From: Brytella acorum
GTDB lineage: Bacteria > Pseudomonadota > Alphaproteobacteria > Acetobacterales > Acetobacteraceae
Assembly (NCBI RefSeq): GCF_029309905.1
Contig: NZ_JARBJP010000003.1
Span: forward strand, 310,001 to 374,000
Direction: 5' to 3'
DNA length: 64,000 nucleotides
Part shown: positions 1 to 64,000 of the stretch, piece by piece
How positions within the stretch are numbered: the stretch's first letter is position 1
How the letters are laid out: each line of letters starts with the position of its first letter
Translations under genes and position numbers: made by a program
The notes under the pieces: model-generated
Told to the model about the DNA's origin: nothing
Seen by the model: only the letters and a program-made list of their open reading frames with translations
The model's database searches: none

Positions 1-2256
1 CCGTCCGGCGTCGAGCGCATCACGGTCCGCCGCCAGTCGGATCAGGCCACGGGCGCGCAGCCGGGCGGAGGGCTGATCCGGCCTCAGTCCGGCACGCGCG
101 CCGTCAGTACGGTCGGTCGGGATTTCATGGACAGGCAGCCGCCCATGGCCACCGCCTACCAGCTCGCCGCCATGCTGCCTGGCGCGAACGTCGCGACGTC
201 CGATCCCTTCGGCTTCTCGCCCGCGACCAACATCACCGTGCGCGGACTGAGCAACGACTCTCTGGGCTACGTGCTTGAAGGCATGCCTCTCAACGATGTC
301 GCCTATTATAACGGCTATCCCAGCCAGTTCGCCGATAGCGAGAACTATCGTGAAGTGGCGCTCGCGCAGGGTTCCGCCGATCTCGACAGCCCGGTTCTCA
401 ACGCCTCGGGCGGACTGATGAACCTGACTTTCCTCGATCCCGGAATGAAGCCCGGAGGCTATGCCAGCGCGTCTTACGGCTCTTATGACACCAATCGGGA
501 ATTCCTGCGGCTGGAGACCGGCGATATCGCCCATTCCGGCGTTCGGGCCTTCGTCTCCTACTCTCACGGCGCGACCGATAACTGGCGCGGGCCGGGACGG
601 GACAAGCGTCATCACATCGACTTCAAGATCCTCAAGGCATGGGGCCGCGAAAACCGTGCGAGCCTGCTCGGGTCCTGGAACAGCACGGTCACGAGCTATT
701 ATCCGCAGGTGACGGCGGCGGACTGGAAAGCCTACGGCATTCACGGCGCGAACGACCTCGCGGCGCGCTACGACGTCAACAACGCCAATGGCGGCACGGA
801 TTACTGGAAACTCTGGCGGGCTCCGGAACGCACCTTCTATGCCGGCACGCCGGTCCATCTGCGCCTGACGGATCACCTGACACTCGACACCACGCCCTAT
901 GCCCAGCTGGCCTACGGCAACGTGCCCGGAGGTTCGACATTGAGCGAAACCGGCCTGTATTCCGGCACGCAGCCCCTGCCCGATACCCTCAATCTTCCAG
1001 GCGCCGTGGATGGCGTCGCCAATGTGCGGACGAACTATACCCAGCGCAGCTATCGCTCCGGTTTCACCGCCAGCCTGCATTACAGGACCGGCCGGAACGA
1101 TTTCATGCTCGGCTACTGGTATGATTACAGCGACGATACCGAACAGCAGCCCTTCACCACGGTCGACGGCCACGGTCATGCCGCCGACATCTGGTCCACG
1201 AAACGGCGTGATACCGTCCTGCTTGCGGATAGAAGCCAGCTTCTGGGAGGCAGCAACCATACGATCTCGCAAACAAATGCGCTCTATCTCGGCGATCACC
1301 TGAGCCTGTTGCGGGACCGGTTGTCGATCGATGCCGGAATCAAAGTCGTCATGCTCACGCGCAACGGCACGAACGCGATGCCAGGGCCGCAGTACCGCGC
1401 CAACGCCAATGATGTGGAGCCTTTGCCGCGTCTGGGCGTGCGTTACAGAATCGATGACGCCAACCAGATCTTCTTCAACGCGACGACGAATTTTCGCGCG
1501 CCCGACGAAACGGCCTTCTACAACACCTACAATCCCAGTTCGGGAGCGCTCAATGCCGCCGCGACACCCGATACGCGCCCCGAATATTCGATTACCGAGG
1601 AACTCGGATATCGCCGTACGGGCCGCTGGATCATCGGCAGCCTGACCCTGTTCAACTACAATTTCACCAACCGCCAGGTTTCCACGCTCGTCTCCCAGAA
1701 CGGCGCGCTGGTTTCATCGACCGTCAATGGCGGTGGCCAGACGACACGCGGCGTGGACGTCGAGATCGGCACGCGCCCCTGGCATCATTTCAGCCCTTAC
1801 GTGTCGGGCGAATATCTCCATGCGACCATCGATAACGACATGGTCGTGGACGGCGACCTCCTGCCGACGAAGGGCAGGACGGCCGTGCGCAGCCCGACTT
1901 TGCAGGCATCGGCCGGACTGACCTATGATGACGGACATTTTTTCGCCGTCGCGACCGTTCGGTACACCGGTCATCAATATGCGACCTTTATGAATGACGA
2001 ACGCGTGTCGGATCACACGACAGGCGATCTTGCCTTCGGTTATCGTTTCAGGGACGCCGTACACCTCCATGCGCCGACATTACGGATGAATTTCGTCAAC
2101 ATCGCCAATACGCACTATCTGTCTGGCATCGCCGCGCCGACATTCAACGCCCGTGACACGACCGGACGCCATGGCTCGACCATCGCCGGAAGCGCGCCGA
2201 CCTATTATATCGGCGGTGGTTTCGCCGCCCTGTTCACGGCTTCAACGGGATTCTGA
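1..2256 (+). CDS. TonB-dependent outer-membrane receptor (5' partial)
   Basis: The reading frame is open from the first base, so the start and signal peptide lie outside the window. An internal ATG at 127 is not the start because plug-domain sequence precedes it. The visible part begins with a plug domain (SGVERITV early, then the ITVRG…LEGMPLND segment), followed by a 22-strand-type barrel with many Tyr/Asn/Gly-rich strands, and ends in a C-terminal Phe as outer-membrane barrels do. The family imports scarce nutrients using TonB energy. One base separates it from the kinase gene and a PnuC-type permease follows, so the cargo is probably a vitamin or nucleoside. Metal-siderophore uptake is the alternative. 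The family call is firm; the substrate is inference. Confidence 0.9.
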   Translation, partial: PSGVERITVRRQSDQATGAQPGGGLIRPQSGTRAVSTVGRDFMDRQPPMATAYQLAAMLPGANVATSDPFGFSPATNITVRGLSNDSLGYVLEGMPLNDVAYYNGYPSQFADSENYREVALAQGSADLDSPVLNASGGLMNLTFLDPGMKPGGYASASYGSYDTNREFLRLETGDIAHSGVRAFVSYSHGATDNWRGPGRDKRHHIDFKILKAWGRENRASLLGSWNSTVTSYYPQVTAADWKAYGIHGANDLAARYDVNNANGGTDYWKLWRAPERTFYAGTPVHLRLTDHLTLDTTPYAQLAYGNVPGGSTLSETGLYSGTQPLPDTLNLPGAVDGVANVRTNYTQRSYRSGFTASLHYRTGRNDFMLGYWYDYSDDTEQQPFTTVDGHGHAADIWSTKRRDTVLLADRSQLLGGSNHTISQTNALYLGDHLSLLRDRLSIDAGIKVVMLTRNGTNAMPGPQYRANANDVEPLPRLGVRYRIDDANQIFFNATTNFRAPDETAFYNTYNPSSGALNAAATPDTRPEYSITEELGYRRTGRWIIGSLTLFNYNFTNRQVSTLVSQNGALVSSTVNGGGQTTRGVDVEIGTRPWHHFSPYVSGEYLHATIDNDMVVDGDLLPTKGRTAVRSPTLQASAGLTYDDGHFFAVATVRYTGHQYATFMNDERVSDHTTGDLAFGYRFRDAVHLHAPTLRMNFVNIANTHYLSGIAAPTFNARDTTGRHGSTIAGSAPTYYIGGGFAALFTASTGF

Positions 2257-2257
2257 C

Positions 2258-3382
2258 ATGACGGACACACCCGCGCAGTTCGGCGTTCTCGGCGTTCAGG
2301 AGACGCGCGACTGGCCCGCACTGACACGCGAAGAAGTCGCCGCGGTGCTGGAACCCTACGGGCTGCCTCCCGTGGCCGGAGACGTCGCCTGGCACGGCCA
2401 GCGCCCGTTTTCCGCCACTGGCATCGTGCCGCTGGAAGACGGTCGGAATGTCTTTCTCAAACGGCATGATCTCCGTCTTCGCGACGCCACCGCGCTGGCT
2501 GAAGAACACGGTTTCGCGGACCATCTCGCCGCGAAAGATCTTCCGGTCTCACTCGCAAGCTTCACCCTCGCGGGCCAGCGGAGCGTGCAGAGAGATGGCT
2601 GGATCTACGAGGTCTATCCGGAACTTGAAGGCGACGATCTCTATCGCGACGTCCAGTCCTGGGGCGCTTTCCTGAGCGACGACGATGCCTACAACGCCGG
2701 AAAGACACTGGCGCTGCTGCACCTTGCCGCTGCGGATTACGACGCGCCTGCCCGTCCGCACCGCCCTCTGGTCTCCAGCTGCGGCTTGATCATCCGGCCC
2801 GATTTCGAAGCCGAACTCGAAGCGTGGGTGGTCGCGGAGCCGGGCCTTTCCGCCGCGCTGGAGGGCCGGGACTGGAAGGAAGAGGTCGCGCAGCAGACAC
2901 GGCCGTATCGGAAGGCCCTCGAGCCTTATCTCGCCGATCTCACGCCATGCTGGGGCCATGGCGACTGGCATGGGTCGAATCTCGCATGGAAGGACGGCGC
3001 CGTATCCGGCATTTTCGATTTCGGCATGTCAGACCGGACCTTCGCGGCTTTCGACCTTGCCGTCGCCATCGAACGCAGCGCCGTGGCATGGCTGAATCTC
3101 GACGACCCCGACCCCGTGCGTTATGAGCAGCTCAGCGCCATGATGTTCGGGTATGAGTCATATCATCTTCTGACTCCGAGCGATTACGCGATGATGATCG
3201 GCTTCCTGCCGCTCGTACATGTCGAATTCGCGCTTTCGGAGGTCGCGTATTACGGCACGCTGCTGGGGGACAGGGCGGGTGCCGATGTCGCCTATGGCGA
3301 TTATCTTCTCGGACATCTGCGCTGGTTCGGCAGCGATCCGGGCCGTGATCTGCTCGACTGGCTGGTCAACGAACTTCCCTGA
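2258..3382 (+). CDS. Phosphotransferase, APH / choline-thiamine kinase fold
   Basis: This 374-residue cytoplasmic kinase has the APH-fold catalytic signature HGDWHGSN (His234, Asp236, Asn241) and the metal-binding DFG at Asp254. The fold includes aminoglycoside, choline, homoserine and thiamine kinases. The ATG at 2258 follows the receptor stop by one base, suggesting translational coupling; an in-frame start upstream at 2153 would overlap the receptor by 100 bases and is rejected. With an outer-membrane receptor before it and a PnuC-type channel after it, the natural role is to phosphorylate an imported vitamin or nucleoside and trap it in the cell. The substrate is inference; an antibiotic-resistance role is less likely in this context. 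Confidence 0.8.
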   Translation: MTDTPAQFGVLGVQETRDWPALTREEVAAVLEPYGLPPVAGDVAWHGQRPFSATGIVPLEDGRNVFLKRHDLRLRDATALAEEHGFADHLAAKDLPVSLASFTLAGQRSVQRDGWIYEVYPELEGDDLYRDVQSWGAFLSDDDAYNAGKTLALLHLAAADYDAPARPHRPLVSSCGLIIRPDFEAELEAWVVAEPGLSAALEGRDWKEEVAQQTRPYRKALEPYLADLTPCWGHGDWHGSNLAWKDGAVSGIFDFGMSDRTFAAFDLAVAIERSAVAWLNLDDPDPVRYEQLSAMMFGYESYHLLTPSDYAMMIGFLPLVHVEFALSEVAYYGTLLGDRAGADVAYGDYLLGHLRWFGSDPGRDLLDWLVNELP

Positions 3383-3412
3383 AAGGAAGCGCGCCAAGAG
3401 GAAGCGTCCGCC

Positions 3413-3973
3413 ATGTCGCCGATGGAAATTCTGGCCGCTGGTCTGAGCGCGCTCGGTGTCTGGCTCACGGCGCGGCGAAAGCTTCTGTGCTGGCCCGTCT
3501 CGCTTCTGGCGGCCCTGCTCTATGGCGTCGTCTTCTTCGACGCCCGCCTCTACGCCGACATGGCGTTGCAGGCCGTATTCGCTGCTTTTCTGCTCTATGG
3601 CTGGTGGCACTGGGCACGGAACGGGCGCAGGGCTGAGGGGGCGGTCTCCATCGTCACGCCGTCCCGGCTCCATCTGTCGGCCGCCGTGCTCGCCGGTCTG
3701 CTCGGTGGGCTGGCGTGGGGATGCGTTCTGGCAACATGGACCGACGATCCGGTCCCGTTCATGGATGCGGCGCTGAGCAGCGCCAGCATCGTGGCGCAGT
3801 TCTGGATGGCGCGGCGCTACCGTCTCTGCTGGGCAGCGTGGATCGTCATCGACGGGCTTTATGTCGGACTTTTCTGCACGCGCGGGCTGTATCTGACGGC
3901 CCTTCTCTACGGCCTGTTCGTCGGCCTCGCCTGGGATGGATGGCGACGCTGGCATAGCCGTTTATGGCGCTGA
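3413..3973 (+). CDS. PnuC-family vitamin/nucleoside transporter
   Basis: This 186-residue inner-membrane protein has about seven hydrophobic segments. Family features are the LLYGWWHWAR segment near residue 60 and a C-terminal WIVIDGLYVGL…YLTALLYG helix pair like those of PnuC/PnuT channels. PnuC members carry nicotinamide riboside, PnuT thiamine and PnuX riboflavin by facilitated diffusion, with kinase trapping inside. An AGAGGAAG-like Shine-Dalgarno precedes the ATG, 30 bases after the kinase stop. It completes the receptor–kinase–permease unit. Thiamine or nicotinamide riboside are the leading cargo guesses; the sequence alone does not decide. Confidence 0.82.
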   Translation: MSPMEILAAGLSALGVWLTARRKLLCWPVSLLAALLYGVVFFDARLYADMALQAVFAAFLLYGWWHWARNGRRAEGAVSIVTPSRLHLSAAVLAGLLGGLAWGCVLATWTDDPVPFMDAALSSASIVAQFWMARRYRLCWAAWIVIDGLYVGLFCTRGLYLTALLYGLFVGLAWDGWRRWHSRLWR

Positions 3974-4029
3974 CCCAAGTATCGACGCACGCAAAAGAAG
4001 CGATCAAGGACACTCAAAGTCGCCCCTTC

Positions 4030-4836
4030 TCAGGCCCGATCCGCGATCAGCCCCGCAACCAGTTCCGGATCAGCGACTTCCGCGTCATGAGGCACTGGGC
4101 GCGACAGATACTCCCATCCCGCCTTCTCTCTGGCACGCTGACGACTGGGCGCAATCGACTCCAGAGCAGGTTTTTCATACGCGACATAGGTGACCCGCAG
4201 GCCAGAGCCCGCAGGCTGGCGAAGTCGGACGGGCGTCTCGTACGTTCCGACCGGATGCGGACGCAGATGCCGCATGAACCAGTCTTTGGCTTCATTTTCG
4301 GGAAGAGGAACCGCCGATGCGTCGGGCACGGGAAATGCCACGCCGGCGCCATAGCGCGCGACAGCGGTCCGGCGTTCGCCCGCCAGATCGCCCGGCAGGA
4401 GTGCAAAGGCGTTTTCACCATCTTCCGGAATCAGCGCGTCCAGATAGATAAGGCGCCGAACGCGATCGCGCAGCCTGTCTGCCACACCCGTCACCACCAT
4501 TCCGCCATAGGAATGGCCAACCAACGTGAAGTCCGTCAGTTCCAGCATGTCGATCATGTTGACGACGTCTTCAATGTGAACGTCGAGCGTGACCTCACGT
4601 GACAGCAGGTGGGATCGTTCGCCGACGCCGGTGAGAGTCGGGGTGAAGACCCTGTGTCCCCGCCTCTCAAGTTCCGGCGTCACGAACCGCCAGACCCAAC
4701 CACCGCCAAACATGCCATGGACAAGCAAGATCGGGCGTCGCTCCAAGGATGCCCCTCGCGCAGCAGCCACCGGAAAAAGAGAAACGGTCGGAATGGCGGC
4801 AAGAAGAGAACGGCGATGCATCGGGAGACCCTTCAT
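4030..4836 (-). CDS. Exported alpha/beta-hydrolase (esterase-like)
   Basis: This 268-residue alpha/beta-fold hydrolase has the oxyanion segment LLVHGMFGGG, the nucleophile elbow GHSYGG (Ser109 in this numbering) and a late His (VPHDAE) as the likely catalytic histidine. The N-terminus has a signal peptide with HRRSLLAA, resembling a twin-arginine motif, and AARGA as a plausible cleavage site. I chose the ATG at 4836 because GGAAG lies nine bases upstream; the ATG at 4821 is the alternative. Sequence style resembles esterases of the salicylate-esterase/EstC kind, but the substrate is unknown. It is transcribed divergently from the NUDIX gene. Confidence 0.8.
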   Translation of the reverse strand: MKGLPMHRRSLLAAIPTVSLFPVAAARGASLERRPILLVHGMFGGGWVWRFVTPELERRGHRVFTPTLTGVGERSHLLSREVTLDVHIEDVVNMIDMLELTDFTLVGHSYGGMVVTGVADRLRDRVRRLIYLDALIPEDGENAFALLPGDLAGERRTAVARYGAGVAFPVPDASAVPLPENEAKDWFMRHLRPHPVGTYETPVRLRQPAGSGLRVTYVAYEKPALESIAPSRQRAREKAGWEYLSRPVPHDAEVADPELVAGLIADRA

Positions 4837-5115
4837 GGCTATAAGCTTCCCATGCTTCCACTCCCCACTCAGCCTCACAATCAGGCCACCCGCGTTATGT
4901 CAGAAACGTGACTGTGTCATCACATGGAGGGTCCGAAACATGCGCGTTTTTCGGCCCTGCTTCCGATCACGGATGGGCGCGTGACGACAGTCCCGCCAGC
5001 AGTTTCGAGATCGACCAGAATCTCAGACGCCATGGCGTCCTGTATCGTCTGGGCAGGAGGCTTGTATCCTGTCATTCATAGTCGTCACGACCGGCGAAAC
5101 TGGAAAGACCCTTTC

Positions 5116-5718
5116 ATGACGGACACGACCCGACGCCCTGGGGAACGCGACGACGAGACGCCCGACACCGGCGGATATGTCACGCTTTCCACCCGCATTG
5201 CCTATGCCAATCCATGGACGCGGCTGCGTGAGGATATCATCCGGCGGCCGAACGGGAAGGACGGGCTGTATGGCGTCGTGGAGCGCGGCGAATTCGTGGT
5301 GATCCTTCCGCTTGGCGAGGAGAACGGGACAAAAACGGTGACCCTCATCCGACAGTTTCGCTATCCCGTGCAGCGTCGCATGTGGGAGTTGCCCATGGGT
5401 ATGTGGGAAACGCGCCCCGACGCCGAACCGGACGAGGTCGCCGCGGGCGAGTTACGCGAGGAAACCGGGCTTGTCGCCAACAAGATGGAGCATGTCGGCA
5501 TCACCTATCAGGGCGCGGGTTACTCGACCCAGCGCGGGCATATTTATCTCGCAACCGGACTGACCCAGGGTCCGCGCGCGCTCGAAGCCACGGAAGAGGA
5601 CATCACCTGCCACACGCTCCCGCTCGAGGAGGTGCGCCGCATGATCCGCGACAACGAAATAACCTGCATGGTGACGCTCGCTGTTTTCGCGGTGCTCGAC
5701 GCCAGAGGATTACTCTGA
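5116..5718 (+). CDS. NUDIX hydrolase (ADP-ribose pyrophosphatase-like)
   Basis: This 200-residue protein has a NUDIX box of the form EPDEVAAGELREETGL around residues 108–123. The first conserved Arg-Glu of the box appears as Gly-Glu, a variation seen in part of the family. The upstream strand RQFRYPVQRRMWELPMGMWE is typical of ADP-ribose or nucleoside-diphosphate-sugar pyrophosphatases. These cleave nucleotide diphosphates to two monophosphates with Mg2+ in the cytoplasm. GGAAAG precedes the ATG at 5116. The gene stands alone, divergent from the hydrolase. Confidence 0.82.
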   Translation: MTDTTRRPGERDDETPDTGGYVTLSTRIAYANPWTRLREDIIRRPNGKDGLYGVVERGEFVVILPLGEENGTKTVTLIRQFRYPVQRRMWELPMGMWETRPDAEPDEVAAGELREETGLVANKMEHVGITYQGAGYSTQRGHIYLATGLTQGPRALEATEEDITCHTLPLEEVRRMIRDNEITCMVTLAVFAVLDARGLL

Positions 5719-5847
5719 AAATCACGACAACCGCCGCGTCGGCTATCACCGCCTTCAACGCATGACGAAATGGACCCGCATCGTATATTTCACCGCGACG
5801 GGAACATTGTTGCGCAGCGCTGGATTGATCGACGTGAGATAGTGTCC

Positions 5848-5877
5848 TTGACTTTTAGAATAAATATGTCGTATTAT
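5848..5877 (+). promoter_or_regulatory. Putative sigma-70 promoter for the 6016 gene
   Basis: TTGACT and TATTAT are separated by 18 bases in an AT-rich stretch about 140 bases upstream of the glycosyltransferase gene. The -10 overlaps an imperfect inverted repeat (GTATTATTTC/AATAATATAC), which could be an operator. The promoter call rests on consensus match only. Confidence 0.5.
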
Positions 5878-6015
5878 TTCAATAATATACGTAATTAAAA
5901 AATCTTAATGAAACACCCACTACAATCCGTAATAAATAGTCAAAAAAATGACATGAAATGCACTTGTCTATGAATGAAATTCCTGTTTCAGAAGGAGGAA
6001 GGGTAGTCGCCCTGT

Positions 6016-7164
6016 TTGGAACAACGTTTTATGCTTAAAGTCGTATTACCTTTCATAGCCCAGCCGCATCAGACGCTTCATTCGCTTCCCATAGGACTGG
6101 AAATGGCCGCCCGGAATCCGGATGTCGAAGTGCAGGTCGCCTGCATGACGGAACGCCATCTGGAATACGCCCGCACGCTGGCCGACTTCTATCCGGAGAG
6201 CAAGGTTTCGTATGAATTGTTGCGGATGCCTCAGCGTCTGCGGCGCAGGATCGAGGAAAAGGGACCCGGTCCGCTCGAAAAAATAGCCGTGCTGGCCATG
6301 AACCGCTCCTATTTCTCGCGGTTCAAGGGTATCGTCGTACCTGAGCGCACCTCTCTGTATCTCAAGCGCATGGGTGTCTGGAAACCACGTCTGGCATGGA
6401 CCCGCCATGGTGCTGGTGACAGGGCGGTCGGTTTCGCAAAAGATACACGTCTGTTCGATTTTATTGTTCTATCCGGGAAGAAGATTGAAAAGCGTCTGCT
6501 TCAGCAGGGCGCCATTACACCCGGTCGGTATCATCGTGGCACTTATGCGAAATTCGATATCGTTCAGCGCATGAATCACGCGGCCCGACCGCTTTTCAGC
6601 AATGGCCGCCCGATCGTGCTCTATAATCCGCATTTTTCCTCACGCTTGTCTTCATGGGAGAAATTCGGCGATCAAATCCTCAGTTTTTTCGCACAACAGG
6701 ATCGCTATAATCTGATCTTCGCGCCTCATATCCGCCTGTTCGATCGCGACAGAGAAGCTGGCGAGATCTTGCGGCAGCGTTTTTCAGGTTGTGAAAATCT
6801 GCTGATCGATCCGGGTAGCACGCGGAGCGTCGACATGACCTATACCATGGCGGCGGATCTTTATCTGGGTGATGTCAGCAGTCAGGTGGCGGAATTCATG
6901 ATCCGTCCGCGCCCCTGTGTCTTTCTCAACGCTCATAATGCCCACTGGGAAAACGACAGCAATTACAGCTTCTGGCAGTTGGGCGAAGTACTGGACAACC
7001 CTGATCGCCTTGCGGATACGCTGGACAACGCATTTCTGATCCATCCGCAGTTCAAAAGCCGACAGACAGCCTATTTCTCTGAGACGTTCGAAGTGCCCGA
7101 CAACCGGCCAACCGCGCCGGCAGCGGCGGACGCCATGGTGGATTATCTCCGCCGCTGCGCCTGA
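6016..7164 (+). CDS. GT-B glycosyl/glycerophosphotransferase-like protein
   Basis: This 382-residue protein resembles CDP-glycerol glycerophosphotransferase-like GT-B proteins. The C-terminal half has YNPHFSSRLSSW, then DLYLGDVSSQVAEFMIRPRP, corresponding to the conserved D-x-S-S nucleotide-binding segment, followed by CVFLNAH. There are no membrane segments, so it probably acts on the inner face of the membrane. I chose TTG at 6016 because an AAGGAGGAAGGG element ends about 12 bases before it; the ATG at 6031 is too far from it. The gene converges on the minus-strand glycosyltransferase with a 22-base overlap. Role in surface-glycan assembly is inferred from the neighbours. Confidence 0.65.
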   Translation: MEQRFMLKVVLPFIAQPHQTLHSLPIGLEMAARNPDVEVQVACMTERHLEYARTLADFYPESKVSYELLRMPQRLRRRIEEKGPGPLEKIAVLAMNRSYFSRFKGIVVPERTSLYLKRMGVWKPRLAWTRHGAGDRAVGFAKDTRLFDFIVLSGKKIEKRLLQQGAITPGRYHRGTYAKFDIVQRMNHAARPLFSNGRPIVLYNPHFSSRLSSWEKFGDQILSFFAQQDRYNLIFAPHIRLFDRDREAGEILRQRFSGCENLLIDPGSTRSVDMTYTMAADLYLGDVSSQVAEFMIRPRPCVFLNAHNAHWENDSNYSFWQLGEVLDNPDRLADTLDNAFLIHPQFKSRQTAYFSETFEVPDNRPTAPAAADAMVDYLRRCA

Positions 7165-8234
7165 ACAATCTGCTCTACGCGTTTTACGATGTCGTGCCCG
7201 GTGCTGTCGAAGTGTTCGGCGCTGAACCGTTCAAGCACTCGCTGACGCCCCGTTTGTCCCCATTTCGCCAGTCTGTCTGGCGCGCGGAGCAGTTTTTCAA
7301 ACGCATCTGCCAAGGCTTGTGAATCGCGCGGTTGCACCAGAATTCCCATGCCTCCCGTGATGGTAAAGGGAAGTTCTCCGACTGCTGACGCAATGACAGG
7401 GAGGCCCGCCAGCATCGCCTCATGCGCCGCCAGACACAAGCCTTCCCAGAAGGAAGGCTGCACATAAGCGTGCAGGGTCGCCAAAAAATCTTTGGGATGC
7501 TCGATATAACCAGCGAGACGGACCGGCAGGTCATCTTGTGCGATCAGGGCTTCCAGATGGGCGCGTTCTTCGCCTTCTCCGGCGATCAGGACTTCAAAAG
7601 GCGGCAGGCCATTCTTCTGGCGCAGCCGCGCCAGAGCCTGACACAGAATATCGTAACCCTTGACCGGATGCAGACGTCCGAGTGAACCGATACGGACTGG
7701 CTGGCCCGCTTGCCACGGTGTCGCCAGAGGAACATCGGCATTCGCACGGAAGATCGGCCAGCAGGCGAGCTTCTCTGACGGGATTCCCAGCGTCTCACGG
7801 GTCGTTTTCTCGACACAGTGGGAATCCGCGATCCAGAGTGAGGTGCGGGACCGCAAGAGGCGCAGCATCCGAGCATTGGCTGGTTTGAGACGTGCTGAAT
7901 GCTGCCAACTGATCACCGGGCAGTGTCGCCAAGCGCCTATCAGTTGTCCCATCAGGGTCGCGCGGGTCAGAGACGTCCAGATGACCGTTGGCGAAAATGC
8001 CTGAATCCGGCGCTTCAGCCAGGAAAATGCAGCCAGATGATCGCCAGGAGCGCCATCCCGGACATGCACGCGTAAGCCCTCCTGTTCCATCGGGGCAATG
8101 GCGCGTCCGTCGCGACGGCTAAGCGCGAAGATTTCGACATGATGCCCGCGTTCACGCATAATGCGGGTGACGGCGGGCACCGGCAGGGCCGCCCCGCCTC
8201 CTTCCACCGAGTTGATGATATAGGCGATCCTCAC
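7143..8234 (-). CDS. Glycosyltransferase family 4
   Basis: This 363-residue GT-B retaining glycosyltransferase starts with the donor-side glycine loop IAYIINSVEGGG, has a central GSLGRLHPVKGYD motif, and a C-terminal FWEGLCLAAHEAMLAGLPVIAS segment carrying the conserved E-x7-E pattern of GT4 enzymes. It transfers a sugar from a nucleotide-sugar donor in the cytoplasm. GTG at 8234 is the start: its first bases overlap the upstream stop as GTGA, and AAAGGA lies six bases before it. Translational coupling to the 8231–9148 gene suggests that both act on the same glycan. Confidence 0.87.
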   Translation of the reverse strand: MRIAYIINSVEGGGAALPVPAVTRIMRERGHHVEIFALSRRDGRAIAPMEQEGLRVHVRDGAPGDHLAAFSWLKRRIQAFSPTVIWTSLTRATLMGQLIGAWRHCPVISWQHSARLKPANARMLRLLRSRTSLWIADSHCVEKTTRETLGIPSEKLACWPIFRANADVPLATPWQAGQPVRIGSLGRLHPVKGYDILCQALARLRQKNGLPPFEVLIAGEGEERAHLEALIAQDDLPVRLAGYIEHPKDFLATLHAYVQPSFWEGLCLAAHEAMLAGLPVIASAVGELPFTITGGMGILVQPRDSQALADAFEKLLRAPDRLAKWGQTGRQRVLERFSAEHFDSTGHDIVKRVEQIVQAQRRR

Positions 8235-9148
8235 CGTGCCGTCCTTTGTTCCCACCATTGCCCGACATGGTGGCGGAGATCGATTCCGGCACGCGTGGGT
8301 ACACTACGCAGGATGCGTTTTGCATCAATGAGCGTGACGTCGCCTGCGGCTGAGAGTGTATGCAGCCCTGCCGTAAAAGGATGTGCACTTTGTGGCGCAG
8401 CGATCCGACACCCTTCCTGAAAAATCATGGAGCGGTCAGGGGAAGTCGTAGTCGCGAGAAGACGGATCGCACCTCCATAGGTCCCGACGCAGTCCTGCAT
8501 GGGAAGAATGAGCCGTCCATCCACGATCCGGGGTGTCCCACCCATACGGCTGCTTCCGGCTCCACGTCTCAGGGGTTGCGTGGAAACGTCCTCCCATTTG
8601 CCCATCAGCGTATCGGCCCGCGCCAGTCGAAGCGCGGCCATGCGATCGGATCGTGGTGTGGAGGGGGCGTAGAACATCCACCATGCACCTGCGGTAAAAA
8701 TCGGCGAGGCATCGATTGCGGCATGGGGAAAGCGAAATTCGGGAACGACCTCCCACTCCCACGGGAAACGACGTGCCCGATACAGGGTCAGCTTTCCCGA
8801 GCGATAGGCTTCGGGCAGCATCCAGGTCTCGCCATCGGCCTCAAATACAAAGGGATAGGACAGGTGCCACGGTTCAGAAAGAACCCTTCCCTGCTGAAGA
8901 ATTTCCAGTGCGTGATTCATAATCAGTAGATGAATCTCACCTTTGCGCGTTCGGTAATCATAATGTTCGACGAAGACATACAGTTTGTCGTCACGCCATA
9001 TTCCGAACGGGTCCGCCAGGAAACGGTATCGACCCGGATTAGGAAGCCAGCGGATAGAGAACGGATCTAGGGAACCTGCGTGACAAATAGTGGAAAATCC
9101 GGCCCGCACGACGCCAACGCGCCAGATATCGGTTCTAAAGATGCTCAT
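8231..9148 (-). CDS. GINT1-N-terminal-like five-bladed beta-propeller protein (copy 1)
   Basis: This 305-residue protein has repeated aromatic-rich segments typical of a GH43-like five-bladed propeller: YRFLADPFGIWRDDKLYVFVEHYD, HLSYPFVFEADGETWMLPE and DASPIFTAGAWWMFYA. It resembles the domain found at the N-terminus of plant glucosamine inositolphosphorylceramide transferase GINT1 and in bacterial proteins within glycan clusters. Biochemical function is not established; a sugar-binding or transferase role is inference. It is a diverged paralogue of the protein at 9645–10541. It overlaps the following glycosyltransferase by four bases. Confidence 0.65.
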   Translation of the reverse strand: MSIFRTDIWRVGVVRAGFSTICHAGSLDPFSIRWLPNPGRYRFLADPFGIWRDDKLYVFVEHYDYRTRKGEIHLLIMNHALEILQQGRVLSEPWHLSYPFVFEADGETWMLPEAYRSGKLTLYRARRFPWEWEVVPEFRFPHAAIDASPIFTAGAWWMFYAPSTPRSDRMAALRLARADTLMGKWEDVSTQPLRRGAGSSRMGGTPRIVDGRLILPMQDCVGTYGGAIRLLATTTSPDRSMIFQEGCRIAAPQSAHPFTAGLHTLSAAGDVTLIDAKRILRSVPTRAGIDLRHHVGQWWEQRTAR

Positions 9149-9254
9149 CGCCTATGGTTTAGCATGATTTTGGCGGGATGCGATTACGAATGAGCCTCCA
9201 TATTGCTGGTGATGCTCCCCCGACACGCCCTCGGTTTGAAGTTAGGATTTGTGG

Positions 9255-9432
9255 TTACTCGTATGTCCTGTTGATGCGCTGACTGAACGTCTCTGGTGTC
9301 ATGCCATTGAGGCCGGTGCGAGGCATGACGGCTTTAGGGTCAGCCCGTCACGCGCCAATGACCGTTCGAGCGTGGACGCTGTCACGGAACTGACGTTTGC
9401 TCAGGCATTCGTCCCGGAACCGACCGCTTTTG
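9255..9432 (-). pseudogene. IS3-family transposase C-terminal remnant
   Basis: Read on the minus strand from about 9432 to the stop at 9255, one frame gives KSGRFRDECLS…ARTVIGA-stop-RAD…TGLNGMTPETF. This matches the C-terminus of IS3-type OrfB transposases, which read FNGRFRDECL…ARxVIGAWRxDYN…L. The Trp codon expected after VIGA is a TGA here, so the frame is broken. No start or upstream catalytic part is visible. It is a decayed scar between the two propeller paralogues, in a 496-base stretch (9149–9644) with no intact gene. Confidence 0.65.
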
Positions 9433-9539
9433 CTGCCAGGTCAGGGGCGCGTTTGAAGTCATCTTGGCGTCATGGTCACTGACGATCATCAGCGGTCAGT
9501 CGGGTGGGCGGCTGTTTCGCAAATGGAAACGCACAGCGA

Positions 9540-9557
9540 GATTCCGCACGCGGAATC
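9540..9557. repeat. Perfect 8-bp inverted repeat
   Basis: GATTCCGC and GCGGAATC face each other across two bases. It lies between the transposase remnant and the AT-rich part of the glycan island. It could be a protein-binding palindrome or part of a former IS end. No T-tract follows, so it is not a typical terminator. Confidence 0.4.
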
Positions 9558-9644
9558 ATCGTGACGCACCCCGCACATTCCAAATAAATATAATATATAT
9601 TAAAGTATTTATCATTGAATTCATCAATTATAATAAATATGAGT

Positions 9645-10541
9645 TTATAAATTTTTGATCTCCCGGATTATTTGTATAGAAATCCCTTTGAGTGATAGAT
9701 CTGTTTTTTTTGCATCAATTAATGTCATATTTCCAATACTGGAAAGAGTGTGAACGCCTTCCGTGTAAGGGGCTAGCGACAACGGTATTTTGAGGGCCGG
9801 AGCGACTTCGCAACGAACTTGCTCTGGCGTGAGTATGTCAAATATGAGTGGTCGTATTCCCCCTCCGTAAGTTGATTCACAATCCTGTACCGGAAGAATG
9901 ATGCTCCCGTCGGGAAAAGCGATAGGCGTCCCGCCAGGACGAGAAAATGATGGTCCTTTTTTTATAGGATTCGCCCTATGTCGAGTCCATTTGCCAGTTA
10001 GAGAATATGCGTAAGCAACGTGAAGCTCATGCTTTCTATCAGGCTTTTTAGTGGCCAACATATAAAATAGCCACCATATACCGTTATGAAAAAAAGGGGT
10101 GGCATCAACTGCAACGTCTTCACCCAAATCAATATCACATATTTTCATCCATTGATCAGGAAATATTTCTGCCTCATAAAGAGTCAATTTATTGTTTTTT
10201 GATGATTCTGGTAAAAGAAAATATTTTCCCTCATGCTCAAATACATAAGGATAAGAAAGGTGCCAGGCCTCAGAAAGAGCATTTACTCTCCTTATTAATT
10301 TAATATTTTCATCAAAAACAAAACACTCAATAATTCCCTTTCGTGATCTGTAATCGTAGTATTCTGCAAATACATATAAAAACTTACCTTTTACGATACC
10401 AAAAGGATCAGCCAAAAATGTATAAAAATTAAGATCTCCAGTAATATCAATACACTCAGATGGTAAAGATCCTGATTTTACGATTTTTTCCAGGCTTTTT
10501 TTTATCAGAAAAACTTTCCATATATCTTTACGTATCCCCAT
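9645..10541 (-). CDS. GINT1-N-terminal-like five-bladed beta-propeller protein (copy 2)
   Basis: This 298-residue protein aligns end to end by eye with the 8231–9148 product: FLADPFGIVKGKFLYVFAEYYD, HLSYPYVFEHEGKYFLLPE, PGGTPIAFPDGSIILPVQDCESTYGGGIRP and a VHTLSS…LIDAKK ending. Its gene is far more AT-rich than copy 1, pointing to separate acquisition rather than recent duplication. Three bases separate it from the upstream glycosyltransferase gene. A function in decorating or binding a surface glycan is inferred from context; no catalytic residues can be assigned. Confidence 0.65.
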   Translation of the reverse strand: MGIRKDIWKVFLIKKSLEKIVKSGSLPSECIDITGDLNFYTFLADPFGIVKGKFLYVFAEYYDYRSRKGIIECFVFDENIKLIRRVNALSEAWHLSYPYVFEHEGKYFLLPESSKNNKLTLYEAEIFPDQWMKICDIDLGEDVAVDATPFFHNGIWWLFYMLATKKPDRKHELHVAYAYSLTGKWTRHRANPIKKGPSFSRPGGTPIAFPDGSIILPVQDCESTYGGGIRPLIFDILTPEQVRCEVAPALKIPLSLAPYTEGVHTLSSIGNMTLIDAKKTDLSLKGISIQIIREIKNL

Positions 10542-10544
10542 ATT

Positions 10545-11666
10545 TCATACCTTCTGATTGTATCTTTTTATTGTACGGACGGCTTTAATATATAAATCTC
10601 CACCAATGTTTATACGATATCTGTCCAGTTTTTTAGAATCAAAGTCGATTTCCGAATAAAAATGAGAAAGCTCTTCTATAATAGCCTTAGAAAGTTTCAA
10701 AACATCGTCGACAGGGACAACCTTTCCAACCAATGTATTTAAAAATATATCACGAATAGCTGGAGTGCAATCGGTTGTCACGATACGGCAGCCAGCATCA
10801 AGAGCTTCTAGCAAGACTGCTCCGTACCCTTCTCGACGTGAAGATAAAACAAATAAAGAGTTTTCTTTCAAAAATGGAATAATATTAGAAACATATCCAA
10901 AAAGATGAACGTTATTTTGTAGTTGAAGAGTCTCTATTTGAAATTCAAGGGCAGATCGATCTTCACCTTCACCATAAATTGTTAGACGAGCTTCGGGATG
11001 CACGTTAACTACGAGACGAAACGCATTGATAAGCGTGTCAAAACCCTTCTGTTCTGTTAGACGTCCAGCTGCCATAACAGAATACGGTACGGCAGACGGA
11101 AGATCTGACAGCGGGAATGAACGCACTGGCAAGGCTGGGAGAGGAATAACAATAGTATCATCTCTTCCAAGGATAGCATTGCTTTGCTGTGCAGTGATTG
11201 GGTCCATTGCAACCACGACGTCACTTTTTTTCAGAAGAATTCTCATTCTGAAATTAAAAAGCTTTTGAAAAATTGGTTTTCTATTTGGTTTATAAATGAG
11301 GGAACTGATTTGAGAAACAATAATAGGTCTGGAAGATATGGGTATTTTCCCCAATCGATACGAAACGGGCCAATGGTAATTCCCGGGAACATAACAGAAA
11401 TCGACAGGATTCAAGGTAAAATATTTCTGCGCAGCATACGCGAGAGTCTGAACAGAGTTCCTGCCCCGAACAATCACAGGAATAGACGTAACAATCTTGA
11501 CTGTTTTAGAAACAAGGCCAAGCATCTGGCCATGCTCTCGACCACAAAAAACAGTCACATCATGCCCTTGCTCACTCCAGTAATTTGCTAATCTAATGGC
11601 GATTCGCTCCGAGCCACCCAGACTAAAATCATGAATGACAACACCAATGGTCAAAGAAAATATCAC
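10545..11666 (-). CDS. Glycosyltransferase family 4
   Basis: This 373-residue GT-B enzyme has the N-terminal IHDFSLGGSERIAIRLA loop, a central AAGRLTEQKGFDTLI motif and the C-terminal SSRREGYGAVLLEALDAGCRIV donor-binding segment with the E-x7-E pair. The gene is AT-rich and uses codons unlike the GC-rich flanks, a sign of transfer. The start is GTG at 11666; an in-frame TTG four codons later is possible. It lies between another GT4 gene and propeller copy 2, apparently in one minus-strand operon. Confidence 0.85.
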   Translation of the reverse strand: MIFSLTIGVVIHDFSLGGSERIAIRLANYWSEQGHDVTVFCGREHGQMLGLVSKTVKIVTSIPVIVRGRNSVQTLAYAAQKYFTLNPVDFCYVPGNYHWPVSYRLGKIPISSRPIIVSQISSLIYKPNRKPIFQKLFNFRMRILLKKSDVVVAMDPITAQQSNAILGRDDTIVIPLPALPVRSFPLSDLPSAVPYSVMAAGRLTEQKGFDTLINAFRLVVNVHPEARLTIYGEGEDRSALEFQIETLQLQNNVHLFGYVSNIIPFLKENSLFVLSSRREGYGAVLLEALDAGCRIVTTDCTPAIRDIFLNTLVGKVVPVDDVLKLSKAIIEELSHFYSEIDFDSKKLDRYRINIGGDLYIKAVRTIKRYNQKV

Positions 11667-11705
11667 TGTCCCATAACCGTCTGATTAAACAAAAAAAACA
11701 CTATA

Positions 11706-12770
11706 CTATCTCGGAATATCTAATAAATTAGACCACTTTTGCAAAATTACTTCTTTACAAAATCGGCTGCTACTCTTGCTTATCGCCTGAGAAAATTTCT
11801 GCCTCAACTCGGAAGAAGCCATAAGTTGAATAAGTGCTTCTGCAAGCCCTTTAATATCCCCCTCCGGCACCAGACAACCACTTTCTCCATGAGCAATAAT
11901 TTCAGCAGGACCAGTTTCGCAGTCAAAAGCCACAATCGGAATACCATAGGCAGATGCCTCCAGCAGGACCATTGGCAAGCCTTCATATCGCGATGATGAA
12001 ACAATTATACCCGCATCTCTGTATAGATTTTCAATATTTTTTATAGGTGGAATAATACTCACACGCTGCATAGAAATAATTTTCTGTAATAATTTTGTAT
12101 GTTCAGGGCCTTCACCTACAATCTCAAGAACCCACTCTGTCGATCTCCTATCTTTTTCAATCAATCTCCAAGCATCAAGAAGCCGATCAAAGCCTTTCTG
12201 CTTTGTTAATCGTCCCACCGCCATGACCTTGAGGGCTGAGGTCGAAAACATATTTGAAGCAGAAGGTGCCATATTGGGAATACAGGTTATCTGGGCCTTA
12301 GGACAAACTGCATCGGTCCATAATGTGCGATCACGTTCGGTCAAAGTAATAATATCGTCAGCCCAACGGGCAGCAACACGACGACCCCACCCACGCTTCT
12401 TCCTACCTAAAAGTACGTTAAAGTTGAAGTGTTCCCATACAATACTTCTCACTCCAACCATTCGCGCCGCAAGCACGGCGTAAAGCGCATGAGTACTCTC
12501 TACGATTACCAGAGCATCAAGTTGGAGATGCCTTATCAGATGGGCCAGACGAATGACCAGGCGAAACCATGAATTGAGAAGAGAAACAGGATGGGTAAAT
12601 AAACATGAGCGCTTGATCCGCACATCAAGCGGATATGCAGGAACATCCACTGCAGACACTTCGATCAGATAAATCTGAGCTTTATCTACCAGTCCATTCA
12701 TGACCGCGGAAACTGATCTTTCCGTCCCACCCATAAGATGAATATTATGAATGACAAAACCAATATTCAT
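11706..12770 (-). CDS. Glycosyltransferase family 4
   Basis: This 354-residue GT-B enzyme has IHNIHLMGGTERSVSAV at the N-terminus, MAVGRLTKQKGFDRLL in the middle and SSRYEGLPMVLLEASAYGIPIVAF with the conserved E-x7-E pair. It is closely similar in layout to the next gene downstream (10545–11666), 39 bases away, and is probably the first gene of the minus-strand glycan operon. The gene is moderately AT-rich. Donor and acceptor are unknown. Confidence 0.85.
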   Translation of the reverse strand: MNIGFVIHNIHLMGGTERSVSAVMNGLVDKAQIYLIEVSAVDVPAYPLDVRIKRSCLFTHPVSLLNSWFRLVIRLAHLIRHLQLDALVIVESTHALYAVLAARMVGVRSIVWEHFNFNVLLGRKKRGWGRRVAARWADDIITLTERDRTLWTDAVCPKAQITCIPNMAPSASNMFSTSALKVMAVGRLTKQKGFDRLLDAWRLIEKDRRSTEWVLEIVGEGPEHTKLLQKIISMQRVSIIPPIKNIENLYRDAGIIVSSSRYEGLPMVLLEASAYGIPIVAFDCETGPAEIIAHGESGCLVPEGDIKGLAEALIQLMASSELRQKFSQAISKSSSRFCKEVILQKWSNLLDIPR

Positions 12771-13139
12771 ATATAATTCTTTAAAGACACTGATTTTCGT
12801 TATATGATAAAGGCTAAGTCAGCCTATGCATTATTTTTAAAAATATGTCAACTTTGACACAAAATGAGCTAAGTGGCTCGAAAAACTCTTTCCCTCGATC
12901 ATACGAGAAGCACAGATCATTGATACCGCAAGATTTTTCGGCTATATTCTTTCGGGCATCATCGGGCTCCAAGCGACATCTGGCCAACGTTCTTTTGCAG
13001 ACGATGAATGAGCCTAACAGACTCCTCCTCGGGTGATCATGTTTCTCATATCTTTTCCACCCATCTCAACGCGAGGGGTACGGCGCTAGAGCTTTGACAC
13101 CCGGCCTTCTAAATCATTGATTTTCAAGGGAAAAATCGC
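12771..13139. other. AT-rich intergenic region upstream of glycan operon
   Basis: No recognisable protein is encoded here; a 63-codon plus-strand frame at 12845 has no family features. On the minus strand TTGACA (12846–12851) is followed 17 bases later by CATAGG (12823–12828), a weak promoter candidate for the operon starting at 12770. The region separates that operon from tRNA-His. Confidence 0.35.
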
Positions 13140-13216
13140 TGGGGCGAACGACGGGGATCGAACCCGCGACAACCGGTACCACAAACCGGCGCTCTACCAA
13201 CTGAGCTACGTCCGCC
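13140..13216 (-). tRNA. tRNA-His (anticodon GTG)
   Basis: The minus strand folds as a full cloverleaf: acceptor stem GCGGACG/CGTTCGC, a D-arm with AGCTCAGTTGGTAGAGC, anticodon arm CCGGT-TTGTGGT-ACCGG with GTG as anticodon, and a T-arm with GGTTCGATCC. The extra 5' G (G-1) opposite C73, the identity element of tRNA-His, is present, and the 3' CCA is encoded in the genome. Confidence 0.97.
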
Positions 13217-13428
13217 ACACAGCGACGCCCCATTTAGAGAAAGCCGCCGCTCAAGTCCAGCCCCTTCTCACACTCTTTTTGCTGTGTCTGAAACGCGTGC
13301 GGCTCTGCTCGGGAGGCGCCTTCCTTGCGGTCCTACAAAGGCTTCCTTAAACTACTTCCGGCATTGCCACGTCGGGCCCGAATACGACGATCCTCCTGTC
13401 ATGATCTCGTCGAAAGGTTTTCAACGCC

Positions 13429-14880
13429 GTGACGTTCACGCAATACCGCGCGCAGTGGTCCTATAATCCGCTACGTGAAGTGCTGGCCGGTATGGTCGGC
13501 ACATTCGCCCTCATTCCCGAGGTCATCGCCTTTTCCTATATCGCGGGCGTATCTCCCGCCACGGCGCTTTACGCGTCCTTCGTCATCAGCGTGGCGATCT
13601 CGGTCACCGGCGGACGACCGGGCATGATTTCCGGCGCCGCCGGCTCGGTCGCACTGGTCACGGCCGCGCTCGTGCACGCTCATGGCGTGCAATACATGCT
13701 TGCCGCCACGCTGCTGGCAGGCGCGATGCAAATCCTGTTCGGGCTTTGCGGCCTGCATGTGCTGATGCGCTTCGTCTCGCGCGAAGTCCGCTCGGGCTTC
13801 GTCAACGCTCTGGCCATTCTGATTTTTTCAGCGCAGATCCCGCAGATGCTACACGTGACATGGCACACCTATGCGCTTATCGCTCTGGGGCTCGCCATCA
13901 TCTATCTGCTGCCCAGAATCAGCACGACCATCCCGTCGCCCCTGATCTGCATCGTGGCTCTTACAGCCATCAGCCTGACATTTCCGATGCCGATCCATGT
14001 CGTCGCCGATCTGGGCGCGCTCCCCACAGGTTTGCCGGGACTGACTCTGCCTCACCTGCCGCTGACCTTTGAAACCCTCGCAATCGTCATGCCCTACGCT
14101 CTCGCAATGGCTTCTGTGGGCATGCTGGAATCCCTCATGACGTCCAGCGTGGTGGATGACATGACGGACACGCATGGTGCACCGCGCATGGAAGCGACCG
14201 GACTTGGCATCGCCAACATGATGGTCGGGTTGTTCGGCGGGATCGCGGGCTGCGGCATGATCGGCCAGACCGTGGGCAACCTGCGATATGGCGGTCGCGG
14301 ACGTCTCTCGACGCTGACGGCGGGCGTCTTCCTGCTCATCCTCATGGTCGCCCTGCATCGCTATGTCGGGCAGGTGCCCATGGCGGCCCTCGTCGCCATC
14401 ATGATCATGGTCTCGATCAGCACGTTTTCATGGCCTTCATTTCGTGAACTGATACGTCATCCGCGCCTTTCCAGCCTGACGATGCTCGCCACGGTCGTCG
14501 TCGTCGTAGCGACACATAACCTTGCCGCGGGTGTCGCGGTCGGCGTTCTGCTCAGCGGCGTCTTTTTCGCCTGGCGCGTGACCGGCATGCTGAAAGTCGA
14601 AAAGCATACGAGTGGCAGCGCGGATCTCTATCTCGTCAGGGGACAGGTCTTTTTCGCATCCGCCGACCTTTTCTACGACGCCATCGATTTTCAGACCGCA
14701 TCCAAAGTGGTGGCTATCGCCCTGAACGAAGCTCACTTCTGGGACGTTACGTCCGTCGAGACCCTTGAGAAAATCATCGGGAAGCTTCGCGACCGTGATA
14801 TCGAGGTTTCCGTCGAGGGTCTCAATATCACCCAGCATGGCGTCCTGCGCCTGTCATCCGAACCCCTCCTCGCCCTCTGA
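13429..14880 (+). CDS. SulP-family anion transporter with STAS domain
   Basis: This 483-residue inner-membrane protein has about 12 hydrophobic segments, the early SulP signature ALYASFVISVAISVTGGRPGMISGAAGS, and a cytoplasmic STAS domain after about residue 395 (LYLVRGQVFFASADLFYDAI…HFWDVTSVETLEKI). SulP proteins move sulfate, bicarbonate or other anions by H+ or Na+ coupling. The start is GTG at 13429 with AAAGG about 11 bases upstream. The conserved Asp of STAS domains is present in WDVTS. The substrate is unknown. Confidence 0.88.
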   Translation: MTFTQYRAQWSYNPLREVLAGMVGTFALIPEVIAFSYIAGVSPATALYASFVISVAISVTGGRPGMISGAAGSVALVTAALVHAHGVQYMLAATLLAGAMQILFGLCGLHVLMRFVSREVRSGFVNALAILIFSAQIPQMLHVTWHTYALIALGLAIIYLLPRISTTIPSPLICIVALTAISLTFPMPIHVVADLGALPTGLPGLTLPHLPLTFETLAIVMPYALAMASVGMLESLMTSSVVDDMTDTHGAPRMEATGLGIANMMVGLFGGIAGCGMIGQTVGNLRYGGRGRLSTLTAGVFLLILMVALHRYVGQVPMAALVAIMIMVSISTFSWPSFRELIRHPRLSSLTMLATVVVVVATHNLAAGVAVGVLLSGVFFAWRVTGMLKVEKHTSGSADLYLVRGQVFFASADLFYDAIDFQTASKVVAIALNEAHFWDVTSVETLEKIIGKLRDRDIEVSVEGLNITQHGVLRLSSEPLLAL

Positions 14881-14918
14881 AGGCGGGAAACCAGCAACAT
14901 CAGTCCAGAGTTCGAGCC

Positions 14919-15467
14919 ATGACACTCGTCAATGTCCGCGCTGCCCGTGCCGAAGACGCGGGCGACATCGCCGCCATCTACGCGTTCGAAGACGTCGTCG
15001 CCTACACGGCACAACTCCCGTACCGGGATGCAACATTCTGGCGCGATTTCTACCGCACCCGTGATCCCGATGCGGTCGAACTCGTCGCGGAAATCGAGGA
15101 GCGCGTCGTCGGTCATCTCGGGATGATCCTCAACCGTGCGCCACGCCGCAAACACGTCGCCACCTTTGGGATCTGCGTGCATCCCCGCGTCCACGATCAG
15201 GGTATCGGCAGCGCATTGCTGCGCGAGATGCTCAACATGTCCGATAACTGGCTCAACGTCCTGCGACTGGAACTCAGCGTCGCGTCGGACAACACGCGCG
15301 CAATCGCCCTTTATGAGCGCTTCGGATTCGAGCGCGAGCATGAATCGCGTTTCGCCATTTTCACGCGCGGACGCTACATGCACACGACGCACATGGCTCG
15401 CTTCCATCCCACATGGAAGGACGGCATGGGCAACGGCAACCCTCCCCCCGCCACACCATCCGCGTAG
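14919..15467 (+). CDS. GNAT N-acetyltransferase, YhhY/AaaT-like
   Basis: This 182-residue protein matches the layout of E. coli YhhY (L-amino acid N-acetyltransferase): PRRKHVATFGICVHP…DQGIGSALLREMLNM…NWLNVLRLELSV…DNTRAIALYERFGFE. The acetyl-CoA loop is the QGIGSA (Q/R-x-x-G-x-G/A) motif. It would acetylate amino groups of small molecules in the cytoplasm. It lies 38 bases after the SulP gene and may be cotranscribed. Confidence 0.82.
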   Translation: MTLVNVRAARAEDAGDIAAIYAFEDVVAYTAQLPYRDATFWRDFYRTRDPDAVELVAEIEERVVGHLGMILNRAPRRKHVATFGICVHPRVHDQGIGSALLREMLNMSDNWLNVLRLELSVASDNTRAIALYERFGFEREHESRFAIFTRGRYMHTTHMARFHPTWKDGMGNGNPPPATPSA

Positions 15468-15569
15468 ACGGCCACCGGCCCCACGCCACATTACAGGAAA
15501 ACGGCTTTTCGTACCGTGCGTAACCGCGCATGTTAACCGACCTTACGACATCACTGCCGGAGCCGCACC

Positions 15570-16448
15570 ATGACCGACAAACCGTCCTATACGCCCCCGA
15601 AAGTCTGGACGTGGAACCAGCCAAGCGGAGGCACCTTCGCCAGCACCAACCGTCCGATCGCCGGGCCGACCCATGAGAAAGAACTGCCGGTCGGTCGACA
15701 TCCCCTTCAGCTTTATTCGCTGGGCACGCCCAACGGTGTAAAAGTCACGATCATGCTCGAGGAATTGCTGGCTCTCGGCCATGAAGGCGCGGAATACGAT
15801 GCCTGGCTCATCCGTATCGGCCAGGGCGACCAGTTCGGCAGCGGGTTCGTCGCGATCAATCCCAACTCGAAAATCCCCGCGATGGTCGATCACAGCGAAC
15901 CAAAGCCGGTCCGCGTTTTCGAATCAGGCTCCATTCTCCTCTATCTCGCCGAGAAGTTCGGAGCTTTCCTGCCCACCGATCGGGCGGGACGGACCGAATG
16001 CCTTAACTGGCTGTTCTGGCAGGTTGGCAGTGCACCGTATCTGGGCGGCGGCTTTGGGCATTTCTTCGCCTATGCGCCGGAAAAGATCGAATATGCCATC
16101 GACCGTTTCGCGATGGAGGCCAAGCGGCAGCTGGACGTTCTGGATCGTCAACTGGCGAAAACACCCTATATCGCGGGCGACGACTACACGATCGCCGACA
16201 TGGCCATATTTCCCTGGTACGGCGGTCTGGCCAAAGGCTGGTCTTATGACCGCGCCGCCGAGTTCCTGAACGTGCAGGAATATTCCCACCTGCAACGCTG
16301 GGCCGATGAGATCGCGGAGCGCCCGGCTGTGCGTCGCGGCCGCATGGTCAACCGCCTCTCGGGAGATCCGGCCAGCCAGTTGCATGAGCGGCACGACGCC
16401 TCGGATTTCGAGACCCGGATGCAGGACAGGATCGGCGGCACATCCTGA
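15570..16448 (+). CDS. yghU: Glutathione S-transferase family, YghU-type
   Basis: This 292-residue protein is a Nu-class/YghU-type member, recognised from KVWTWNQPSGGTFASTNRPIAG near the N-terminus, LYSLGTPNGVKVTIMLEE at the thioredoxin fold, NPNSKIPAMVD with the cis-Pro, ESGSILLYLAEKFG, and a helical C-terminal domain with DYTIADMAIFPWYGG. E. coli YghU binds two glutathiones and shows disulfide-bond reductase activity. The CCGGAG element precedes the ATG. The gene stands alone, convergent with the EamA gene. Confidence 0.9.
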   Translation: MTDKPSYTPPKVWTWNQPSGGTFASTNRPIAGPTHEKELPVGRHPLQLYSLGTPNGVKVTIMLEELLALGHEGAEYDAWLIRIGQGDQFGSGFVAINPNSKIPAMVDHSEPKPVRVFESGSILLYLAEKFGAFLPTDRAGRTECLNWLFWQVGSAPYLGGGFGHFFAYAPEKIEYAIDRFAMEAKRQLDVLDRQLAKTPYIAGDDYTIADMAIFPWYGGLAKGWSYDRAAEFLNVQEYSHLQRWADEIAERPAVRRGRMVNRLSGDPASQLHERHDASDFETRMQDRIGGTS

Positions 16449-16458
16449 TCGGAATGCC

Positions 16459-17355
16459 TCAGCCAGCCTGTCGGGCAGGTTGCACGCGCCGCCCGTAGGT
16501 CTTGGTCAGGATGACGCCTGCCATGACGATGACCCCGCCGACCAACGTCCGGAGCGTCGGGATCTCATGGGTGAGAATGAAAGCCAGGATCATGGTGACG
16601 GGGGGCAGCAGATAGAGAAGGATCGCGCCCCGCGTCGCACCGAGATGGCCAATGACGAAAGCCCAGGCGGCATAACCGAAAGCCGCCGGAAAAATCCCTA
16701 ATTCCAGCACCGAGAGTTTCCCGGCCGTGGACGCCTGCGCAAAACCCGCCAGCCCTTCCGGCAACCACGGAGAGAGAAGCAGCGCGCCGGAAATGAGCAC
16801 GTAAGCGATCGTCGGCAGTGCACCGTAACGATGAATCAGGCCTTTCTGCAGGATGGTATACAGCGCCCCGCAGACTGCGGCTCCAAACACCAGCGTCGCC
16901 CCCGAACCGAAGGACAGGCCGCCCACCTGCTCTTCGGCAATCAGCACGACGCCGCAGAAACTCAGGACGGAGCCAGCCCAACCCCAGCCGGACATCCGCT
17001 CGCCGAGGAACACCATGGCAAGCAGCCCCGCCATGAGCGGCGCCGCGCTGATCAGCAGGCTGGCCGCGCCAGCGGATACCGTGACTTCACCGCAGTTGAA
17101 GAGAATATTGTAAAGCGTGATACCGACCAGACCACAGGCCAGAATTTGCGCAACATCGCGCCGTCGCGGCAAAGGCGGCTTCTTCCACGCCAGCCACGCC
17201 ACCGCCAGAACGGCGGCGACAGCGTAACGATCCGCCGCCAGCGGTATCGGCGACAGATCGTGCAACGCGATGCGCACGACCGGATAGGCACTGGCCCATG
17301 ACGTAATCGCGATGGTCACGAAAAATGGCAGTAAACGTTCGATCCTGTGCCTCAT
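16459..17355 (-). CDS. EamA/DMT-family exporter
   Basis: This 298-residue inner-membrane protein has ten hydrophobic helices in two EamA repeats: the first starting ITSWASAYPVVRIAL, the second around GALYTILQKGLIHRYG. Family members export amino acids and other small metabolites. I placed the start at the ATG just before the first helix (17355); a longer frame reaches 17415 but adds residues without support. It ends ten bases from the yghU stop, tail to tail. Confidence 0.85.
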   Translation of the reverse strand: MRHRIERLLPFFVTIAITSWASAYPVVRIALHDLSPIPLAADRYAVAAVLAVAWLAWKKPPLPRRRDVAQILACGLVGITLYNILFNCGEVTVSAGAASLLISAAPLMAGLLAMVFLGERMSGWGWAGSVLSFCGVVLIAEEQVGGLSFGSGATLVFGAAVCGALYTILQKGLIHRYGALPTIAYVLISGALLLSPWLPEGLAGFAQASTAGKLSVLELGIFPAAFGYAAWAFVIGHLGATRGAILLYLLPPVTMILAFILTHEIPTLRTLVGGVIVMAGVILTKTYGRRVQPARQAG

Positions 17356-17514
17356 TGCAGGAACGTAGCAAGGAACTCCAATGAATGAGATGGGAAGCCA
17401 CCGCATGGCGGCCATGCAGGACCGGCAGGAGGATTATTTGAAGCTGGCATGCAGTTTTCGCCTTCATGTCGGTCGTTCCGCCTCTCATTCCCGGCACTCC
17501 GAAGCGGACATTAT

Positions 17515-17544
17515 TTGAACCCGAGAGCGACCCAGAGGTAGAAT
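17515..17544 (+). promoter_or_regulatory. Putative promoter for the 799-residue protein gene
   Basis: TTGAAC and TAGAAT are spaced by 18 bases, about 190 bases upstream of the ATG at 17736. The rest of the 17416–17735 gap shows no gene. The call is based on consensus match only. Confidence 0.45.
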
Positions 17545-17735
17545 ATTAAATTCAACCAGCAGACAATTCGCTACCGCCCGCACAGTTCATAGGCAGTGGC
17601 AGAATGACCGCCTCAGATTCCGCTCACCAAGTCTAAATTCGTATTTGCCTGAGGATCCAATGCGTCGATGAATTCGGCCTTGACCAGCGATATGGTGGAC
17701 AGGACAATCAAAGAATCCCGCTGAAGGTAATTTCA

Positions 17736-20135
17736 ATGAGCGACATTAAGAGCGGATGGTGGCTTTTTGATCCCGCTGCACGTAAAATTACTCATTCCGT
17801 CACAGGCCAGACACTATCCTTTAGCAACATAGCGGCAACGCTGCCGGGAATCGTGCCGGTGACGAACAAGACGCGGCAATGGATGCTGTTCGTTTACGAA
17901 GACTCCGATCTTACCTGCCCACTCCTCATTGAATGGCGAAAATTCAATACTGGAGATGGTAAATGGTTAGTCAATTGGCGCGTCGATTACGCACGAACCG
18001 CCAGGCTACACGACCAGGAACAGAAAAAATATAAGGCAGCGAAGATTGGTCAGATGTCTTACGCGATATGGAAACGTCTCGATGAGTTCCTGATCGATGC
18101 TCTGCCATTCTGGGGGGCAGCCAACGGTCTCGGTCCTGCGCCCGTCTTTATAGCCTTTAACGCCGGGTGGATGAACGGTTCCTGGACCGAGGCGTTCTAT
18201 CGGGTATCTGGAAAAGCCCCCGAATACCCTTACAATAGAGGGTTTGTGAACAACGTTGTCTTCCAAACTCCTGTTTCCATTCCCCTGGACCTGACGCCGC
18301 CCTCACCATGGCGGATCGCCCCCACCGGGAGCTTTACGCCGGTATTGGATGCCAATCTGCCTGCCGCTCTCAGAGAAGAGGTTGCATCCGCACTACAGGC
18401 GCGTCCCTGTCTCGTCGCGGGCGATGGCGAGCGTTATCTGGTCGGACTGCCTATCTCGGTCGATGATGTGAGGACATCCTCGGCGAGGATATTTTATTGC
18501 GATTCCGATCTGGCGACCGACATGGTTCTGTTCGGCTTGCACGGACAGCAGGACAATGCGGCACGATCACCTCCACCATGGTCTATTGAATTCGCTCCCA
18601 GAACAAGCGTTCTTTTCGACCGACGGTTGGGGGGGGCGGTATCTTGCCCCCAGTACAGGAAAGAAGATCCGGGCGGATTCGTCTTCGATGCGATTTATGC
18701 GCCGCTGTCGATCGAACGCAAGCTCGCCGACTTCTGTCGCGATGGGCTGCTATTCGATCGGCAGAAGGAGTGGACGCCCTTTGGTGACGCCATGACCACA
18801 GGGGGCTGCTCGGAGGTGCGCCTAGAAAGTCATTGCGTAGGCGGCACAGAATCCCGACCAAATCTCGACGCCGCAGTCTCTTTGGACGATCCGCTCGTCT
18901 GGTGGGGAGGAACGCTGCGTTCAGTGTTCGACGAGACCAGCGACGACGGCATCCTGCACGGTCGTGCGTCGGTCATGATCGGTGCGTTTTGGGAATACGA
19001 TCCGCCCTCTACAACACTCTGGCGCCGACTTACAGGACAGAGCCTGTCGCTCGTCGGACGCGATCCCGATCGTGCACTGAGCTTTCTCTACCGGGATCCA
19101 GATGGTGAGTATCCTCTTCGCGTCGTCCAGGAGCGCATATTAGACACCGGTTCGATAAGATTCCTCTGGACGTTGGATCATGTGCGCTCTGCCGCGTTGT
19201 GGCGCGCGCGTGAAGAAATGGGCGATCTGGCCGTTCCTTACGGGCTCTGGCGACGCGTCGACGATTGCGTTATCGATGCGCTGCTGTGTTGGCCGGACAC
19301 GGAGGAAATCGGGCAGAAGCCCGTTGGACTCAAGATCTCCGGTGGCTGGTTCAACGGCGCGTGGCTACCGGCGCTCCGCCGCTATGTAAACCCCGTTAGA
19401 CGTGACTCGGTTATCGGCAAATCTGCGGCCCATGCGCCCTTCGTCGAACGACTGGATGCCGTGGCCCCGTCGTGGATCTATATCGACGCACCCGTGACGG
19501 TCGATGCTCCCATTCGGCTGTCAGGGGAGGTGAAGTTGGACAGGAGCCGGTTCTATCTGCCGGAATCTGCGGAATTGTCCGGATTTGAAGGAAGGATGCC
19601 GGCCATGCGGCGGAACGACGGTGGCGCGGTGGTTCTCCCGTCGGAAAGCGGGAGCTACCTGCTCTGTGGAGTAGATTATCGCCCGATCGCACAGTTTCTT
19701 TATGCCGACGAAAATGCTTTTTTTTACCTCGCAGGGGACCCCTTCGACCGAAAGACAATGAAGTTCGATCTGCACAGACTGTTCAATGTCGGCACGCGGC
19801 GCGCAAGCGTCTCAGGTCACCCCGATATGCGCTTTGCAGAGGATTATATACCCACCTCCCGCCTACATTCAGATGATTTGATCCCGGCGCCAGCGCTATT
19901 ACAACGGGCGCGAAACGCCTTACTCGATGCGATGCTGGTCTGGCCAGGAACTTCCTCGCGGTTGCGCGACGAACCTGGCAAATACGAATCCTTCGGGACA
20001 AGATCCGGTCGCCCCGACTATGAACACAGTGGGGTATCTCTCTCGAAATTTGGCAACGTAACAGTGGAAAGCGGATATATTGGAGGATGCTTCAGTCAAG
20101 ACCTTAAGGTGAGTGCCTGGATCGAAACCGATTGA
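17736..20135 (+). CDS. Unrecognised 799-residue protein with four related modules
   Basis: I do not recognise this family. No signal peptide or membrane segment is visible. Four modules of roughly 140 residues can be traced by eye. Each has a helix of similar pattern: DEFLIDALPFW (116–126), ADFCRDGLLF (331–340), DDCVIDALLCW (509–519), RNALLDAMLVW (726–736). Each helix is followed after 25–50 residues by a G-aromatic-x-G element: GWMNGSW (144), HCVGGT (366), GWFNGAW (537), YIGGCF (781). Modules 1 and 3 are closest to each other, as are 2 and 4, so an ancestral pair was probably duplicated. Beta-rich linkers (PVSIPLDL, PVTVDAPI) separate the pairs. GAAGGT precedes the ATG. The gene is monocistronic. 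Confidence 0.75.
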   Translation: MSDIKSGWWLFDPAARKITHSVTGQTLSFSNIAATLPGIVPVTNKTRQWMLFVYEDSDLTCPLLIEWRKFNTGDGKWLVNWRVDYARTARLHDQEQKKYKAAKIGQMSYAIWKRLDEFLIDALPFWGAANGLGPAPVFIAFNAGWMNGSWTEAFYRVSGKAPEYPYNRGFVNNVVFQTPVSIPLDLTPPSPWRIAPTGSFTPVLDANLPAALREEVASALQARPCLVAGDGERYLVGLPISVDDVRTSSARIFYCDSDLATDMVLFGLHGQQDNAARSPPPWSIEFAPRTSVLFDRRLGGAVSCPQYRKEDPGGFVFDAIYAPLSIERKLADFCRDGLLFDRQKEWTPFGDAMTTGGCSEVRLESHCVGGTESRPNLDAAVSLDDPLVWWGGTLRSVFDETSDDGILHGRASVMIGAFWEYDPPSTTLWRRLTGQSLSLVGRDPDRALSFLYRDPDGEYPLRVVQERILDTGSIRFLWTLDHVRSAALWRAREEMGDLAVPYGLWRRVDDCVIDALLCWPDTEEIGQKPVGLKISGGWFNGAWLPALRRYVNPVRRDSVIGKSAAHAPFVERLDAVAPSWIYIDAPVTVDAPIRLSGEVKLDRSRFYLPESAELSGFEGRMPAMRRNDGGAVVLPSESGSYLLCGVDYRPIAQFLYADENAFFYLAGDPFDRKTMKFDLHRLFNVGTRRASVSGHPDMRFAEDYIPTSRLHSDDLIPAPALLQRARNALLDAMLVWPGTSSRLRDEPGKYESFGTRSGRPDYEHSGVSLSKFGNVTVESGYIGGCFSQDLKVSAWIETD

Positions 20136-20311
20136 GCCTCAGAATCATTCCGTGGAAAGGGGGCAGCGTTTCTGTCCGTGCCACAGGGCTATTTGCGCGG
20201 TCGGACGCAAAACTCTGAAGCTTGTCGAGATCGTTGGGTACGTCAGATTTCAGTTGAGTGTGCCTCAGAGCCGACATTCCGCAGTCCCCCCGAAGCTACC
20301 CAACCGCCCAC

Positions 20312-20343
20312 AAAAAAAACGGTCGGCAAACGATGCCGACCGT
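20312..20343 (-). terminator. Intrinsic terminator of the host-attachment gene
   Basis: On the minus strand a perfect 10-bp stem (ACGGTCGGCA/TGCCGACCGT) with a five-base loop is followed by eight T residues, about 30 bases after the stop of the 20375–20800 gene. Confidence 0.85.
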
Positions 20344-20374
20344 CCTTCATACCTCAGCGCCATAGCGCCCTGAT

Positions 20375-20800
20375 TTATGCGGTCGGCAGACGCCAGCCAG
20401 TCGCGGGGCGATCGAAGTGCCCGAGAATGTCGTGATCCGGCGTGTTCGTCAGATCCTTGTCTTCCGCGACAATGACCTTGGCCGCCACGGCCTTCGTCAG
20501 ATGCGTGCGGATCTCATGAAGCACATGGCCCGGAGCCGTCAGAACGAGACCAGCCAGAACCGTGTCCTTTTGAAACGCCTCGTTGATCTGGCCCGCTACG
20601 TCATGCGCGAAATGCTGCTTGAGTTGCACATGCGGGTCGGATTTCGGTTCCTTGACGGAGCCGACTTCCGCCTCGGCGTTCGTGCCCTTGCTGTGAACGT
20701 CGAATTTGCTCACCGTGCGGAGCTGACCGCCGTCGTAACGAAGGAAGCGGGCTTTTTCGCCGTCGCATACGGCGTAAAGAACAGGCTCATGAGTCGCCAT
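20375..20800 (-). CDS. Host attachment family protein
   Basis: This 141-residue protein matches the small family annotated as required for attachment to host cells (first described in Agrobacterium): LYAVCDGEKARFLRYDG at the N-terminus, SDPHVQLKQHFAHDVAGQIN in the middle and PGHVLHEIRTHLTKAV…EDKDLTNTPDHDILGHF near the end. Its fold resembles translation-factor eRF1-like domains; the molecular function is not known. I chose the ATG at 20800 because GGAAAG lies seven bases before it. No other attachment gene is nearby. Confidence 0.82.
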   Translation of the reverse strand: MATHEPVLYAVCDGEKARFLRYDGGQLRTVSKFDVHSKGTNAEAEVGSVKEPKSDPHVQLKQHFAHDVAGQINEAFQKDTVLAGLVLTAPGHVLHEIRTHLTKAVAAKVIVAEDKDLTNTPDHDILGHFDRPATGWRLPTA

Positions 20801-20981
20801 CGTCATTCTTTCCATTCACGAACATCAAGCCGTCACATCCATGACGGCTGCCTCGTGCCCGGTGCACGAAAGCATGCCCCAGACATGGGACCGCACGACG
20901 GCCAAAGCAACCCGAAGCGAGATTTTTCCTCTTCTTTCCAAGATCTTCCCTTACCGGCCCGTTCAACGTCGGCCATCCCGA

Positions 20982-21833
20982 TCAGTCGCGAAGCGGCAGG
21001 GCCAATGCTTCCGCCAGCACATGCCACGTTGCCCGATCGGGCGCATAGAGCAGACCGCCCTCAGGACTGGCGAGATCGTAGGGCCGACCGTCGAGCCGGG
21101 CGCCATATCCACCCGCTTCATGCAGGATCAGCCAGCCGGGCAGATGATCCCAGGGCAGGCTGCGCGTATAAAGCTGGAAATGTCCCCGCCCGTCGGCTGT
21201 CAGCAGATATTCATGCGCCGCACATCGGAAGTCCCACAACGCCGCCACCCTTCGCAGCGTCGATACCGCATGTTCGGGGTCCAGAGAGCGCATGTTGCGC
21301 CAGGCGGCCTTGCCCGTCAGGCGTTCGATCGGCGCGGCCCCGCACACCCGAAGATCGCGGAGTTTTTCCCCGTCCCGGTCCATCCACGCGCCGCCCCCGC
21401 GCAAGGCAACGGCCGCCTCGCCGCTTATCGGATCGAGGATGACGCTTGCAATCGGTTGTCCGTAAGACACGACCGCCATCATGACCGCAAAGAGCGGCAC
21501 ACCCGCCGCGAAATTCGACGTGCCGTCAATCGGATCGATCGCCACAGCAAGCGGCGCGCTGCTCAGGGCGCCTCTGACGGCCGACCCCTGTGAACACGCC
21601 TCTTCCCCGACAATCACGGCTTCGGGCCAGAGATCGCGAAGCCGACCGGCAATCAGACGTTCCGCTTCTTCGTCAGCGATCGTCACGAGATCAAGGCAAC
21701 TGGTCTTGGTCTGAACGTCACCGGCGCCGAGGCGGCGGAAACGGGGAAGAATGACGTCACGCGCGGCCTCACGCGCAATGGCCACCAGATGCGCCAGTTC
21801 CGCGGAGGTCACGACGGCTTCGGTCGGTGTCAT
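20982..21833 (-). CDS. Inositol monophosphatase-family phosphatase
   Basis: This 283-residue enzyme carries the three family metal-site motifs: VGEE, AIDPIDGTSNFAAG and LPWDHLPGWLILHEAGG. The family hydrolyses inositol, fructose-bisphosphate, histidinol or PAP phosphate esters with Mg2+. AAAGGA lies nine bases before the ATG. Which substrate it uses cannot be told; a histidinol-phosphatase (HisN-like) role is possible, but no his genes are near. Confidence 0.85.
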   Translation of the reverse strand: MTPTEAVVTSAELAHLVAIAREAARDVILPRFRRLGAGDVQTKTSCLDLVTIADEEAERLIAGRLRDLWPEAVIVGEEACSQGSAVRGALSSAPLAVAIDPIDGTSNFAAGVPLFAVMMAVVSYGQPIASVILDPISGEAAVALRGGGAWMDRDGEKLRDLRVCGAAPIERLTGKAAWRNMRSLDPEHAVSTLRRVAALWDFRCAAHEYLLTADGRGHFQLYTRSLPWDHLPGWLILHEAGGYGARLDGRPYDLASPEGGLLYAPDRATWHVLAEALALPLRD

Positions 21834-21954
21834 GTCCCAGTTCCTTTCCTGCCGCGTCCCTCACGATCCGCGGACGGGCCCGTCAATTGCCCGCATTCTG
21901 CGGCGCAACGATGTCCCGCCTCGAAAAATGCGCTCGCAGAGCGCCGATGCGCCG

Positions 21955-23010
21955 TCACGCGGCCTGCGGCAAGGTCTCCATGTCGATCACGAAGCGATAT
22001 TTCACGTCCGAGCCGAGCATGCGCTGATAGGCCGTCTCGATTTCATCCATACGGATCATCTCGATATCGGCCGTGATCCCGTGCTCGCCGCAGAAATCCA
22101 GCATTTCCTGCGTTTCGGGAATGCCGCCGATGAGAGATCCGGCGAAGCTGCGGCGGCCCATGAGCAGACCGAAAACACTGACGGGCAAGGGCTCTTCCGG
22201 CGCGCCGACCTGCACCAGCGTGCCGTCCAGCTTCAGAAGCGCGATATAGGCGTTGATGTCATGCTGGGCCGCGACCGCGTCCAGAATGAAGTCGAACCGG
22301 CCCTGTTCGGCGGCCATCGCCTCGGCGTCGCGTGAGATCACGACGCGATGCGCGCCGAGACGCAGACCGTCCTGCACCTTGCCGGGCGATGTGGTGAACA
22401 GCGTCACCTCCGCGCCAAGCGCGGCGGCGAGTTTCACGCCCATATGCCCAAGGCCGCCCAGTCCGACGATACCGACACGCTGCCCTGGGCCGACCTTCCA
22501 GTGGCGCAGGGGAGACCATGTCGTGATGCCCGCGCAAAGCAGCGGGGCGACGGCGGCGAAATCCAGATTGTCGGGCACTTTCAGGACGAAATCCTGATCG
22601 ACCACGATCGCCCGGGAATAACCGCCAAACGTGTGCCCGCTCCCGTCCGCTTCGGGACTGTTATAGGTGAAACGCGCGCCCGATTGACAGTATTGCTCCA
22701 GCCCCGCCTTGCAGGCTTCGCATTCCCGGCAGGAATCAACCATGCAGCCGACGCCGACGCGATCGCCGATCCTGTGGCGCGTCACATCCGCCCCGACCGC
22801 CGAAACGACGCCCACGATTTCATGCCCCGGCACACAGGGAAAAACCGTATTGCGCCATTCATTGCGTGCCTGATGCAGGTCGGAGTGACAGACGCCGCAA
22901 TAGCGGATGTCGATCTTCACGTCTCTGGGACCGGGTTCACGACGCTCGAAGCTGAAGGGCGCGAGCGTGGAGTCAGCGGAAGCGGCTCCGTATCCAACAC
23001 ATGCAAACAT
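21955..23010 (-). CDS. yahK: Zinc-dependent NAD(P) alcohol/aldehyde reductase, YahK-like
   Basis: This 351-residue medium-chain dehydrogenase has the catalytic zinc ligands CGVCHSDLHQ and GHEIVG, a structural zinc loop with four Cys (CMVDSCRECEACKAGLEQYC), and the Rossmann motif GLGGLGHMG. The whole pattern is that of the YahK/cinnamyl-alcohol-dehydrogenase group, which reduces aldehydes with NADPH. The strong AAGGAGA site lies eight bases before the ATG. It is followed by no operon partner; hflX lies upstream on the same strand. Confidence 0.88.
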   Translation of the reverse strand: MFACVGYGAASADSTLAPFSFERREPGPRDVKIDIRYCGVCHSDLHQARNEWRNTVFPCVPGHEIVGVVSAVGADVTRHRIGDRVGVGCMVDSCRECEACKAGLEQYCQSGARFTYNSPEADGSGHTFGGYSRAIVVDQDFVLKVPDNLDFAAVAPLLCAGITTWSPLRHWKVGPGQRVGIVGLGGLGHMGVKLAAALGAEVTLFTTSPGKVQDGLRLGAHRVVISRDAEAMAAEQGRFDFILDAVAAQHDINAYIALLKLDGTLVQVGAPEEPLPVSVFGLLMGRRSFAGSLIGGIPETQEMLDFCGEHGITADIEMIRMDEIETAYQRMLGSDVKYRFVIDMETLPQAA

Positions 23011-23065
23011 TCTATCGTCTCCTTGTTCTCAACACCTGACAAGGCGTCGGACGGGCACGCGGCAG

Positions 23066-24388
23066 TCAGTCCTGGTCAACTCCTACGAGCGTTCCAGGAT
23101 AGAGCCCTTCAAAACGGGCGCGATCTTCTTCGAAAAGCCGGACCTCAAGCGTAATATCACGCTCCCGGTCGCAGCGTTCCAGAACTTCTCCGTGTGCGTA
23201 CAGCCATGCGAGCGCCGCGCCGTCGGTCACGTCCAGCCGTACATGGGACAGAATCATCGTCGCGGTCATTTTCGCGTCGAGAGCGGAGAAAAGATCCGCC
23301 ATGCCCTGCCCGGTGATCGCGGAAATCACCACGCTACCGGGACTGCGCTCCACGGCTTCGACACCGCCCAGCAGATCGGCCTTGTTGAGTACCTCGATGC
23401 AACGATCGGGCCAGTTCGCGTCCAGCATGCCGTCTCGCGCCATGCCCGTCAGCACGTTGATCACATCCGCGCGCTGGGCCGCCGAGTCCGGGTGCGCCAC
23501 ATCGCGCACGTGGAGAATGATATCGGCTTCGGCGACTTCCTCGAGCGTCGCACGGAAGGCCGCGACCAGTTCCGTCGGCAGTTCACTGATGAATCCCACC
23601 GTATCGGAAAGAATGACGCGACGCCCCGACGGCAGTGTCACGCCGCGCATCGTCGGATCCAGCGTCGCAAAAAGCTGGTCCTGCGCGTGAACGGCCGCAC
23701 CCGTCAGGGCGTTGAAGAGCGTCGATTTACCCGCGTTCGTGTAACCCACGAGCGCCACGACGGGAAATGGCACCTTCTTGCGGGCCGTGCGATGCAGACC
23801 GCGCGTCCGGCGAACCTGTTCGAGTTCCTTGCGCAGCTTGACGAGCCGCTCGTCAAGCATGCGGCGATCCGCCTCCATCTGCGTCTCGCCGGGGCCGCCG
23901 AGGAAGCCGAAACCGCCGCGCTGGCGCTCGAGATGGGTCCAGAGACGCACGAGCCGGGAACGCTGGTATTCGAGATGAGCGAGTTCCACCTGCAACACGC
24001 CCTCACGCGTCGCGGCGCGGGCGCCGAAAATATCGAGAATAAGTCCGGTCCTGTCCAGAACCTTGCAGTTCAGGGCGCGCTCGAGGTTGCGCTGCTGTCC
24101 GGGAGAGAGTCTGGAATCGACGATCATGACCTTGACGTCGTCCTGTCGCACCATCTCGGCCAGCTGCTCGACCTGCCCGCTTCCGAACAGGGTCGATGGC
24201 CTGACGGCGCGGATGCTGAGAACGGCCTGCCGCACAATGACCAGTCCGATGGAGGCCGCGAGGCCGACGGCCTCCTCAAGACGCGCCTCCGCCGCGCGAA
24301 ACTCGTCATGCGGCGTGGGCCGCTCCCATGGAAGAATGACCGCGGCGCGTGTCGCCGGAGGAACGGTGCTGGTCGTGCCCAAACTCAA
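23066..24388 (-). CDS. hflX: GTPase HflX, ribosome-associated
   Basis: This 440-residue protein has the HflX N-terminal domain (PSTLFGSGQVEQLAEMV…DSRLSPGQQRNLE), the glycine-rich linker GGFGFLGGPGETQMEADRR, and a G domain with GYTNAGKST (G1), SDTVGFI (G3) and NKAD (G4). HflX splits stalled ribosomes under stress. The start is TTG at 24388 with GGGAG five bases upstream. It follows hfq at 41 bases, the standard alphaproteobacterial order. Confidence 0.95.
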   Translation of the reverse strand: MSLGTTSTVPPATRAAVILPWERPTPHDEFRAAEARLEEAVGLAASIGLVIVRQAVLSIRAVRPSTLFGSGQVEQLAEMVRQDDVKVMIVDSRLSPGQQRNLERALNCKVLDRTGLILDIFGARAATREGVLQVELAHLEYQRSRLVRLWTHLERQRGGFGFLGGPGETQMEADRRMLDERLVKLRKELEQVRRTRGLHRTARKKVPFPVVALVGYTNAGKSTLFNALTGAAVHAQDQLFATLDPTMRGVTLPSGRRVILSDTVGFISELPTELVAAFRATLEEVAEADIILHVRDVAHPDSAAQRADVINVLTGMARDGMLDANWPDRCIEVLNKADLLGGVEAVERSPGSVVISAITGQGMADLFSALDAKMTATMILSHVRLDVTDGAALAWLYAHGEVLERCDRERDITLEVRLFEEDRARFEGLYPGTLVGVDQD

Positions 24389-24429
24389 GAATACTCCCGA
24401 AGCCGAATGCGGCCGTAACTATGCGTGGT

Positions 24430-24732
24430 CTAGCCGGAAACCGCATCTTCCGCCTGTTCCACGCTTTCGTCGAACAGACCTACGGGCGCGACCGGCATGA
24501 TCGTGCTGATGGCGTGCTTATACACCAGTTGTGTATGACCGTCGCGGCGCAGGATGATGACCTGGGCGTCAAACCAGGGAATGATGCCCTGAAGTTTCAC
24601 GCCGTTGACCAGAAAAACCGTCACGGGCGCGTGCATGCTCCGCAGTTGGCCAAGAAAGACATCCTGGACGGCGGCACCGGGGGGATGCTCGCGTGACACG
24701 GCGTTCTGGGTTGTTCTTGTGTTGTTGCTCAC
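24430..24732 (-). CDS. hfq: RNA chaperone Hfq, with extended tails
   Basis: The Sm core is clear: [29 protein letters not shown] (Sm1) and [12 protein letters not shown] (Sm2, with the YKHA uridine-binding residues). Hfq pairs sRNAs with mRNAs. I chose GTG at 24732 because AAGG lies eight bases before it, giving 100 residues with about 20 residues ahead of the core, where most alphaproteobacterial Hfq have about six. Longer starts at 24798 or 24804 lack a binding site. The C-terminal tail is short and acidic ([13 protein letters not shown]). Confidence 0.93.
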
Positions 24733-24873
24733 GGTGAGGCCTTCGGTATCAGTTGTGCTTTTTTCGGAGTCGGACGCTTTCAGCGAACCCGTACTCATGC
24801 ACAACGCAACCGGAGATGATCAGGCTTCATGTCCGGTACGAAATCAGCGCGCAAATTCATTCAAATCATCAGA

Positions 24874-26262
24874 TTACGACGCTACGCGCTCTTCCTGCGT
24901 CACGCCGAGCTGCTTGAGTTTGCGATGCAGGGCGCTGCGCTCCATCCCGACGAAATTGGCCGTCCTGCTGATATTGCCGCCGAACCGCAGCAGCTGAACC
25001 TGGAGATACTGGGTTTCGAACAGGTCGCGCGCCTCGCGCAGAGGCAGGCTCATGACATCGGACTGCGCGTTGAGCCTGGCCATCGAAGGCGCGCTGTCGC
25101 TCAGATCCGGCGGCAACATATCCGCGCGGATCGGCTCGTTGCCGCCCGGCATCATGATGAGCAACCGCTCCATCAGATTGCGCAGCTCACGAACGTTCCC
25201 GGGCCACTCATAGGCCTGCAGCGCCGCCATGGCATCCACGGAAAGCTCGCGAATGGCCATGCCTGAGTTCTCGGCGTATCGCTGGACAAAATGCTGGGCC
25301 AGCGCGGGAATATCCTCGCGCCGTTCACGCAGGCTCGGCACGCGCAGCGGCACGACAGCGAGACGGTAATAGAGATCCTCACGGAATCGGCCCTGCAGGA
25401 TCTCCGCCTGAAGATCACGGTTGGTCGTCGCCAGCACGCGCACATCGACCTTGACCCGCGCGCCTCCGCCCAGACGCTCGAACGCCTGATCCTGCAAGAC
25501 CCGCACGATCTTGCCCTGCGTTTCCATCGGCATGTCGCCGACTTCATCGAGCAGCAGCGTACCGCGGTGGGCACGTTCCAGAACGCCCGTGCGACGCATC
25601 GCGCCGTCCGCCTGCCCCTCGAAACCGAAAAGCTCTTCTTCAAAACGTGCCGGCGCCAGCGTCGCGCAGTTGAGGATCACAAAAGGACCGTCAGCGCGCC
25701 GGGAACGCGCGTGGATCATCCGCGCCGCCACTTCCTTGCCCGCCCCGGCGGGACCCGTGACCAGAACCCGGGACCCGGTTGGCGCAACGCGGTCGATCTG
25801 CTGGCGCACCGCCGTAATGGCAGAGCCTTTCCCGAAAAGAGAGGTCTCGATACCGGTACGCAGACGCAGCTCCGCGTTCTCACGCGCCAGTTTCGCCGCC
25901 TCGATCGCCCGGCGCGCAACGACCACCAGACGGTCGACCTGAAAAGGCTTCTCGATAAAGTCGTAGGCGCCAAGCTGAAGGCTGGACACGGCCGTCTCGA
26001 TGGTGCCGTGACCGGAAATCATGACAACCGGGACGGACGGATCCTCGGCCTTCATGGCCTTGAGAACCTCGATCCCATCCATTCTGGAGCCTTGCAGCCA
26101 GATGTCGAGCACAACGAGAGACGGACGACTTTCATGGAACGCCGCGAGGGCCTGATCCGAATTGCCTGCCGTGCGTGTTCTGTAACCTTCGTCGCCCAGA
26201 ATACCCTCGACCAGCAGTCGGATGTCGGGCTCGTCGTCGACGATCAGGATTTCATGTTCCAT
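24874..26262 (-). CDS. ntrX: Response regulator NtrX
   Basis: This 462-residue protein has a receiver domain (ILIVDDEPDIR, phospho-acceptor Asp53 in LDIWL, Lys105 in EKPF), an AAA+ domain and a Fis-type helix-turn-helix (NISRTANFVGMERSALHRKL). Walker A reads GPAGAGKE (170–177) in place of the usual GESGTGKE; Walker B is intact (GTLLLDE). The sigma-54 contact loop GAFTGA is missing: FGFEGQADGA stands in its place, as is known for NtrX of this class. It therefore probably regulates without sigma-54 remodelling. Partner kinase ntrY is 20 bases upstream. Confidence 0.93.
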   Translation of the reverse strand: MEHEILIVDDEPDIRLLVEGILGDEGYRTRTAGNSDQALAAFHESRPSLVVLDIWLQGSRMDGIEVLKAMKAEDPSVPVVMISGHGTIETAVSSLQLGAYDFIEKPFQVDRLVVVARRAIEAAKLARENAELRLRTGIETSLFGKGSAITAVRQQIDRVAPTGSRVLVTGPAGAGKEVAARMIHARSRRADGPFVILNCATLAPARFEEELFGFEGQADGAMRRTGVLERAHRGTLLLDEVGDMPMETQGKIVRVLQDQAFERLGGGARVKVDVRVLATTNRDLQAEILQGRFREDLYYRLAVVPLRVPSLRERREDIPALAQHFVQRYAENSGMAIRELSVDAMAALQAYEWPGNVRELRNLMERLLIMMPGGNEPIRADMLPPDLSDSAPSMARLNAQSDVMSLPLREARDLFETQYLQVQLLRFGGNISRTANFVGMERSALHRKLKQLGVTQEERVAS

Positions 26263-26282
26263 CTGTCATCCCCATCGGCGCT

Positions 26283-28694
26283 TCATGCGGCTCCGACCTC
26301 GTCCCGCGCCGTCGTCTCGGTCGGGTCGGCGACCGGCACGGTCAGGATGCCAACGGCACCCTTTCCCTCGACCCGGTCTTCGAGGCGTATGCTTCCCCCG
26401 TGATCTTCCATGATTTTCTTGACGATCGCGAGGCCAAGCCCCGTACCTTTGGGCTTATGTGTCACATAAGGCTCGGTCAGACGATGACGATCCGCCGAAG
26501 GCAGACCGATCCCGTCATCCGTCACTGTCAGAACCGCGTCTTGCCCGTCGACATGCAGCGCGACCGCGATATGACCGCGCACATTCACAGGCAGATGTCC
26601 GCCTCCATGATCATTCAGAACGTTGCTCACAACGCCACCATCCCCCTCTTTGGGCGTCATGGCAATGGCATCCGCCGCGTTCTGTAGCAGGTTCGTGATC
26701 GCCTGCCCGACCAGACGCCGGTCGCATCGCACTTTCGGACCATGGAGCGGCAGCGCCTCCGTGAGAAAAACGATCTCGGGATGCGCATTGCGTTGAAGGA
26801 TAAGCGCCTCGCGCACGATCCGTGAGAAGTCCTCGTCGCGCAAAACCGGCTGCGGCATGCGCGCGAAGGCCGAGAACTCGTCAACCATGCGACGAATGTC
26901 GCCAACATGACGCACGATCGTGTCGACACACTGTCCGAACGTATCGGGATCGCTGCTGATTTCGCGCATGAAGCGTCTCTTGAGACGCTCGGCCGCGAGC
27001 TGGATCGGGGTCAGCGGGTTCTTGATTTCATGCGCGATGCGCCGCGCCACATCCGCCCAGGCCGCCTTGCGTTGCGCGGACACCAGGGCCGTGATGTCGT
27101 CAAACGTCACTACATAACCCTCGATGCGATCGCCACGGTGCTCGGCCGCGACCCGCACCAGCAGCGTGCGACCGCTGGCGCCGACGGTCGGACCATCTCC
27201 AAGGGCCGAGCCCGCGCGTTCGGCATCGATCTGGATTTCAGCCGTACTGACGTGGTCCGGAGCCAGCCGCGCCGCCTCGATGAGAACCTCAAACTCGGGC
27301 ACGCTCTGACGCAGGCTGCGACCGATCGCGGCACCCAGGTCACGATGCAGCACGCGGGACGCCGCACGGTTGGGCAGTTCGATCACCTCATTGCGATCCA
27401 GCCCTATGACCCCCGCCGAAACGCCACCCAGCACGATCTCCATGAAACGGCGACGTTCGTCGAGCTGATCGTAGGCCGACATCAGTTCCGAACGCTGGGC
27501 ATCGAGCTGGTCCGTCATGCGATTGAACGCGCGCGAAAGCGTCGCCACCTCGTCGTCGCGCCCGTCGCTGCGACCGCGCATCTCGGGCACGCGAACGCTC
27601 AGATCACCCTCGCTGACCCGTCTCGCCGCCAGAATCAGCAGTCCGAGCGGTCGGGCGATCTGATTTGCAAGTGTAAGTCCGGTCAACATACCCACGACGA
27701 GCACGAGCATCGCGAGTAGGCCAAAGATCAGGACGAAGGCGTACTGTATCCGCGCGCGATTGGCATTGAGGCGTTCATATTCCGCGACGACCTCGTCGGT
27801 CAGCCGCGTATGCTCCAGAATTTTGGGATCCACAGGTCGGGTGATGACCAGCATCAGACCCGAGGTCTGTCCAATATTCGCCACAGCCCGCACCGTGCTT
27901 TCGTCCGGACTGTCGAGGATCGCAATGTCGCCCGCGCGCGCAAGATCGGTCGCCGCCCGTGGCGGCAGGTCGAGCGCGCCGCCACCGATCCGCCGCGCCT
28001 CGAGCCCCCCCGCCGCCGTCACCTTGTGCGTCGCCGGGTCGAACACGATGGCCTCGTTCAGCCCCCGTTCGGTGGCTTCCGTATCGAGAATGGTGCCAAG
28101 GCGCTCGGGGTCGTGAAACAGGTCATCGGAACCGGAGCCGCGAAAAACGTCGTCATTCTCTTCGGTGATGAGGTTATTGGCGATCGCATAGGCGTCGGAA
28201 CGGATGTTCTCGTTATGCTCCTGCAGATATCCCGCCGCCACCGCCCGCGCCTCGGTGAGAGCCGTATTCACGCGGTTGGAAAACCAGATCTGAATTCCGA
28301 AATGAAAGAACAGCGCCGCCAGCACGCCGACGACCACCGTCGGTGCGATCGCCACCACGCCGAACAGCGTGATCAGCCGCAGATGCAGGCTCGCTCCGGC
28401 CAGCCCGGAGCGCCGCTCGCCCAGCATGCGTCCGACACGTCCCGTCACGACCGCGGCAAGGCACATCAGGACGATGAAATCAAAAAGGAAGATGGTCGCC
28501 TCGACCTGCGGACGATGGGCGAGGGACATGCCCCCCGCCAGGACGACGAACGTCACAAACCCGAGACAAAGCGCGACAATCACGAGCATCAGCGCCGTGT
28601 TCATCGACGCGACACGGGCCAGAAACCGGGCGGTCAGCGTCCCGCCCGACTTCTCGGCAATGCCTCCCCTCAGGCGGAAGAGGAGCCGCTTCAT
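26283..28694 (-). CDS. ntrY: Nitrogen/redox sensor histidine kinase NtrY
   Basis: This 803-residue membrane kinase has four hydrophobic segments at the N-terminus, a periplasmic sensory domain, HAMP (RVSEGDLSVRVPE), a PAS domain (GVIGLDRNEVIELPNRAASRV), an HisKA box with His555 (AHEIKNPLTP), an N box (AITNLLQNAADAI) and G boxes (DDGIGLP, GTGLGLAIVKKIMEDHGG). It phosphorylates NtrX. AAGGCAGAG precedes the ATG. Length is slightly above the usual 730–780 residues. Confidence 0.93.
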   Translation of the reverse strand: MKRLLFRLRGGIAEKSGGTLTARFLARVASMNTALMLVIVALCLGFVTFVVLAGGMSLAHRPQVEATIFLFDFIVLMCLAAVVTGRVGRMLGERRSGLAGASLHLRLITLFGVVAIAPTVVVGVLAALFFHFGIQIWFSNRVNTALTEARAVAAGYLQEHNENIRSDAYAIANNLITEENDDVFRGSGSDDLFHDPERLGTILDTEATERGLNEAIVFDPATHKVTAAGGLEARRIGGGALDLPPRAATDLARAGDIAILDSPDESTVRAVANIGQTSGLMLVITRPVDPKILEHTRLTDEVVAEYERLNANRARIQYAFVLIFGLLAMLVLVVGMLTGLTLANQIARPLGLLILAARRVSEGDLSVRVPEMRGRSDGRDDEVATLSRAFNRMTDQLDAQRSELMSAYDQLDERRRFMEIVLGGVSAGVIGLDRNEVIELPNRAASRVLHRDLGAAIGRSLRQSVPEFEVLIEAARLAPDHVSTAEIQIDAERAGSALGDGPTVGASGRTLLVRVAAEHRGDRIEGYVVTFDDITALVSAQRKAAWADVARRIAHEIKNPLTPIQLAAERLKRRFMREISSDPDTFGQCVDTIVRHVGDIRRMVDEFSAFARMPQPVLRDEDFSRIVREALILQRNAHPEIVFLTEALPLHGPKVRCDRRLVGQAITNLLQNAADAIAMTPKEGDGGVVSNVLNDHGGGHLPVNVRGHIAVALHVDGQDAVLTVTDDGIGLPSADRHRLTEPYVTHKPKGTGLGLAIVKKIMEDHGGSIRLEDRVEGKGAVGILTVPVADPTETTARDEVGAA

Positions 28695-28732
28695 CGCTCT
28701 GCCTTCATCACGTCACTCTCATGAGACATGTG

Positions 28733-29710
28733 TCAGCGGGAACCGCGGCGCGGCGTGCCGACGCCAAGCTTCTGGAGCCGTTTGCGTAAGGTATTGCGGT
28801 TCATGCCAAGCAGTGCCGCCGCACGCAGCTGATTGCCATCGGTGGACCGCAGCACGCGGATAAACAAAGGCCGTTCGATTTCCTCGATCAGACGTTCGTG
28901 AAGATCCGGGGCAACGACACCGCCGTCTTCAAGCGCACAGTCCAGATAGGAACCCAGCACCTCCGCCAGCCGCTGGGCCATCGGGATCAGCACGTCCTCG
29001 CGGCGCGCGGCGGCCAGGATCTCACGATCAAGCGGGACGCCGCCGCAGCGATGGGACGCCCTTCTCAGGCATGCCCGCAGATCGTCAATATTCCGCGGCC
29101 AGCCAAGCGATGCGAGATAACGCGCGCCATCGGACGTCACCGTCGCCACGGGCGTCCCTTCATCAGCTTCTTCCGCGAGAAGATGGCAGCATAACGACCC
29201 GAAATCCTCACGACGTTCGCTCAGTGACGGCACGGCAAGACGAATATCGTTCCGTCCGTTATGATTCCGACCGGAAATCGCCCCGCCAGCTCCCATGGCG
29301 TGACGAGCCAGCGCCTCACGATCGGAAACCGTCAGCACGATGCTCGGGCGTGGACCCGTCTGCCGCGACCAGCATGCCAGCCAGGCCTGCAACGCGGATT
29401 GCCGCGAGGCATGACACGCTTCCACGCCCGCAACCAGCACGGTCCCATCGGCGGCGGCGGCGATCTGCCCTTCGAGATCGAGCGTCACGTCCAGCACGAC
29501 GAACGGCTTTTGCGCCCGGCAGCCGAGACGATGCAAAAGCCATCCGGCACGGGCCTTTCCGACGCCTGTTTCGCCCATGAGCCAGATCGGCCCTTCGGCA
29601 TCAACACAGGTCATGAGACGTTCGCGGAAATTCCGGATTGCCGCCGATCCACCGGGAAGGTCGCGGGCCAGTGCTTCAGGCGTTCCGCGGCAGGCAGGCT
29701 GGAGATCCAT
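28733..29710 (-). CDS. Degenerate NtrC-like regulator without receiver domain
   Basis: This 325-residue protein sits where ntrC lies in other alphaproteobacteria. It lacks a receiver domain and begins in a remnant AAA+ domain: Walker A is kept (GETGVGKA, 46–53), but the Walker B region reads DGTVLVAGVEA with no Asp-Glu pair and no GAFTGA loop exists. The C-terminus keeps a full NtrC-type Fis helix-turn-helix (DGNQLRAAALLGMNRNTLRKRL). ATP hydrolysis and sigma-54 activation are therefore unlikely; a DNA-binding repressor or accessory role is inference. ATG at 29710 is used; a TTG one codon upstream is possible. The frame is intact, so it is not an evident pseudogene. Confidence 0.8.
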   Translation of the reverse strand: MDLQPACRGTPEALARDLPGGSAAIRNFRERLMTCVDAEGPIWLMGETGVGKARAGWLLHRLGCRAQKPFVVLDVTLDLEGQIAAAADGTVLVAGVEACHASRQSALQAWLACWSRQTGPRPSIVLTVSDREALARHAMGAGGAISGRNHNGRNDIRLAVPSLSERREDFGSLCCHLLAEEADEGTPVATVTSDGARYLASLGWPRNIDDLRACLRRASHRCGGVPLDREILAAARREDVLIPMAQRLAEVLGSYLDCALEDGGVVAPDLHERLIEEIERPLFIRVLRSTDGNQLRAAALLGMNRNTLRKRLQKLGVGTPRRGSR

Positions 29711-29724
29711 CAAAGAACCATGAA

Positions 29725-30804
29725 TCAGGCCGCCTGGGAGACGGCTTCACGATCGCGCAGGATGCCGCCGGCGATCTGCTCGTCGTAAAAATTCTCAAGG
29801 CGACGGATCACATCCGGCGCGGAATCAAGTTTGTTGATCTCGGCCCGGAAAGAAGCCGATCCGGGCAGGCCCGCCGAATACCATGAGACATGCTTGCGCG
29901 CGAGACGCAGCCCTGGCCGCTCGCCAAAATGTTCGAGCATCATGTGATAGTGCCTGAGGGCTATGCTTTTCTCCGTAACGAGATCGGGATCATGCACATT
30001 CACGCCCGTGCGCAGGGATTGCGCGACCTGGGCCAGGAACCAGGGACGCCCGTAGCAGCCCCTTCCGATCATCACGCCATCGGCGCCGGAAGCCGCCAGA
30101 GCGGCGCGTGCGTCACGGATCGTGACGATGTCGCCATTCACAATCACCGGAAGCCGGACAGCATCCTTGACGGTGCGAACGAAATGCCAGTCCGCATGCC
30201 CGTTATAAAACATCTGACGTGTGCGGCCATGCACGGTGACCAGGCGAATGCCCACCTCCTCGGCGATTTTCGCCAGACGGGGCGCGTTGAGGCTGTCATG
30301 ATCCCAGCCCATGCGCATCTTGAGCGTCACGGGCACGTTCACCGCCTTGACCGTGGCTTCCAGCAGAGCCGCCGCCTTGACCTCATCGCGCATCAGCGCG
30401 GATCCGGCCGATTGGCCGACCGCCACCTTCTTCACCGGACAGCCGAAATTGATGTCGATGATATCCGCGCCATGATCCACGGCGATACGCGCCGCCTGAG
30501 CCATCGCGTCAGGATCACATCCGGCGAGCTGGACCGAATTCGGCCCGTTCGCCGCGCTGCGCGCCATGCGCATGGTGTTTTCATTTTCCCGCACCATCGC
30601 CCATGACGCGATCATTTCCGAAACGACCAGTCCCGCACCCAGCTCGCGCGACAACTGACGGAAGGGCAGATCCGTCACACCGGACATGGGCGCCAGAATG
30701 ACCGGCGTATCGATCACAACGCCGTCACCGAGGTCAATCGGCTTCAGGACAGGCGCAGCGGCTTTAGATGTCTGGGGGCAGGAAGGCTGGGGAAGGATCG
30801 TCAT
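29725..30804 (-). CDS. dusB: tRNA-dihydrouridine synthase B (NifR3)
   Basis: This 359-residue FMN enzyme has [24 protein letters not shown] (catalytic Cys), [23 protein letters not shown] and the FMN-phosphate loop [16 protein letters not shown]. It reduces uridine in the tRNA D-loop. GAGGGG lies before the ATG. It begins the ntr block, as in Rhodobacter and relatives where it was named nifR3; ntrB, expected next, is missing. Confidence 0.95.
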
Positions 30805-30899
30805 GACCGCCCCTCAATAGCGGAACGCTACGCGCTGGCGCAATCGAAGGATCGGGCCGACACCGCCTTTTCAGGCGTAACCGGGAAACACCCTGCCGG

Positions 30900-31799
30900 T
30901 CAGACGATGTAGCGCGCACTCCAAGCCAGGGCGCGCAGCCCGTCCCCGCGTGTCGGCTTCACACGGTCCGCGATCGGATCCTCATGACGCAGCCGCTCGG
31001 CCAGACGATGGGACAGCGCCACGATCACAGCCGCTTCCAACCTCATGCGCCGGTCCCGGACGAGATCCGGGAGCCGCCGGGCCTGGGCATTGAGTTCGTC
31101 CACCCTGTCCAGCAGGCGGTCGAACACGCGCTTCAGCCCTGGTTTACTGCGAACCAGCAACACGTCTTCCGTTCTGACACCCTCTTCGGCGAGCCACGGC
31201 TGCGGCAGATAGCAGCGGTCCAGAACCTTCAGATCGGATGCGGCATCCTGAAGGTGGTTCAACACCTGCAAAGCACTGCACAGGGCGTCGGACGGCGCGA
31301 GCGTGTCCTCGTCCTCGCCGTGCAGCCTGAGGAGGAAATGTCCGACCGGGTTGGCGGAATAGCGGCAGTAATGCAGCAGCTCCTCCCACGTCTCGTAACG
31401 GTTCTTCACCGCGTCGATGCAGAAGGCTTCAATCAGGTCCGTCGCCGTTTCGAGAGGCACGCGGGTTTCCAGCAGATGACGACGCAGCGTCACGGCGGTC
31501 TGGGCATCGGCGCGCTGAGGTGCCTCGCGTTCGCCCCGGATCACCTCCCCCATGGCGCGCAGCCGTGCGATCTTCTGCGCCGATGTCAGATCGGCGTTAT
31601 CGACCATGTCGTCGATGACCCGGGCGAAATTATAATAGGCATGAACATGGGGCCGCATCCGGCGACTGATGAGAAACGAGCCCACCGGGAAATTCTCGTC
31701 GGCCGCTCCCTTGGCGGACGTGACATCCTTCACACCCCACACGGAAGCATCGTTCATCGTGCGTTCATCCGCTCCACGCGGAGCCGTCACCATATCCAT
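30900..31799 (-). CDS. hpnC: Hydroxysqualene synthase HpnC
   Basis: This 299-residue squalene/phytoene-synthase-fold protein has the HpnC signature KGAADENFPVGSFLISRRMRPHV, the first Asp-rich motif DDMVDN and the second QDAASDLKVLDRCYLPQ. HpnC converts presqualene diphosphate to hydroxysqualene in the hopanoid pathway. The ATG at 31799 overlaps the hpnB stop by one base (TGATG), which sets the start; the longer frame to 31988 is inside hpnB and is rejected. Confidence 0.92.
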   Translation of the reverse strand: MDMVTAPRGADERTMNDASVWGVKDVTSAKGAADENFPVGSFLISRRMRPHVHAYYNFARVIDDMVDNADLTSAQKIARLRAMGEVIRGEREAPQRADAQTAVTLRRHLLETRVPLETATDLIEAFCIDAVKNRYETWEELLHYCRYSANPVGHFLLRLHGEDEDTLAPSDALCSALQVLNHLQDAASDLKVLDRCYLPQPWLAEEGVRTEDVLLVRSKPGLKRVFDRLLDRVDELNAQARRLPDLVRDRRMRLEAAVIVALSHRLAERLRHEDPIADRVKPTRGDGLRALAWSARYIV

Positions 31800-32950
31800 C
31801 AACCCTGCACCTCTTCCGTGTAGGCGCGGTCTTTCCAACGCACCCCTTTGCCCCGGTAATGATCGAGCGCCGATCCGATCGTGGCCGCCATATAGAATGC
31901 CGCCACCAATGGCAGGGGTATAACGCGCCATGGCGAAAGACCGAAACGTCGCAGCGTAGGCACGAATGACGCCATGCTCAGCCCCCATGCCACAGCCCCG
32001 AGCGCCCGCCCGCGCCCGCGACCGAACACCGTGAGCGCGACGGGAACGAACCAGACCAGCCCCATAGCGAACAGGGTCAGAAGCAGAAGGACGGGCGAAT
32101 ATCGAAGCTGCACATACGCCGTGCGGGCGATCATGCGCCAGATGTCCGGCGCTCCCACATATGGCCTCAGGGACCGCGCAAGTGTCGAATGCCCCAGATA
32201 CAGTCGACCGCCTGAACGTTTGACATGGGCGGCGAGCGTGCAGTCGTCGATCAGCGCGCCCCGGACGACACCGATGCCACCGATACGCTCAAGCGCGTCA
32301 CGCCGCAGCAGGATGGTGCCACCCGCCGCGCCCGCCATGGGCGAATTGTGATCGTTCACCCGGGCAAACGGATAGAGCATCGCGAAGAAATAAACGAACG
32401 CGGGCACAAGCGCCCTTTCCGCCGCACTTTCGCAGTTGAGGCGAACCATCTCGGAGACCAGATCGAGATGCTCCGAAATCGCCTTATGGACCAGTGTCGA
32501 GAGATGGCCGGGTTCATGGACGATATCGGCGTCGGTCAGCAGAATGAAACCGTCCGGTCCCAGATGCCGGATCGCTTCCTGCTCACCCTGATGCACGGCC
32601 CAGAGCTTGCCGCTCCATCCGGCCGGGCGCGGCTGGCCGTCTATGACCGTAAGGCGCCCCTCGGGGTCCGCCACCGACCGGGCGATGTCGCCCGTTCCGT
32701 CACGACTGCGATCGTCAACGACGAACACGCTCAGCTTGCCACCGTAATCCTGATTCAGGAGCGAGCGGATACACAGCGCGACCGTTTCGGCCTCGTCACG
32801 GGCCGGAACGATGACCGCCACGTCCGGCCATGATGATGCTTCCGAATGCGTTTGGTGCAGTTCGGGACCGTACTGCCAGAAACGGCCATTTCCAAAAACC
32901 AGTTTCAGCCACGCCGCGAGCGAAAGGGAGCCAATCAGCGTCTGGAGCAT
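31799..32950 (-). CDS. hpnB: Hopanoid-associated glycosyltransferase HpnB
   Basis: This 383-residue GT2-type membrane protein has VAVIVPARDEAETV and VVDDRSRDGT at the nucleotide-sugar site, a DAD motif (LLTDADIVH), a later DDCTLA, and four C-terminal membrane helices. HpnB proteins occur in hopanoid clusters and are thought to modify the hopanoid side chain; the exact reaction is not settled. It starts two bases after the hpnA stop and is coupled to hpnC. Confidence 0.9.
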   Translation of the reverse strand: MLQTLIGSLSLAAWLKLVFGNGRFWQYGPELHQTHSEASSWPDVAVIVPARDEAETVALCIRSLLNQDYGGKLSVFVVDDRSRDGTGDIARSVADPEGRLTVIDGQPRPAGWSGKLWAVHQGEQEAIRHLGPDGFILLTDADIVHEPGHLSTLVHKAISEHLDLVSEMVRLNCESAAERALVPAFVYFFAMLYPFARVNDHNSPMAGAAGGTILLRRDALERIGGIGVVRGALIDDCTLAAHVKRSGGRLYLGHSTLARSLRPYVGAPDIWRMIARTAYVQLRYSPVLLLLTLFAMGLVWFVPVALTVFGRGRGRALGAVAWGLSMASFVPTLRRFGLSPWRVIPLPLVAAFYMAATIGSALDHYRGKGVRWKDRAYTEEVQG

Positions 32951-32952
32951 CG

Positions 32953-33948
32953 TTAGCCAATCCGACCGTGATCACGAAACCAGGCAATGGCGTCGGACAC
33001 CGCTTCTCGCGCGGGCCGCGGCGCGTAGCCGAGCTTCTCCTCCGCTTTGCGGGATGAAAAATACATCAGCTTGCGGGACATCGCGAGCGTCTCGCGCGTT
33101 ACGCGCGGCTCGATACCGAATCCACGCGCCATCCATTCCGACACCGTGGCGACCGGATAGAGCCAGGACTGTCGAAGCTTGATACGCGGCGGCTTGACGC
33201 CCGCGATCTCGCTGACCATCCGAAACAGGTCGCCCAGACTGTGATTTTCGCCGCCGAGAATATATTTCTGTCCGATCTCGCCGCGCTCCAGCGCCAGAGC
33301 ATGGCCCTCGGCGACATCGTCGACATGGACGATGTTCAGCCCCGTCTCGACATAAGCCGGCATGCGTCCGGACGCGCAGTCCACGATCATCTGTCCGGTC
33401 GGCGTCGGCTTGATGTCGCGCGGACCGATCGGCGTGGAGGGATTGACGATCACGGCGGGAAGGCCCCGCTCGGCCACGAGCTTCAGAACCGCCTGTTCCG
33501 CGCGATATTTCGAGAGCTTGTAGACGCCGATCACATCATGTTCGGTGACGGGCGTCGTTTCGTCGGCAGGCCTGCCGTCCTTGCGCAGCCCCAGCGCCGC
33601 AACGGAGGAGCAGTACACGATCTTTTCGCACCCGGCCTCCAGAGCCGCCAGCATCAGACGCCGCGTGCCCTCGACATTGGCTGCCATCATGGTCGCCGGA
33701 TCCGGCACCCAAAGCCGGTAATCCGCGGCGACATGGAAAAGATAACGGCACCCCTTGAGAGCCGGGGCGAACGTTTCCGGCGAGGTCAGATCACCGTTGA
33801 CGATTTCGGCATCCAGCCCTTTCAGATTGGAGCCGTCCGCACCCGCGCGCACCATCAGGCGCAGCCGGTGCCCCCTCTCCAGAAGAACACGGGCCACAGC
33901 AGAACCCACGAACCCGGTTGCGCCGGTCACTAGCGTGTACTCAGACAT
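32953..33948 (-). CDS. hpnA: Hopanoid-associated sugar epimerase HpnA
   Basis: This 331-residue extended short-chain dehydrogenase has TGATGFVGSAVAR (NAD-binding), CSSVAAL and YKLSKYRAE (catalytic Tyr-x3-Lys). HpnA is the NDP-sugar epimerase-like member of hopanoid clusters and probably supplies or processes the sugar-derived side chain. It leads the hpnA-hpnB-hpnC operon. Confidence 0.92.
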   Translation of the reverse strand: MSEYTLVTGATGFVGSAVARVLLERGHRLRLMVRAGADGSNLKGLDAEIVNGDLTSPETFAPALKGCRYLFHVAADYRLWVPDPATMMAANVEGTRRLMLAALEAGCEKIVYCSSVAALGLRKDGRPADETTPVTEHDVIGVYKLSKYRAEQAVLKLVAERGLPAVIVNPSTPIGPRDIKPTPTGQMIVDCASGRMPAYVETGLNIVHVDDVAEGHALALERGEIGQKYILGGENHSLGDLFRMVSEIAGVKPPRIKLRQSWLYPVATVSEWMARGFGIEPRVTRETLAMSRKLMYFSSRKAEEKLGYAPRPAREAVSDAIAWFRDHGRIG

Positions 33949-34210
33949 TTCGCGGTTCCACTCCCCTCATGCACGCGCGTCCTGATTTACACCCATAAAC
34001 CGCGTGTCAGGGGCGCACCATAATGCGCCCGCCAGCCGACGCAAACCCGCATGGCGAGACTACCATTCAAACGGCGAGAAGGTGGCGGAAACCCCCACGG
34101 TGGTGTAAGCCGCCTTCAGGCATGACACCGCGCCTAGACGCCCCAGTGAAAATGCCCGCACCCGGCCCGTGATTTCACCGGTCGGCTGCTTTCCATAGGC
34201 CCCGGTCCCT

Positions 34211-35311
34211 GTGTCCGATCCGGATTGCGAAGCTGTTTTGAAGAAACTGACCATCCTTCTTACGTTTCTGGGCATTGCCGCCCTCACGGCCATCACGGCC
34301 TGGCTGGGCTTTGGCGCAGTCCTCGACGCCATGCAGAAAATCGGCTTCAGCGGCTTCGCAGCGCTTCTGCTGGGTCAACTGCTTGTTGACGGCATGCTGG
34401 GCTTCGCCTGGTATCTCGCCTGTCCGGAACTGGGTCTGATGCGCACGACCGCCGCACGCGCCCTGCGGGACGCCGCTGGCAACTGCCTGCCCTTCTCCCA
34501 GCTCGGGGGAATGCTCGTCGGCATTCGCGCGACCTGTTTCGAGCCCACGCCACGCCCCGGTCGCCGGCCGCGTCGACATCCCGTGGACTGGCCCGAAGCC
34601 GTCGCCACGAACCTCGTCGACATCACGACGGAGGTTCTCGGCCAGATCGTCTTCATCCTCCTCGCCGTATTCTGCCTGATCGGGCATCAGGGCGGCGGAA
34701 AATTCATCTGGCCGGTCATTGGCGGGATGGCGATCCTGTCGTTGGGAATTGCTGGTTTCATCTACACCCAGCAAAAGAGCGGCACGTTCATCCACCGCAT
34801 CGCCGAATTCTTCGGCAGGCATATCGCTGATTCATGGCGCGACTCGCTCGTCGACAACATGGACGCCTTCCAGACTCATCTCGACGCGCTCTGGAGCCAT
34901 CCTGCGCGCGTGGCGCGTGGCGCGGGCATGCATCTCGTCGGCTGGCTTGCCAGCGCGGGACTGACTTTGCTCGCCTTTCGCCTGCTTGGCGCGCAGCTCT
35001 CCTATACCGGCGCCGTCGCCGTCGAAGGTGTCGTCTGCGGCGTGATGTCGGCGGGTTTCCTGGTTCCCGCTTCGCTCGGCGTGCAGGAAGCCGCCTATGT
35101 CGCGCTGGGCGTCATCTTCAACATCGATCCCAAGATCGCGCTCGGCCTCTCGCTCCTGCGTCGCGGGCGTGACATCGCACTGGGTATTCCGATGCTGCTC
35201 GTCTGGCAGGGCCTCGAAATGCGTCGTCTGAGGACAGCGCGCCAGGCCGACTACGCTGTCCCGGCCGAGCCCGCCGCAACCGACGCCGCCGCAACGCGCA
35301 AGGCCTCATGA
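34211..35311 (+). CDS. hpnL: Hopanoid-associated membrane protein HpnL
   Basis: This 366-residue protein belongs to the lysylphosphatidylglycerol-synthase transmembrane (flippase-like) superfamily, with six to eight membrane helices, LPFSQLGGMLVGIRA near residue 95 and the terminal AGFLVPASLGVQEAAYVALG signature. HpnL proteins are found with hopanoid genes; the function is unproven. The start is uncertain: GTG at 34211 is given, TTG at 34238 just before the first helix is as likely. It is divergent from hpnA and overlaps tyrA by four bases. Confidence 0.87.
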   Translation: MSDPDCEAVLKKLTILLTFLGIAALTAITAWLGFGAVLDAMQKIGFSGFAALLLGQLLVDGMLGFAWYLACPELGLMRTTAARALRDAAGNCLPFSQLGGMLVGIRATCFEPTPRPGRRPRRHPVDWPEAVATNLVDITTEVLGQIVFILLAVFCLIGHQGGGKFIWPVIGGMAILSLGIAGFIYTQQKSGTFIHRIAEFFGRHIADSWRDSLVDNMDAFQTHLDALWSHPARVARGAGMHLVGWLASAGLTLLAFRLLGAQLSYTGAVAVEGVVCGVMSAGFLVPASLGVQEAAYVALGVIFNIDPKIALGLSLLRRGRDIALGIPMLLVWQGLEMRRLRTARQADYAVPAEPAATDAAATRKAS

Positions 35312-36195
35312 CCCAACCCATCGTCGATACACTCTGCGTCATCGGGCCAGGCCTGATCGGCTCCTCGGTTCTGCGTCGCGCCCGGCTCGATTCGGCCATC
35401 GCGCGCGAAACCATTGCCGTCGACCGTGACGAACAGGTCTGCGCCCGCGTTTGTGAACTCGATCTCGCCGACATCATCACCACGGATGCGCTCCGCGGCG
35501 CGGCGGAAGCGGATGTGGTCATGCTCTGCGTACCGGTCGGCGCGATCGCGACCGTCGCAGCCGAAATCCTTCCGGTGATGAAACCCGGAGCCATCCTGAC
35601 CGATGTCGGCTCCACGCGCCGTAGCGTCGTGGACGCCATCGCGCCCCATCTGCGCCCCGACGTGGCCTATGTTCCCGCCCATCCGATGGCGGGCACCGAA
35701 CATTCGGGCCCCGATGCCGGATTCGCGACGCTCTTCGAGAACCGCTGGTGTCTGCTGACGCCGCTTGAAAACACGTCGTCCAAGGCGATTGCGACCATCG
35801 AAGCGCTCTGGCATGCGATGGGCGCGCGCACGCGCGTCATGGATATCGACCATCACGACCGCATCTGCGCCATCGTAAGCCATGTGCCGCACCTGCTGGC
35901 GTTTTCGATCTGCCACACAGCCGACACGCTGGCGGATGAACTGCGTTCCGAGGTTCTCGACTTCGCGGCTTCCGGTTTCCGAGATTTCACACGCATCGCC
36001 GCTTCGGACCCGATCATGTGGCGTGACATTTTCCTCAACAACCGTGAGGCCATCCTGGAGATGCTCGAACGGTTCGCACAGGACGCGCAGAAGATGGCGA
36101 CCGCCATCCGCGAGGGCGACGAAGCGACCATCGTCTCCAGCGTGGAACGGGGTCGCGCCATTCGTCGCAGCCTCATCGAGAACAGACAGGCCTGA
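35308..36195 (+). CDS. tyrA: Prephenate/arogenate dehydrogenase (TyrA family)
   Basis: This 295-residue enzyme has the NAD motif VIGPGLIGSSV, DVGSTRRSVVDA, VPAHPMAGTEHSG and HHDRICAIVSHVPHLLAFS, all typical of TyrA. It oxidatively decarboxylates prephenate or arogenate in tyrosine synthesis. No chorismate mutase or ACT domain is attached. Its ATG overlaps the hpnL stop (ATGA). AAB often pair tyrC with hisC or metX; neither is here. Confidence 0.9.
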   Translation: MTQPIVDTLCVIGPGLIGSSVLRRARLDSAIARETIAVDRDEQVCARVCELDLADIITTDALRGAAEADVVMLCVPVGAIATVAAEILPVMKPGAILTDVGSTRRSVVDAIAPHLRPDVAYVPAHPMAGTEHSGPDAGFATLFENRWCLLTPLENTSSKAIATIEALWHAMGARTRVMDIDHHDRICAIVSHVPHLLAFSICHTADTLADELRSEVLDFAASGFRDFTRIAASDPIMWRDIFLNNREAILEMLERFAQDAQKMATAIREGDEATIVSSVERGRAIRRSLIENRQA

Positions 36196-36304
36196 AACGA
36201 GGATCCCGGACGACCGGAACTCGCCCTGTTCCGACGAAACTGAAGGGCGTAGCAGAACAAAGTCGTGACAGCGGCGGCTCGCCCAACGGGGAGACGCGCC
36301 GATC

Positions 36305-37309
36305 CTATTCGTGGATCGCCGTGTGATAACGCGCATAAAGCGCACCGACGGCCAGTGATGCGAGGCGAGCCCGTGCACTGTCCGCCCGGCTGCTCAGCAT
36401 GACGGGCACGCTTGCGCCCAACACGATCCCCGCGGATTCGGCGCCGCCCATAAAAATCAGATTCTTGGCCAGCATGTTGCCGGCTTCGAGGTCGGGCGCG
36501 ACCAGGATCTGAGCGCTTCCGGCGACCGGAGAGACGATACCCTTGATCCGCGCTGCATCGCGGCTGATGGCGTTGTCCATCGCCAGGGGCCCGTCGAGAA
36601 CCGCGCCGGTGATCTGGCCGCGATCCGCCATCTTGCACAGGCACGCGGCGTCGATCGTGCCGGGAATGCGGGAATTAACGGTTTCGACCGCCGAGAGGAT
36701 CGCCACGCGCGGCTCGCCGAGGCCCAGGGCATGATGCAGGTCGATGGCGTTCTGGACGATGTCGCGCTTGGCATCGAGGTCAGGAAAGATATTGATGGCC
36801 GCGTCGGTGACAAAAAGCAGATCCTCGTAGCCGGGCACGGCAAGGACGAAGACGTGGCTGACGCGACGCGCTCCTGTCAGCCCCTGCTCGGGTCTCAGAA
36901 TCTCGCGCATCAGGACATCCGTATGCAGGTTGCCCTTGATGAGCCCCTGCACGCGACCCTCATGCGCCATGAGAACCGCCAGCCGGGCGGCGTCCCGCGG
37001 GGAATCCGCCGAAACGATTTCGACGCCACCTATGTTGATATCCCCGTCCGCTGCCGTTGCGGCGATCCGCTCTCGATCACCCACCAGCACAGGACGCATC
37101 AAACCGCGCGCGGCCCCTTCGATGGCGCCGAGGAGCGCATGCGCCTCGCACGGCCACACGACGGCGTTGACGGACGGCGACAACGTGGCGGCACGATCGA
37201 TCAGGGCCTCGAACCCAACACGCCCGCATCGACCAGACGGTGACACGACATCGGCGATCGTTCCCGCATCACTGAGTGACACATCCTGAGAAGAAGGGTG
37301 ATCCTGCAT
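36305..37309 (-). CDS. Phosphate acetyl/butyryltransferase
   Basis: This 334-residue protein has the family features LVGDRERI, GLIKGNLHTDVLMREIL, HVFVLAVPGYEDLLFVTDAAINIFPD and GPLAMDNAIS. It interconverts acyl-CoA and acyl phosphate. I set the start at the ATG at 37309; a longer frame to 37360 adds a Cys-rich run with no support. No acetate kinase gene adjoins it, which is the usual partner. Substrate choice (acetyl or butyryl) is not decidable by eye. Confidence 0.85.
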   Translation of the reverse strand: MQDHPSSQDVSLSDAGTIADVVSPSGRCGRVGFEALIDRAATLSPSVNAVVWPCEAHALLGAIEGAARGLMRPVLVGDRERIAATAADGDINIGGVEIVSADSPRDAARLAVLMAHEGRVQGLIKGNLHTDVLMREILRPEQGLTGARRVSHVFVLAVPGYEDLLFVTDAAINIFPDLDAKRDIVQNAIDLHHALGLGEPRVAILSAVETVNSRIPGTIDAACLCKMADRGQITGAVLDGPLAMDNAISRDAARIKGIVSPVAGSAQILVAPDLEAGNMLAKNLIFMGGAESAGIVLGASVPVMLSSRADSARARLASLAVGALYARYHTAIHE

Positions 37310-37578
37310 GATGGGACAGCATATTCGTTCGCAGACGCAGATTTCAAACGACGCGATCAAACATCATTGTGAACCCGCAATCCGGCTGAATTCCCTCGTT
37401 CCGACTCCCAATAGACTTTTCCCGGCGGATCGCCACACAGCACCCGGCGACAACCCCTTGGCCGTTTTCCTCCCTATGGGACTGCTCTCACGCTTGATGA
37501 CGCACGCCCGCGAAGTCCTCCGTCTCAAGCGTGGCAAGGCCATGAACCTTGACGCGCGGATCATCGCCCGATGGATGC

Positions 37579-38841
37579 CTATTCCGTAACTTCGCCTTCC
37601 ATGTGCAGCCCGGGCAGCGTGGAAGGCCTGTAGAGCAGGATTGCCGCAACCACAGCCGTTCCTGCGAAAACGCTTGCGATCATCGCCGTGCCCAGATCGA
37701 GCCGGAGCGCCAGCCAGGGAATGACCAGGCCAGAAAGAGCCTGCCCCCCGGCGGCGGCGGCGTAGCTCGTACCCATCCCGAACGAACGCGTCGCAGACGG
37801 GAAGCGCTGCGACAGGAAGTGCGGCACGACCGCCCATACCGCGGCACCCACGCCACCGACCGCAAAAGCGGTCACGACCATGAGCATGGGGCTTGCGGCT
37901 CTCACGAAGGGCACAAACACGACCAGGGTCAGCACGAGATATCCAAGTAGCACACGTCGATCTCCGAACCGGGCCGCCAGCGCGCCACAGATCGGCTTCC
38001 CCATCAGAGAGCCCACGCAGTAAGCCGCGATCATCGGGAAAAGCTGTCCTGGCGTCAGGTGATGTTCGGTGCGCAGCAACGTGGGATAAAACGCGTAGAG
38101 CGCAGCGTTCTGGAACTGCAGCACCGCCATGAAAGCGATGGCCTGAATGGCCGCCCCGTCAAGCCGGAACATGCCGCCGGAGACCCGCGCCATCCGGGCT
38201 TCCGGAGAGCGGCGCATCTTCAGCCAGACGGGACTTTCCGGCACGCCAATCCGTATGAAAATGGCGAGAATGGCGGGCAGGATGCCCAGCAGAAACATCG
38301 CGCGCCAGCCATAATGGGGCAGAATGATCGCCTGCGCCCCGGCAGCGACGAAAAAGCCGACCTCATAACCCGACATCATCAGGGCCGAGGCCAGGGAACG
38401 CGCACGGGCGGGCACGCTCTCCATCAGCAGGGCCGCCGAAGCCGTCCACTCTCCGCCGAATCCGATTCCGAACAGGAACTGGATCACCACCAGCATGACG
38501 TAGGACCAGGCCACCGCCGTGGCGCCGGAAAACGCCGCGAACCAGATGATGCCCAGCATGAAGGTAAGGCGTCGCCCATAGCGATCGGCGAGCCAGCCCC
38601 AGCCCGTGTTCCCAAACGCCCGACCGATGCTCTGGGCCGTAACCACCACGCCCATCGCCTCGAGGTCGACGCCGAAACTGTGCCCCATATCGGGCAGGCA
38701 TAACAGCAATGCGACCTGATCGAAGGCGTCCAGAAACCATCCGAGAAACGCGGCCAGCGTGACACGCCAGTATGGCAGGAGGATGGTCAGCGAAGAGGCT
38801 TGCGGGCCGGGCGGCGGGGCCTGCCTCGTCTCGTCTTGCAT
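37579..38841 (-). CDS. MFS transporter, sialate/lactate:H+ symporter-like
   Basis: This 420-residue protein has 12 membrane helices and the MFS motif GWLADRYGRRLTFMLG between helices 2 and 3. FGIGFGGEWTASAALLMESVP and GWRAMFLLGILPAILAIFIR are typical of the SHS/NanT and aromatic-acid symporter groups, which import carboxylates with protons. AAGGAAA precedes the ATG. The substrate is unknown. Confidence 0.85.
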   Translation of the reverse strand: MQDETRQAPPPGPQASSLTILLPYWRVTLAAFLGWFLDAFDQVALLLCLPDMGHSFGVDLEAMGVVVTAQSIGRAFGNTGWGWLADRYGRRLTFMLGIIWFAAFSGATAVAWSYVMLVVIQFLFGIGFGGEWTASAALLMESVPARARSLASALMMSGYEVGFFVAAGAQAIILPHYGWRAMFLLGILPAILAIFIRIGVPESPVWLKMRRSPEARMARVSGGMFRLDGAAIQAIAFMAVLQFQNAALYAFYPTLLRTEHHLTPGQLFPMIAAYCVGSLMGKPICGALAARFGDRRVLLGYLVLTLVVFVPFVRAASPMLMVVTAFAVGGVGAAVWAVVPHFLSQRFPSATRSFGMGTSYAAAAGGQALSGLVIPWLALRLDLGTAMIASVFAGTAVVAAILLYRPSTLPGLHMEGEVTE

Positions 38842-38975
38842 GGGCAGGCATTTCCTTCGTGGCGAATCCGCAGGACGGTCCCGAAAGGGGAGCGAAATGA
38901 ACCGGGCTTCGCGCGCTGCTTTATGAACTATGAAACGGCGTTACGCCGCCACTGAAACTCGACAAAGGATACAGC

Positions 38976-39680
38976 ATGCCGTTGAACGCCCTTCCTGATC
39001 ATCTTCTTTCAACGCCTCAGGAACCCGTTCGGGGCGTCATCTTCGACATGGACGGTCTTCTCCTCGACAGCGAATCCCTTGCCATGGACGCGCTGGTCGC
39101 GGCAGGAAACGATCTGGGCTATGACGTTCCGCTTTCCTTCTGCCGCGGCATGATCGGCGTCCCCGCCGATGGATGCCGCCAGATGGTGCACGAAACCTAT
39201 GGCAGCGACTTCCCGCTCGAACGCTTCTTCAAGCTTCAGGAGGCGCATCTCCGGGAGTTCGTGGATACCGGTCGCCTTATCCTGAAAAAAGGCGTCGAGC
39301 CGCTTCTCGACCTTCTCGACCGCCACCAGATTCCCCGCGCGGTCGCCACATCGTCGAGCCGTTACCGGACGGATCATCACCTCAAGCTGGTCGGACTGTT
39401 TGACCGCTTCGATGCCATCGTCACCCGCGACGACGTGTCACGCGGCAAGCCCGATGCGGAGCCCTACCTGACGGCCGCGACAAAAATCGGCATCCCGCCG
39501 GAATACTGTCTGGCGCTCGAAGACTCCCACACCGGCGCGCGCGCGGCGATCGCCGCCGGGATTCGCGTCATCGTGGTGCCGGACCTTCTCGCCCCCACCG
39601 AAGAGATTCGTGACAACGCGCTGGCAATCGTCAAGGACCTGACGATCGCACGCGTCTATGTCGAACATCATGCGGGCTGA
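38976..39680 (+). CDS. HAD-superfamily hydrolase, phosphoglucomutase-like
   Basis: This 234-residue protein has HAD motif I FDMDGLLLDSE, motif II ATSSSR, Lys in GKPDAEPY and motif IV LEDSHTGARAA. The cap type is that of beta-phosphoglucomutase and small sugar-phosphate phosphatases. AAAGGA precedes the ATG. Neighbouring a polyol dehydrogenase, it may act on a polyol or sugar phosphate; this is inference. Confidence 0.87.
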   Translation: MPLNALPDHLLSTPQEPVRGVIFDMDGLLLDSESLAMDALVAAGNDLGYDVPLSFCRGMIGVPADGCRQMVHETYGSDFPLERFFKLQEAHLREFVDTGRLILKKGVEPLLDLLDRHQIPRAVATSSSRYRTDHHLKLVGLFDRFDAIVTRDDVSRGKPDAEPYLTAATKIGIPPEYCLALEDSHTGARAAIAAGIRVIVVPDLLAPTEEIRDNALAIVKDLTIARVYVEHHAG

Positions 39681-39701
39681 TCCAGCCGGTTGACCCCGCG
39701 C

Positions 39702-39731
39702 CGCGCTGAAAGGGATCGTCCCTTCAGCGCG
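39702..39731. terminator. Hairpin between convergent genes
   Basis: CGCGCTGAA and TTCAGCGCG pair, extended by GGGA/TCCC after one bulged A, with loop TCG. It lies between the HAD gene and the oppositely oriented dehydrogenase and covers the latter's stop codon. No T-tract follows, so it is a possible, not typical, terminator. Confidence 0.5.
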
Positions 39732-41202
39732 CCAGTTCGTGCAGCAGCGCGGGCACGCTTTCATCCGTCAGGCGCTTCAGCATCCGGCTGATTCTTGCGA
39801 CCTGTGCGGCATGATCGGGAAGCGGGGGCCCGAACACGGATTCCATGGCCATGAAAGCCTCGACCTGCGCCCCGTGATCGTCACGCGCATCGGCGCATAT
39901 GCGACGCAGCACGTCGGCGCGCGGATCGGCCAGTGCGATCTCCAGCGCCTCCTGCTCATGCAGCGCAAACCACCGGATCCAGCTGGCGATCAGTAATGTG
40001 GCGCCTTCGACCGAACGTCCCGCTTCGAGGTTTTCGCGCATGGGCCGGATGATGCGCGCCGCCATCTTGGCCGAGCCGTTGCGACCGATGCGCTCGACTT
40101 CATGCACGATCCCCGGATTGCGGAACCGTTTCATCAGATCCCGCGCGTAGCGATCCATCTCGTCTTCAGGAAGATTGACCCCCGCCGTCTGCTCGTAGCG
40201 CATGAACCGGGCCGCGATCGTCCCAAGCGCCGCATCGCAGGCCGCATCGGAAATCGTATTCACCCCCGCCAGAGCGCCGACATATGCAAGGATCATATGC
40301 GTGCCGTTGAGCATTTGCAGCTTGGCGCGCTCGAAAACCTCGACATCGCCGACGAACCGGGTGCCGGGATGGGCTTCCCACATCGGACGCGGACCGTCGA
40401 ACCGCTCGATGATCCATTGGAACCATGGTTCCGCCGAGAGCGGGATACGATCTTCGATCCCTCCGAGCAGTCGGGTGGCATCGTGCCGATCATCCGCGTT
40501 GGGCACCGGCACGATGCGATCCACCATCGTGTCGGGAAACCGGACATGTTCGCCAATCCATGCCGCGAGGCCGTCATCCCCATCCAGCGCGACGAAATCC
40601 ATCACGGCCTGACGCAGCGTCCTCCCGTTCCGGCTCACATTGTCGCAACACAGGATCACCGGCGGCACGGTGCCGCGCTGTCGCACGAGCGACAGTCCGG
40701 CCGCCAGGATTCCGGCGGCCGTACGGGGCGTCGCCCCCTTCAGATCCGCCCGGATCTCGGGAGCATCCGGATCGAGCGTCTCGTCGGCGGTCAGATGATA
40801 GCCGCTGGCCGTAACCGTCAGCGTCACGATCTTCACAGCGGGGTCGGCGATGCGCGCCGCCAGCCCGACATGCGTGTCACCGGCGAAAACGGCTTCGTGA
40901 ATCGCTGCCATGACCGAGGCCACGGTGCCGCTCGGCTCGCGCGTCAGCAGGGTGTAGAGATTGTCCTGCTCGCACAGCGCCCGAGCCAGCTCAGGACGCC
41001 GCATGGCGACCGAGGTGACGCCCCACCCCAGCCCTTCGTCACCCTGGGCACCGATGGCGGCCTGTGTCGCCGTGACCTGGTGGGCGCGATGGAAATTGCC
41101 GCAGCCCAGATGCACGATTCCCGTCCGCAGCGAACCCGGATCGAAGGTCGGCCCATAGACCGTGGGAGGGATACGATTCAGGGCGCTGCGGTTCAAAAAC
41201 AA
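39724..41202 (-). CDS. Mannitol dehydrogenase-family oxidoreductase
   Basis: This 492-residue long-chain polyol dehydrogenase has the N-terminal NAD region GIVHLGCGNFHRAHQ, the CDN motif (LCCDNVSRNG), and the catalytic KLQMLNGTH (Lys-x4-Asn-x2-His). The family includes mannitol 2-dehydrogenase, D-arabinitol dehydrogenase and fructuronate reductase; acetic acid bacteria use such enzymes in fructose/mannitol metabolism. The start is TTG at 41202, supported by GGGAG eight bases upstream. Which polyol is used is unknown. Confidence 0.9.
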   Translation of the reverse strand: MFLNRSALNRIPPTVYGPTFDPGSLRTGIVHLGCGNFHRAHQVTATQAAIGAQGDEGLGWGVTSVAMRRPELARALCEQDNLYTLLTREPSGTVASVMAAIHEAVFAGDTHVGLAARIADPAVKIVTLTVTASGYHLTADETLDPDAPEIRADLKGATPRTAAGILAAGLSLVRQRGTVPPVILCCDNVSRNGRTLRQAVMDFVALDGDDGLAAWIGEHVRFPDTMVDRIVPVPNADDRHDATRLLGGIEDRIPLSAEPWFQWIIERFDGPRPMWEAHPGTRFVGDVEVFERAKLQMLNGTHMILAYVGALAGVNTISDAACDAALGTIAARFMRYEQTAGVNLPEDEMDRYARDLMKRFRNPGIVHEVERIGRNGSAKMAARIIRPMRENLEAGRSVEGATLLIASWIRWFALHEQEALEIALADPRADVLRRICADARDDHGAQVEAFMAMESVFGPPLPDHAAQVARISRMLKRLTDESVPALLHELAR

Positions 41203-41270
41203 GAAAAATTCTCCCGGTGAGTTCGGTCTCGACGGAATTTTAACTGCCGAACCAGCGGGACGTTTCCTCG

Positions 41271-42815
41271 TCAGGGGCGTTTTGGGACTCCTGGGTCGGC
41301 CGTGAACGCCGCCTGCCAGGTCGGCGGAGGATCTTTCATGCCGCTGTCGTTACGGTGCCACCAACCACCGCCAAGTGCCTGAAACAGCGCTACGGTGTCG
41401 GAAAACCGCGCGGCCTGCGCCTGGACGAGCGTCTGGCGCGCGGTCAGTTCCTGCTGCTCGGCATTCTGGACGAGCGCCATGCTCACATCTCCGAGTGCAA
41501 ACTGCGCACGCGCGATTTTCACGCTGCGCGCGGCGGCCTGATCGTTCTCGGCACTCGCGGAGAGGCCATCGGCATCGTCATGAAGCGCATGAAGCGTATC
41601 CGCCACATTCTGGATCGCCCCCAGCACGGTCGCGCGATACGTGTCCGCGGAGGCGAGCAGCGTCTGACGCGCCTCACGCTCAAGGTGCCAGAGCTGAAAC
41701 CCCTGAAACAGCGGCTGTGCCAGCATGGCTCCGATTTCCCAGTTTCCGTATCCCGGAGCAAAGAACTGGCTCATCGCATTTATCGCCTGCCCGGGCGTGG
41801 CCGAAAGCTGGACATTGGGCAGACGGTTGGCGATCGCGACACCCACCTGCGCGCTGTTGATATGCATCTGCGCTTCGGCCGCCCGAACGTCGGGACGCTG
41901 CTCCAGAAGCCGGGACGGCAGGGAAACCGGCAGTTCCGCGGGAAGATGGAACGCTTCCAGTCTCGGCTCGGGCAGGGCCTCGTCCGGTGTCGCGCCGACG
42001 AGCGTCGCGATCTGATCGTGAGCCTGCTCAAGCGTCAACTGAAGAGGCGGCAGCAGTGCTTCGGTCTGACTGAGCAACGCTTTCTGGGCGAGTACCTCTC
42101 CCAGAGAAGCATCCCCGAGGCGCTGGCGCCCTTCCACGATTCTCAGAACGTCTTTCTGACTCGCGATCGAGGTCAGCAGCGCGTCGATCTGGGATCGGGT
42201 GCCTGCCTGCTGGATCACGGCGACGACCAGTGTGTTGATGAGCGTGTTGACCTGCGCTTCGAGCTGAAAGCGCTGCACGTCGGCCTGGGCGGCGGCGGCT
42301 TCGATCTGCCGGCGGAGTCCTCCCCAGAGATCGGGCTGATAGGAGATGTTCAACTGCAGCGTATGCAGGTTGTAGAGATACGCATTGCTGCCCGGCACAG
42401 GCGAAAGAGCGCGAGACGTCTTGTTGCGTGTCGGGTTGAAGCTCGCCGAGATACTGGGAAACATGGGCGACGCCTGGACCTTGGCCTGTTCCCATGCGGC
42501 TTTCAACGTGGCCTGCGCGCTCTGCAAACTCGGGTTCTGCGCCTGAGCCCGCGCCACAAGCGCATCGAGTTCCGGCACGCCGAAAAGCTTCCACCACGCC
42601 CCGGCCACATCGCCGCCGGTTACGAGCGTCTGCGCCATACCGGCCTGACCGGCACCGCTCGAACCATGAACCTGCCGAGGCGCCGCGCCACTCTGGTATT
42701 GCGGCGTCCCGGGCAGCGCCGGGCGATGAAAATCAGGGCCCACGGAACATGCCGACAGCGAAAGCGCCGTCATCGTGCCCAGCGCCGCCAGCCGCAGCGT
42801 TGATCCGGAGGTCAT
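41271..42815 (-). CDS. RND efflux outer-membrane factor (NodT/CusC family)
   Basis: This 514-residue lipoprotein (LSLSACSVGPDF lipobox near residue 20) has two OEP repeats: PELDALVARAQAQNPSLQSAQATLKAA and LPSRLLEQRPDVRAAEAQMHINSAQVGVAIANRLPNV. It forms the outer-membrane channel of the tripartite pump encoded upstream. Its ATG overlaps the pump-gene stop by four bases. Confidence 0.92.
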   Translation of the reverse strand: MTSGSTLRLAALGTMTALSLSACSVGPDFHRPALPGTPQYQSGAAPRQVHGSSGAGQAGMAQTLVTGGDVAGAWWKLFGVPELDALVARAQAQNPSLQSAQATLKAAWEQAKVQASPMFPSISASFNPTRNKTSRALSPVPGSNAYLYNLHTLQLNISYQPDLWGGLRRQIEAAAAQADVQRFQLEAQVNTLINTLVVAVIQQAGTRSQIDALLTSIASQKDVLRIVEGRQRLGDASLGEVLAQKALLSQTEALLPPLQLTLEQAHDQIATLVGATPDEALPEPRLEAFHLPAELPVSLPSRLLEQRPDVRAAEAQMHINSAQVGVAIANRLPNVQLSATPGQAINAMSQFFAPGYGNWEIGAMLAQPLFQGFQLWHLEREARQTLLASADTYRATVLGAIQNVADTLHALHDDADGLSASAENDQAAARSVKIARAQFALGDVSMALVQNAEQQELTARQTLVQAQAARFSDTVALFQALGGGWWHRNDSGMKDPPPTWQAAFTADPGVPKRP

Positions 42816-45800
42816 GCCGCACCTCCCGCACCGCGCTTACGATGGCGCTCCACGAAATGTTCCATTTCGTAGAAGAACACCGGCAGCACGAAGAGCGTCA
42901 GAAGGGTCGCGATCCCCAGTCCACCGACGACCACCGTCGCCAGCCCGCGCTGCACATCCGTGCCCACGCCCGTCGCGAGCGCGGCGGGCAGCATGCCCAT
43001 GCTGGCGACGGTCGCGGTCATCAGAACGGGACGGAAGCGTTCGCCCGCGCCCAGAACGACGGCATCGTGGATCGTATGTCCTTCGGCATGGTGCCGATTG
43101 ATGGAAGCGATCATGATGATGCCATTCTGGATCGCAACGCCGAAGAGCGCGATGAAGCCGACCGCCGTCGCAATATTGAGCGTGTCACCGCGCAGATGCA
43201 GCGCCACGAGGCCACCCAGAGTCGCCAGGGGCACGACCGACAGGACCAGAACCGCATGGCGAAGCTTGCCGAATTCGATGAAAAGCAACACCAGCATGAC
43301 CGCGAACATGACCGCCAGCGCAAAGGCGAGACGCTTCTGCGCGCGCTCTTCCTGCTGGAAGCTGCCAGCCCATTCGAGATGGAAACTGCGCGGATCGAAA
43401 TGCACGCGCGACCTGATCCTCGCCTGCGCGTCATCGAGATACTGCGACAGCGGGCGCTGACCGTTATCGACGCGCAGGGTGATCTGTCTCATGCCCATTT
43501 CATGGGCGATGTTGCTCTCGCCCATATGCATCGACACATCCGCCACATCGGCCAGCGGTATGGGTGCCCCCGTTGAGGAACGTAGGAGCAGCTGACGGAT
43601 ATCCTGCATGTTCTCGGCATCCGCGAGGGGCATATGCAGCGTGGCGTCGTAGAACCGGTCATCGACATAAACCTGCGTGATGGCGGCATCGCCGATCCCG
43701 TTCTGCACGACGGTCGCGATATCGCTGACACTGACACCGTAACGCGCCGCGCGAAGACGGTCGGCGGTGATAGCGATCTGCGGAATGCGGGGCTCCTGGA
43801 AAATCGACGCCACGGTCGTTCCCGGAGTATCTTCGAGCACGGCGACAAGTTCGTCGCCGATGCGGCGCAGCTCATGGAAGTCGTTGCCATAGACGCGCAG
43901 CACGAGCGGACTATGCGCGCCCCCCACCAGATCGCTCATATTGTCCTGAATGGGCTGGCTGATTCCGAAACTGATCCCCGGAATTTTGTTGAGGCGGAGC
44001 CTCAGCCGATTGACGAACTGTACTTTCGTCTCGCCTGCGGGCCATTGATCGTAAGGCTTGAGGCCAACCGGCATCTCGATATGTGACGGCGTCCATGGAT
44101 CCGTGCCGTCGTCGTTACGACCCAGCTGTGTGATGGCGTAAGACGTCTCCGGGAATTCGCGAATGGCTGAGCGGATTTCACCCGCGATCTTGCTGCCCGC
44201 GTCCAGCGAAATGCCGGAAGGGAGCTGCACCTGAAGCCACAGCGCGCCTTCATCGAGATCTGGCAGGAATTCGCGCCCGATCGACATACCGAGCACAACG
44301 ACGAGCACCAGCCCGGCGGCCCCGCCCAGATACGTCACCGTCGGGCGGACGAGCATGTAGCTCAATCCGCGTTCATAGGCGGCATGGAGCTTTTCAAGCG
44401 GGCGATTGTGCCAGATTTTGCGAGGCTTGCGCAGCGCCAGATAGGTCAGCGCCGGAATGAGACAGAGCGAGCAGGTCAGCGCGCCGATCAGCGCGAAGCT
44501 GACCGTGAACGCCATCGGACGGAAGAGCTTGCCCTCACTGCCCTCGAACGCGAAAAGCGGGCTGTACGCCACGATGATGATGAGCGTGGACGAGCAGATC
44601 GATCGCCCGGCAATGCGTGCGACACGCAGAACGCCGGCCGGGGAAAGCTCGACGGTCGGCGCCGCTTCGCGCAGGCGCAGGATGGCTTCCGTTATGACGA
44701 TCGCGCCGTCCACGATGACGCCGAAATCCACGGCCCCCAGCGAAAACAGGTTCGCCGACATGCCGAACCCATGCATGAGAACGAAGACCGTCGAGAGCGC
44801 GAGCGGGATGGTGACCGCCGTGACCATGGCGCTGCGCGGACTGCCCAGAAACAGGGTGAGAATGACGAGTACGAGGCCGATGCCCTCGACCATCGTCTCG
44901 CTCACCTTGTTCGTCGTCGCCTGAACCAGAACGTCACGATCGATATAAGGCACGATCCTCACGCCGAGCGGCTTGAGACGCTCCTGCAGGGACCCGACGA
45001 CCTGATGGACGTTGTTCAGGACGATCGAGGGGTTTTCGCCCGAGAGCATCGTGAGAATGCCCTCGATCGTATCGGGGTTGTTGTCCTTGCCCAGGATGCC
45101 CTGCCGAACCCTGTGTCCAAACTCGACGGTGCCAAGGTCACGCACCAGAACCGGCACGCCGTCATGCTGTCCGACCACGGTATGGGCGAGATCGTCGAGC
45201 GTGTGCATCATGCCAACGCCGCGGACGATGTAGGACTGCTGGCCGCGCGTGATCCGCCCCCCCGCCGCGTTGGCGTTGTTGGCGCCGATGGCCGTCACGA
45301 CATCGTTGAATCCGATTCCGTAGCGCATGAGGGCGGCCGGATCGAGAACGAGCTGATATTCCTTGGTCAGGCCACCAAAATTATTGACGTTCACAACGCC
45401 GGGAATGCGCTGGAATGTCGGCAGCACGATCCAGCGCTGGATATCCGACAGTTCCATCAGGTTCTTGGTGTCGGATTCCAGCGTATAGCGATAGATTTCG
45501 CCGGAAGGGCCCGAAATCGGGCCAAGCTGCGGCGTCACATTTGCGGGCAGCGACGCCTGACTCATCATTTCCGTGGAGAGCTGACGCGCCAGATAGACGT
45601 TCGTCCCCTCGCGGAAGATCAAAGTGATCAGCGAAAGGCCGAAGGTGCTGCTCGACCGGCTCTCGACCACGCCGGGTGTCGCGGCCAGTGCGCGCTCAAG
45701 CGGCGTGGTAATCTGCTGTTCGACTTCCTCAGCCGCCAGACCGGCCACCTGCGTGGTCACCTGCACGTTGACGGCGCCGAGGTCCGGATAGGCTTCGACG

Positions 45801-45904
45801 GGCATGATCCGCCAGACATAGCCGCCCAGTATGGCGAGCAGTATCGCCGCCGAGAACACGATCCAGCGCCGCTGGAAACACAGTTCGATAAGACGTCCGA
45901 TCAT
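42812..45904 (-). CDS. Heavy-metal RND efflux pump (CzcA/CusA family)
   Basis: This roughly 1030-residue, 12-helix proton-driven pump shows the HME-RND signature DFGVIVDGAIVITE in the fourth helix; its D-x5-D-x6-E spacing is that of the divalent CzcA type, while copper/silver pumps differ here. IMPVEAYPDLGAVNVQVTTQ and TTPLERALAATPGV mark the first porter domain. I took the ATG at 45904 (MIGRLIELC), canonical for the family; a frame to 45925 exists. Zinc, cobalt, cadmium or nickel are likely substrates. Confidence 0.92.
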   Translation of the reverse strand: MIGRLIELCFQRRWIVFSAAILLAILGGYVWRIMPVEAYPDLGAVNVQVTTQVAGLAAEEVEQQITTPLERALAATPGVVESRSSSTFGLSLITLIFREGTNVYLARQLSTEMMSQASLPANVTPQLGPISGPSGEIYRYTLESDTKNLMELSDIQRWIVLPTFQRIPGVVNVNNFGGLTKEYQLVLDPAALMRYGIGFNDVVTAIGANNANAAGGRITRGQQSYIVRGVGMMHTLDDLAHTVVGQHDGVPVLVRDLGTVEFGHRVRQGILGKDNNPDTIEGILTMLSGENPSIVLNNVHQVVGSLQERLKPLGVRIVPYIDRDVLVQATTNKVSETMVEGIGLVLVILTLFLGSPRSAMVTAVTIPLALSTVFVLMHGFGMSANLFSLGAVDFGVIVDGAIVITEAILRLREAAPTVELSPAGVLRVARIAGRSICSSTLIIIVAYSPLFAFEGSEGKLFRPMAFTVSFALIGALTCSLCLIPALTYLALRKPRKIWHNRPLEKLHAAYERGLSYMLVRPTVTYLGGAAGLVLVVVLGMSIGREFLPDLDEGALWLQVQLPSGISLDAGSKIAGEIRSAIREFPETSYAITQLGRNDDGTDPWTPSHIEMPVGLKPYDQWPAGETKVQFVNRLRLRLNKIPGISFGISQPIQDNMSDLVGGAHSPLVLRVYGNDFHELRRIGDELVAVLEDTPGTTVASIFQEPRIPQIAITADRLRAARYGVSVSDIATVVQNGIGDAAITQVYVDDRFYDATLHMPLADAENMQDIRQLLLRSSTGAPIPLADVADVSMHMGESNIAHEMGMRQITLRVDNGQRPLSQYLDDAQARIRSRVHFDPRSFHLEWAGSFQQEERAQKRLAFALAVMFAVMLVLLFIEFGKLRHAVLVLSVVPLATLGGLVALHLRGDTLNIATAVGFIALFGVAIQNGIIMIASINRHHAEGHTIHDAVVLGAGERFRPVLMTATVASMGMLPAALATGVGTDVQRGLATVVVGGLGIATLLTLFVLPVFFYEMEHFVERHRKRGAGGAA

Positions 45905-45943
45905 GTCAGCACGCCCCGATCGCATTCGCTCATGGCGCGCGAC

Positions 45944-47086
45944 TCACAGACCGTCATTGAGCAGGATGCCGCCGCTGGAGACGATCCGGTCATCGGGCCG
46001 CAGCCCCGACAGGACACGCACATCGTCCCCTTCATCATAGGAGACCGACACCACACGCCGCGAAAAGCTGCGGGGCGCGACTTCGACGAAGACGGACATC
46101 TGATCGTTGTTCATGAGAATTGCGGATTTCGGCACCACGATCTGAGGCGGCTGGGGAACACTCACAACGACATCGCCGAACATGTTGGGCCGCAGATGGC
46201 CGTCCGGATTGGGGCAGGCCATGCGCGCCACCGTGCGTCGCGTCTCGGCGCGCAGGACCGGATCGAGGGACAGGAGGGGAGAGAAACACGGCGCGTCCGG
46301 AAAAGCGTCGAAATTCGCCTGCGCGGTTTCACCCACCTTGAGGGCGCTGACCAGATCCTCGGGAACCTGGGCCTCCACCCAGACCTCCGAAAGATCCAGC
46401 AGCGTCATCTGTTCGGCGGTCACGTCGGTCACATACTCGCCGACCGCCATTTCATTCGTCCCGACGACACCATCAACCGGGGAGACGAGGGCGACGATTC
46501 CACGCGCCGCAAGATCGGGACGGGCATCCATACTGGCCAGCCGCTGTTGCGTGCGACGGAACTCGGCTTCTGCCTGCGCGTAATCGTTACGGGCGGAATC
46601 AAGATCTTTCGTCGCGGCGCCGCCGACATTCAGGACACCCTGTGCGCGCCGGACCACACGCTCTTCAAACGCCAACTGGGCTTTCGCCTTGTCCAGATCC
46701 GACGATGCCTGTGCGAAATCACCAGACGCAATTTCCGCGACGATGTCGCCACGATGAACAGTGTCACCCGGCTTGAGAGCCGACGCTATGACATGCCCCG
46801 TAACCGGCGCCTTCACAGTGATGCTGCGCAGAGGCTCGGCCTGGACCGTGGCCGGCACGGACATATTATGTGGCAGACGGCGCAATTCGACGGCGTTGAC
46901 TTTCAGCCGGGCCAGGAGGGGAGAGTCATCCGTGACGACGATGGCATCGCCTTCCCTGTGCATCATGGCCACCGAAACGCCAGGAAGCGGGTGCTTGTGG
47001 GAACGGATGACCGCGAAGAGAACCGCCGATAGAATCAAAGCGAGAAGACCCGCCGACACCTGATGGCGCACGCTGATTGAACGCAT
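45944..47086 (-). CDS. RND efflux periplasmic adaptor (CzcB/CusB family)
   Basis: This 380-residue membrane-fusion protein has an N-terminal anchor helix (LLALILSAVLFAVI), a lipoyl-like half motif (ITVKAPVTGHVIASALKPGDTVHRGDIVAEI), a coiled coil, and the second half motif GIVALVSPVDGVVGTNEMAVGEYV. It links the pump to the outer-membrane factor. It is the first gene of the three-gene operon. No metal-binding His-rich tail or regulator gene was seen. Confidence 0.9.
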   Translation of the reverse strand: MRSISVRHQVSAGLLALILSAVLFAVIRSHKHPLPGVSVAMMHREGDAIVVTDDSPLLARLKVNAVELRRLPHNMSVPATVQAEPLRSITVKAPVTGHVIASALKPGDTVHRGDIVAEIASGDFAQASSDLDKAKAQLAFEERVVRRAQGVLNVGGAATKDLDSARNDYAQAEAEFRRTQQRLASMDARPDLAARGIVALVSPVDGVVGTNEMAVGEYVTDVTAEQMTLLDLSEVWVEAQVPEDLVSALKVGETAQANFDAFPDAPCFSPLLSLDPVLRAETRRTVARMACPNPDGHLRPNMFGDVVVSVPQPPQIVVPKSAILMNNDQMSVFVEVAPRSFSRRVVSVSYDEGDDVRVLSGLRPDDRIVSSGGILLNDGL

Positions 47087-47288
47087 GCTGAACGTAGAGC
47101 CTCTTCAACGGTTGGCGGGCCGCTTCTGGTGAAACGTTATGCAATAAAACAGAAAACGGTTGACGTAGAAACAGAGATATTATGGCGTGGGCAAGGCGCA
47201 TTACGGCTTTCAGGGGAAGCGCCCCATGAAGTCAAGATGCGGAGCGTGCTGTTTCGGCTCCCGCAACACAAATATCATGGAAACGACG

Positions 47289-48512
47289 TTATTTGACCTC
47301 CACGGGCGCGCCGATGGTCCTGAGGGATCGCGGGCGGACGGGGCCGCCCAGAAGGTGTCCGATCGGCGTCAGGGCATCGATATGGTCGCAGAATATTTTG
47401 AAGACCGCGAGCATGGGGACGGAAAGGAACACGCCCGATATACCCCACATCCAGTCCCAGAACATGAGCGACGCCATCACGAGAACGGGATTGAGCGTGA
47501 AGCGTTTCGCCAGGAGCATCGGCGTGATGGTTTCGCCCTCGAGGATGTGGATGCACAGATAGATCGCGGGCGGCAAAAGCGCGTAAAGGCTGGACGAGAA
47601 GGTGAACATGCCCACGAACAGATAGACGACGACGCCGGTGAGCGGGCCTATGATCGGCACGTAGTTCAGCAGGAACGCCAGCACGCCCCAGAGTAGCGGA
47701 TTGGGCATCCCCGTCAGCCAGCACTGCAGGAAGTTCAGGATACCGACCAGCAGGTTCATGATCGTGATCGTCGCGAGGTAGAGGGACACATTACGCTCGA
47801 TCTGCGAGACGATCTGCACCATGCGCCTCTTGTCCGCGTAGGTCGGCATGATCTCGACCACACGCCGCAACAGGCTGTCTCCCTCGGTCATGAGGAAGAA
47901 CAACATGAGCAGCATGGTGAAGAATTCGCCCATGAAGGCGCGCGTGCCCGTCAGTACGGCGGTGCCGATATGGCCGAAAGCCATGAAGTCCGCGGGCGCC
48001 GTGATGCCGTGTCGTGACGATCCGGTGAAGAACATCGCGACCGTGCGGTCATAAGCCGTATACACCGCCTCGAAGGGGCCGTGCAGATAGGCAAGCTTCT
48101 TCTGGATGACCGGAATGCTGTGAGGCACCTCGGAAAGCCATGCGGCGGCGGGCACGGAAATCGCCGTCCCGATACCGGCCACGAAAACGAACATCGCCGC
48201 GATCAGAAACAGCGCCGCCAGAGGCTTCGGCACATGGAAGCGGTTATGCAGCATACGCATGGGGGTGACCATGAGCAGGTTCACCACGGTCGCGAACACG
48301 AAGGGCAGAACAATTTCCGCAGCGAAGTAGAGAGAATAGAAAACCGCAAGAACCGTCAGGATGATGATGCACACGTCCCGCACGCTCAGCGAGTGCGTCA
48401 GCATCACACGGCGGATGATCCGCTCCTGGGTCGGCGCCTCAGGATCGCCCGCATGGGCCGCCGATGTCGGCGTGGGCGACGTTGGATCCGGTCGGGAGCC
48501 TGTGGCGGACAT
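47289..48512 (-). CDS. AI-2E family transporter (TqsA/PerM-like)
   Basis: This 407-residue inner-membrane protein has eight predicted helices and the family's conserved segments LLWGVLAFLLNYVPIIGPLTGVVVYL and LEGETITPMLLAKRFTLNPVLVMASLMFWDWMWGISGVFLSVPMLAVFKI. Members have been linked to autoinducer-2 release and Na+/H+ exchange. I chose the ATG at 48512 because GGGGGAG lies about ten bases upstream; longer frames up to 48755 run through sequence with no protein-like character. Confidence 0.85.
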   Translation of the reverse strand: MSATGSRPDPTSPTPTSAAHAGDPEAPTQERIIRRVMLTHSLSVRDVCIIILTVLAVFYSLYFAAEIVLPFVFATVVNLLMVTPMRMLHNRFHVPKPLAALFLIAAMFVFVAGIGTAISVPAAAWLSEVPHSIPVIQKKLAYLHGPFEAVYTAYDRTVAMFFTGSSRHGITAPADFMAFGHIGTAVLTGTRAFMGEFFTMLLMLFFLMTEGDSLLRRVVEIMPTYADKRRMVQIVSQIERNVSLYLATITIMNLLVGILNFLQCWLTGMPNPLLWGVLAFLLNYVPIIGPLTGVVVYLFVGMFTFSSSLYALLPPAIYLCIHILEGETITPMLLAKRFTLNPVLVMASLMFWDWMWGISGVFLSVPMLAVFKIFCDHIDALTPIGHLLGGPVRPRSLRTIGAPVEVK

Positions 48513-48918
48513 CGAAAAACTACTCCCCCTGATCGGCATACCGCGAGCCTGCTTGTAGCTCATCCTGCCCCCGTGGCGAGTCCTGTTCCTGCGAAACTGG
48601 CGCCAACGTGAAGACTTTATCCAAAAAGACATCCCCGCATCTCGCCCAACGGGCGTAGCCGGTCCGCCGTCACTCGAATGACTCCCGCTCAACCGACCCG
48701 AACCCCCTGCCCCGGAAGGCCCAACAAAAACATGGGTCCGCGTCGACCACACCAACGTCCCGGTCGGACCGAAGATTGACGAATATGGCGATCACACCTC
48801 AAAAAAAACGGTCAAACTCCAAAAATCCCTTGCAACAAGAGTGTCAGGCCGATATCAGCGGCGGCCTGGCCCAAGGGGGCAATAATGCCCAACAGGCTGT
48901 CTACTGGTTTGGGGGTAC
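48513..48918 (+). promoter_or_regulatory. speD upstream region with structured leader
   Basis: This 400-base gap holds no recognisable gene. Close to speD lie two hairpins: CAGGCC/GGCCTG (48845–48868, 12-base loop) and GGGC/GCCC (48877–48890, six-base loop). An ATG at 48885 within the second opens a 28-codon frame that overlaps the start of speD in another frame. GGGGG about four to nine bases before the speD ATG serves as ribosome binding site. A polyamine- or SAM-responsive leader is possible; no known riboswitch class was recognised. Confidence 0.4.
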
Positions 48919-48921
48919 GTG

Positions 48922-49398
48922 ATGAACGCACTTGCTCAACTGGGGATGGTATCGGGACACCCGAGAGATAACCAGACGATCGCACCGGCTTCTTCTCATC
49001 ATGAGGAGTGCAAGGACTATTTTATCGAGCGGGATGGCGAGCGTTATGCTGGCCATCATCTGCTAATTGACTTCTGGGACGCCACCAATCTGGACGATCC
49101 CGCGAAGATTGATGCGACGCTTTGCGAAGCGGCCGTAACAGCAGGCGCTACGATTCTGCATAGCCACTTTCACCACTTCTCGCCGAATGGCGGGGTTTCG
49201 GGGGTTATCGTGCTGGCCGAGAGTCACATCTCGATCCACACTTGGCCCGAACGTAATTTCGCAGCCGTGGACGTGTTCATGTGCGGCGCCTGCGACCCGA
49301 ATCTTACGATTCCGGTCATGCAGCGCCTCTTTCAGGCAGACCGCGTGGTTGCCCAGGAAGAACGACGCGGCCGCGAACCCGCCAAGATCGCCGCCTGA
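48922..49398 (+). CDS. speD: S-adenosylmethionine decarboxylase proenzyme
   Basis: This 158-residue bacterial-type (class 1B) proenzyme self-cleaves before Ser101 (VLAESHISIHTWPE), giving the pyruvoyl group; His106 and Cys121 (DVFMCGACDPN) are the conserved catalytic residues. It makes decarboxylated SAM for spermidine synthesis. The N-terminal 25 residues ahead of HHEECKDY are longer than usual. ATG at 48922 is preceded directly by an in-frame GTG at 48919. speE follows after a terminator. Confidence 0.95.
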   Translation: MNALAQLGMVSGHPRDNQTIAPASSHHEECKDYFIERDGERYAGHHLLIDFWDATNLDDPAKIDATLCEAAVTAGATILHSHFHHFSPNGGVSGVIVLAESHISIHTWPERNFAAVDVFMCGACDPNLTIPVMQRLFQADRVVAQEERRGREPAKIAA

Positions 49399-49425
49399 TT
49401 GACCGGAATGCGGTACGATTTGAAG

Positions 49426-49456
49426 AGGCCGGACCGAAGGGTTCGGCCTTTTTTTT
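49426..49456 (+). terminator. Intrinsic terminator between speD and speE
   Basis: AGGCCGGACC pairs with GGTTCGGCCT (ten pairs, one G·T) around the loop GAAG, followed by a run of eight T residues. It should end most speD transcripts before speE. Confidence 0.9.
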
Positions 49457-49491
49457 CGTGATGAACGTGACGATGAGAGAGAACCGAGCCC

Positions 49492-50376
49492 ATGAACGAA
49501 CGACCTGACGAGACCTGGATCAACGAGACGCTTTACCCTGACTGGGGACAGCGCTTTCGCGTCACGAAAGAACTCGCGCGCGTTCGCAGCGACTTTCAGG
49601 ACATCGTCGTGTTTGAAAGCGATTCGCATGGCCGTGTACTGGTGCTGGACGGTGCCATTCAGATCACCGAGCGCGATGAATTCGTCTATCAGGAAATGCT
49701 GACCCACGTTCCGATGCTGGCGCACCCCGACGCTCGTCGCGTGCTCATCATTGGTGCTGGCGATGGTGGTGTTCTTCGACGCGTCCTGCAGCACAAGACC
49801 GTCGAGAAGGCCGTTATGGTCGAAATTGACGGGCTGGTCATCGAACTCTCCAAAACGCACCTCCCCTCGATCGCGGGCGATGCCTGGAACGACCCGCGCG
49901 CCGAAGTCATCGTGGGAGACGGCATCGATTACGTCGCAAAGGCCGCCGATGAATCCTTTGACGTGATTATCGTCGACTCCACCGATCCGGTCGGCGTGGG
50001 CGAAGTTCTGTTCACGGACGCCTTCTACAAGGATTGCGCCCGCATCCTTTCGAGCGATGGCCTGATCGTCAATCAATGCGGCGTTCCGTTCATGCAGGCG
50101 GATGAATTGCGCGAGACGTCCGTGCGCCGCGCCCGGTTCTTTCCCCATGTTTCGGCTTATGTCGCCGCCGTGCCGACTTATGTGGGGGGCTTCATGACTC
50201 TGGGCATTGCCTCAAAAGGACAGAAACCAGATACGCAGACCTCTGCCGAGATCTCGGAACGCGCCCAAAAAGTCGGCGTTCTGGGAACGACGCGTTACTG
50301 GACGCCCGAAATTCATACAGGCGCTTTCAACCTGCCCCCCTACATCGCCGAGAACCTGCCCTCTGGCATCGCTTGA
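49492..50376 (+). CDS. speE: Spermidine synthase
   Basis: This 294-residue aminopropyltransferase has the N-terminal strand YPDWGQRFRVTKEL, the SAM-site glycine loop IIGAGDGGVLRRVL (residues 86–99), VEIDGLVIELSK, and the catalytic VDSTDPVG. It transfers the aminopropyl group from decarboxylated SAM to putrescine. It lies 93 bases after speD but beyond a strong terminator, so it depends on read-through or its own promoter, which I could not identify. Confidence 0.95.
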   Translation: MNERPDETWINETLYPDWGQRFRVTKELARVRSDFQDIVVFESDSHGRVLVLDGAIQITERDEFVYQEMLTHVPMLAHPDARRVLIIGAGDGGVLRRVLQHKTVEKAVMVEIDGLVIELSKTHLPSIAGDAWNDPRAEVIVGDGIDYVAKAADESFDVIIVDSTDPVGVGEVLFTDAFYKDCARILSSDGLIVNQCGVPFMQADELRETSVRRARFFPHVSAYVAAVPTYVGGFMTLGIASKGQKPDTQTSAEISERAQKVGVLGTTRYWTPEIHTGAFNLPPYIAENLPSGIA

Positions 50377-50414
50377 TGGGTCAATGCTGCGAAAGACAGA
50401 TCGGAATCGCGTCG

Positions 50415-50438
50415 ACCGCCCCGGAAAGGGCGGTTTTT
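50415..50438 (+). terminator. Intrinsic terminator after speE
   Basis: ACCGCCC pairs with GGGCGGT around the loop CGGAAA, followed by a run of T residues, 38 bases after the speE stop. Confidence 0.85.
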
Positions 50439-50591
50439 CGATCTAACGGAAGCCGTAAATAACGATTCATTAACGGTAGTATCGATTTGAATGGTTAATT
50501 TGTAGTTAGTGAATTGCTTTTTATCTGTCGGAATCGCTGCTTTTTATTGAATTGGGCGAAAAACCGATTAGATAAGCCATGAGTCGATGAC

Positions 50592-52454
50592 ATGCCCGTC
50601 ATTCACGTTGGGAAAGCGCAAATTTCTATGGCGAACTCTTGGAACGGCCCCGCGTCAGGTAGTTGGTTTGCCGCAGCGAACTGGGCTGCGGGTCTTCCTC
50701 AGGACAAGACCTACGAGGTGCCAGATATTTCCGGTACCTACACGGTCAACTATGACAAGGCGGACAACACCGATTACTCCAATGGAGTCGTCGTTGAGCA
50801 CGGCGCGACACTGAATGTCACGGCGTCTTCCACATCCGTATCTCCGGTCTTCAAAGTGAATGGCATCACGATCGGCACGGACTCCACGGTCAATGTGACG
50901 ACCACCAGCCCTGTTACCCTCGGCAGTTCCAATGCCACGGTTAACGGCACGCTGCGTATCGTGAACAACAATAGCGTCGATTTCGGCTACAAGATTTCGG
51001 GAAGCGGTTCGATCATTCTCGACGGCTCGACGGTGGGACTCAGCCAGGCGGTCGCGCTCGACAAGGAGACCGTCACGCTTGTCAACGGCTCCAAGATCTA
51101 CTTGAACGACACTGGAAGCGCGAAATTTGCGTTTGGTGCCGCGAATGCGCACGCGGCATCCAACCAGTTGATTGTCCCCGATAACGGTGGCAATCCGATC
51201 ACCAACGAAATTACGGGCTACAACAGTTCCTCGCTGATCACGGTCGCCGCAGGCAGCACGGCACCGATCAACGCGACGTTCTCGGCCAACGGTAATGGCA
51301 CCTACAAGCTCTACATTGCACTCAATGCCTATAATTATGGCATCACGTTCACGGATATTTCGTTCGCCGCCGGCGTAACGCCTTCGAGCGCCAAAATTGT
51401 ACAGAATGATGATGGAAGCTGGAGCGTCGTTACGGCGACAACCCATGTCTGCTTCCTCGCAGGCACACGGATCCTGACCATCTCGGGTGAAAAATCCGTC
51501 GAAACGCTTTCCGAAGATGACGTGCTGGTAACGCTGGGTCGCGATGGTGCGCGATCCGAACAGCGTGTTGTCTGGATAGGTCGTCAGCATGCGCGTGTCC
51601 AGCCCTGGCTGGCCATCACAGATGCGGGCTATCCGGTCCGAATCAGCGCCAACGCCATTGCCGAGGGGCTTCCCTCACGCGACCTTCTGGTCACAGCCGA
51701 GCATTGCCTGTTCATCGACGGCGGATTCGTTCCGGCGCGCATGCTCGTGAACGGTCGTTCGATCTCCTATGATCTATCACGGACGTCGTTTGACTACTTC
51801 CATGTCGAGACCGAGCATCATGCGATCATTCTGGCGGACTCGATGCCAACTGAGAGCTATCTCGACACCGGCAACCGTGCTCAGTTCGAAGGCAACGACG
51901 TCGGCAAACTCGTTCGCACGTGGCGCGACGACGCGGCGGCCCCGCTGACTACGGCGCGTGAAATCGTCGAGCCGATCTTCGACCGCATCAACAGACGCGC
52001 GGAAACACTGGGCTTCGCGCCCGCGATCGTGGATACGACGGCCACGAATGGCACGAACCTGCATGTCGTCCTGCCCGACGGTCGCAGCCTCGCGGCGGTG
52101 CGTCATGTCGGCAATCAGTTCGTGTTCTCGATCCCGGCGACGGTCGGCATGGTGCGACTCGTCTCCAACGCAGCACGCCCATCCGATGCCATCGGCCCGT
52201 ATGTCGACGACCGCCGGACACTCGGTCTGCTGGTCAGCGGTGTCACCCTGTGGGACGCGGACTCGACACGCAGCATCGACTTCAGGTCGGGCAGCCTCGC
52301 GGGCTGGAATCCGGTCGAGGGCGAGATGCGCTGGACCTCGGGGGACGCTCTGATCGAGCTTGGCGATCGCGCGCCTGGCGTCATGGGCATGCTGGTCATC
52401 GACGTCGCGGCGACCGCACCCCGCCACGAGGGCAAGGCGTCGATCGCCGCCTGA
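50592..52454 (+). CDS. Secreted Hint-domain (hedgehog/intein) protein
   Basis: This 620-residue protein has an N-terminal part (about 15–280) of Ser/Thr/Asn/Gly-rich short strands like a beta-solenoid adhesin passenger, then a Hint domain starting at Cys287 (VCFLAGTRILTISGEKSVETL) with the second block TAEHCLFIDG (His371) and HVETEHHAIIL near 405. A C-terminal domain of about 190 residues follows. Hint domains rearrange peptide bonds at the leading Cys. No classical signal peptide is seen, so export may use a C-terminal signal. The ATG at 50592 is given; the ATG at 50631 (MANSWNGP) after GGGAAAG is a good alternative. Confidence 0.8.
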   Translation: MPVIHVGKAQISMANSWNGPASGSWFAAANWAAGLPQDKTYEVPDISGTYTVNYDKADNTDYSNGVVVEHGATLNVTASSTSVSPVFKVNGITIGTDSTVNVTTTSPVTLGSSNATVNGTLRIVNNNSVDFGYKISGSGSIILDGSTVGLSQAVALDKETVTLVNGSKIYLNDTGSAKFAFGAANAHAASNQLIVPDNGGNPITNEITGYNSSSLITVAAGSTAPINATFSANGNGTYKLYIALNAYNYGITFTDISFAAGVTPSSAKIVQNDDGSWSVVTATTHVCFLAGTRILTISGEKSVETLSEDDVLVTLGRDGARSEQRVVWIGRQHARVQPWLAITDAGYPVRISANAIAEGLPSRDLLVTAEHCLFIDGGFVPARMLVNGRSISYDLSRTSFDYFHVETEHHAIILADSMPTESYLDTGNRAQFEGNDVGKLVRTWRDDAAAPLTTAREIVEPIFDRINRRAETLGFAPAIVDTTATNGTNLHVVLPDGRSLAAVRHVGNQFVFSIPATVGMVRLVSNAARPSDAIGPYVDDRRTLGLLVSGVTLWDADSTRSIDFRSGSLAGWNPVEGEMRWTSGDALIELGDRAPGVMGMLVIDVAATAPRHEGKASIAA

Positions 52455-52468
52455 CGCCGAACCTTATG

Positions 52469-52708
52469 TCACGGAGTGGGGACGACGCATTTTCCCGTGC
52501 GGAAGAGTTCCCACTCCTCGCAGACACGTCCGTCGGGCAGATGACACATGCCGTATTGCCCCGCGGCGCCCGTGCGAATTTCGAGTTTACCACCAGCCTT
52601 GATACAGGCGACGGAAGCCGGATTGGGCATCCCAATTCGTGTGGGCGGCTCCGCCTTAGCGGCACAGCCCGCGACCAGAACCAGAGCCACCAGCGCGATC
52701 CGCTTCAT
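52469..52708 (-). CDS. Small DUF333 lipoprotein
   Basis: This 79-residue protein has a lipoprotein signal with lipobox LVAGC (Cys15), then the DUF333 signature GMPNPASVACIKAGGKLEIR…QYGMCHLPDGRVCEEWELFR. The family includes small putative hemolysin-like lipoproteins of unknown function. Three extra Cys may form disulfides. Its ATG overlaps the stop of the gene upstream by four bases. Confidence 0.88.
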   Translation of the reverse strand: MKRIALVALVLVAGCAAKAEPPTRIGMPNPASVACIKAGGKLEIRTGAAGQYGMCHLPDGRVCEEWELFRTGKCVVPTP

Positions 52709-53007
52709 GGTGCGCGCCGCGCGAAAAAGCGCACGCTCCGTTCCTCGATTTTAAGATCACGCAGGGCCGCCGCGAATTTCTCGAAATGCGGCGTTTTCAA
52801 ATGCGCTTCGAATGCGGGCCGTCCGGTGTAGACTTCATAGAGAACGATCGTGTCCGGCTGATCCTCAGGAGTCAGGACGACGAATTCCAGACAGCCGTCT
52901 TCGTCTCCGACGGAACGCTCGGCATCGAAACGACACATCTCCAGAAACGGTTCGAATGTTTCGGAAGTCGTTGCGAATTCCGCAATGACTGTCAGCGGTG
53001 TGACCAT
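52705..53007 (-). CDS. Antibiotic biosynthesis monooxygenase (ABM)-domain protein
   Basis: This 100-residue protein has the dimeric ferredoxin-like fold of the ABM/YgiN family: MVTPLTVIAEFATT, CRFDAERSVGDEDGCLEFVVL, and YEVYTGRPAFEAHLKTPHFEKFAA. YgiN-like members are quinol monooxygenases. AGAAAGA precedes the ATG on the minus strand. It is coupled to the DUF333 lipoprotein by a four-base overlap. Confidence 0.87.
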   Translation of the reverse strand: MVTPLTVIAEFATTSETFEPFLEMCRFDAERSVGDEDGCLEFVVLTPEDQPDTIVLYEVYTGRPAFEAHLKTPHFEKFAAALRDLKIEERSVRFFARRAP

Positions 53008-53130
53008 AATCTTTCTCCTTCAGGCACTTGAGCGAGAATAACACTCAACGTCGCGAATGCACGCCCGTTCTCGACATTGTTTTCCCGATTGACGGATGGC
53101 GCTTAAACCTGTCAGAGGGACATCACTGAT

Positions 53131-53296
53131 GACGGGAGAGACCGGGTGAAACAGACCGGCGCCGAAGGAGCAACCGCCCCGGAAACTCTCAGGCCAAAGG
53201 ACCGACATCGGCTGAACTTCTGGAAAGAGGCGCGTCTTCGAATGCGTCCGCCGACGGGATAACGATCTCAGGCAAATCGACAGAAGGGGCAACGAC
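53131..53296 (+). ncRNA. Tandem glycine riboswitch
   Basis: Aptamer 1 shows GGGAGAGACC, the core GCGCCGAAGGAGCAA and CTCTCAGGCCAAAGGACCG. Aptamer 2 follows with CTGGAAAGAGG, CCGCCGACGGGATAACG, ATCTCAGGCAAATCGACAG and AGGGGCA. Spacing and order match tandem glycine riboswitches that turn on glycine cleavage genes when glycine is high. It ends about 30 bases before the gcvT start. The surrounding gap 53008–53324 has no gene. Confidence 0.92.
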
Positions 53297-53324
53297 GTTT
53301 CACCTCCCATGACGGAGTCCGTCC

Positions 53325-54461
53325 TTGTCTGAAGCCTCCACGGCCCGCGTGCCGCTCCATGACCTCCATGTCGAGCTGGGTGCGAAGATCGTTCCTTTCG
53401 CCGGATACGAAATGCCGCTGCAATACCCGGCGGGGCTGATGACCGAACACCTGCATACCCGCAAGGCGGCCGGGCTGTTCGACGTCTCCCACATGGGCCA
53501 GCTGCGCATCACCGCGAAATCGGGCGATCTTAGCGACGCCGCTCTCGCTCTCGAGACAATCATCCCCGTTGATCTCGCAACCCTTGCGCCGCATCGCCAG
53601 CGCTATGGTTTTCTGACCAACGATCGCGGCGGCATCATGGACGACCTGATGGTCGCGAACATGGGCGGCTGGTTGTTCGTGGTCGTCAATGCGGCCTGCA
53701 AAGCCAGTGATACGGCCCATATCGCAGCCATGATCGGCGATCGCGTGCATATCGAACGCCTTGATGACCGGGCGCTCCTTGCGCTTCAGGGGCCGCAGGC
53801 CGTCGATGTTCTGACGCCACTGTGTCCGGCAGCCGCGTCCATGCGCTTCATGGACGCCATCGAGACCGACGTCGCGGGTGTGCCATGCACCGTGACGCGC
53901 TCGGGGTACACCGGCGAGGATGGCTACGAACTCGGCATGAAAGCGTCGGACGCCGATACCGTCGCCCGTGCCCTGCTCAGAGACGAGAGTGTGCTGCCGA
54001 TCGGCCTCGGTGCGCGTGACAGCCTGCGTCTCGAAGCCGGGCTGTGCCTCTATGGCAACGATATCGACGAGACGACTACACCCGTCGAAGGCAATCTCGT
54101 CTGGGCGATGCAAAAGGCCCGCCGTGCCGGAGGCGCTCGCGAAGGGGGCTATCCCGGCGCCGCGCAGATCATGCAGCAGGCGGCCAGTGGCGTTTCGCGG
54201 CTGCGTGTCGGCCTGGCCCCCGAAGGCCGCGCGCCCGTGCGCGCCGGCGCGAAACTTTTTGCCGATGCCGACGGTCAGATCCCGGCAGGCGTGGTGACGT
54301 CGGGCGCCTTCGGTCCCAGCATCAACGCGCCGGTCGCCATGGGCTATGTCGACACGAAACATTCCGAAACCGGCACGGCGCTTTTCGCTGAACTGCGCGG
54401 CAAGTTCGTGCCCGTGACGGTCAGCGCCCTGCCTTTCGTCAAGCCCGGTTTCAAGCGCTGA
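53325..54461 (+). CDS. gcvT: Glycine cleavage system aminomethyltransferase (T protein)
   Basis: This 378-residue folate-binding protein has PLHDLHVELGAKIVPFAGYEMP, LFDVSHMGQL, LTNDRGGIMDDLMV and RSGYTGEDGYELG, all typical of GcvT. It moves the methylene group from the H protein to tetrahydrofolate and releases ammonia. The start is TTG at 53325, with GGAG about eight bases upstream; a seven-codon frame beginning at ATG 53309 overlaps it. The riboswitch lies just before. Confidence 0.94.
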   Translation: MSEASTARVPLHDLHVELGAKIVPFAGYEMPLQYPAGLMTEHLHTRKAAGLFDVSHMGQLRITAKSGDLSDAALALETIIPVDLATLAPHRQRYGFLTNDRGGIMDDLMVANMGGWLFVVVNAACKASDTAHIAAMIGDRVHIERLDDRALLALQGPQAVDVLTPLCPAAASMRFMDAIETDVAGVPCTVTRSGYTGEDGYELGMKASDADTVARALLRDESVLPIGLGARDSLRLEAGLCLYGNDIDETTTPVEGNLVWAMQKARRAGGAREGGYPGAAQIMQQAASGVSRLRVGLAPEGRAPVRAGAKLFADADGQIPAGVVTSGAFGPSINAPVAMGYVDTKHSETGTALFAELRGKFVPVTVSALPFVKPGFKR

Positions 54462-54501
54462 TCCCGGATTTCATTTCAACCCTCAGGACGGAAGCCGCCC
54501 G

Positions 54502-54867
54502 ATGAGCACCACTTACTACACGAAGTCCCACGAATGGGTCCGCCTCGATGGCGACATCGCGACCGTTGGAATCACCGCTCACGCCGCCGATGAGCTGGGT
54601 GAACTGGTCTTCGTCGAAGCCAAGGACGAAGGCACGGAAATCGGCCAGGGAGAACCCGCCGCGGTCGTCGAATCCGTCAAGGCCGCATCGGACATCTATG
54701 CTCCCATCGCGGGCGCGATCGCGGGCTTCAATGCGAAGCTGTCGGAAGAACCGAACCTGATCGGCCAGGACCCTGAAGGCGAAGGCTGGATCTTCAAGCT
54801 GAAGGTCGGCGATTCCTCACAGCTCGAGGGACTGCTCGACGAAGCCGCCTACAAGGCCTCGCTCTAA
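54502..54867 (+). CDS. gcvH: Glycine cleavage system H protein
   Basis: This 121-residue lipoyl carrier has the modified Lys at residue 60 (VESVKAASDIYAP) and the usual EWVRLDGDIATVGIT and GEGWIFKLKV segments. It shuttles the aminomethyl group among P, T and L proteins. GGAAG precedes the ATG. It lies 40 bases after gcvT. Confidence 0.96.
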   Translation: MSTTYYTKSHEWVRLDGDIATVGITAHAADELGELVFVEAKDEGTEIGQGEPAAVVESVKAASDIYAPIAGAIAGFNAKLSEEPNLIGQDPEGEGWIFKLKVGDSSQLEGLLDEAAYKASL

Positions 54868-54932
54868 GTTTCCCGCACCAAAGGCAGGAGGCCGGCATCC
54901 TGGCTGGCCCCTCATGAAGGACAGTATCTGAC

Positions 54933-57803
<2,871 letters not shown>

Positions 57804-57823
57804 ACCGCTCTTCTGGACAACGG

Positions 57824-57853
57824 AAAAAGCGTTCCTTCGGGGACGCTTTTTTT
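57824..57853 (+). terminator. Intrinsic terminator of the gcv operon
   Basis: GCGTTCC pairs with GGGACGC around a TTCG tetraloop, flanked by A5 and T7, 21 bases after the gcvP stop. The A/T flanks make it work in both directions. Confidence 0.92.
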
Positions 57854-58144
57854 ATTTGCGATGAGCGTTACTATACATATGGCAGAAAAAATTCGAACGC
57901 GGATATATCATAACCGAGCACTTCCGCACTCCACCCATGCATGGAAAACCTTATCATCCCAATAAATTTAAAAACCTCTCATGGAATGGACAATAAATCC
58001 AAATACAATCCGCTATCCAAACTTTCCTACTTTAAAAAAATTCTATGTATTCCCGTATGTAACACTTTGTTAGCGCCCTTAACCGCAGGTGCTATTTAAT
58101 AAATATTTGATATTCGAAATGTGGACAGGCTGTCATGAAATGCC
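57854..58144. other. AT-rich intergenic region before the desaturase gene
   Basis: Almost 300 bases of AT-rich sequence with no protein-like frame. It presumably carries the desaturase promoter, but no -35/-10 pair was convincing. The base composition contrasts with the gcv genes before it. Confidence 0.4.
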
Positions 58145-59176
58145 ATGATTCATTCCCCGCTTCTTGATGCCACCCGCTCTGATTTTTCCGATGATGTCGT
58201 TGCGTCTATAAAACAGTATCAGCGTTCTGATCTGAAACGCAGTCTGTTTCAGGTCACGACGACCATTGGCGCCCTCCTGACGTGCTGTGTCATGATCTAC
58301 GCTGGCGTTTCGCATGGCTGGTGGGCTGCCCTGGTGCTGACGCCGCTTGCGGCGGGGCTCTCCATCCGCACATTCGTTTTGCAGCATGACTGCGGGCATG
58401 GGTCGCTCTTCAAAAAACAATGGCTCAACGATCTGACGGGGCGTATCTGCTCCCTTCTGACACTGACTCCCTACGATCATTGGAGAAGACATCATGCCCT
58501 TCACCATGGCTCATGGAACAACATGGGAACACGGGGAAGGATTTCAGACATGTATTCAGACTGCATCACGACGTCTGAATACAAAAAGATGAAAAGCCTG
58601 AGGAAAATTTTCTACAGGATCAGTATAAATCCGATCCTCACTATTCTGATCATGCCTCCATTCATATTTTTTATTGTCTACAGAATTGCATTCGATACCC
58701 CTCGCTCCTGGATACGTGAGAGGATGGGCGTCTACCTGACCAATCTATGCCTATTTCTAACCTACAGTGCTCTGATCTGGTTCATGGGCTGGAAGACCGT
58801 GGCGCTTGTCAGCTTCCTCGTGATTTATCCTGCGGCCGTGTCTGGCGTCTGGCTTTTTATTGTCCAACATAAGTTTGAAGGGGTTCATCGGGCTGAACAT
58901 GCGCAGTGGAACAATCTGGAGGCCTCGGGAACCGGATGTTCCTTCCTCCGCCTTCCCCGCGTCCTTCGCTGGTTCTCGGGCGATATCGGCGCTCATCATG
59001 TTCATCACGCCGCACCTGGCATTCCCAATTATCGCCTCGTGGATTGTCACAACGCGCATCCGGTCTTTCAGAAAGTAAAAATTCTGAATTTTCGCGATGG
59101 CATGCGGGAGGCCCAAAGCAACGTGATCTGGGACGAAGAGAGTCGCACGATGATCGAGTTGCGCCAGGTCTGTTAA
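58145..59176 (+). CDS. Membrane fatty-acid desaturase
   Basis: This 343-residue integral-membrane di-iron enzyme has the three histidine boxes HDCGHGS (near 80), HHALHHGSW (near 119) and HHVHH (near 283), with hydrophobic spans between. It introduces a double bond in acyl chains of lipids with O2. The pattern resembles acyl-lipid omega-type desaturases. The gene is less GC-rich than its neighbours. The ATG has only a weak ribosome binding site. Confidence 0.87.
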   Translation: MIHSPLLDATRSDFSDDVVASIKQYQRSDLKRSLFQVTTTIGALLTCCVMIYAGVSHGWWAALVLTPLAAGLSIRTFVLQHDCGHGSLFKKQWLNDLTGRICSLLTLTPYDHWRRHHALHHGSWNNMGTRGRISDMYSDCITTSEYKKMKSLRKIFYRISINPILTILIMPPFIFFIVYRIAFDTPRSWIRERMGVYLTNLCLFLTYSALIWFMGWKTVALVSFLVIYPAAVSGVWLFIVQHKFEGVHRAEHAQWNNLEASGTGCSFLRLPRVLRWFSGDIGAHHVHHAAPGIPNYRLVDCHNAHPVFQKVKILNFRDGMREAQSNVIWDEESRTMIELRQVC

Positions 59177-59278
59177 GGCCTCCTCCGCTCATTCTCCCGC
59201 GACCGGCGGATGCGCGCCTTCATATTTAGATAGGAACGGAAAGCCGTACCGGGGCAAAATAATCCCGGCATGGCGGCT

Positions 59279-60406
59279 CTAGCGTCGGATCAGGATATAA
59301 TTGATCGTCAGGTCGATATCGAAGTGATCGCCCTTCATGTCCGGCGGCACCGGCGGCAGCTTGGCGCTCTGGAACATGCCCGTGGTGGCGGCGTCGAGCG
59401 CATATGAACCGGACTGCCCGGTCAGACGCACCGATTTCACGCGACCGTTGCGATCCAGAACCACATGCACGGATGACGGCCCTTCGTCACCGTTCCTGAT
59501 CGCGTCTTCCGGATAGTACATGTGCGAACGGATCCAGCGATCGATCTCATTGCCGTAATCCTCGCTGACGCCGCGCACGCTGTTCCGCGTCATGTAAGGC
59601 GCGTTGATCTGACCGTTGGTTACCAGCGGTCCCATCGACATGTCGATCGGCCCACCCGAGCCGCCTCGGCGACCACGGTGATTCCGGACAGGCGCCGGTG
59701 ACTGCCCAAAGGACAGATCCATCGGATTGGCGAAAGGATTGTTGCTGCTCGCCTGACTGTGACGGGAGGCGGAATGACGGGCGTGGCTGTGCGCAACCGT
59801 ACTATGACCGGGCGGCGCGGTCGCAGGCGTAGGCGGTGACTGCACCGTATTGGGCTGCGGAAGCTCCGATGAAGTCGCTTCGGGAACCGGCGGGGCGCTC
59901 GGCGCTTCCGGCGTCGGCACGGCGGGTGTCGGCCGCGAATCCTCCTCGTTCTGCTCCTGCTTGTCTTCGCTCTCGCTGCTCTGCTTCTGCGCAGACGATG
60001 GCGCGGTGGTTTTGACCGGGTTCGACTGGCCGCCCGGATTATCAACCTTGGGGCCTTCCATGCCGCTGCGCGCGGGCGGCGCATCGAACACCATCTCGAC
60101 CGGCTGATCCTGTCCCGAAGGCGAACCATGCGCGCGATGCGAAGCCGTCGCCAGCAGCATGGCGATCAGGGCGACATGGGCGGCCGACGAGACGGCCAAT
60201 ACCGTCGCAACCCCCTGATCTTCCATGATCTGCGGCTTCATGAGCCGCGCCGTGCTGGACTTCAGGTTATGATAGCCGAGAAAACGCGGGACGAATCCCG
60301 TCGCAAGACGCTCACGCCCCTCCGGCCCGCTCGGCTGCGCGACTTCGGGCACGGCGCGCGGCCCGAACAGCCGCGGCTCACGCCGTGCGCCGTTTCGGGC
60401 CTTCAC
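59279..60406 (-). CDS. TonB-family energy-transducing protein
   Basis: This 375-residue protein has a cytoplasmic head of about 65 residues, one membrane anchor (ATVLAVSSAAHVALIAMLLATAS), a long Pro/Ser/Gln-rich periplasmic region (about 100–250), and a C-terminal TonB fold (SSVHVVLDRNGRVKSVRLTGQSG…INYIL). The head is longer than in typical TonB. The start is GTG at 60406; an ATG 55 codons later would leave a short head. No exbB/exbD neighbours are present. Confidence 0.82.
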   Translation of the reverse strand: MKARNGARREPRLFGPRAVPEVAQPSGPEGRERLATGFVPRFLGYHNLKSSTARLMKPQIMEDQGVATVLAVSSAAHVALIAMLLATASHRAHGSPSGQDQPVEMVFDAPPARSGMEGPKVDNPGGQSNPVKTTAPSSAQKQSSESEDKQEQNEEDSRPTPAVPTPEAPSAPPVPEATSSELPQPNTVQSPPTPATAPPGHSTVAHSHARHSASRHSQASSNNPFANPMDLSFGQSPAPVRNHRGRRGGSGGPIDMSMGPLVTNGQINAPYMTRNSVRGVSEDYGNEIDRWIRSHMYYPEDAIRNGDEGPSSVHVVLDRNGRVKSVRLTGQSGSYALDAATTGMFQSAKLPPVPPDMKGDHFDIDLTINYILIRR

Positions 60407-60626
60407 GTCGTCCCCGGTGGCTTCGTCCAGAGGGGGGGCGGCCGTGTTGGTGGCCTGGGCGCGTTTCAGAATGGCACCTGCGCGTTCACTATCCAGGCCT
60501 TCTCACGGCAGGTCCGAGCCCCGGTGGCGCGGGCGTACCCATCCACAGATTCCGCTCCGGAGTATGCCGCGTCATGATTTGTCACTCGTGCTATCATGGC
60601 ATTGAACCAACCCTCTTGCCAAGCAA

Positions 60627-61355
60627 GTGCGGCGCAACACGATGTTTCCGAAAGCTGCCGGATTGTCACACACACGGCCTTCTCCGTTTCCAGAGATCCA
60701 TAACGTCTCCGACACCCTGGGCATCGATCCAGATATCGCCGACGTCATCAAGCGCATCGGGCCATGTCGGCTGCGCGGCCAGGATGGCGCGACGCCTTAT
60801 CAGGCACTGCTGCGCGCCATCACGGGCCAGCAGCTTCACGGAAGGGCGGCAGAAGCCATTCTCGGGCGCTTCAAGGCCCTTTCAGACGGGGACTTCCCGC
60901 CCCCTGAAGTCCTGCTCTCCTATCCGGACCCGACACTGCGCGCCTGCGGCCTCTCGGCGGCCAAGATTCTGGCCATGCGCGGTGTCGCACAGGCGCGGCT
61001 TGACGGGATCGTGCCGGGCCGCGAAGAAGCCGCGCGCCTCACCGATGAAGAGCTGATCGCGCGCCTCATCACCCTGCGCGGGGTCGGACGCTGGACCGTT
61101 CAGATGATTCTGATGTTCACTCTCGGGCGGCCCGACGTCATGCCTATAGACGATTTCGGCGTGCGGGCCGGCTGGAAGACAGTCAAAAAACTCCATGTGC
61201 CGCCGACGCCAAAGACATTGGCCGCGGCCACGGAACGATTCGCTCCCCATCGCTCGGCTCTGGCATGGTATCTGTGGCGCGTGGCCGGGGAGGGCAGGAA
61301 CTGGACCAATCCCCTGACGGGCGACGTCTCTGCGTCACCGCCAACCTCGCCTTGA
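60627..61355 (+). CDS. DNA-3-methyladenine glycosylase, AlkA/HhH-GPD family
   Basis: This 242-residue base-excision enzyme has YQALLRAITGQQLHGRAAEAI, the helix-hairpin-helix LRGVGRWTVQMILMF and the catalytic Asp in MPIDDFGV. It removes alkylated bases from DNA. No iron-sulfur cluster Cys are seen. The start is GTG at 60627 or ATG at 60642; neither has a strong binding site. Confidence 0.87.
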   Translation: MRRNTMFPKAAGLSHTRPSPFPEIHNVSDTLGIDPDIADVIKRIGPCRLRGQDGATPYQALLRAITGQQLHGRAAEAILGRFKALSDGDFPPPEVLLSYPDPTLRACGLSAAKILAMRGVAQARLDGIVPGREEAARLTDEELIARLITLRGVGRWTVQMILMFTLGRPDVMPIDDFGVRAGWKTVKKLHVPPTPKTLAAATERFAPHRSALAWYLWRVAGEGRNWTNPLTGDVSASPPTSP

Positions 61356-61424
61356 CGCAGGTCATGGCGAGACATGTCCGGTCCGCGCCAGAATGCGCGA
61401 TCCAGAAGCAAGGAGACCGCCCCG

Positions 61425-62408
61425 ATGTTTGCGATGCGCCTGAGCACCCCCCATACGCCGCTCGAACCGGTCACACTGCCGGACCCTGAGCCCGGCCCCG
61501 GCGAGATCCGCGTCCGGATCGGCGCCTGCGGGGTATGCCGGACCGACCTGCACGTGGTGGACGGCGATCTCACCCACCCGGCACTGCCCATCATCCCGGG
61601 CCATGAGATCGTGGGCCGGATCGACCGGATCGGGTCCGGCGTGACCGGCCTTTCCATGGGGCAACGCGTCGGGATCCCCTGGCTGGGCCATACATGCGGC
61701 CATTGCTGGTTCTGCGAGCACGAAGCCGAGAACCTCTGCGACCATCCGATCTTCACCGGCTATACGCGCAACGGCGGCTACGCGACGATGACCGTCGCCG
61801 ACGCACGTTACGCCTTCCCGCTGGGGGACGAGGGCGATGATGTCTCCCTCGCGCCCCTACTCTGCGCGGGCCTCATCGGCTGGCGCTCTCTCGTCAAGGC
61901 GGGCGACGCGCAGAAAGTCGGACTCTACGGGTTCGGGGCGGCCGCCCATATCATCGCGCAGGTGCTGCGTTACCAGAAGCGTGAGGTCTACGCCTTCACC
62001 CGCGATGGCGACACCCGCACCCAGGACTTCGCCCGCTCGCTCGGCGCGCGATGGGCGGGCGGCTCGGGAGAAGTGCCGCCGGAGCCGCTTGACGCCGCCA
62101 TTATTTTCGCGCCCGCCGGACCGCTCGTTCCGGCAGCGCTGAAAGCCGTTCGCAAAGGGGGGCGTGTAGTCTGCGCGGGCATTCACATGAGCGAAATCCC
62201 GGCCTTCTCCTACGACAGCCTGTGGGAGGAGCGGGAAATCGTGTCCGTGGCCAATCTCACCCGGCAGGATGGCCTCGATTTCCTGGCCCTCGCGCCGAAG
62301 ATCGGCATCCAGGTCAAAACGACGACCTATGCGCTGAAAGACGCCAATCAGGCGCTCGATGATTTACGCCACGGCCGTTTCGAGGGTGCCGCCGTTCTGG
62401 TTCCCTGA
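61425..62408 (+). CDS. Zinc-binding alcohol dehydrogenase
   Basis: This 327-residue medium-chain dehydrogenase has catalytic zinc ligands CGVCRTDLHVV and GHEIVG, structural Cys in CGHCWFCEHEAENLC, and an NAD motif GFGAAAHI. It resembles the proteobacterial zinc-binding alcohol dehydrogenase family distinct from YahK. AAGGAG nine bases upstream fixes the ATG at 61425. Its last 45 bases overlap the heptosyltransferase-like gene on the other strand. Confidence 0.88.
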   Translation: MFAMRLSTPHTPLEPVTLPDPEPGPGEIRVRIGACGVCRTDLHVVDGDLTHPALPIIPGHEIVGRIDRIGSGVTGLSMGQRVGIPWLGHTCGHCWFCEHEAENLCDHPIFTGYTRNGGYATMTVADARYAFPLGDEGDDVSLAPLLCAGLIGWRSLVKAGDAQKVGLYGFGAAAHIIAQVLRYQKREVYAFTRDGDTRTQDFARSLGARWAGGSGEVPPEPLDAAIIFAPAGPLVPAALKAVRKGGRVVCAGIHMSEIPAFSYDSLWEEREIVSVANLTRQDGLDFLALAPKIGIQVKTTTYALKDANQALDDLRHGRFEGAAVLVP

Positions 62409-63338
62409 AAAGTCCTGGTTCCCTGAAAAAACGGCCAATTCATCCGCAAGCGCCGCGACGCGCGCGACAGGCAGATCGGCAAGGTTCTCTTCGGCAAGCA
62501 CCCTGACCGCCCCCGCGACACGTCCGACGGGCGCGGTCAGGCGGGGGTCGCTGTCGCCCGAAAACAGGACGAGCGCGCGGCACCCCATCGCCGCGGCCAG
62601 ATGCATCGGGCCTGTATCATTGCCGCAGGCCAGCGTCGCGCGGGACAGCAGGCCCGCCAGTTCAGGCAGACTGGTTTGCCCCGTCAGGTCCAGGGTTTCC
62701 GGGCACTCCCGCATGATCTCGCGGGCGAGATGTCGGTCAGCCTGCGCGCCGACGACGACCGTTCGCAGGCCGGTCTCGCGCAGATGAGACGCCAGCCGTC
62801 CGAAATGCGTCGTCGACCAGCGCTTCGTGGGTCGATGCGGAGAAGCGCCCGGCACCAGGACGGCATAACCTTCATGCAGGACTGGCCCCTGTGCTGCGAG
62901 CCACGACAGGTCGGGCGCGATCGACGCCACGCGCGCCCGACGTAACTGATCCCTCTGACGCACGATCGTATGCATGTGGTTGCGCCATGGGTTGTCATGC
63001 GGATGGGCGCATCCGGGCGCTGCGCCGGACCAGCACGGACGTCCTGCCAGCGCGAAGTAACGCGCGGAACGCCGGGATGTCTGAAGGTCGAAAACGAGAT
63101 CGTAACTCTTCAGGCCGTTCAGCAGCCGCCACAGGGCGACGGGCTGGCTCATGCGCGGCCGTTCGTCGCACAGAACACGATCGAACCAGGGCGCGGCCTC
63201 GGCCAGCGCGCGAAAGGGCTCCGTCGTCAGGAGCGTGATTTCCGCGCCCGGATACGCCGCGCGGATCGACGCGAACGGCCCGAAGGACAGAACAAAATCG
63301 CCGAGCGCGCCAAGCCTGATCACGAGAATGCGAAACAT
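62364..63338 (-). CDS. Glycosyltransferase family 9 (heptosyltransferase-like)
   Basis: This 324-residue GT-B protein starts ILVIRLGALGDFVLS, the GT9 signature, and has VLVPGASPHRPTKRW and GNDTGPMHLAAAMGC. GT9 enzymes add heptose to lipid A core on the inner membrane face. The C-terminus carries a six-residue repeat (FSGNQD/FSGNQN) caused by a DNA duplication. The gene overlaps the alcohol dehydrogenase tail to tail. Confidence 0.88.
   Translation of the reverse strand: MFRILVIRLGALGDFVLSFGPFASIRAAYPGAEITLLTTEPFRALAEAAPWFDRVLCDERPRMSQPVALWRLLNGLKSYDLVFDLQTSRRSARYFALAGRPCWSGAAPGCAHPHDNPWRNHMHTIVRQRDQLRRARVASIAPDLSWLAAQGPVLHEGYAVLVPGASPHRPTKRWSTTHFGRLASHLRETGLRTVVVGAQADRHLAREIMRECPETLDLTGQTSLPELAGLLSRATLACGNDTGPMHLAAAMGCRALVLFSGDSDPRLTAPVGRVAGAVRVLAEENLADLPVARVAALADELAVFSGNQDFSGNQNGGTLETAVA
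62397..62429. repeat. 15-bp direct repeat with 18-bp period
   Basis: CTGGTTCCCTGAAAA occurs at 62397 and again at 62415. The first copy contains the alcohol dehydrogenase stop codon; both copies are coding on the minus strand for the glycosyltransferase tail. The period is six codons, so its frame is kept. Confidence 0.9.
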
Positions 63339-63421
63339 GGTGTCTTTCTAGCGTGAGCGGCGTCCTGATGATACGCCTGCGCGTTTGATCGATATCCTAT
63401 CTGGTCACGGAAAGCGGCACC

Positions 63422-64000
63422 ATGTCAGCATCGCCCCTCATTCTTTCGTTCGGCAGCGTCAATATCGACGTCACAGCCCGTCCCCATCGCCTGCCCCGGC
63501 CCGGCGAAACCGTTCATGCCGATGGCTACACGATCGGGCTAGGCGGCAAGGGCAGCAATCAGGCCGCCGCATGCGCGCGCCTTGCCCAAGATCTTGGTCT
63601 GCGCGCAGCACTCGTCGGGCGCATCGGCAACGATGCCTTCGGCACGCTCGCCCGGGAAAAGCTCGAAACATTCGGCGTTCTGCTCGATGCGCTCCATCAG
63701 GACCCTGAAAACCCGACGGGGCTGGCGCTGATCGGCGTCGATGACAGTGGCGAGAACTGCATCACGGTGGCGGGCGGCGCGAACATGGCCGTCGGAGACG
63801 CGGATATCGAGCGCGCCGCCTCCCTGTTCCGCGCCGCGCGGGTCCTGATGCTCCAGCTCGAAATTCCGATGGATTCGGTCATCGCCGCCGCCGCGAAAGC
63901 CAGGGCCAGCGGCGGTCTCGTCCTCATGGACCCGGCCCCCGCGCCGAGCGAAGGACTCCCCGCCGCCCTTTGGGAGCTTGTTGACGTCATCACGCCCAAT
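63422..64000 (+). CDS. rbsK: Ribokinase, PfkB family (3' partial)
   Basis: This frame has no stop before the window end. 193 residues are visible: FGSVNIDVTARPHRLPRPGET, the GG-KGSNQAAACARL signature (PfkB motif 1), and an ITVAGGANMAV strand. The ATP-site DTxGAGD motif would lie beyond the window. Ribokinase phosphorylates ribose at O5. GGAAAG precedes the ATG. It is divergent from the GT9 gene. Confidence 0.88.
   Translation, partial: MSASPLILSFGSVNIDVTARPHRLPRPGETVHADGYTIGLGGKGSNQAAACARLAQDLGLRAALVGRIGNDAFGTLAREKLETFGVLLDALHQDPENPTGLALIGVDDSGENCITVAGGANMAVGDADIERAASLFRAARVLMLQLEIPMDSVIAAAAKARASGGLVLMDPAPAPSEGLPAALWELVDVITPN

Follow-up and report, generated by a model that had tools for sequence, protein, structure and literature searches.

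In the window analyzed here (the whole stretch of 64,000 nucleotides of Brytella acorum), we found a gene for a 799-residue protein that is present in a single copy in its own 3.32 Mb genome. It is preceded on its 5′ side by genes coding for GNAT, GST and EamA proteins and followed on its 3′ side by a gene of the Host_attach/baeRF type and an inositol monophosphatase gene. We set the borders of the modules of this protein by hand and term them, from the N-terminus, A1, B1, A2 and B2:

17736-20135, + strand: whole gene, encoding the A-B-A-B protein of 799 aa (open reading frame with ATG start; full-length relatives)
17754-18212, + strand: module A1, aa 7-159 (Smith-Waterman match to A2; A profile; pLDDT mostly 65-87 per block)
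18060-18122, + strand: predicted long helix of A1, aa 109-129 (conserved Y109, W112, R114, D116, D121 and W126)
18162-18185, + strand: glycine-aromatic element of A1, AGWMNGSW, aa 143-150 (G144 and W150 in 16/16 A modules)
18363-18860, + strand: module B1, aa 210-375, the weakest of the four (position; helix 325-333 at pLDDT <50)
18987-19391, + strand: module A2, aa 418-552 (A profile; pLDDT mostly 70-91 per block)
19239-19286, + strand: predicted long helix of A2, aa 502-517 (AlphaFold model)
19341-19364, + strand: glycine-aromatic element of A2, GGWFNGAW, aa 536-543 (sequence)
19569-20132, + strand: module B2, aa 612-799 (B profile; profile of the N-terminal half of B)
19890-19934, + strand: predicted helix of B2, aa 719-733 (AlphaFold model)
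20076-20093, + strand: glycine-aromatic element of B2, YIGGCF, aa 781-786 (seen in the sequence; aligned with YLGGIW of P0013)

The 799-residue protein has no significant counterpart in Pfam, NCBIfam, PHROGs, PADLOC or the PDB sequences, and none by Foldseek (best subthreshold E-values: 0.093 in PHROGs and 0.87 among PDB sequences). On the sequence searches in this set we reject a known non-repeat family, and the preliminary description of the protein as unrecognized stands. A phage or viral protein is likewise rejected, with zero matches of P0001 or P0013 in 50,697 phage records, no family match in two viral-contig scans and a best E-value of 0.046 in Foldseek against viral models. A literature search by the accessions of the relatives found no paper. 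The protein belongs to a new family. Its hydropathy (highest 19-residue mean 1.13) suggests neither a signal peptide nor a membrane helix, which points the same way as the earlier reading that it has no signal peptide. The promoter candidate that had been assigned to the gene fares worse, for a consensus scan found three candidates against 1.4 ± 1.3 in shuffled sequence, a count not above chance, and we reject it.

The protein had been described as four related modules, of which copies 1/3 and 2/4 looked closest, as if a two-module ancestor had duplicated. Smith-Waterman comparison of four hand-cut quarters, with 500 shuffles each, gave an internal repeat signal far above chance for copies 1 and 3 (score 177; shuffle maximum 73). 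Copies 3 and 4 scored 53, which none of 500 shuffles reached (maximum 52), the score of copies 1 and 4 was equalled by 6/500, and those of 1-2, 2-3 and 2-4 were ordinary, being equalled by 225, 397 and 331 of 500 shuffles, respectively. Within this single protein, copies 1 and 3 are the only plain pair. The helix centers noted earlier by eye (116, 331, 509 and 726) fall within predicted helices 109-129, 325-333, 502-517 and 719-733, the second of these at pLDDT <50.

We found 12 further relatives, namely three two-unit proteins, seven complete one-unit proteins, one protein cut by a contig end and one fragment. A plasmid tblastn search recovered two Rhizobium proteins (2/72,556 records, E-values of 4e-25 and 7e-24, aa 7-550), WP_012555015.1 (739 aa) and WP_237352269.1 (719 aa), which are 29-30% identical to the window protein in the alignment; annotated as hypothetical, they have the same A-B-A-B architecture and are true relatives. 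The dN/dS of the two Rhizobium copies (0.256 over 719 codons) indicates that they are under purifying selection. The third two-unit protein (P0007, 803 aa, genome G579) came from a profile search, along with proteins of 478 aa in G508, 400 aa, counted from the start used, in G284 and 377 aa in G656; G652 has two adjacent genes and, at the end of a different contig, a fragment, whereas G1046 has one 426-aa gene and, next to each other, two more of 480 and 450 aa. The complete one-unit A-B relatives (P0008, P0009, P0010, P0012, P0013, P0014 and P0015) span 377-480 aa. Inside the two tandem pairs, amino acid identity is 41% and 51%, with dS high or saturated. The second G652 copy, P0011, runs off the end of its contig; this end (L024:1-52) carries an apparent Nextera adapter, and the last residues of the copy are therefore an artifact. 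The third G652 copy (L025:9569-10510) starts at a contig end and has an in-frame stop inside module A; it may be a fragment, a broken gene or a misassembly. A genome contig collection gave no match to a three-row alignment, and P0010 matched in it only a contig that is apparently G652's own. The search for shorter relatives thus yielded seven complete two-module forms, as expected if a two-module ancestor had duplicated, and no one-module form was seen among the 12 further relatives.

With A and B profiles made from the relatives alone, the window protein being excluded, the A profile scored 101.3 bits at aa 7-158 and 102.6 bits at aa 418-551, in line with the closeness of copies 1 and 3, and the B profile scored 13.9 bits at aa 613-744 (i-E 2.4e-6), where 500 shuffles gave 3.3 bits at best. 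With the same B profile, module 2 (aa 230-288) reached only -1.7 bits. A profile restricted to B's N-terminal half behaved similarly, with 16.2 bits for module 4, -1.6 bits for module 2 and 8.1 bits for the best of 1000 shuffles. The window protein displays the features of the family, that is, an A module with a W-x-R-x-D helix and a GGWxNGxW element, followed by B, with B1 not significant. The four-module layout is supported, with three modules (A1, A2 and B2) supported by sequence; B1, the weakest, is placed by its position, a low-confidence predicted helix and the full-length relatives, its own sequence signal being not significant. Of the earlier claim of four related modules, the layout therefore holds, with sequence evidence in favor of modules 1, 3 and 4 and no significant sequence signal for module 2.

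In a further comparison of the two-unit proteins from separately built alignments (100 column shuffles per comparison), A1 and A2 matched with probability 99.4 and B2 matched the one-unit B with probability 78.1. B1 matched the one-unit B with a probability of 0.6 and a score weakly above 100/100 shuffles (16.5 against a maximum of 14.9), while the B1-B2 score of 15.2 was equalled by 9/100; an earlier, higher B1-B2 probability of 10.8 came from a joint alignment and hence is not independent. A2-B2 is the sole A-B pair above all shuffles (probability 3.9, 0/100 as high), those of A1-B1, A2-B1 and A1-B2 being equalled by 10, 11 and 2 of 100. A stricter version, in which all four modules are equal and a single duplication in the protein's own ancestry left 1/3 and 2/4 as demonstrably closest pairs, draws on the 1/3 match and on the weak link of B1 to the one-unit B. 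Against it stand the chance-level B1-B2 comparison, which together with the ordinary 2-4 score above leaves the claim that copies 2 and 4 are closest unsupported, and a tree that cannot place the duplication; we regard it as possible, at somewhat less than even probability. The tree of the 16 A modules is poorly resolved, and the p-AU of a single origin (0.411 for copy 1, 0.105 for copy 3 and 0.077 for all eight two-unit copies) rejects none of these groupings; dating of the duplication by this tree was accordingly dropped. No direct DNA repeat of ≥20 nt remains in 17300-20500, and the duplication inside the 799-residue protein is therefore old.

Profile comparison of 16 A and 15 B modules (P0011 supplied A only, and the L025 fragment none) linked the two types with a probability of 91.8, rising in the core columns to 95.4 with a score of 53.5; the highest score among 200 column shuffles was 16.8, and the reversed profile gave 19.6. 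The match is weaker in the one-unit proteins alone (probability 41.0). The A profile finds 6/15 B modules at E ≤0.01 in the set of 15, with no first-unit B among them, and reaches the B module of the G652 fragment at an E-value of 4.6e-4. For the window protein, AlphaFold with nine alignment rows gave a pLDDT of 52.3 and a pTM of 0.42, with A1 and A2 modeled confidently but B1 and B2 for the most part not; aa 258-412, including the second helix (325-333), lie below a pLDDT of 50. Given this poor full-length model, we left its B regions unused. The one-unit P0013 with 12 rows was better modeled (pLDDT 70.8, pTM 0.78): its A half has predicted strands at 8-11, 16-19, 25-31, 43-49, 54-67, 75-84, 134-142 and 145-154, with both helices (85-96 and 105-121) between strands 75-84 and 134-142 and no predicted strand between them, and its B half has strands at 258-261, 266-275, 283-291, 295-303, 309-321, 389-400 and 403-414, with a helix at 354-369 before 389-400. 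The predicted elements of the two halves follow an equal order except for the first strand and first helix of A. The profile comparison and this one-unit model together indicate that A and B probably share one topology.

Polar and aromatic residues are densely conserved in A. In the numbering of the window protein, W112, G144 and W150 are kept in 16/16 A modules, D84 in 15/16, Y54, Y109, D121, W126, G148 and R156 in 14/16, R114 and W145 in 13/16 and D116 in 12/16; by eye, most of the charged residues of A are not kept in B modules. This density of conservation raises the prospect of an enzyme or small-molecule binder, in which the Tyr/Trp/Asp/Arg cluster of A would form an active site, two per A-B-A-B chain, in a protein whose sheet-helix layout loosely resembles that of acetyltransferases, and acetyltransferases and enzymes with a tandem acetyltransferase fold do recur in the structure comparison listings. 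The GNAT fold, including the tandem forms Eis and N-myristoyltransferase, has antiparallel strands followed by a helix, as here; these listings are weak but occur in every comparison with PDB structures. The best Z-scores against solved structures were 6.3 for the P0001 model (FemA, rmsd 3.6, 114 residues aligned) and 4.4 for P0013, where a Z below 8 may, according to the comparison tool, reflect a mere common arrangement, and the best Foldseek E-values against PDB were 0.7 (P0001) and 0.05 (P0013), with none ≤0.001; these matches are not significant and argue against the enzyme reading. So does the acetyl-CoA loop [RQ]xxGx[GA], which occurs in 3/16 A modules at three different places and in 8/15 B modules, five of them at the domain start and not before the helix. 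Unlike in GNAT, A has no predicted strand between its two helices, and a GNAT enzyme was rejected since the acetyl-CoA loop before the first core helix is not conserved. The broader reading as an enzyme or binder strikes us as rather unlikely.

The family is sparse, being rare and scattered across the genomes sampled. With a single-protein query, the gene was found only in its own genome among 60 sampled relatives and, in the 249 genomes of the organism's family, was absent from the 248 others. The profile-based counts come from overlapping genome sets, with at least 4/385 genomes of a class sample (own included; best two candidates per genome scored), at least 3/398 of a phylum sample (own included, one weak; best ten scored) and at least five of another set of 385 (one weak; best ten scored) carrying a family gene, and smaller sets giving 2/17, 3/23 and 5/61, the last with one weak. 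As only the best two or ten candidates were scored per genome, and the early queries used a single protein, these counts of family presence are lower bounds. Weak matches in G689, G1036 and G518 (E-values of 0.005-0.007) have internal stops and were set aside as chance.

The gene has a GC3 of 0.609, whereas 11 neighboring genes lie at 0.70-0.76. Five neighborhoods were fetched from related genomes, three of which share the hfq side alone and are not comparable at the position of the gene. In the other two, G022 and G008, a sulfate-permease gene and a baeRF-hflX-hfq-ntrX-ntrY block flank the site without the family gene, and the gap holds Rrf2 and flavohaemoglobin-like genes in G022 and, by eye, a similar reading frame in G008. 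Based on its sparse distribution, its low GC3 and its absence from the conserved block of these two genomes, the gene was probably acquired as an accessory gene.

Elsewhere in the window, a strong minus-strand hairpin at 20308-20348 (-23.4 kcal/mol, z -5.72) with a run of eight U behind it, which the consensus scan did not list, is likely the terminator of the baeRF gene at 20375-20815. The segment 10001-13215 has a low GC content (38% at 10-12 kb), a glycosyltransferase-like gene at 11706-12770 with a GC3 of 0.37 and a tRNA-His close by (13140-13215), and is a possible island.

The loci of the relatives differ from that of the window. The Rhizobium genes, unlike the window gene, sit on 0.5-Mb plasmids by a Tad pilus operon, which lies 48 nt from the family gene in WSM2304 and is separated from it by ars genes in N324. 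Apart from this operon and an inositol-phosphatase-like gene in the window and G579, no recognizable neighbors are common to different relatives. In G579 (L009:6647-9885; phosphatase-like gene identified by eye) and the window (17736-21833), the family gene converges on the inositol-monophosphatase-like gene near hfq/hflX, with another gene separating the two in the window and with G022 and G008 keeping the block but not the family gene; this neighborhood may be due to chance or may mark an old shared position lost elsewhere. In G508, a 300-nt piece of marC (PF01914) occurs on both sides of the family gene (L010:7756-8055 and 9956-10255, 97% identity), as if entry of the gene might have duplicated its flank. 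Other neighbors include a 216-aa protein encoded 47 nt ahead of the G652 tandem pair in the same orientation (L024:2548-3198, minus strand), which matches nothing in Pfam or PADLOC and has no plasmid relatives; a putative adhesin Stv domain (PF21527, E-value 2.9e-8) two genes upstream of a G1046 family gene (L048:10470-11060, minus strand), on which a literature search found nothing relevant; and, in Rhizobium sp. N324, a 217-aa protein encoded upstream of the family gene (L002:14132-14785) with a sub-threshold HEAT-repeat match (E-value 0.089), which is absent at the equivalent place in WSM2304 and has a 44% relative in Rhizobium sp. Kim5.

These settings bear on whether the protein is instead a cytosolic scaffold or regulator that plays an ordinary, though lineage-specific, part in the cell outside conflict and is made multivalent by its repeats. 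Such a role would fit loci in which no conserved neighbors and no mobile-element or toxin context were recognized, as well as the purifying selection in the Rhizobium pair, and the shared inositol-monophosphatase-like neighbor could mean old vertical inheritance. It sits poorly with the absence of the gene from the other family genomes under the single-protein query, its low GC3 and its absence from the conserved block of G022 and G008, and we likewise consider it improbable on balance. That this is a decaying accessory gene, one that serves no selected function in its present genome, is very improbable. Although the gene is single copy, B1 has diverged and its own genome is the only one of the genus in the sample, the 799 codons are open and both A modules keep the conserved residues.

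The reading that we place first, and hold tentatively, is that of an accessory binding protein of the cytosol, multivalent through its domains, which would work like a polyimmunity protein by sequestering a partner. It would be a soluble cytosolic A-B-A-B chain made of two joined copies of a two-domain unit, with A and B being related domains that are each predicted to combine one or two helices with an antiparallel sheet of some eight strands. In A, a likely binding face would be made up of Y, W and D on the predicted strand that leads into the first helix, of W-x-R-x-D and D-A within the long helix and of the GGWxNGxW that follows, while B, which seems to have lost most of the charged residues of the cluster, would be a structural partner of A. 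Repetition of the unit would raise valency, and the partner would be sequestered as by a polyimmunity protein, in a protective role. Against this reading, the conserved A residues are tied to no ligand and B1 is modeled without confidence.

Polyimmunity loci, in the passages describing them in Zhang et al. 2012 (PMC3482391), have tandem paralogous immunity genes, multi-domain fused chains and, usually, no toxin genes. The protective sequestering role is ranked first because the genetic habits of the new family resemble those described there: its paralogous domains occur as tandem genes (in two genomes) or in one fused chain (A-B-A-B in four proteins), with a sparse distribution and no toxin gene recognized beside them in the neighbors scanned. 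Unlike in the loci of those passages, no known immunity domain or toxin link was found here, and the loci have only one or two copies each. Neither the protein nor any of 12 members had a Pfam or NCBIfam match, to SUKH, SuFu, Imm or other families, beyond a chance-level E-value of 0.04, and ORF lists and Pfam scans of part of the neighbors revealed no recognizable toxin, secretion gene or known immunity domain beside the loci. As neither a toxin nor a known immunity domain was found, we do not file the protein as a polyimmunity protein. More speculatively, and in our view doubtful, the family could represent a previously undescribed fold in which duplication of A gave rise to B, or of B to A, and which then became paired and spread in tandem and fused forms as polyvalent protective binders of Alphaproteobacteria.

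What was one unrecognized gene is now a family with a testable anatomy. Its natural one-unit forms of about 400 aa suit structural work and its conserved residue set suits mutation, while the tandem and fused forms allow one to ask whether copy number widens the binding range. To our knowledge, neutralizing or polyimmunity loci have been little cataloged in this bacterial class; if the protective reading is true, the family would provide a new neutralizing domain in Alphaproteobacteria.
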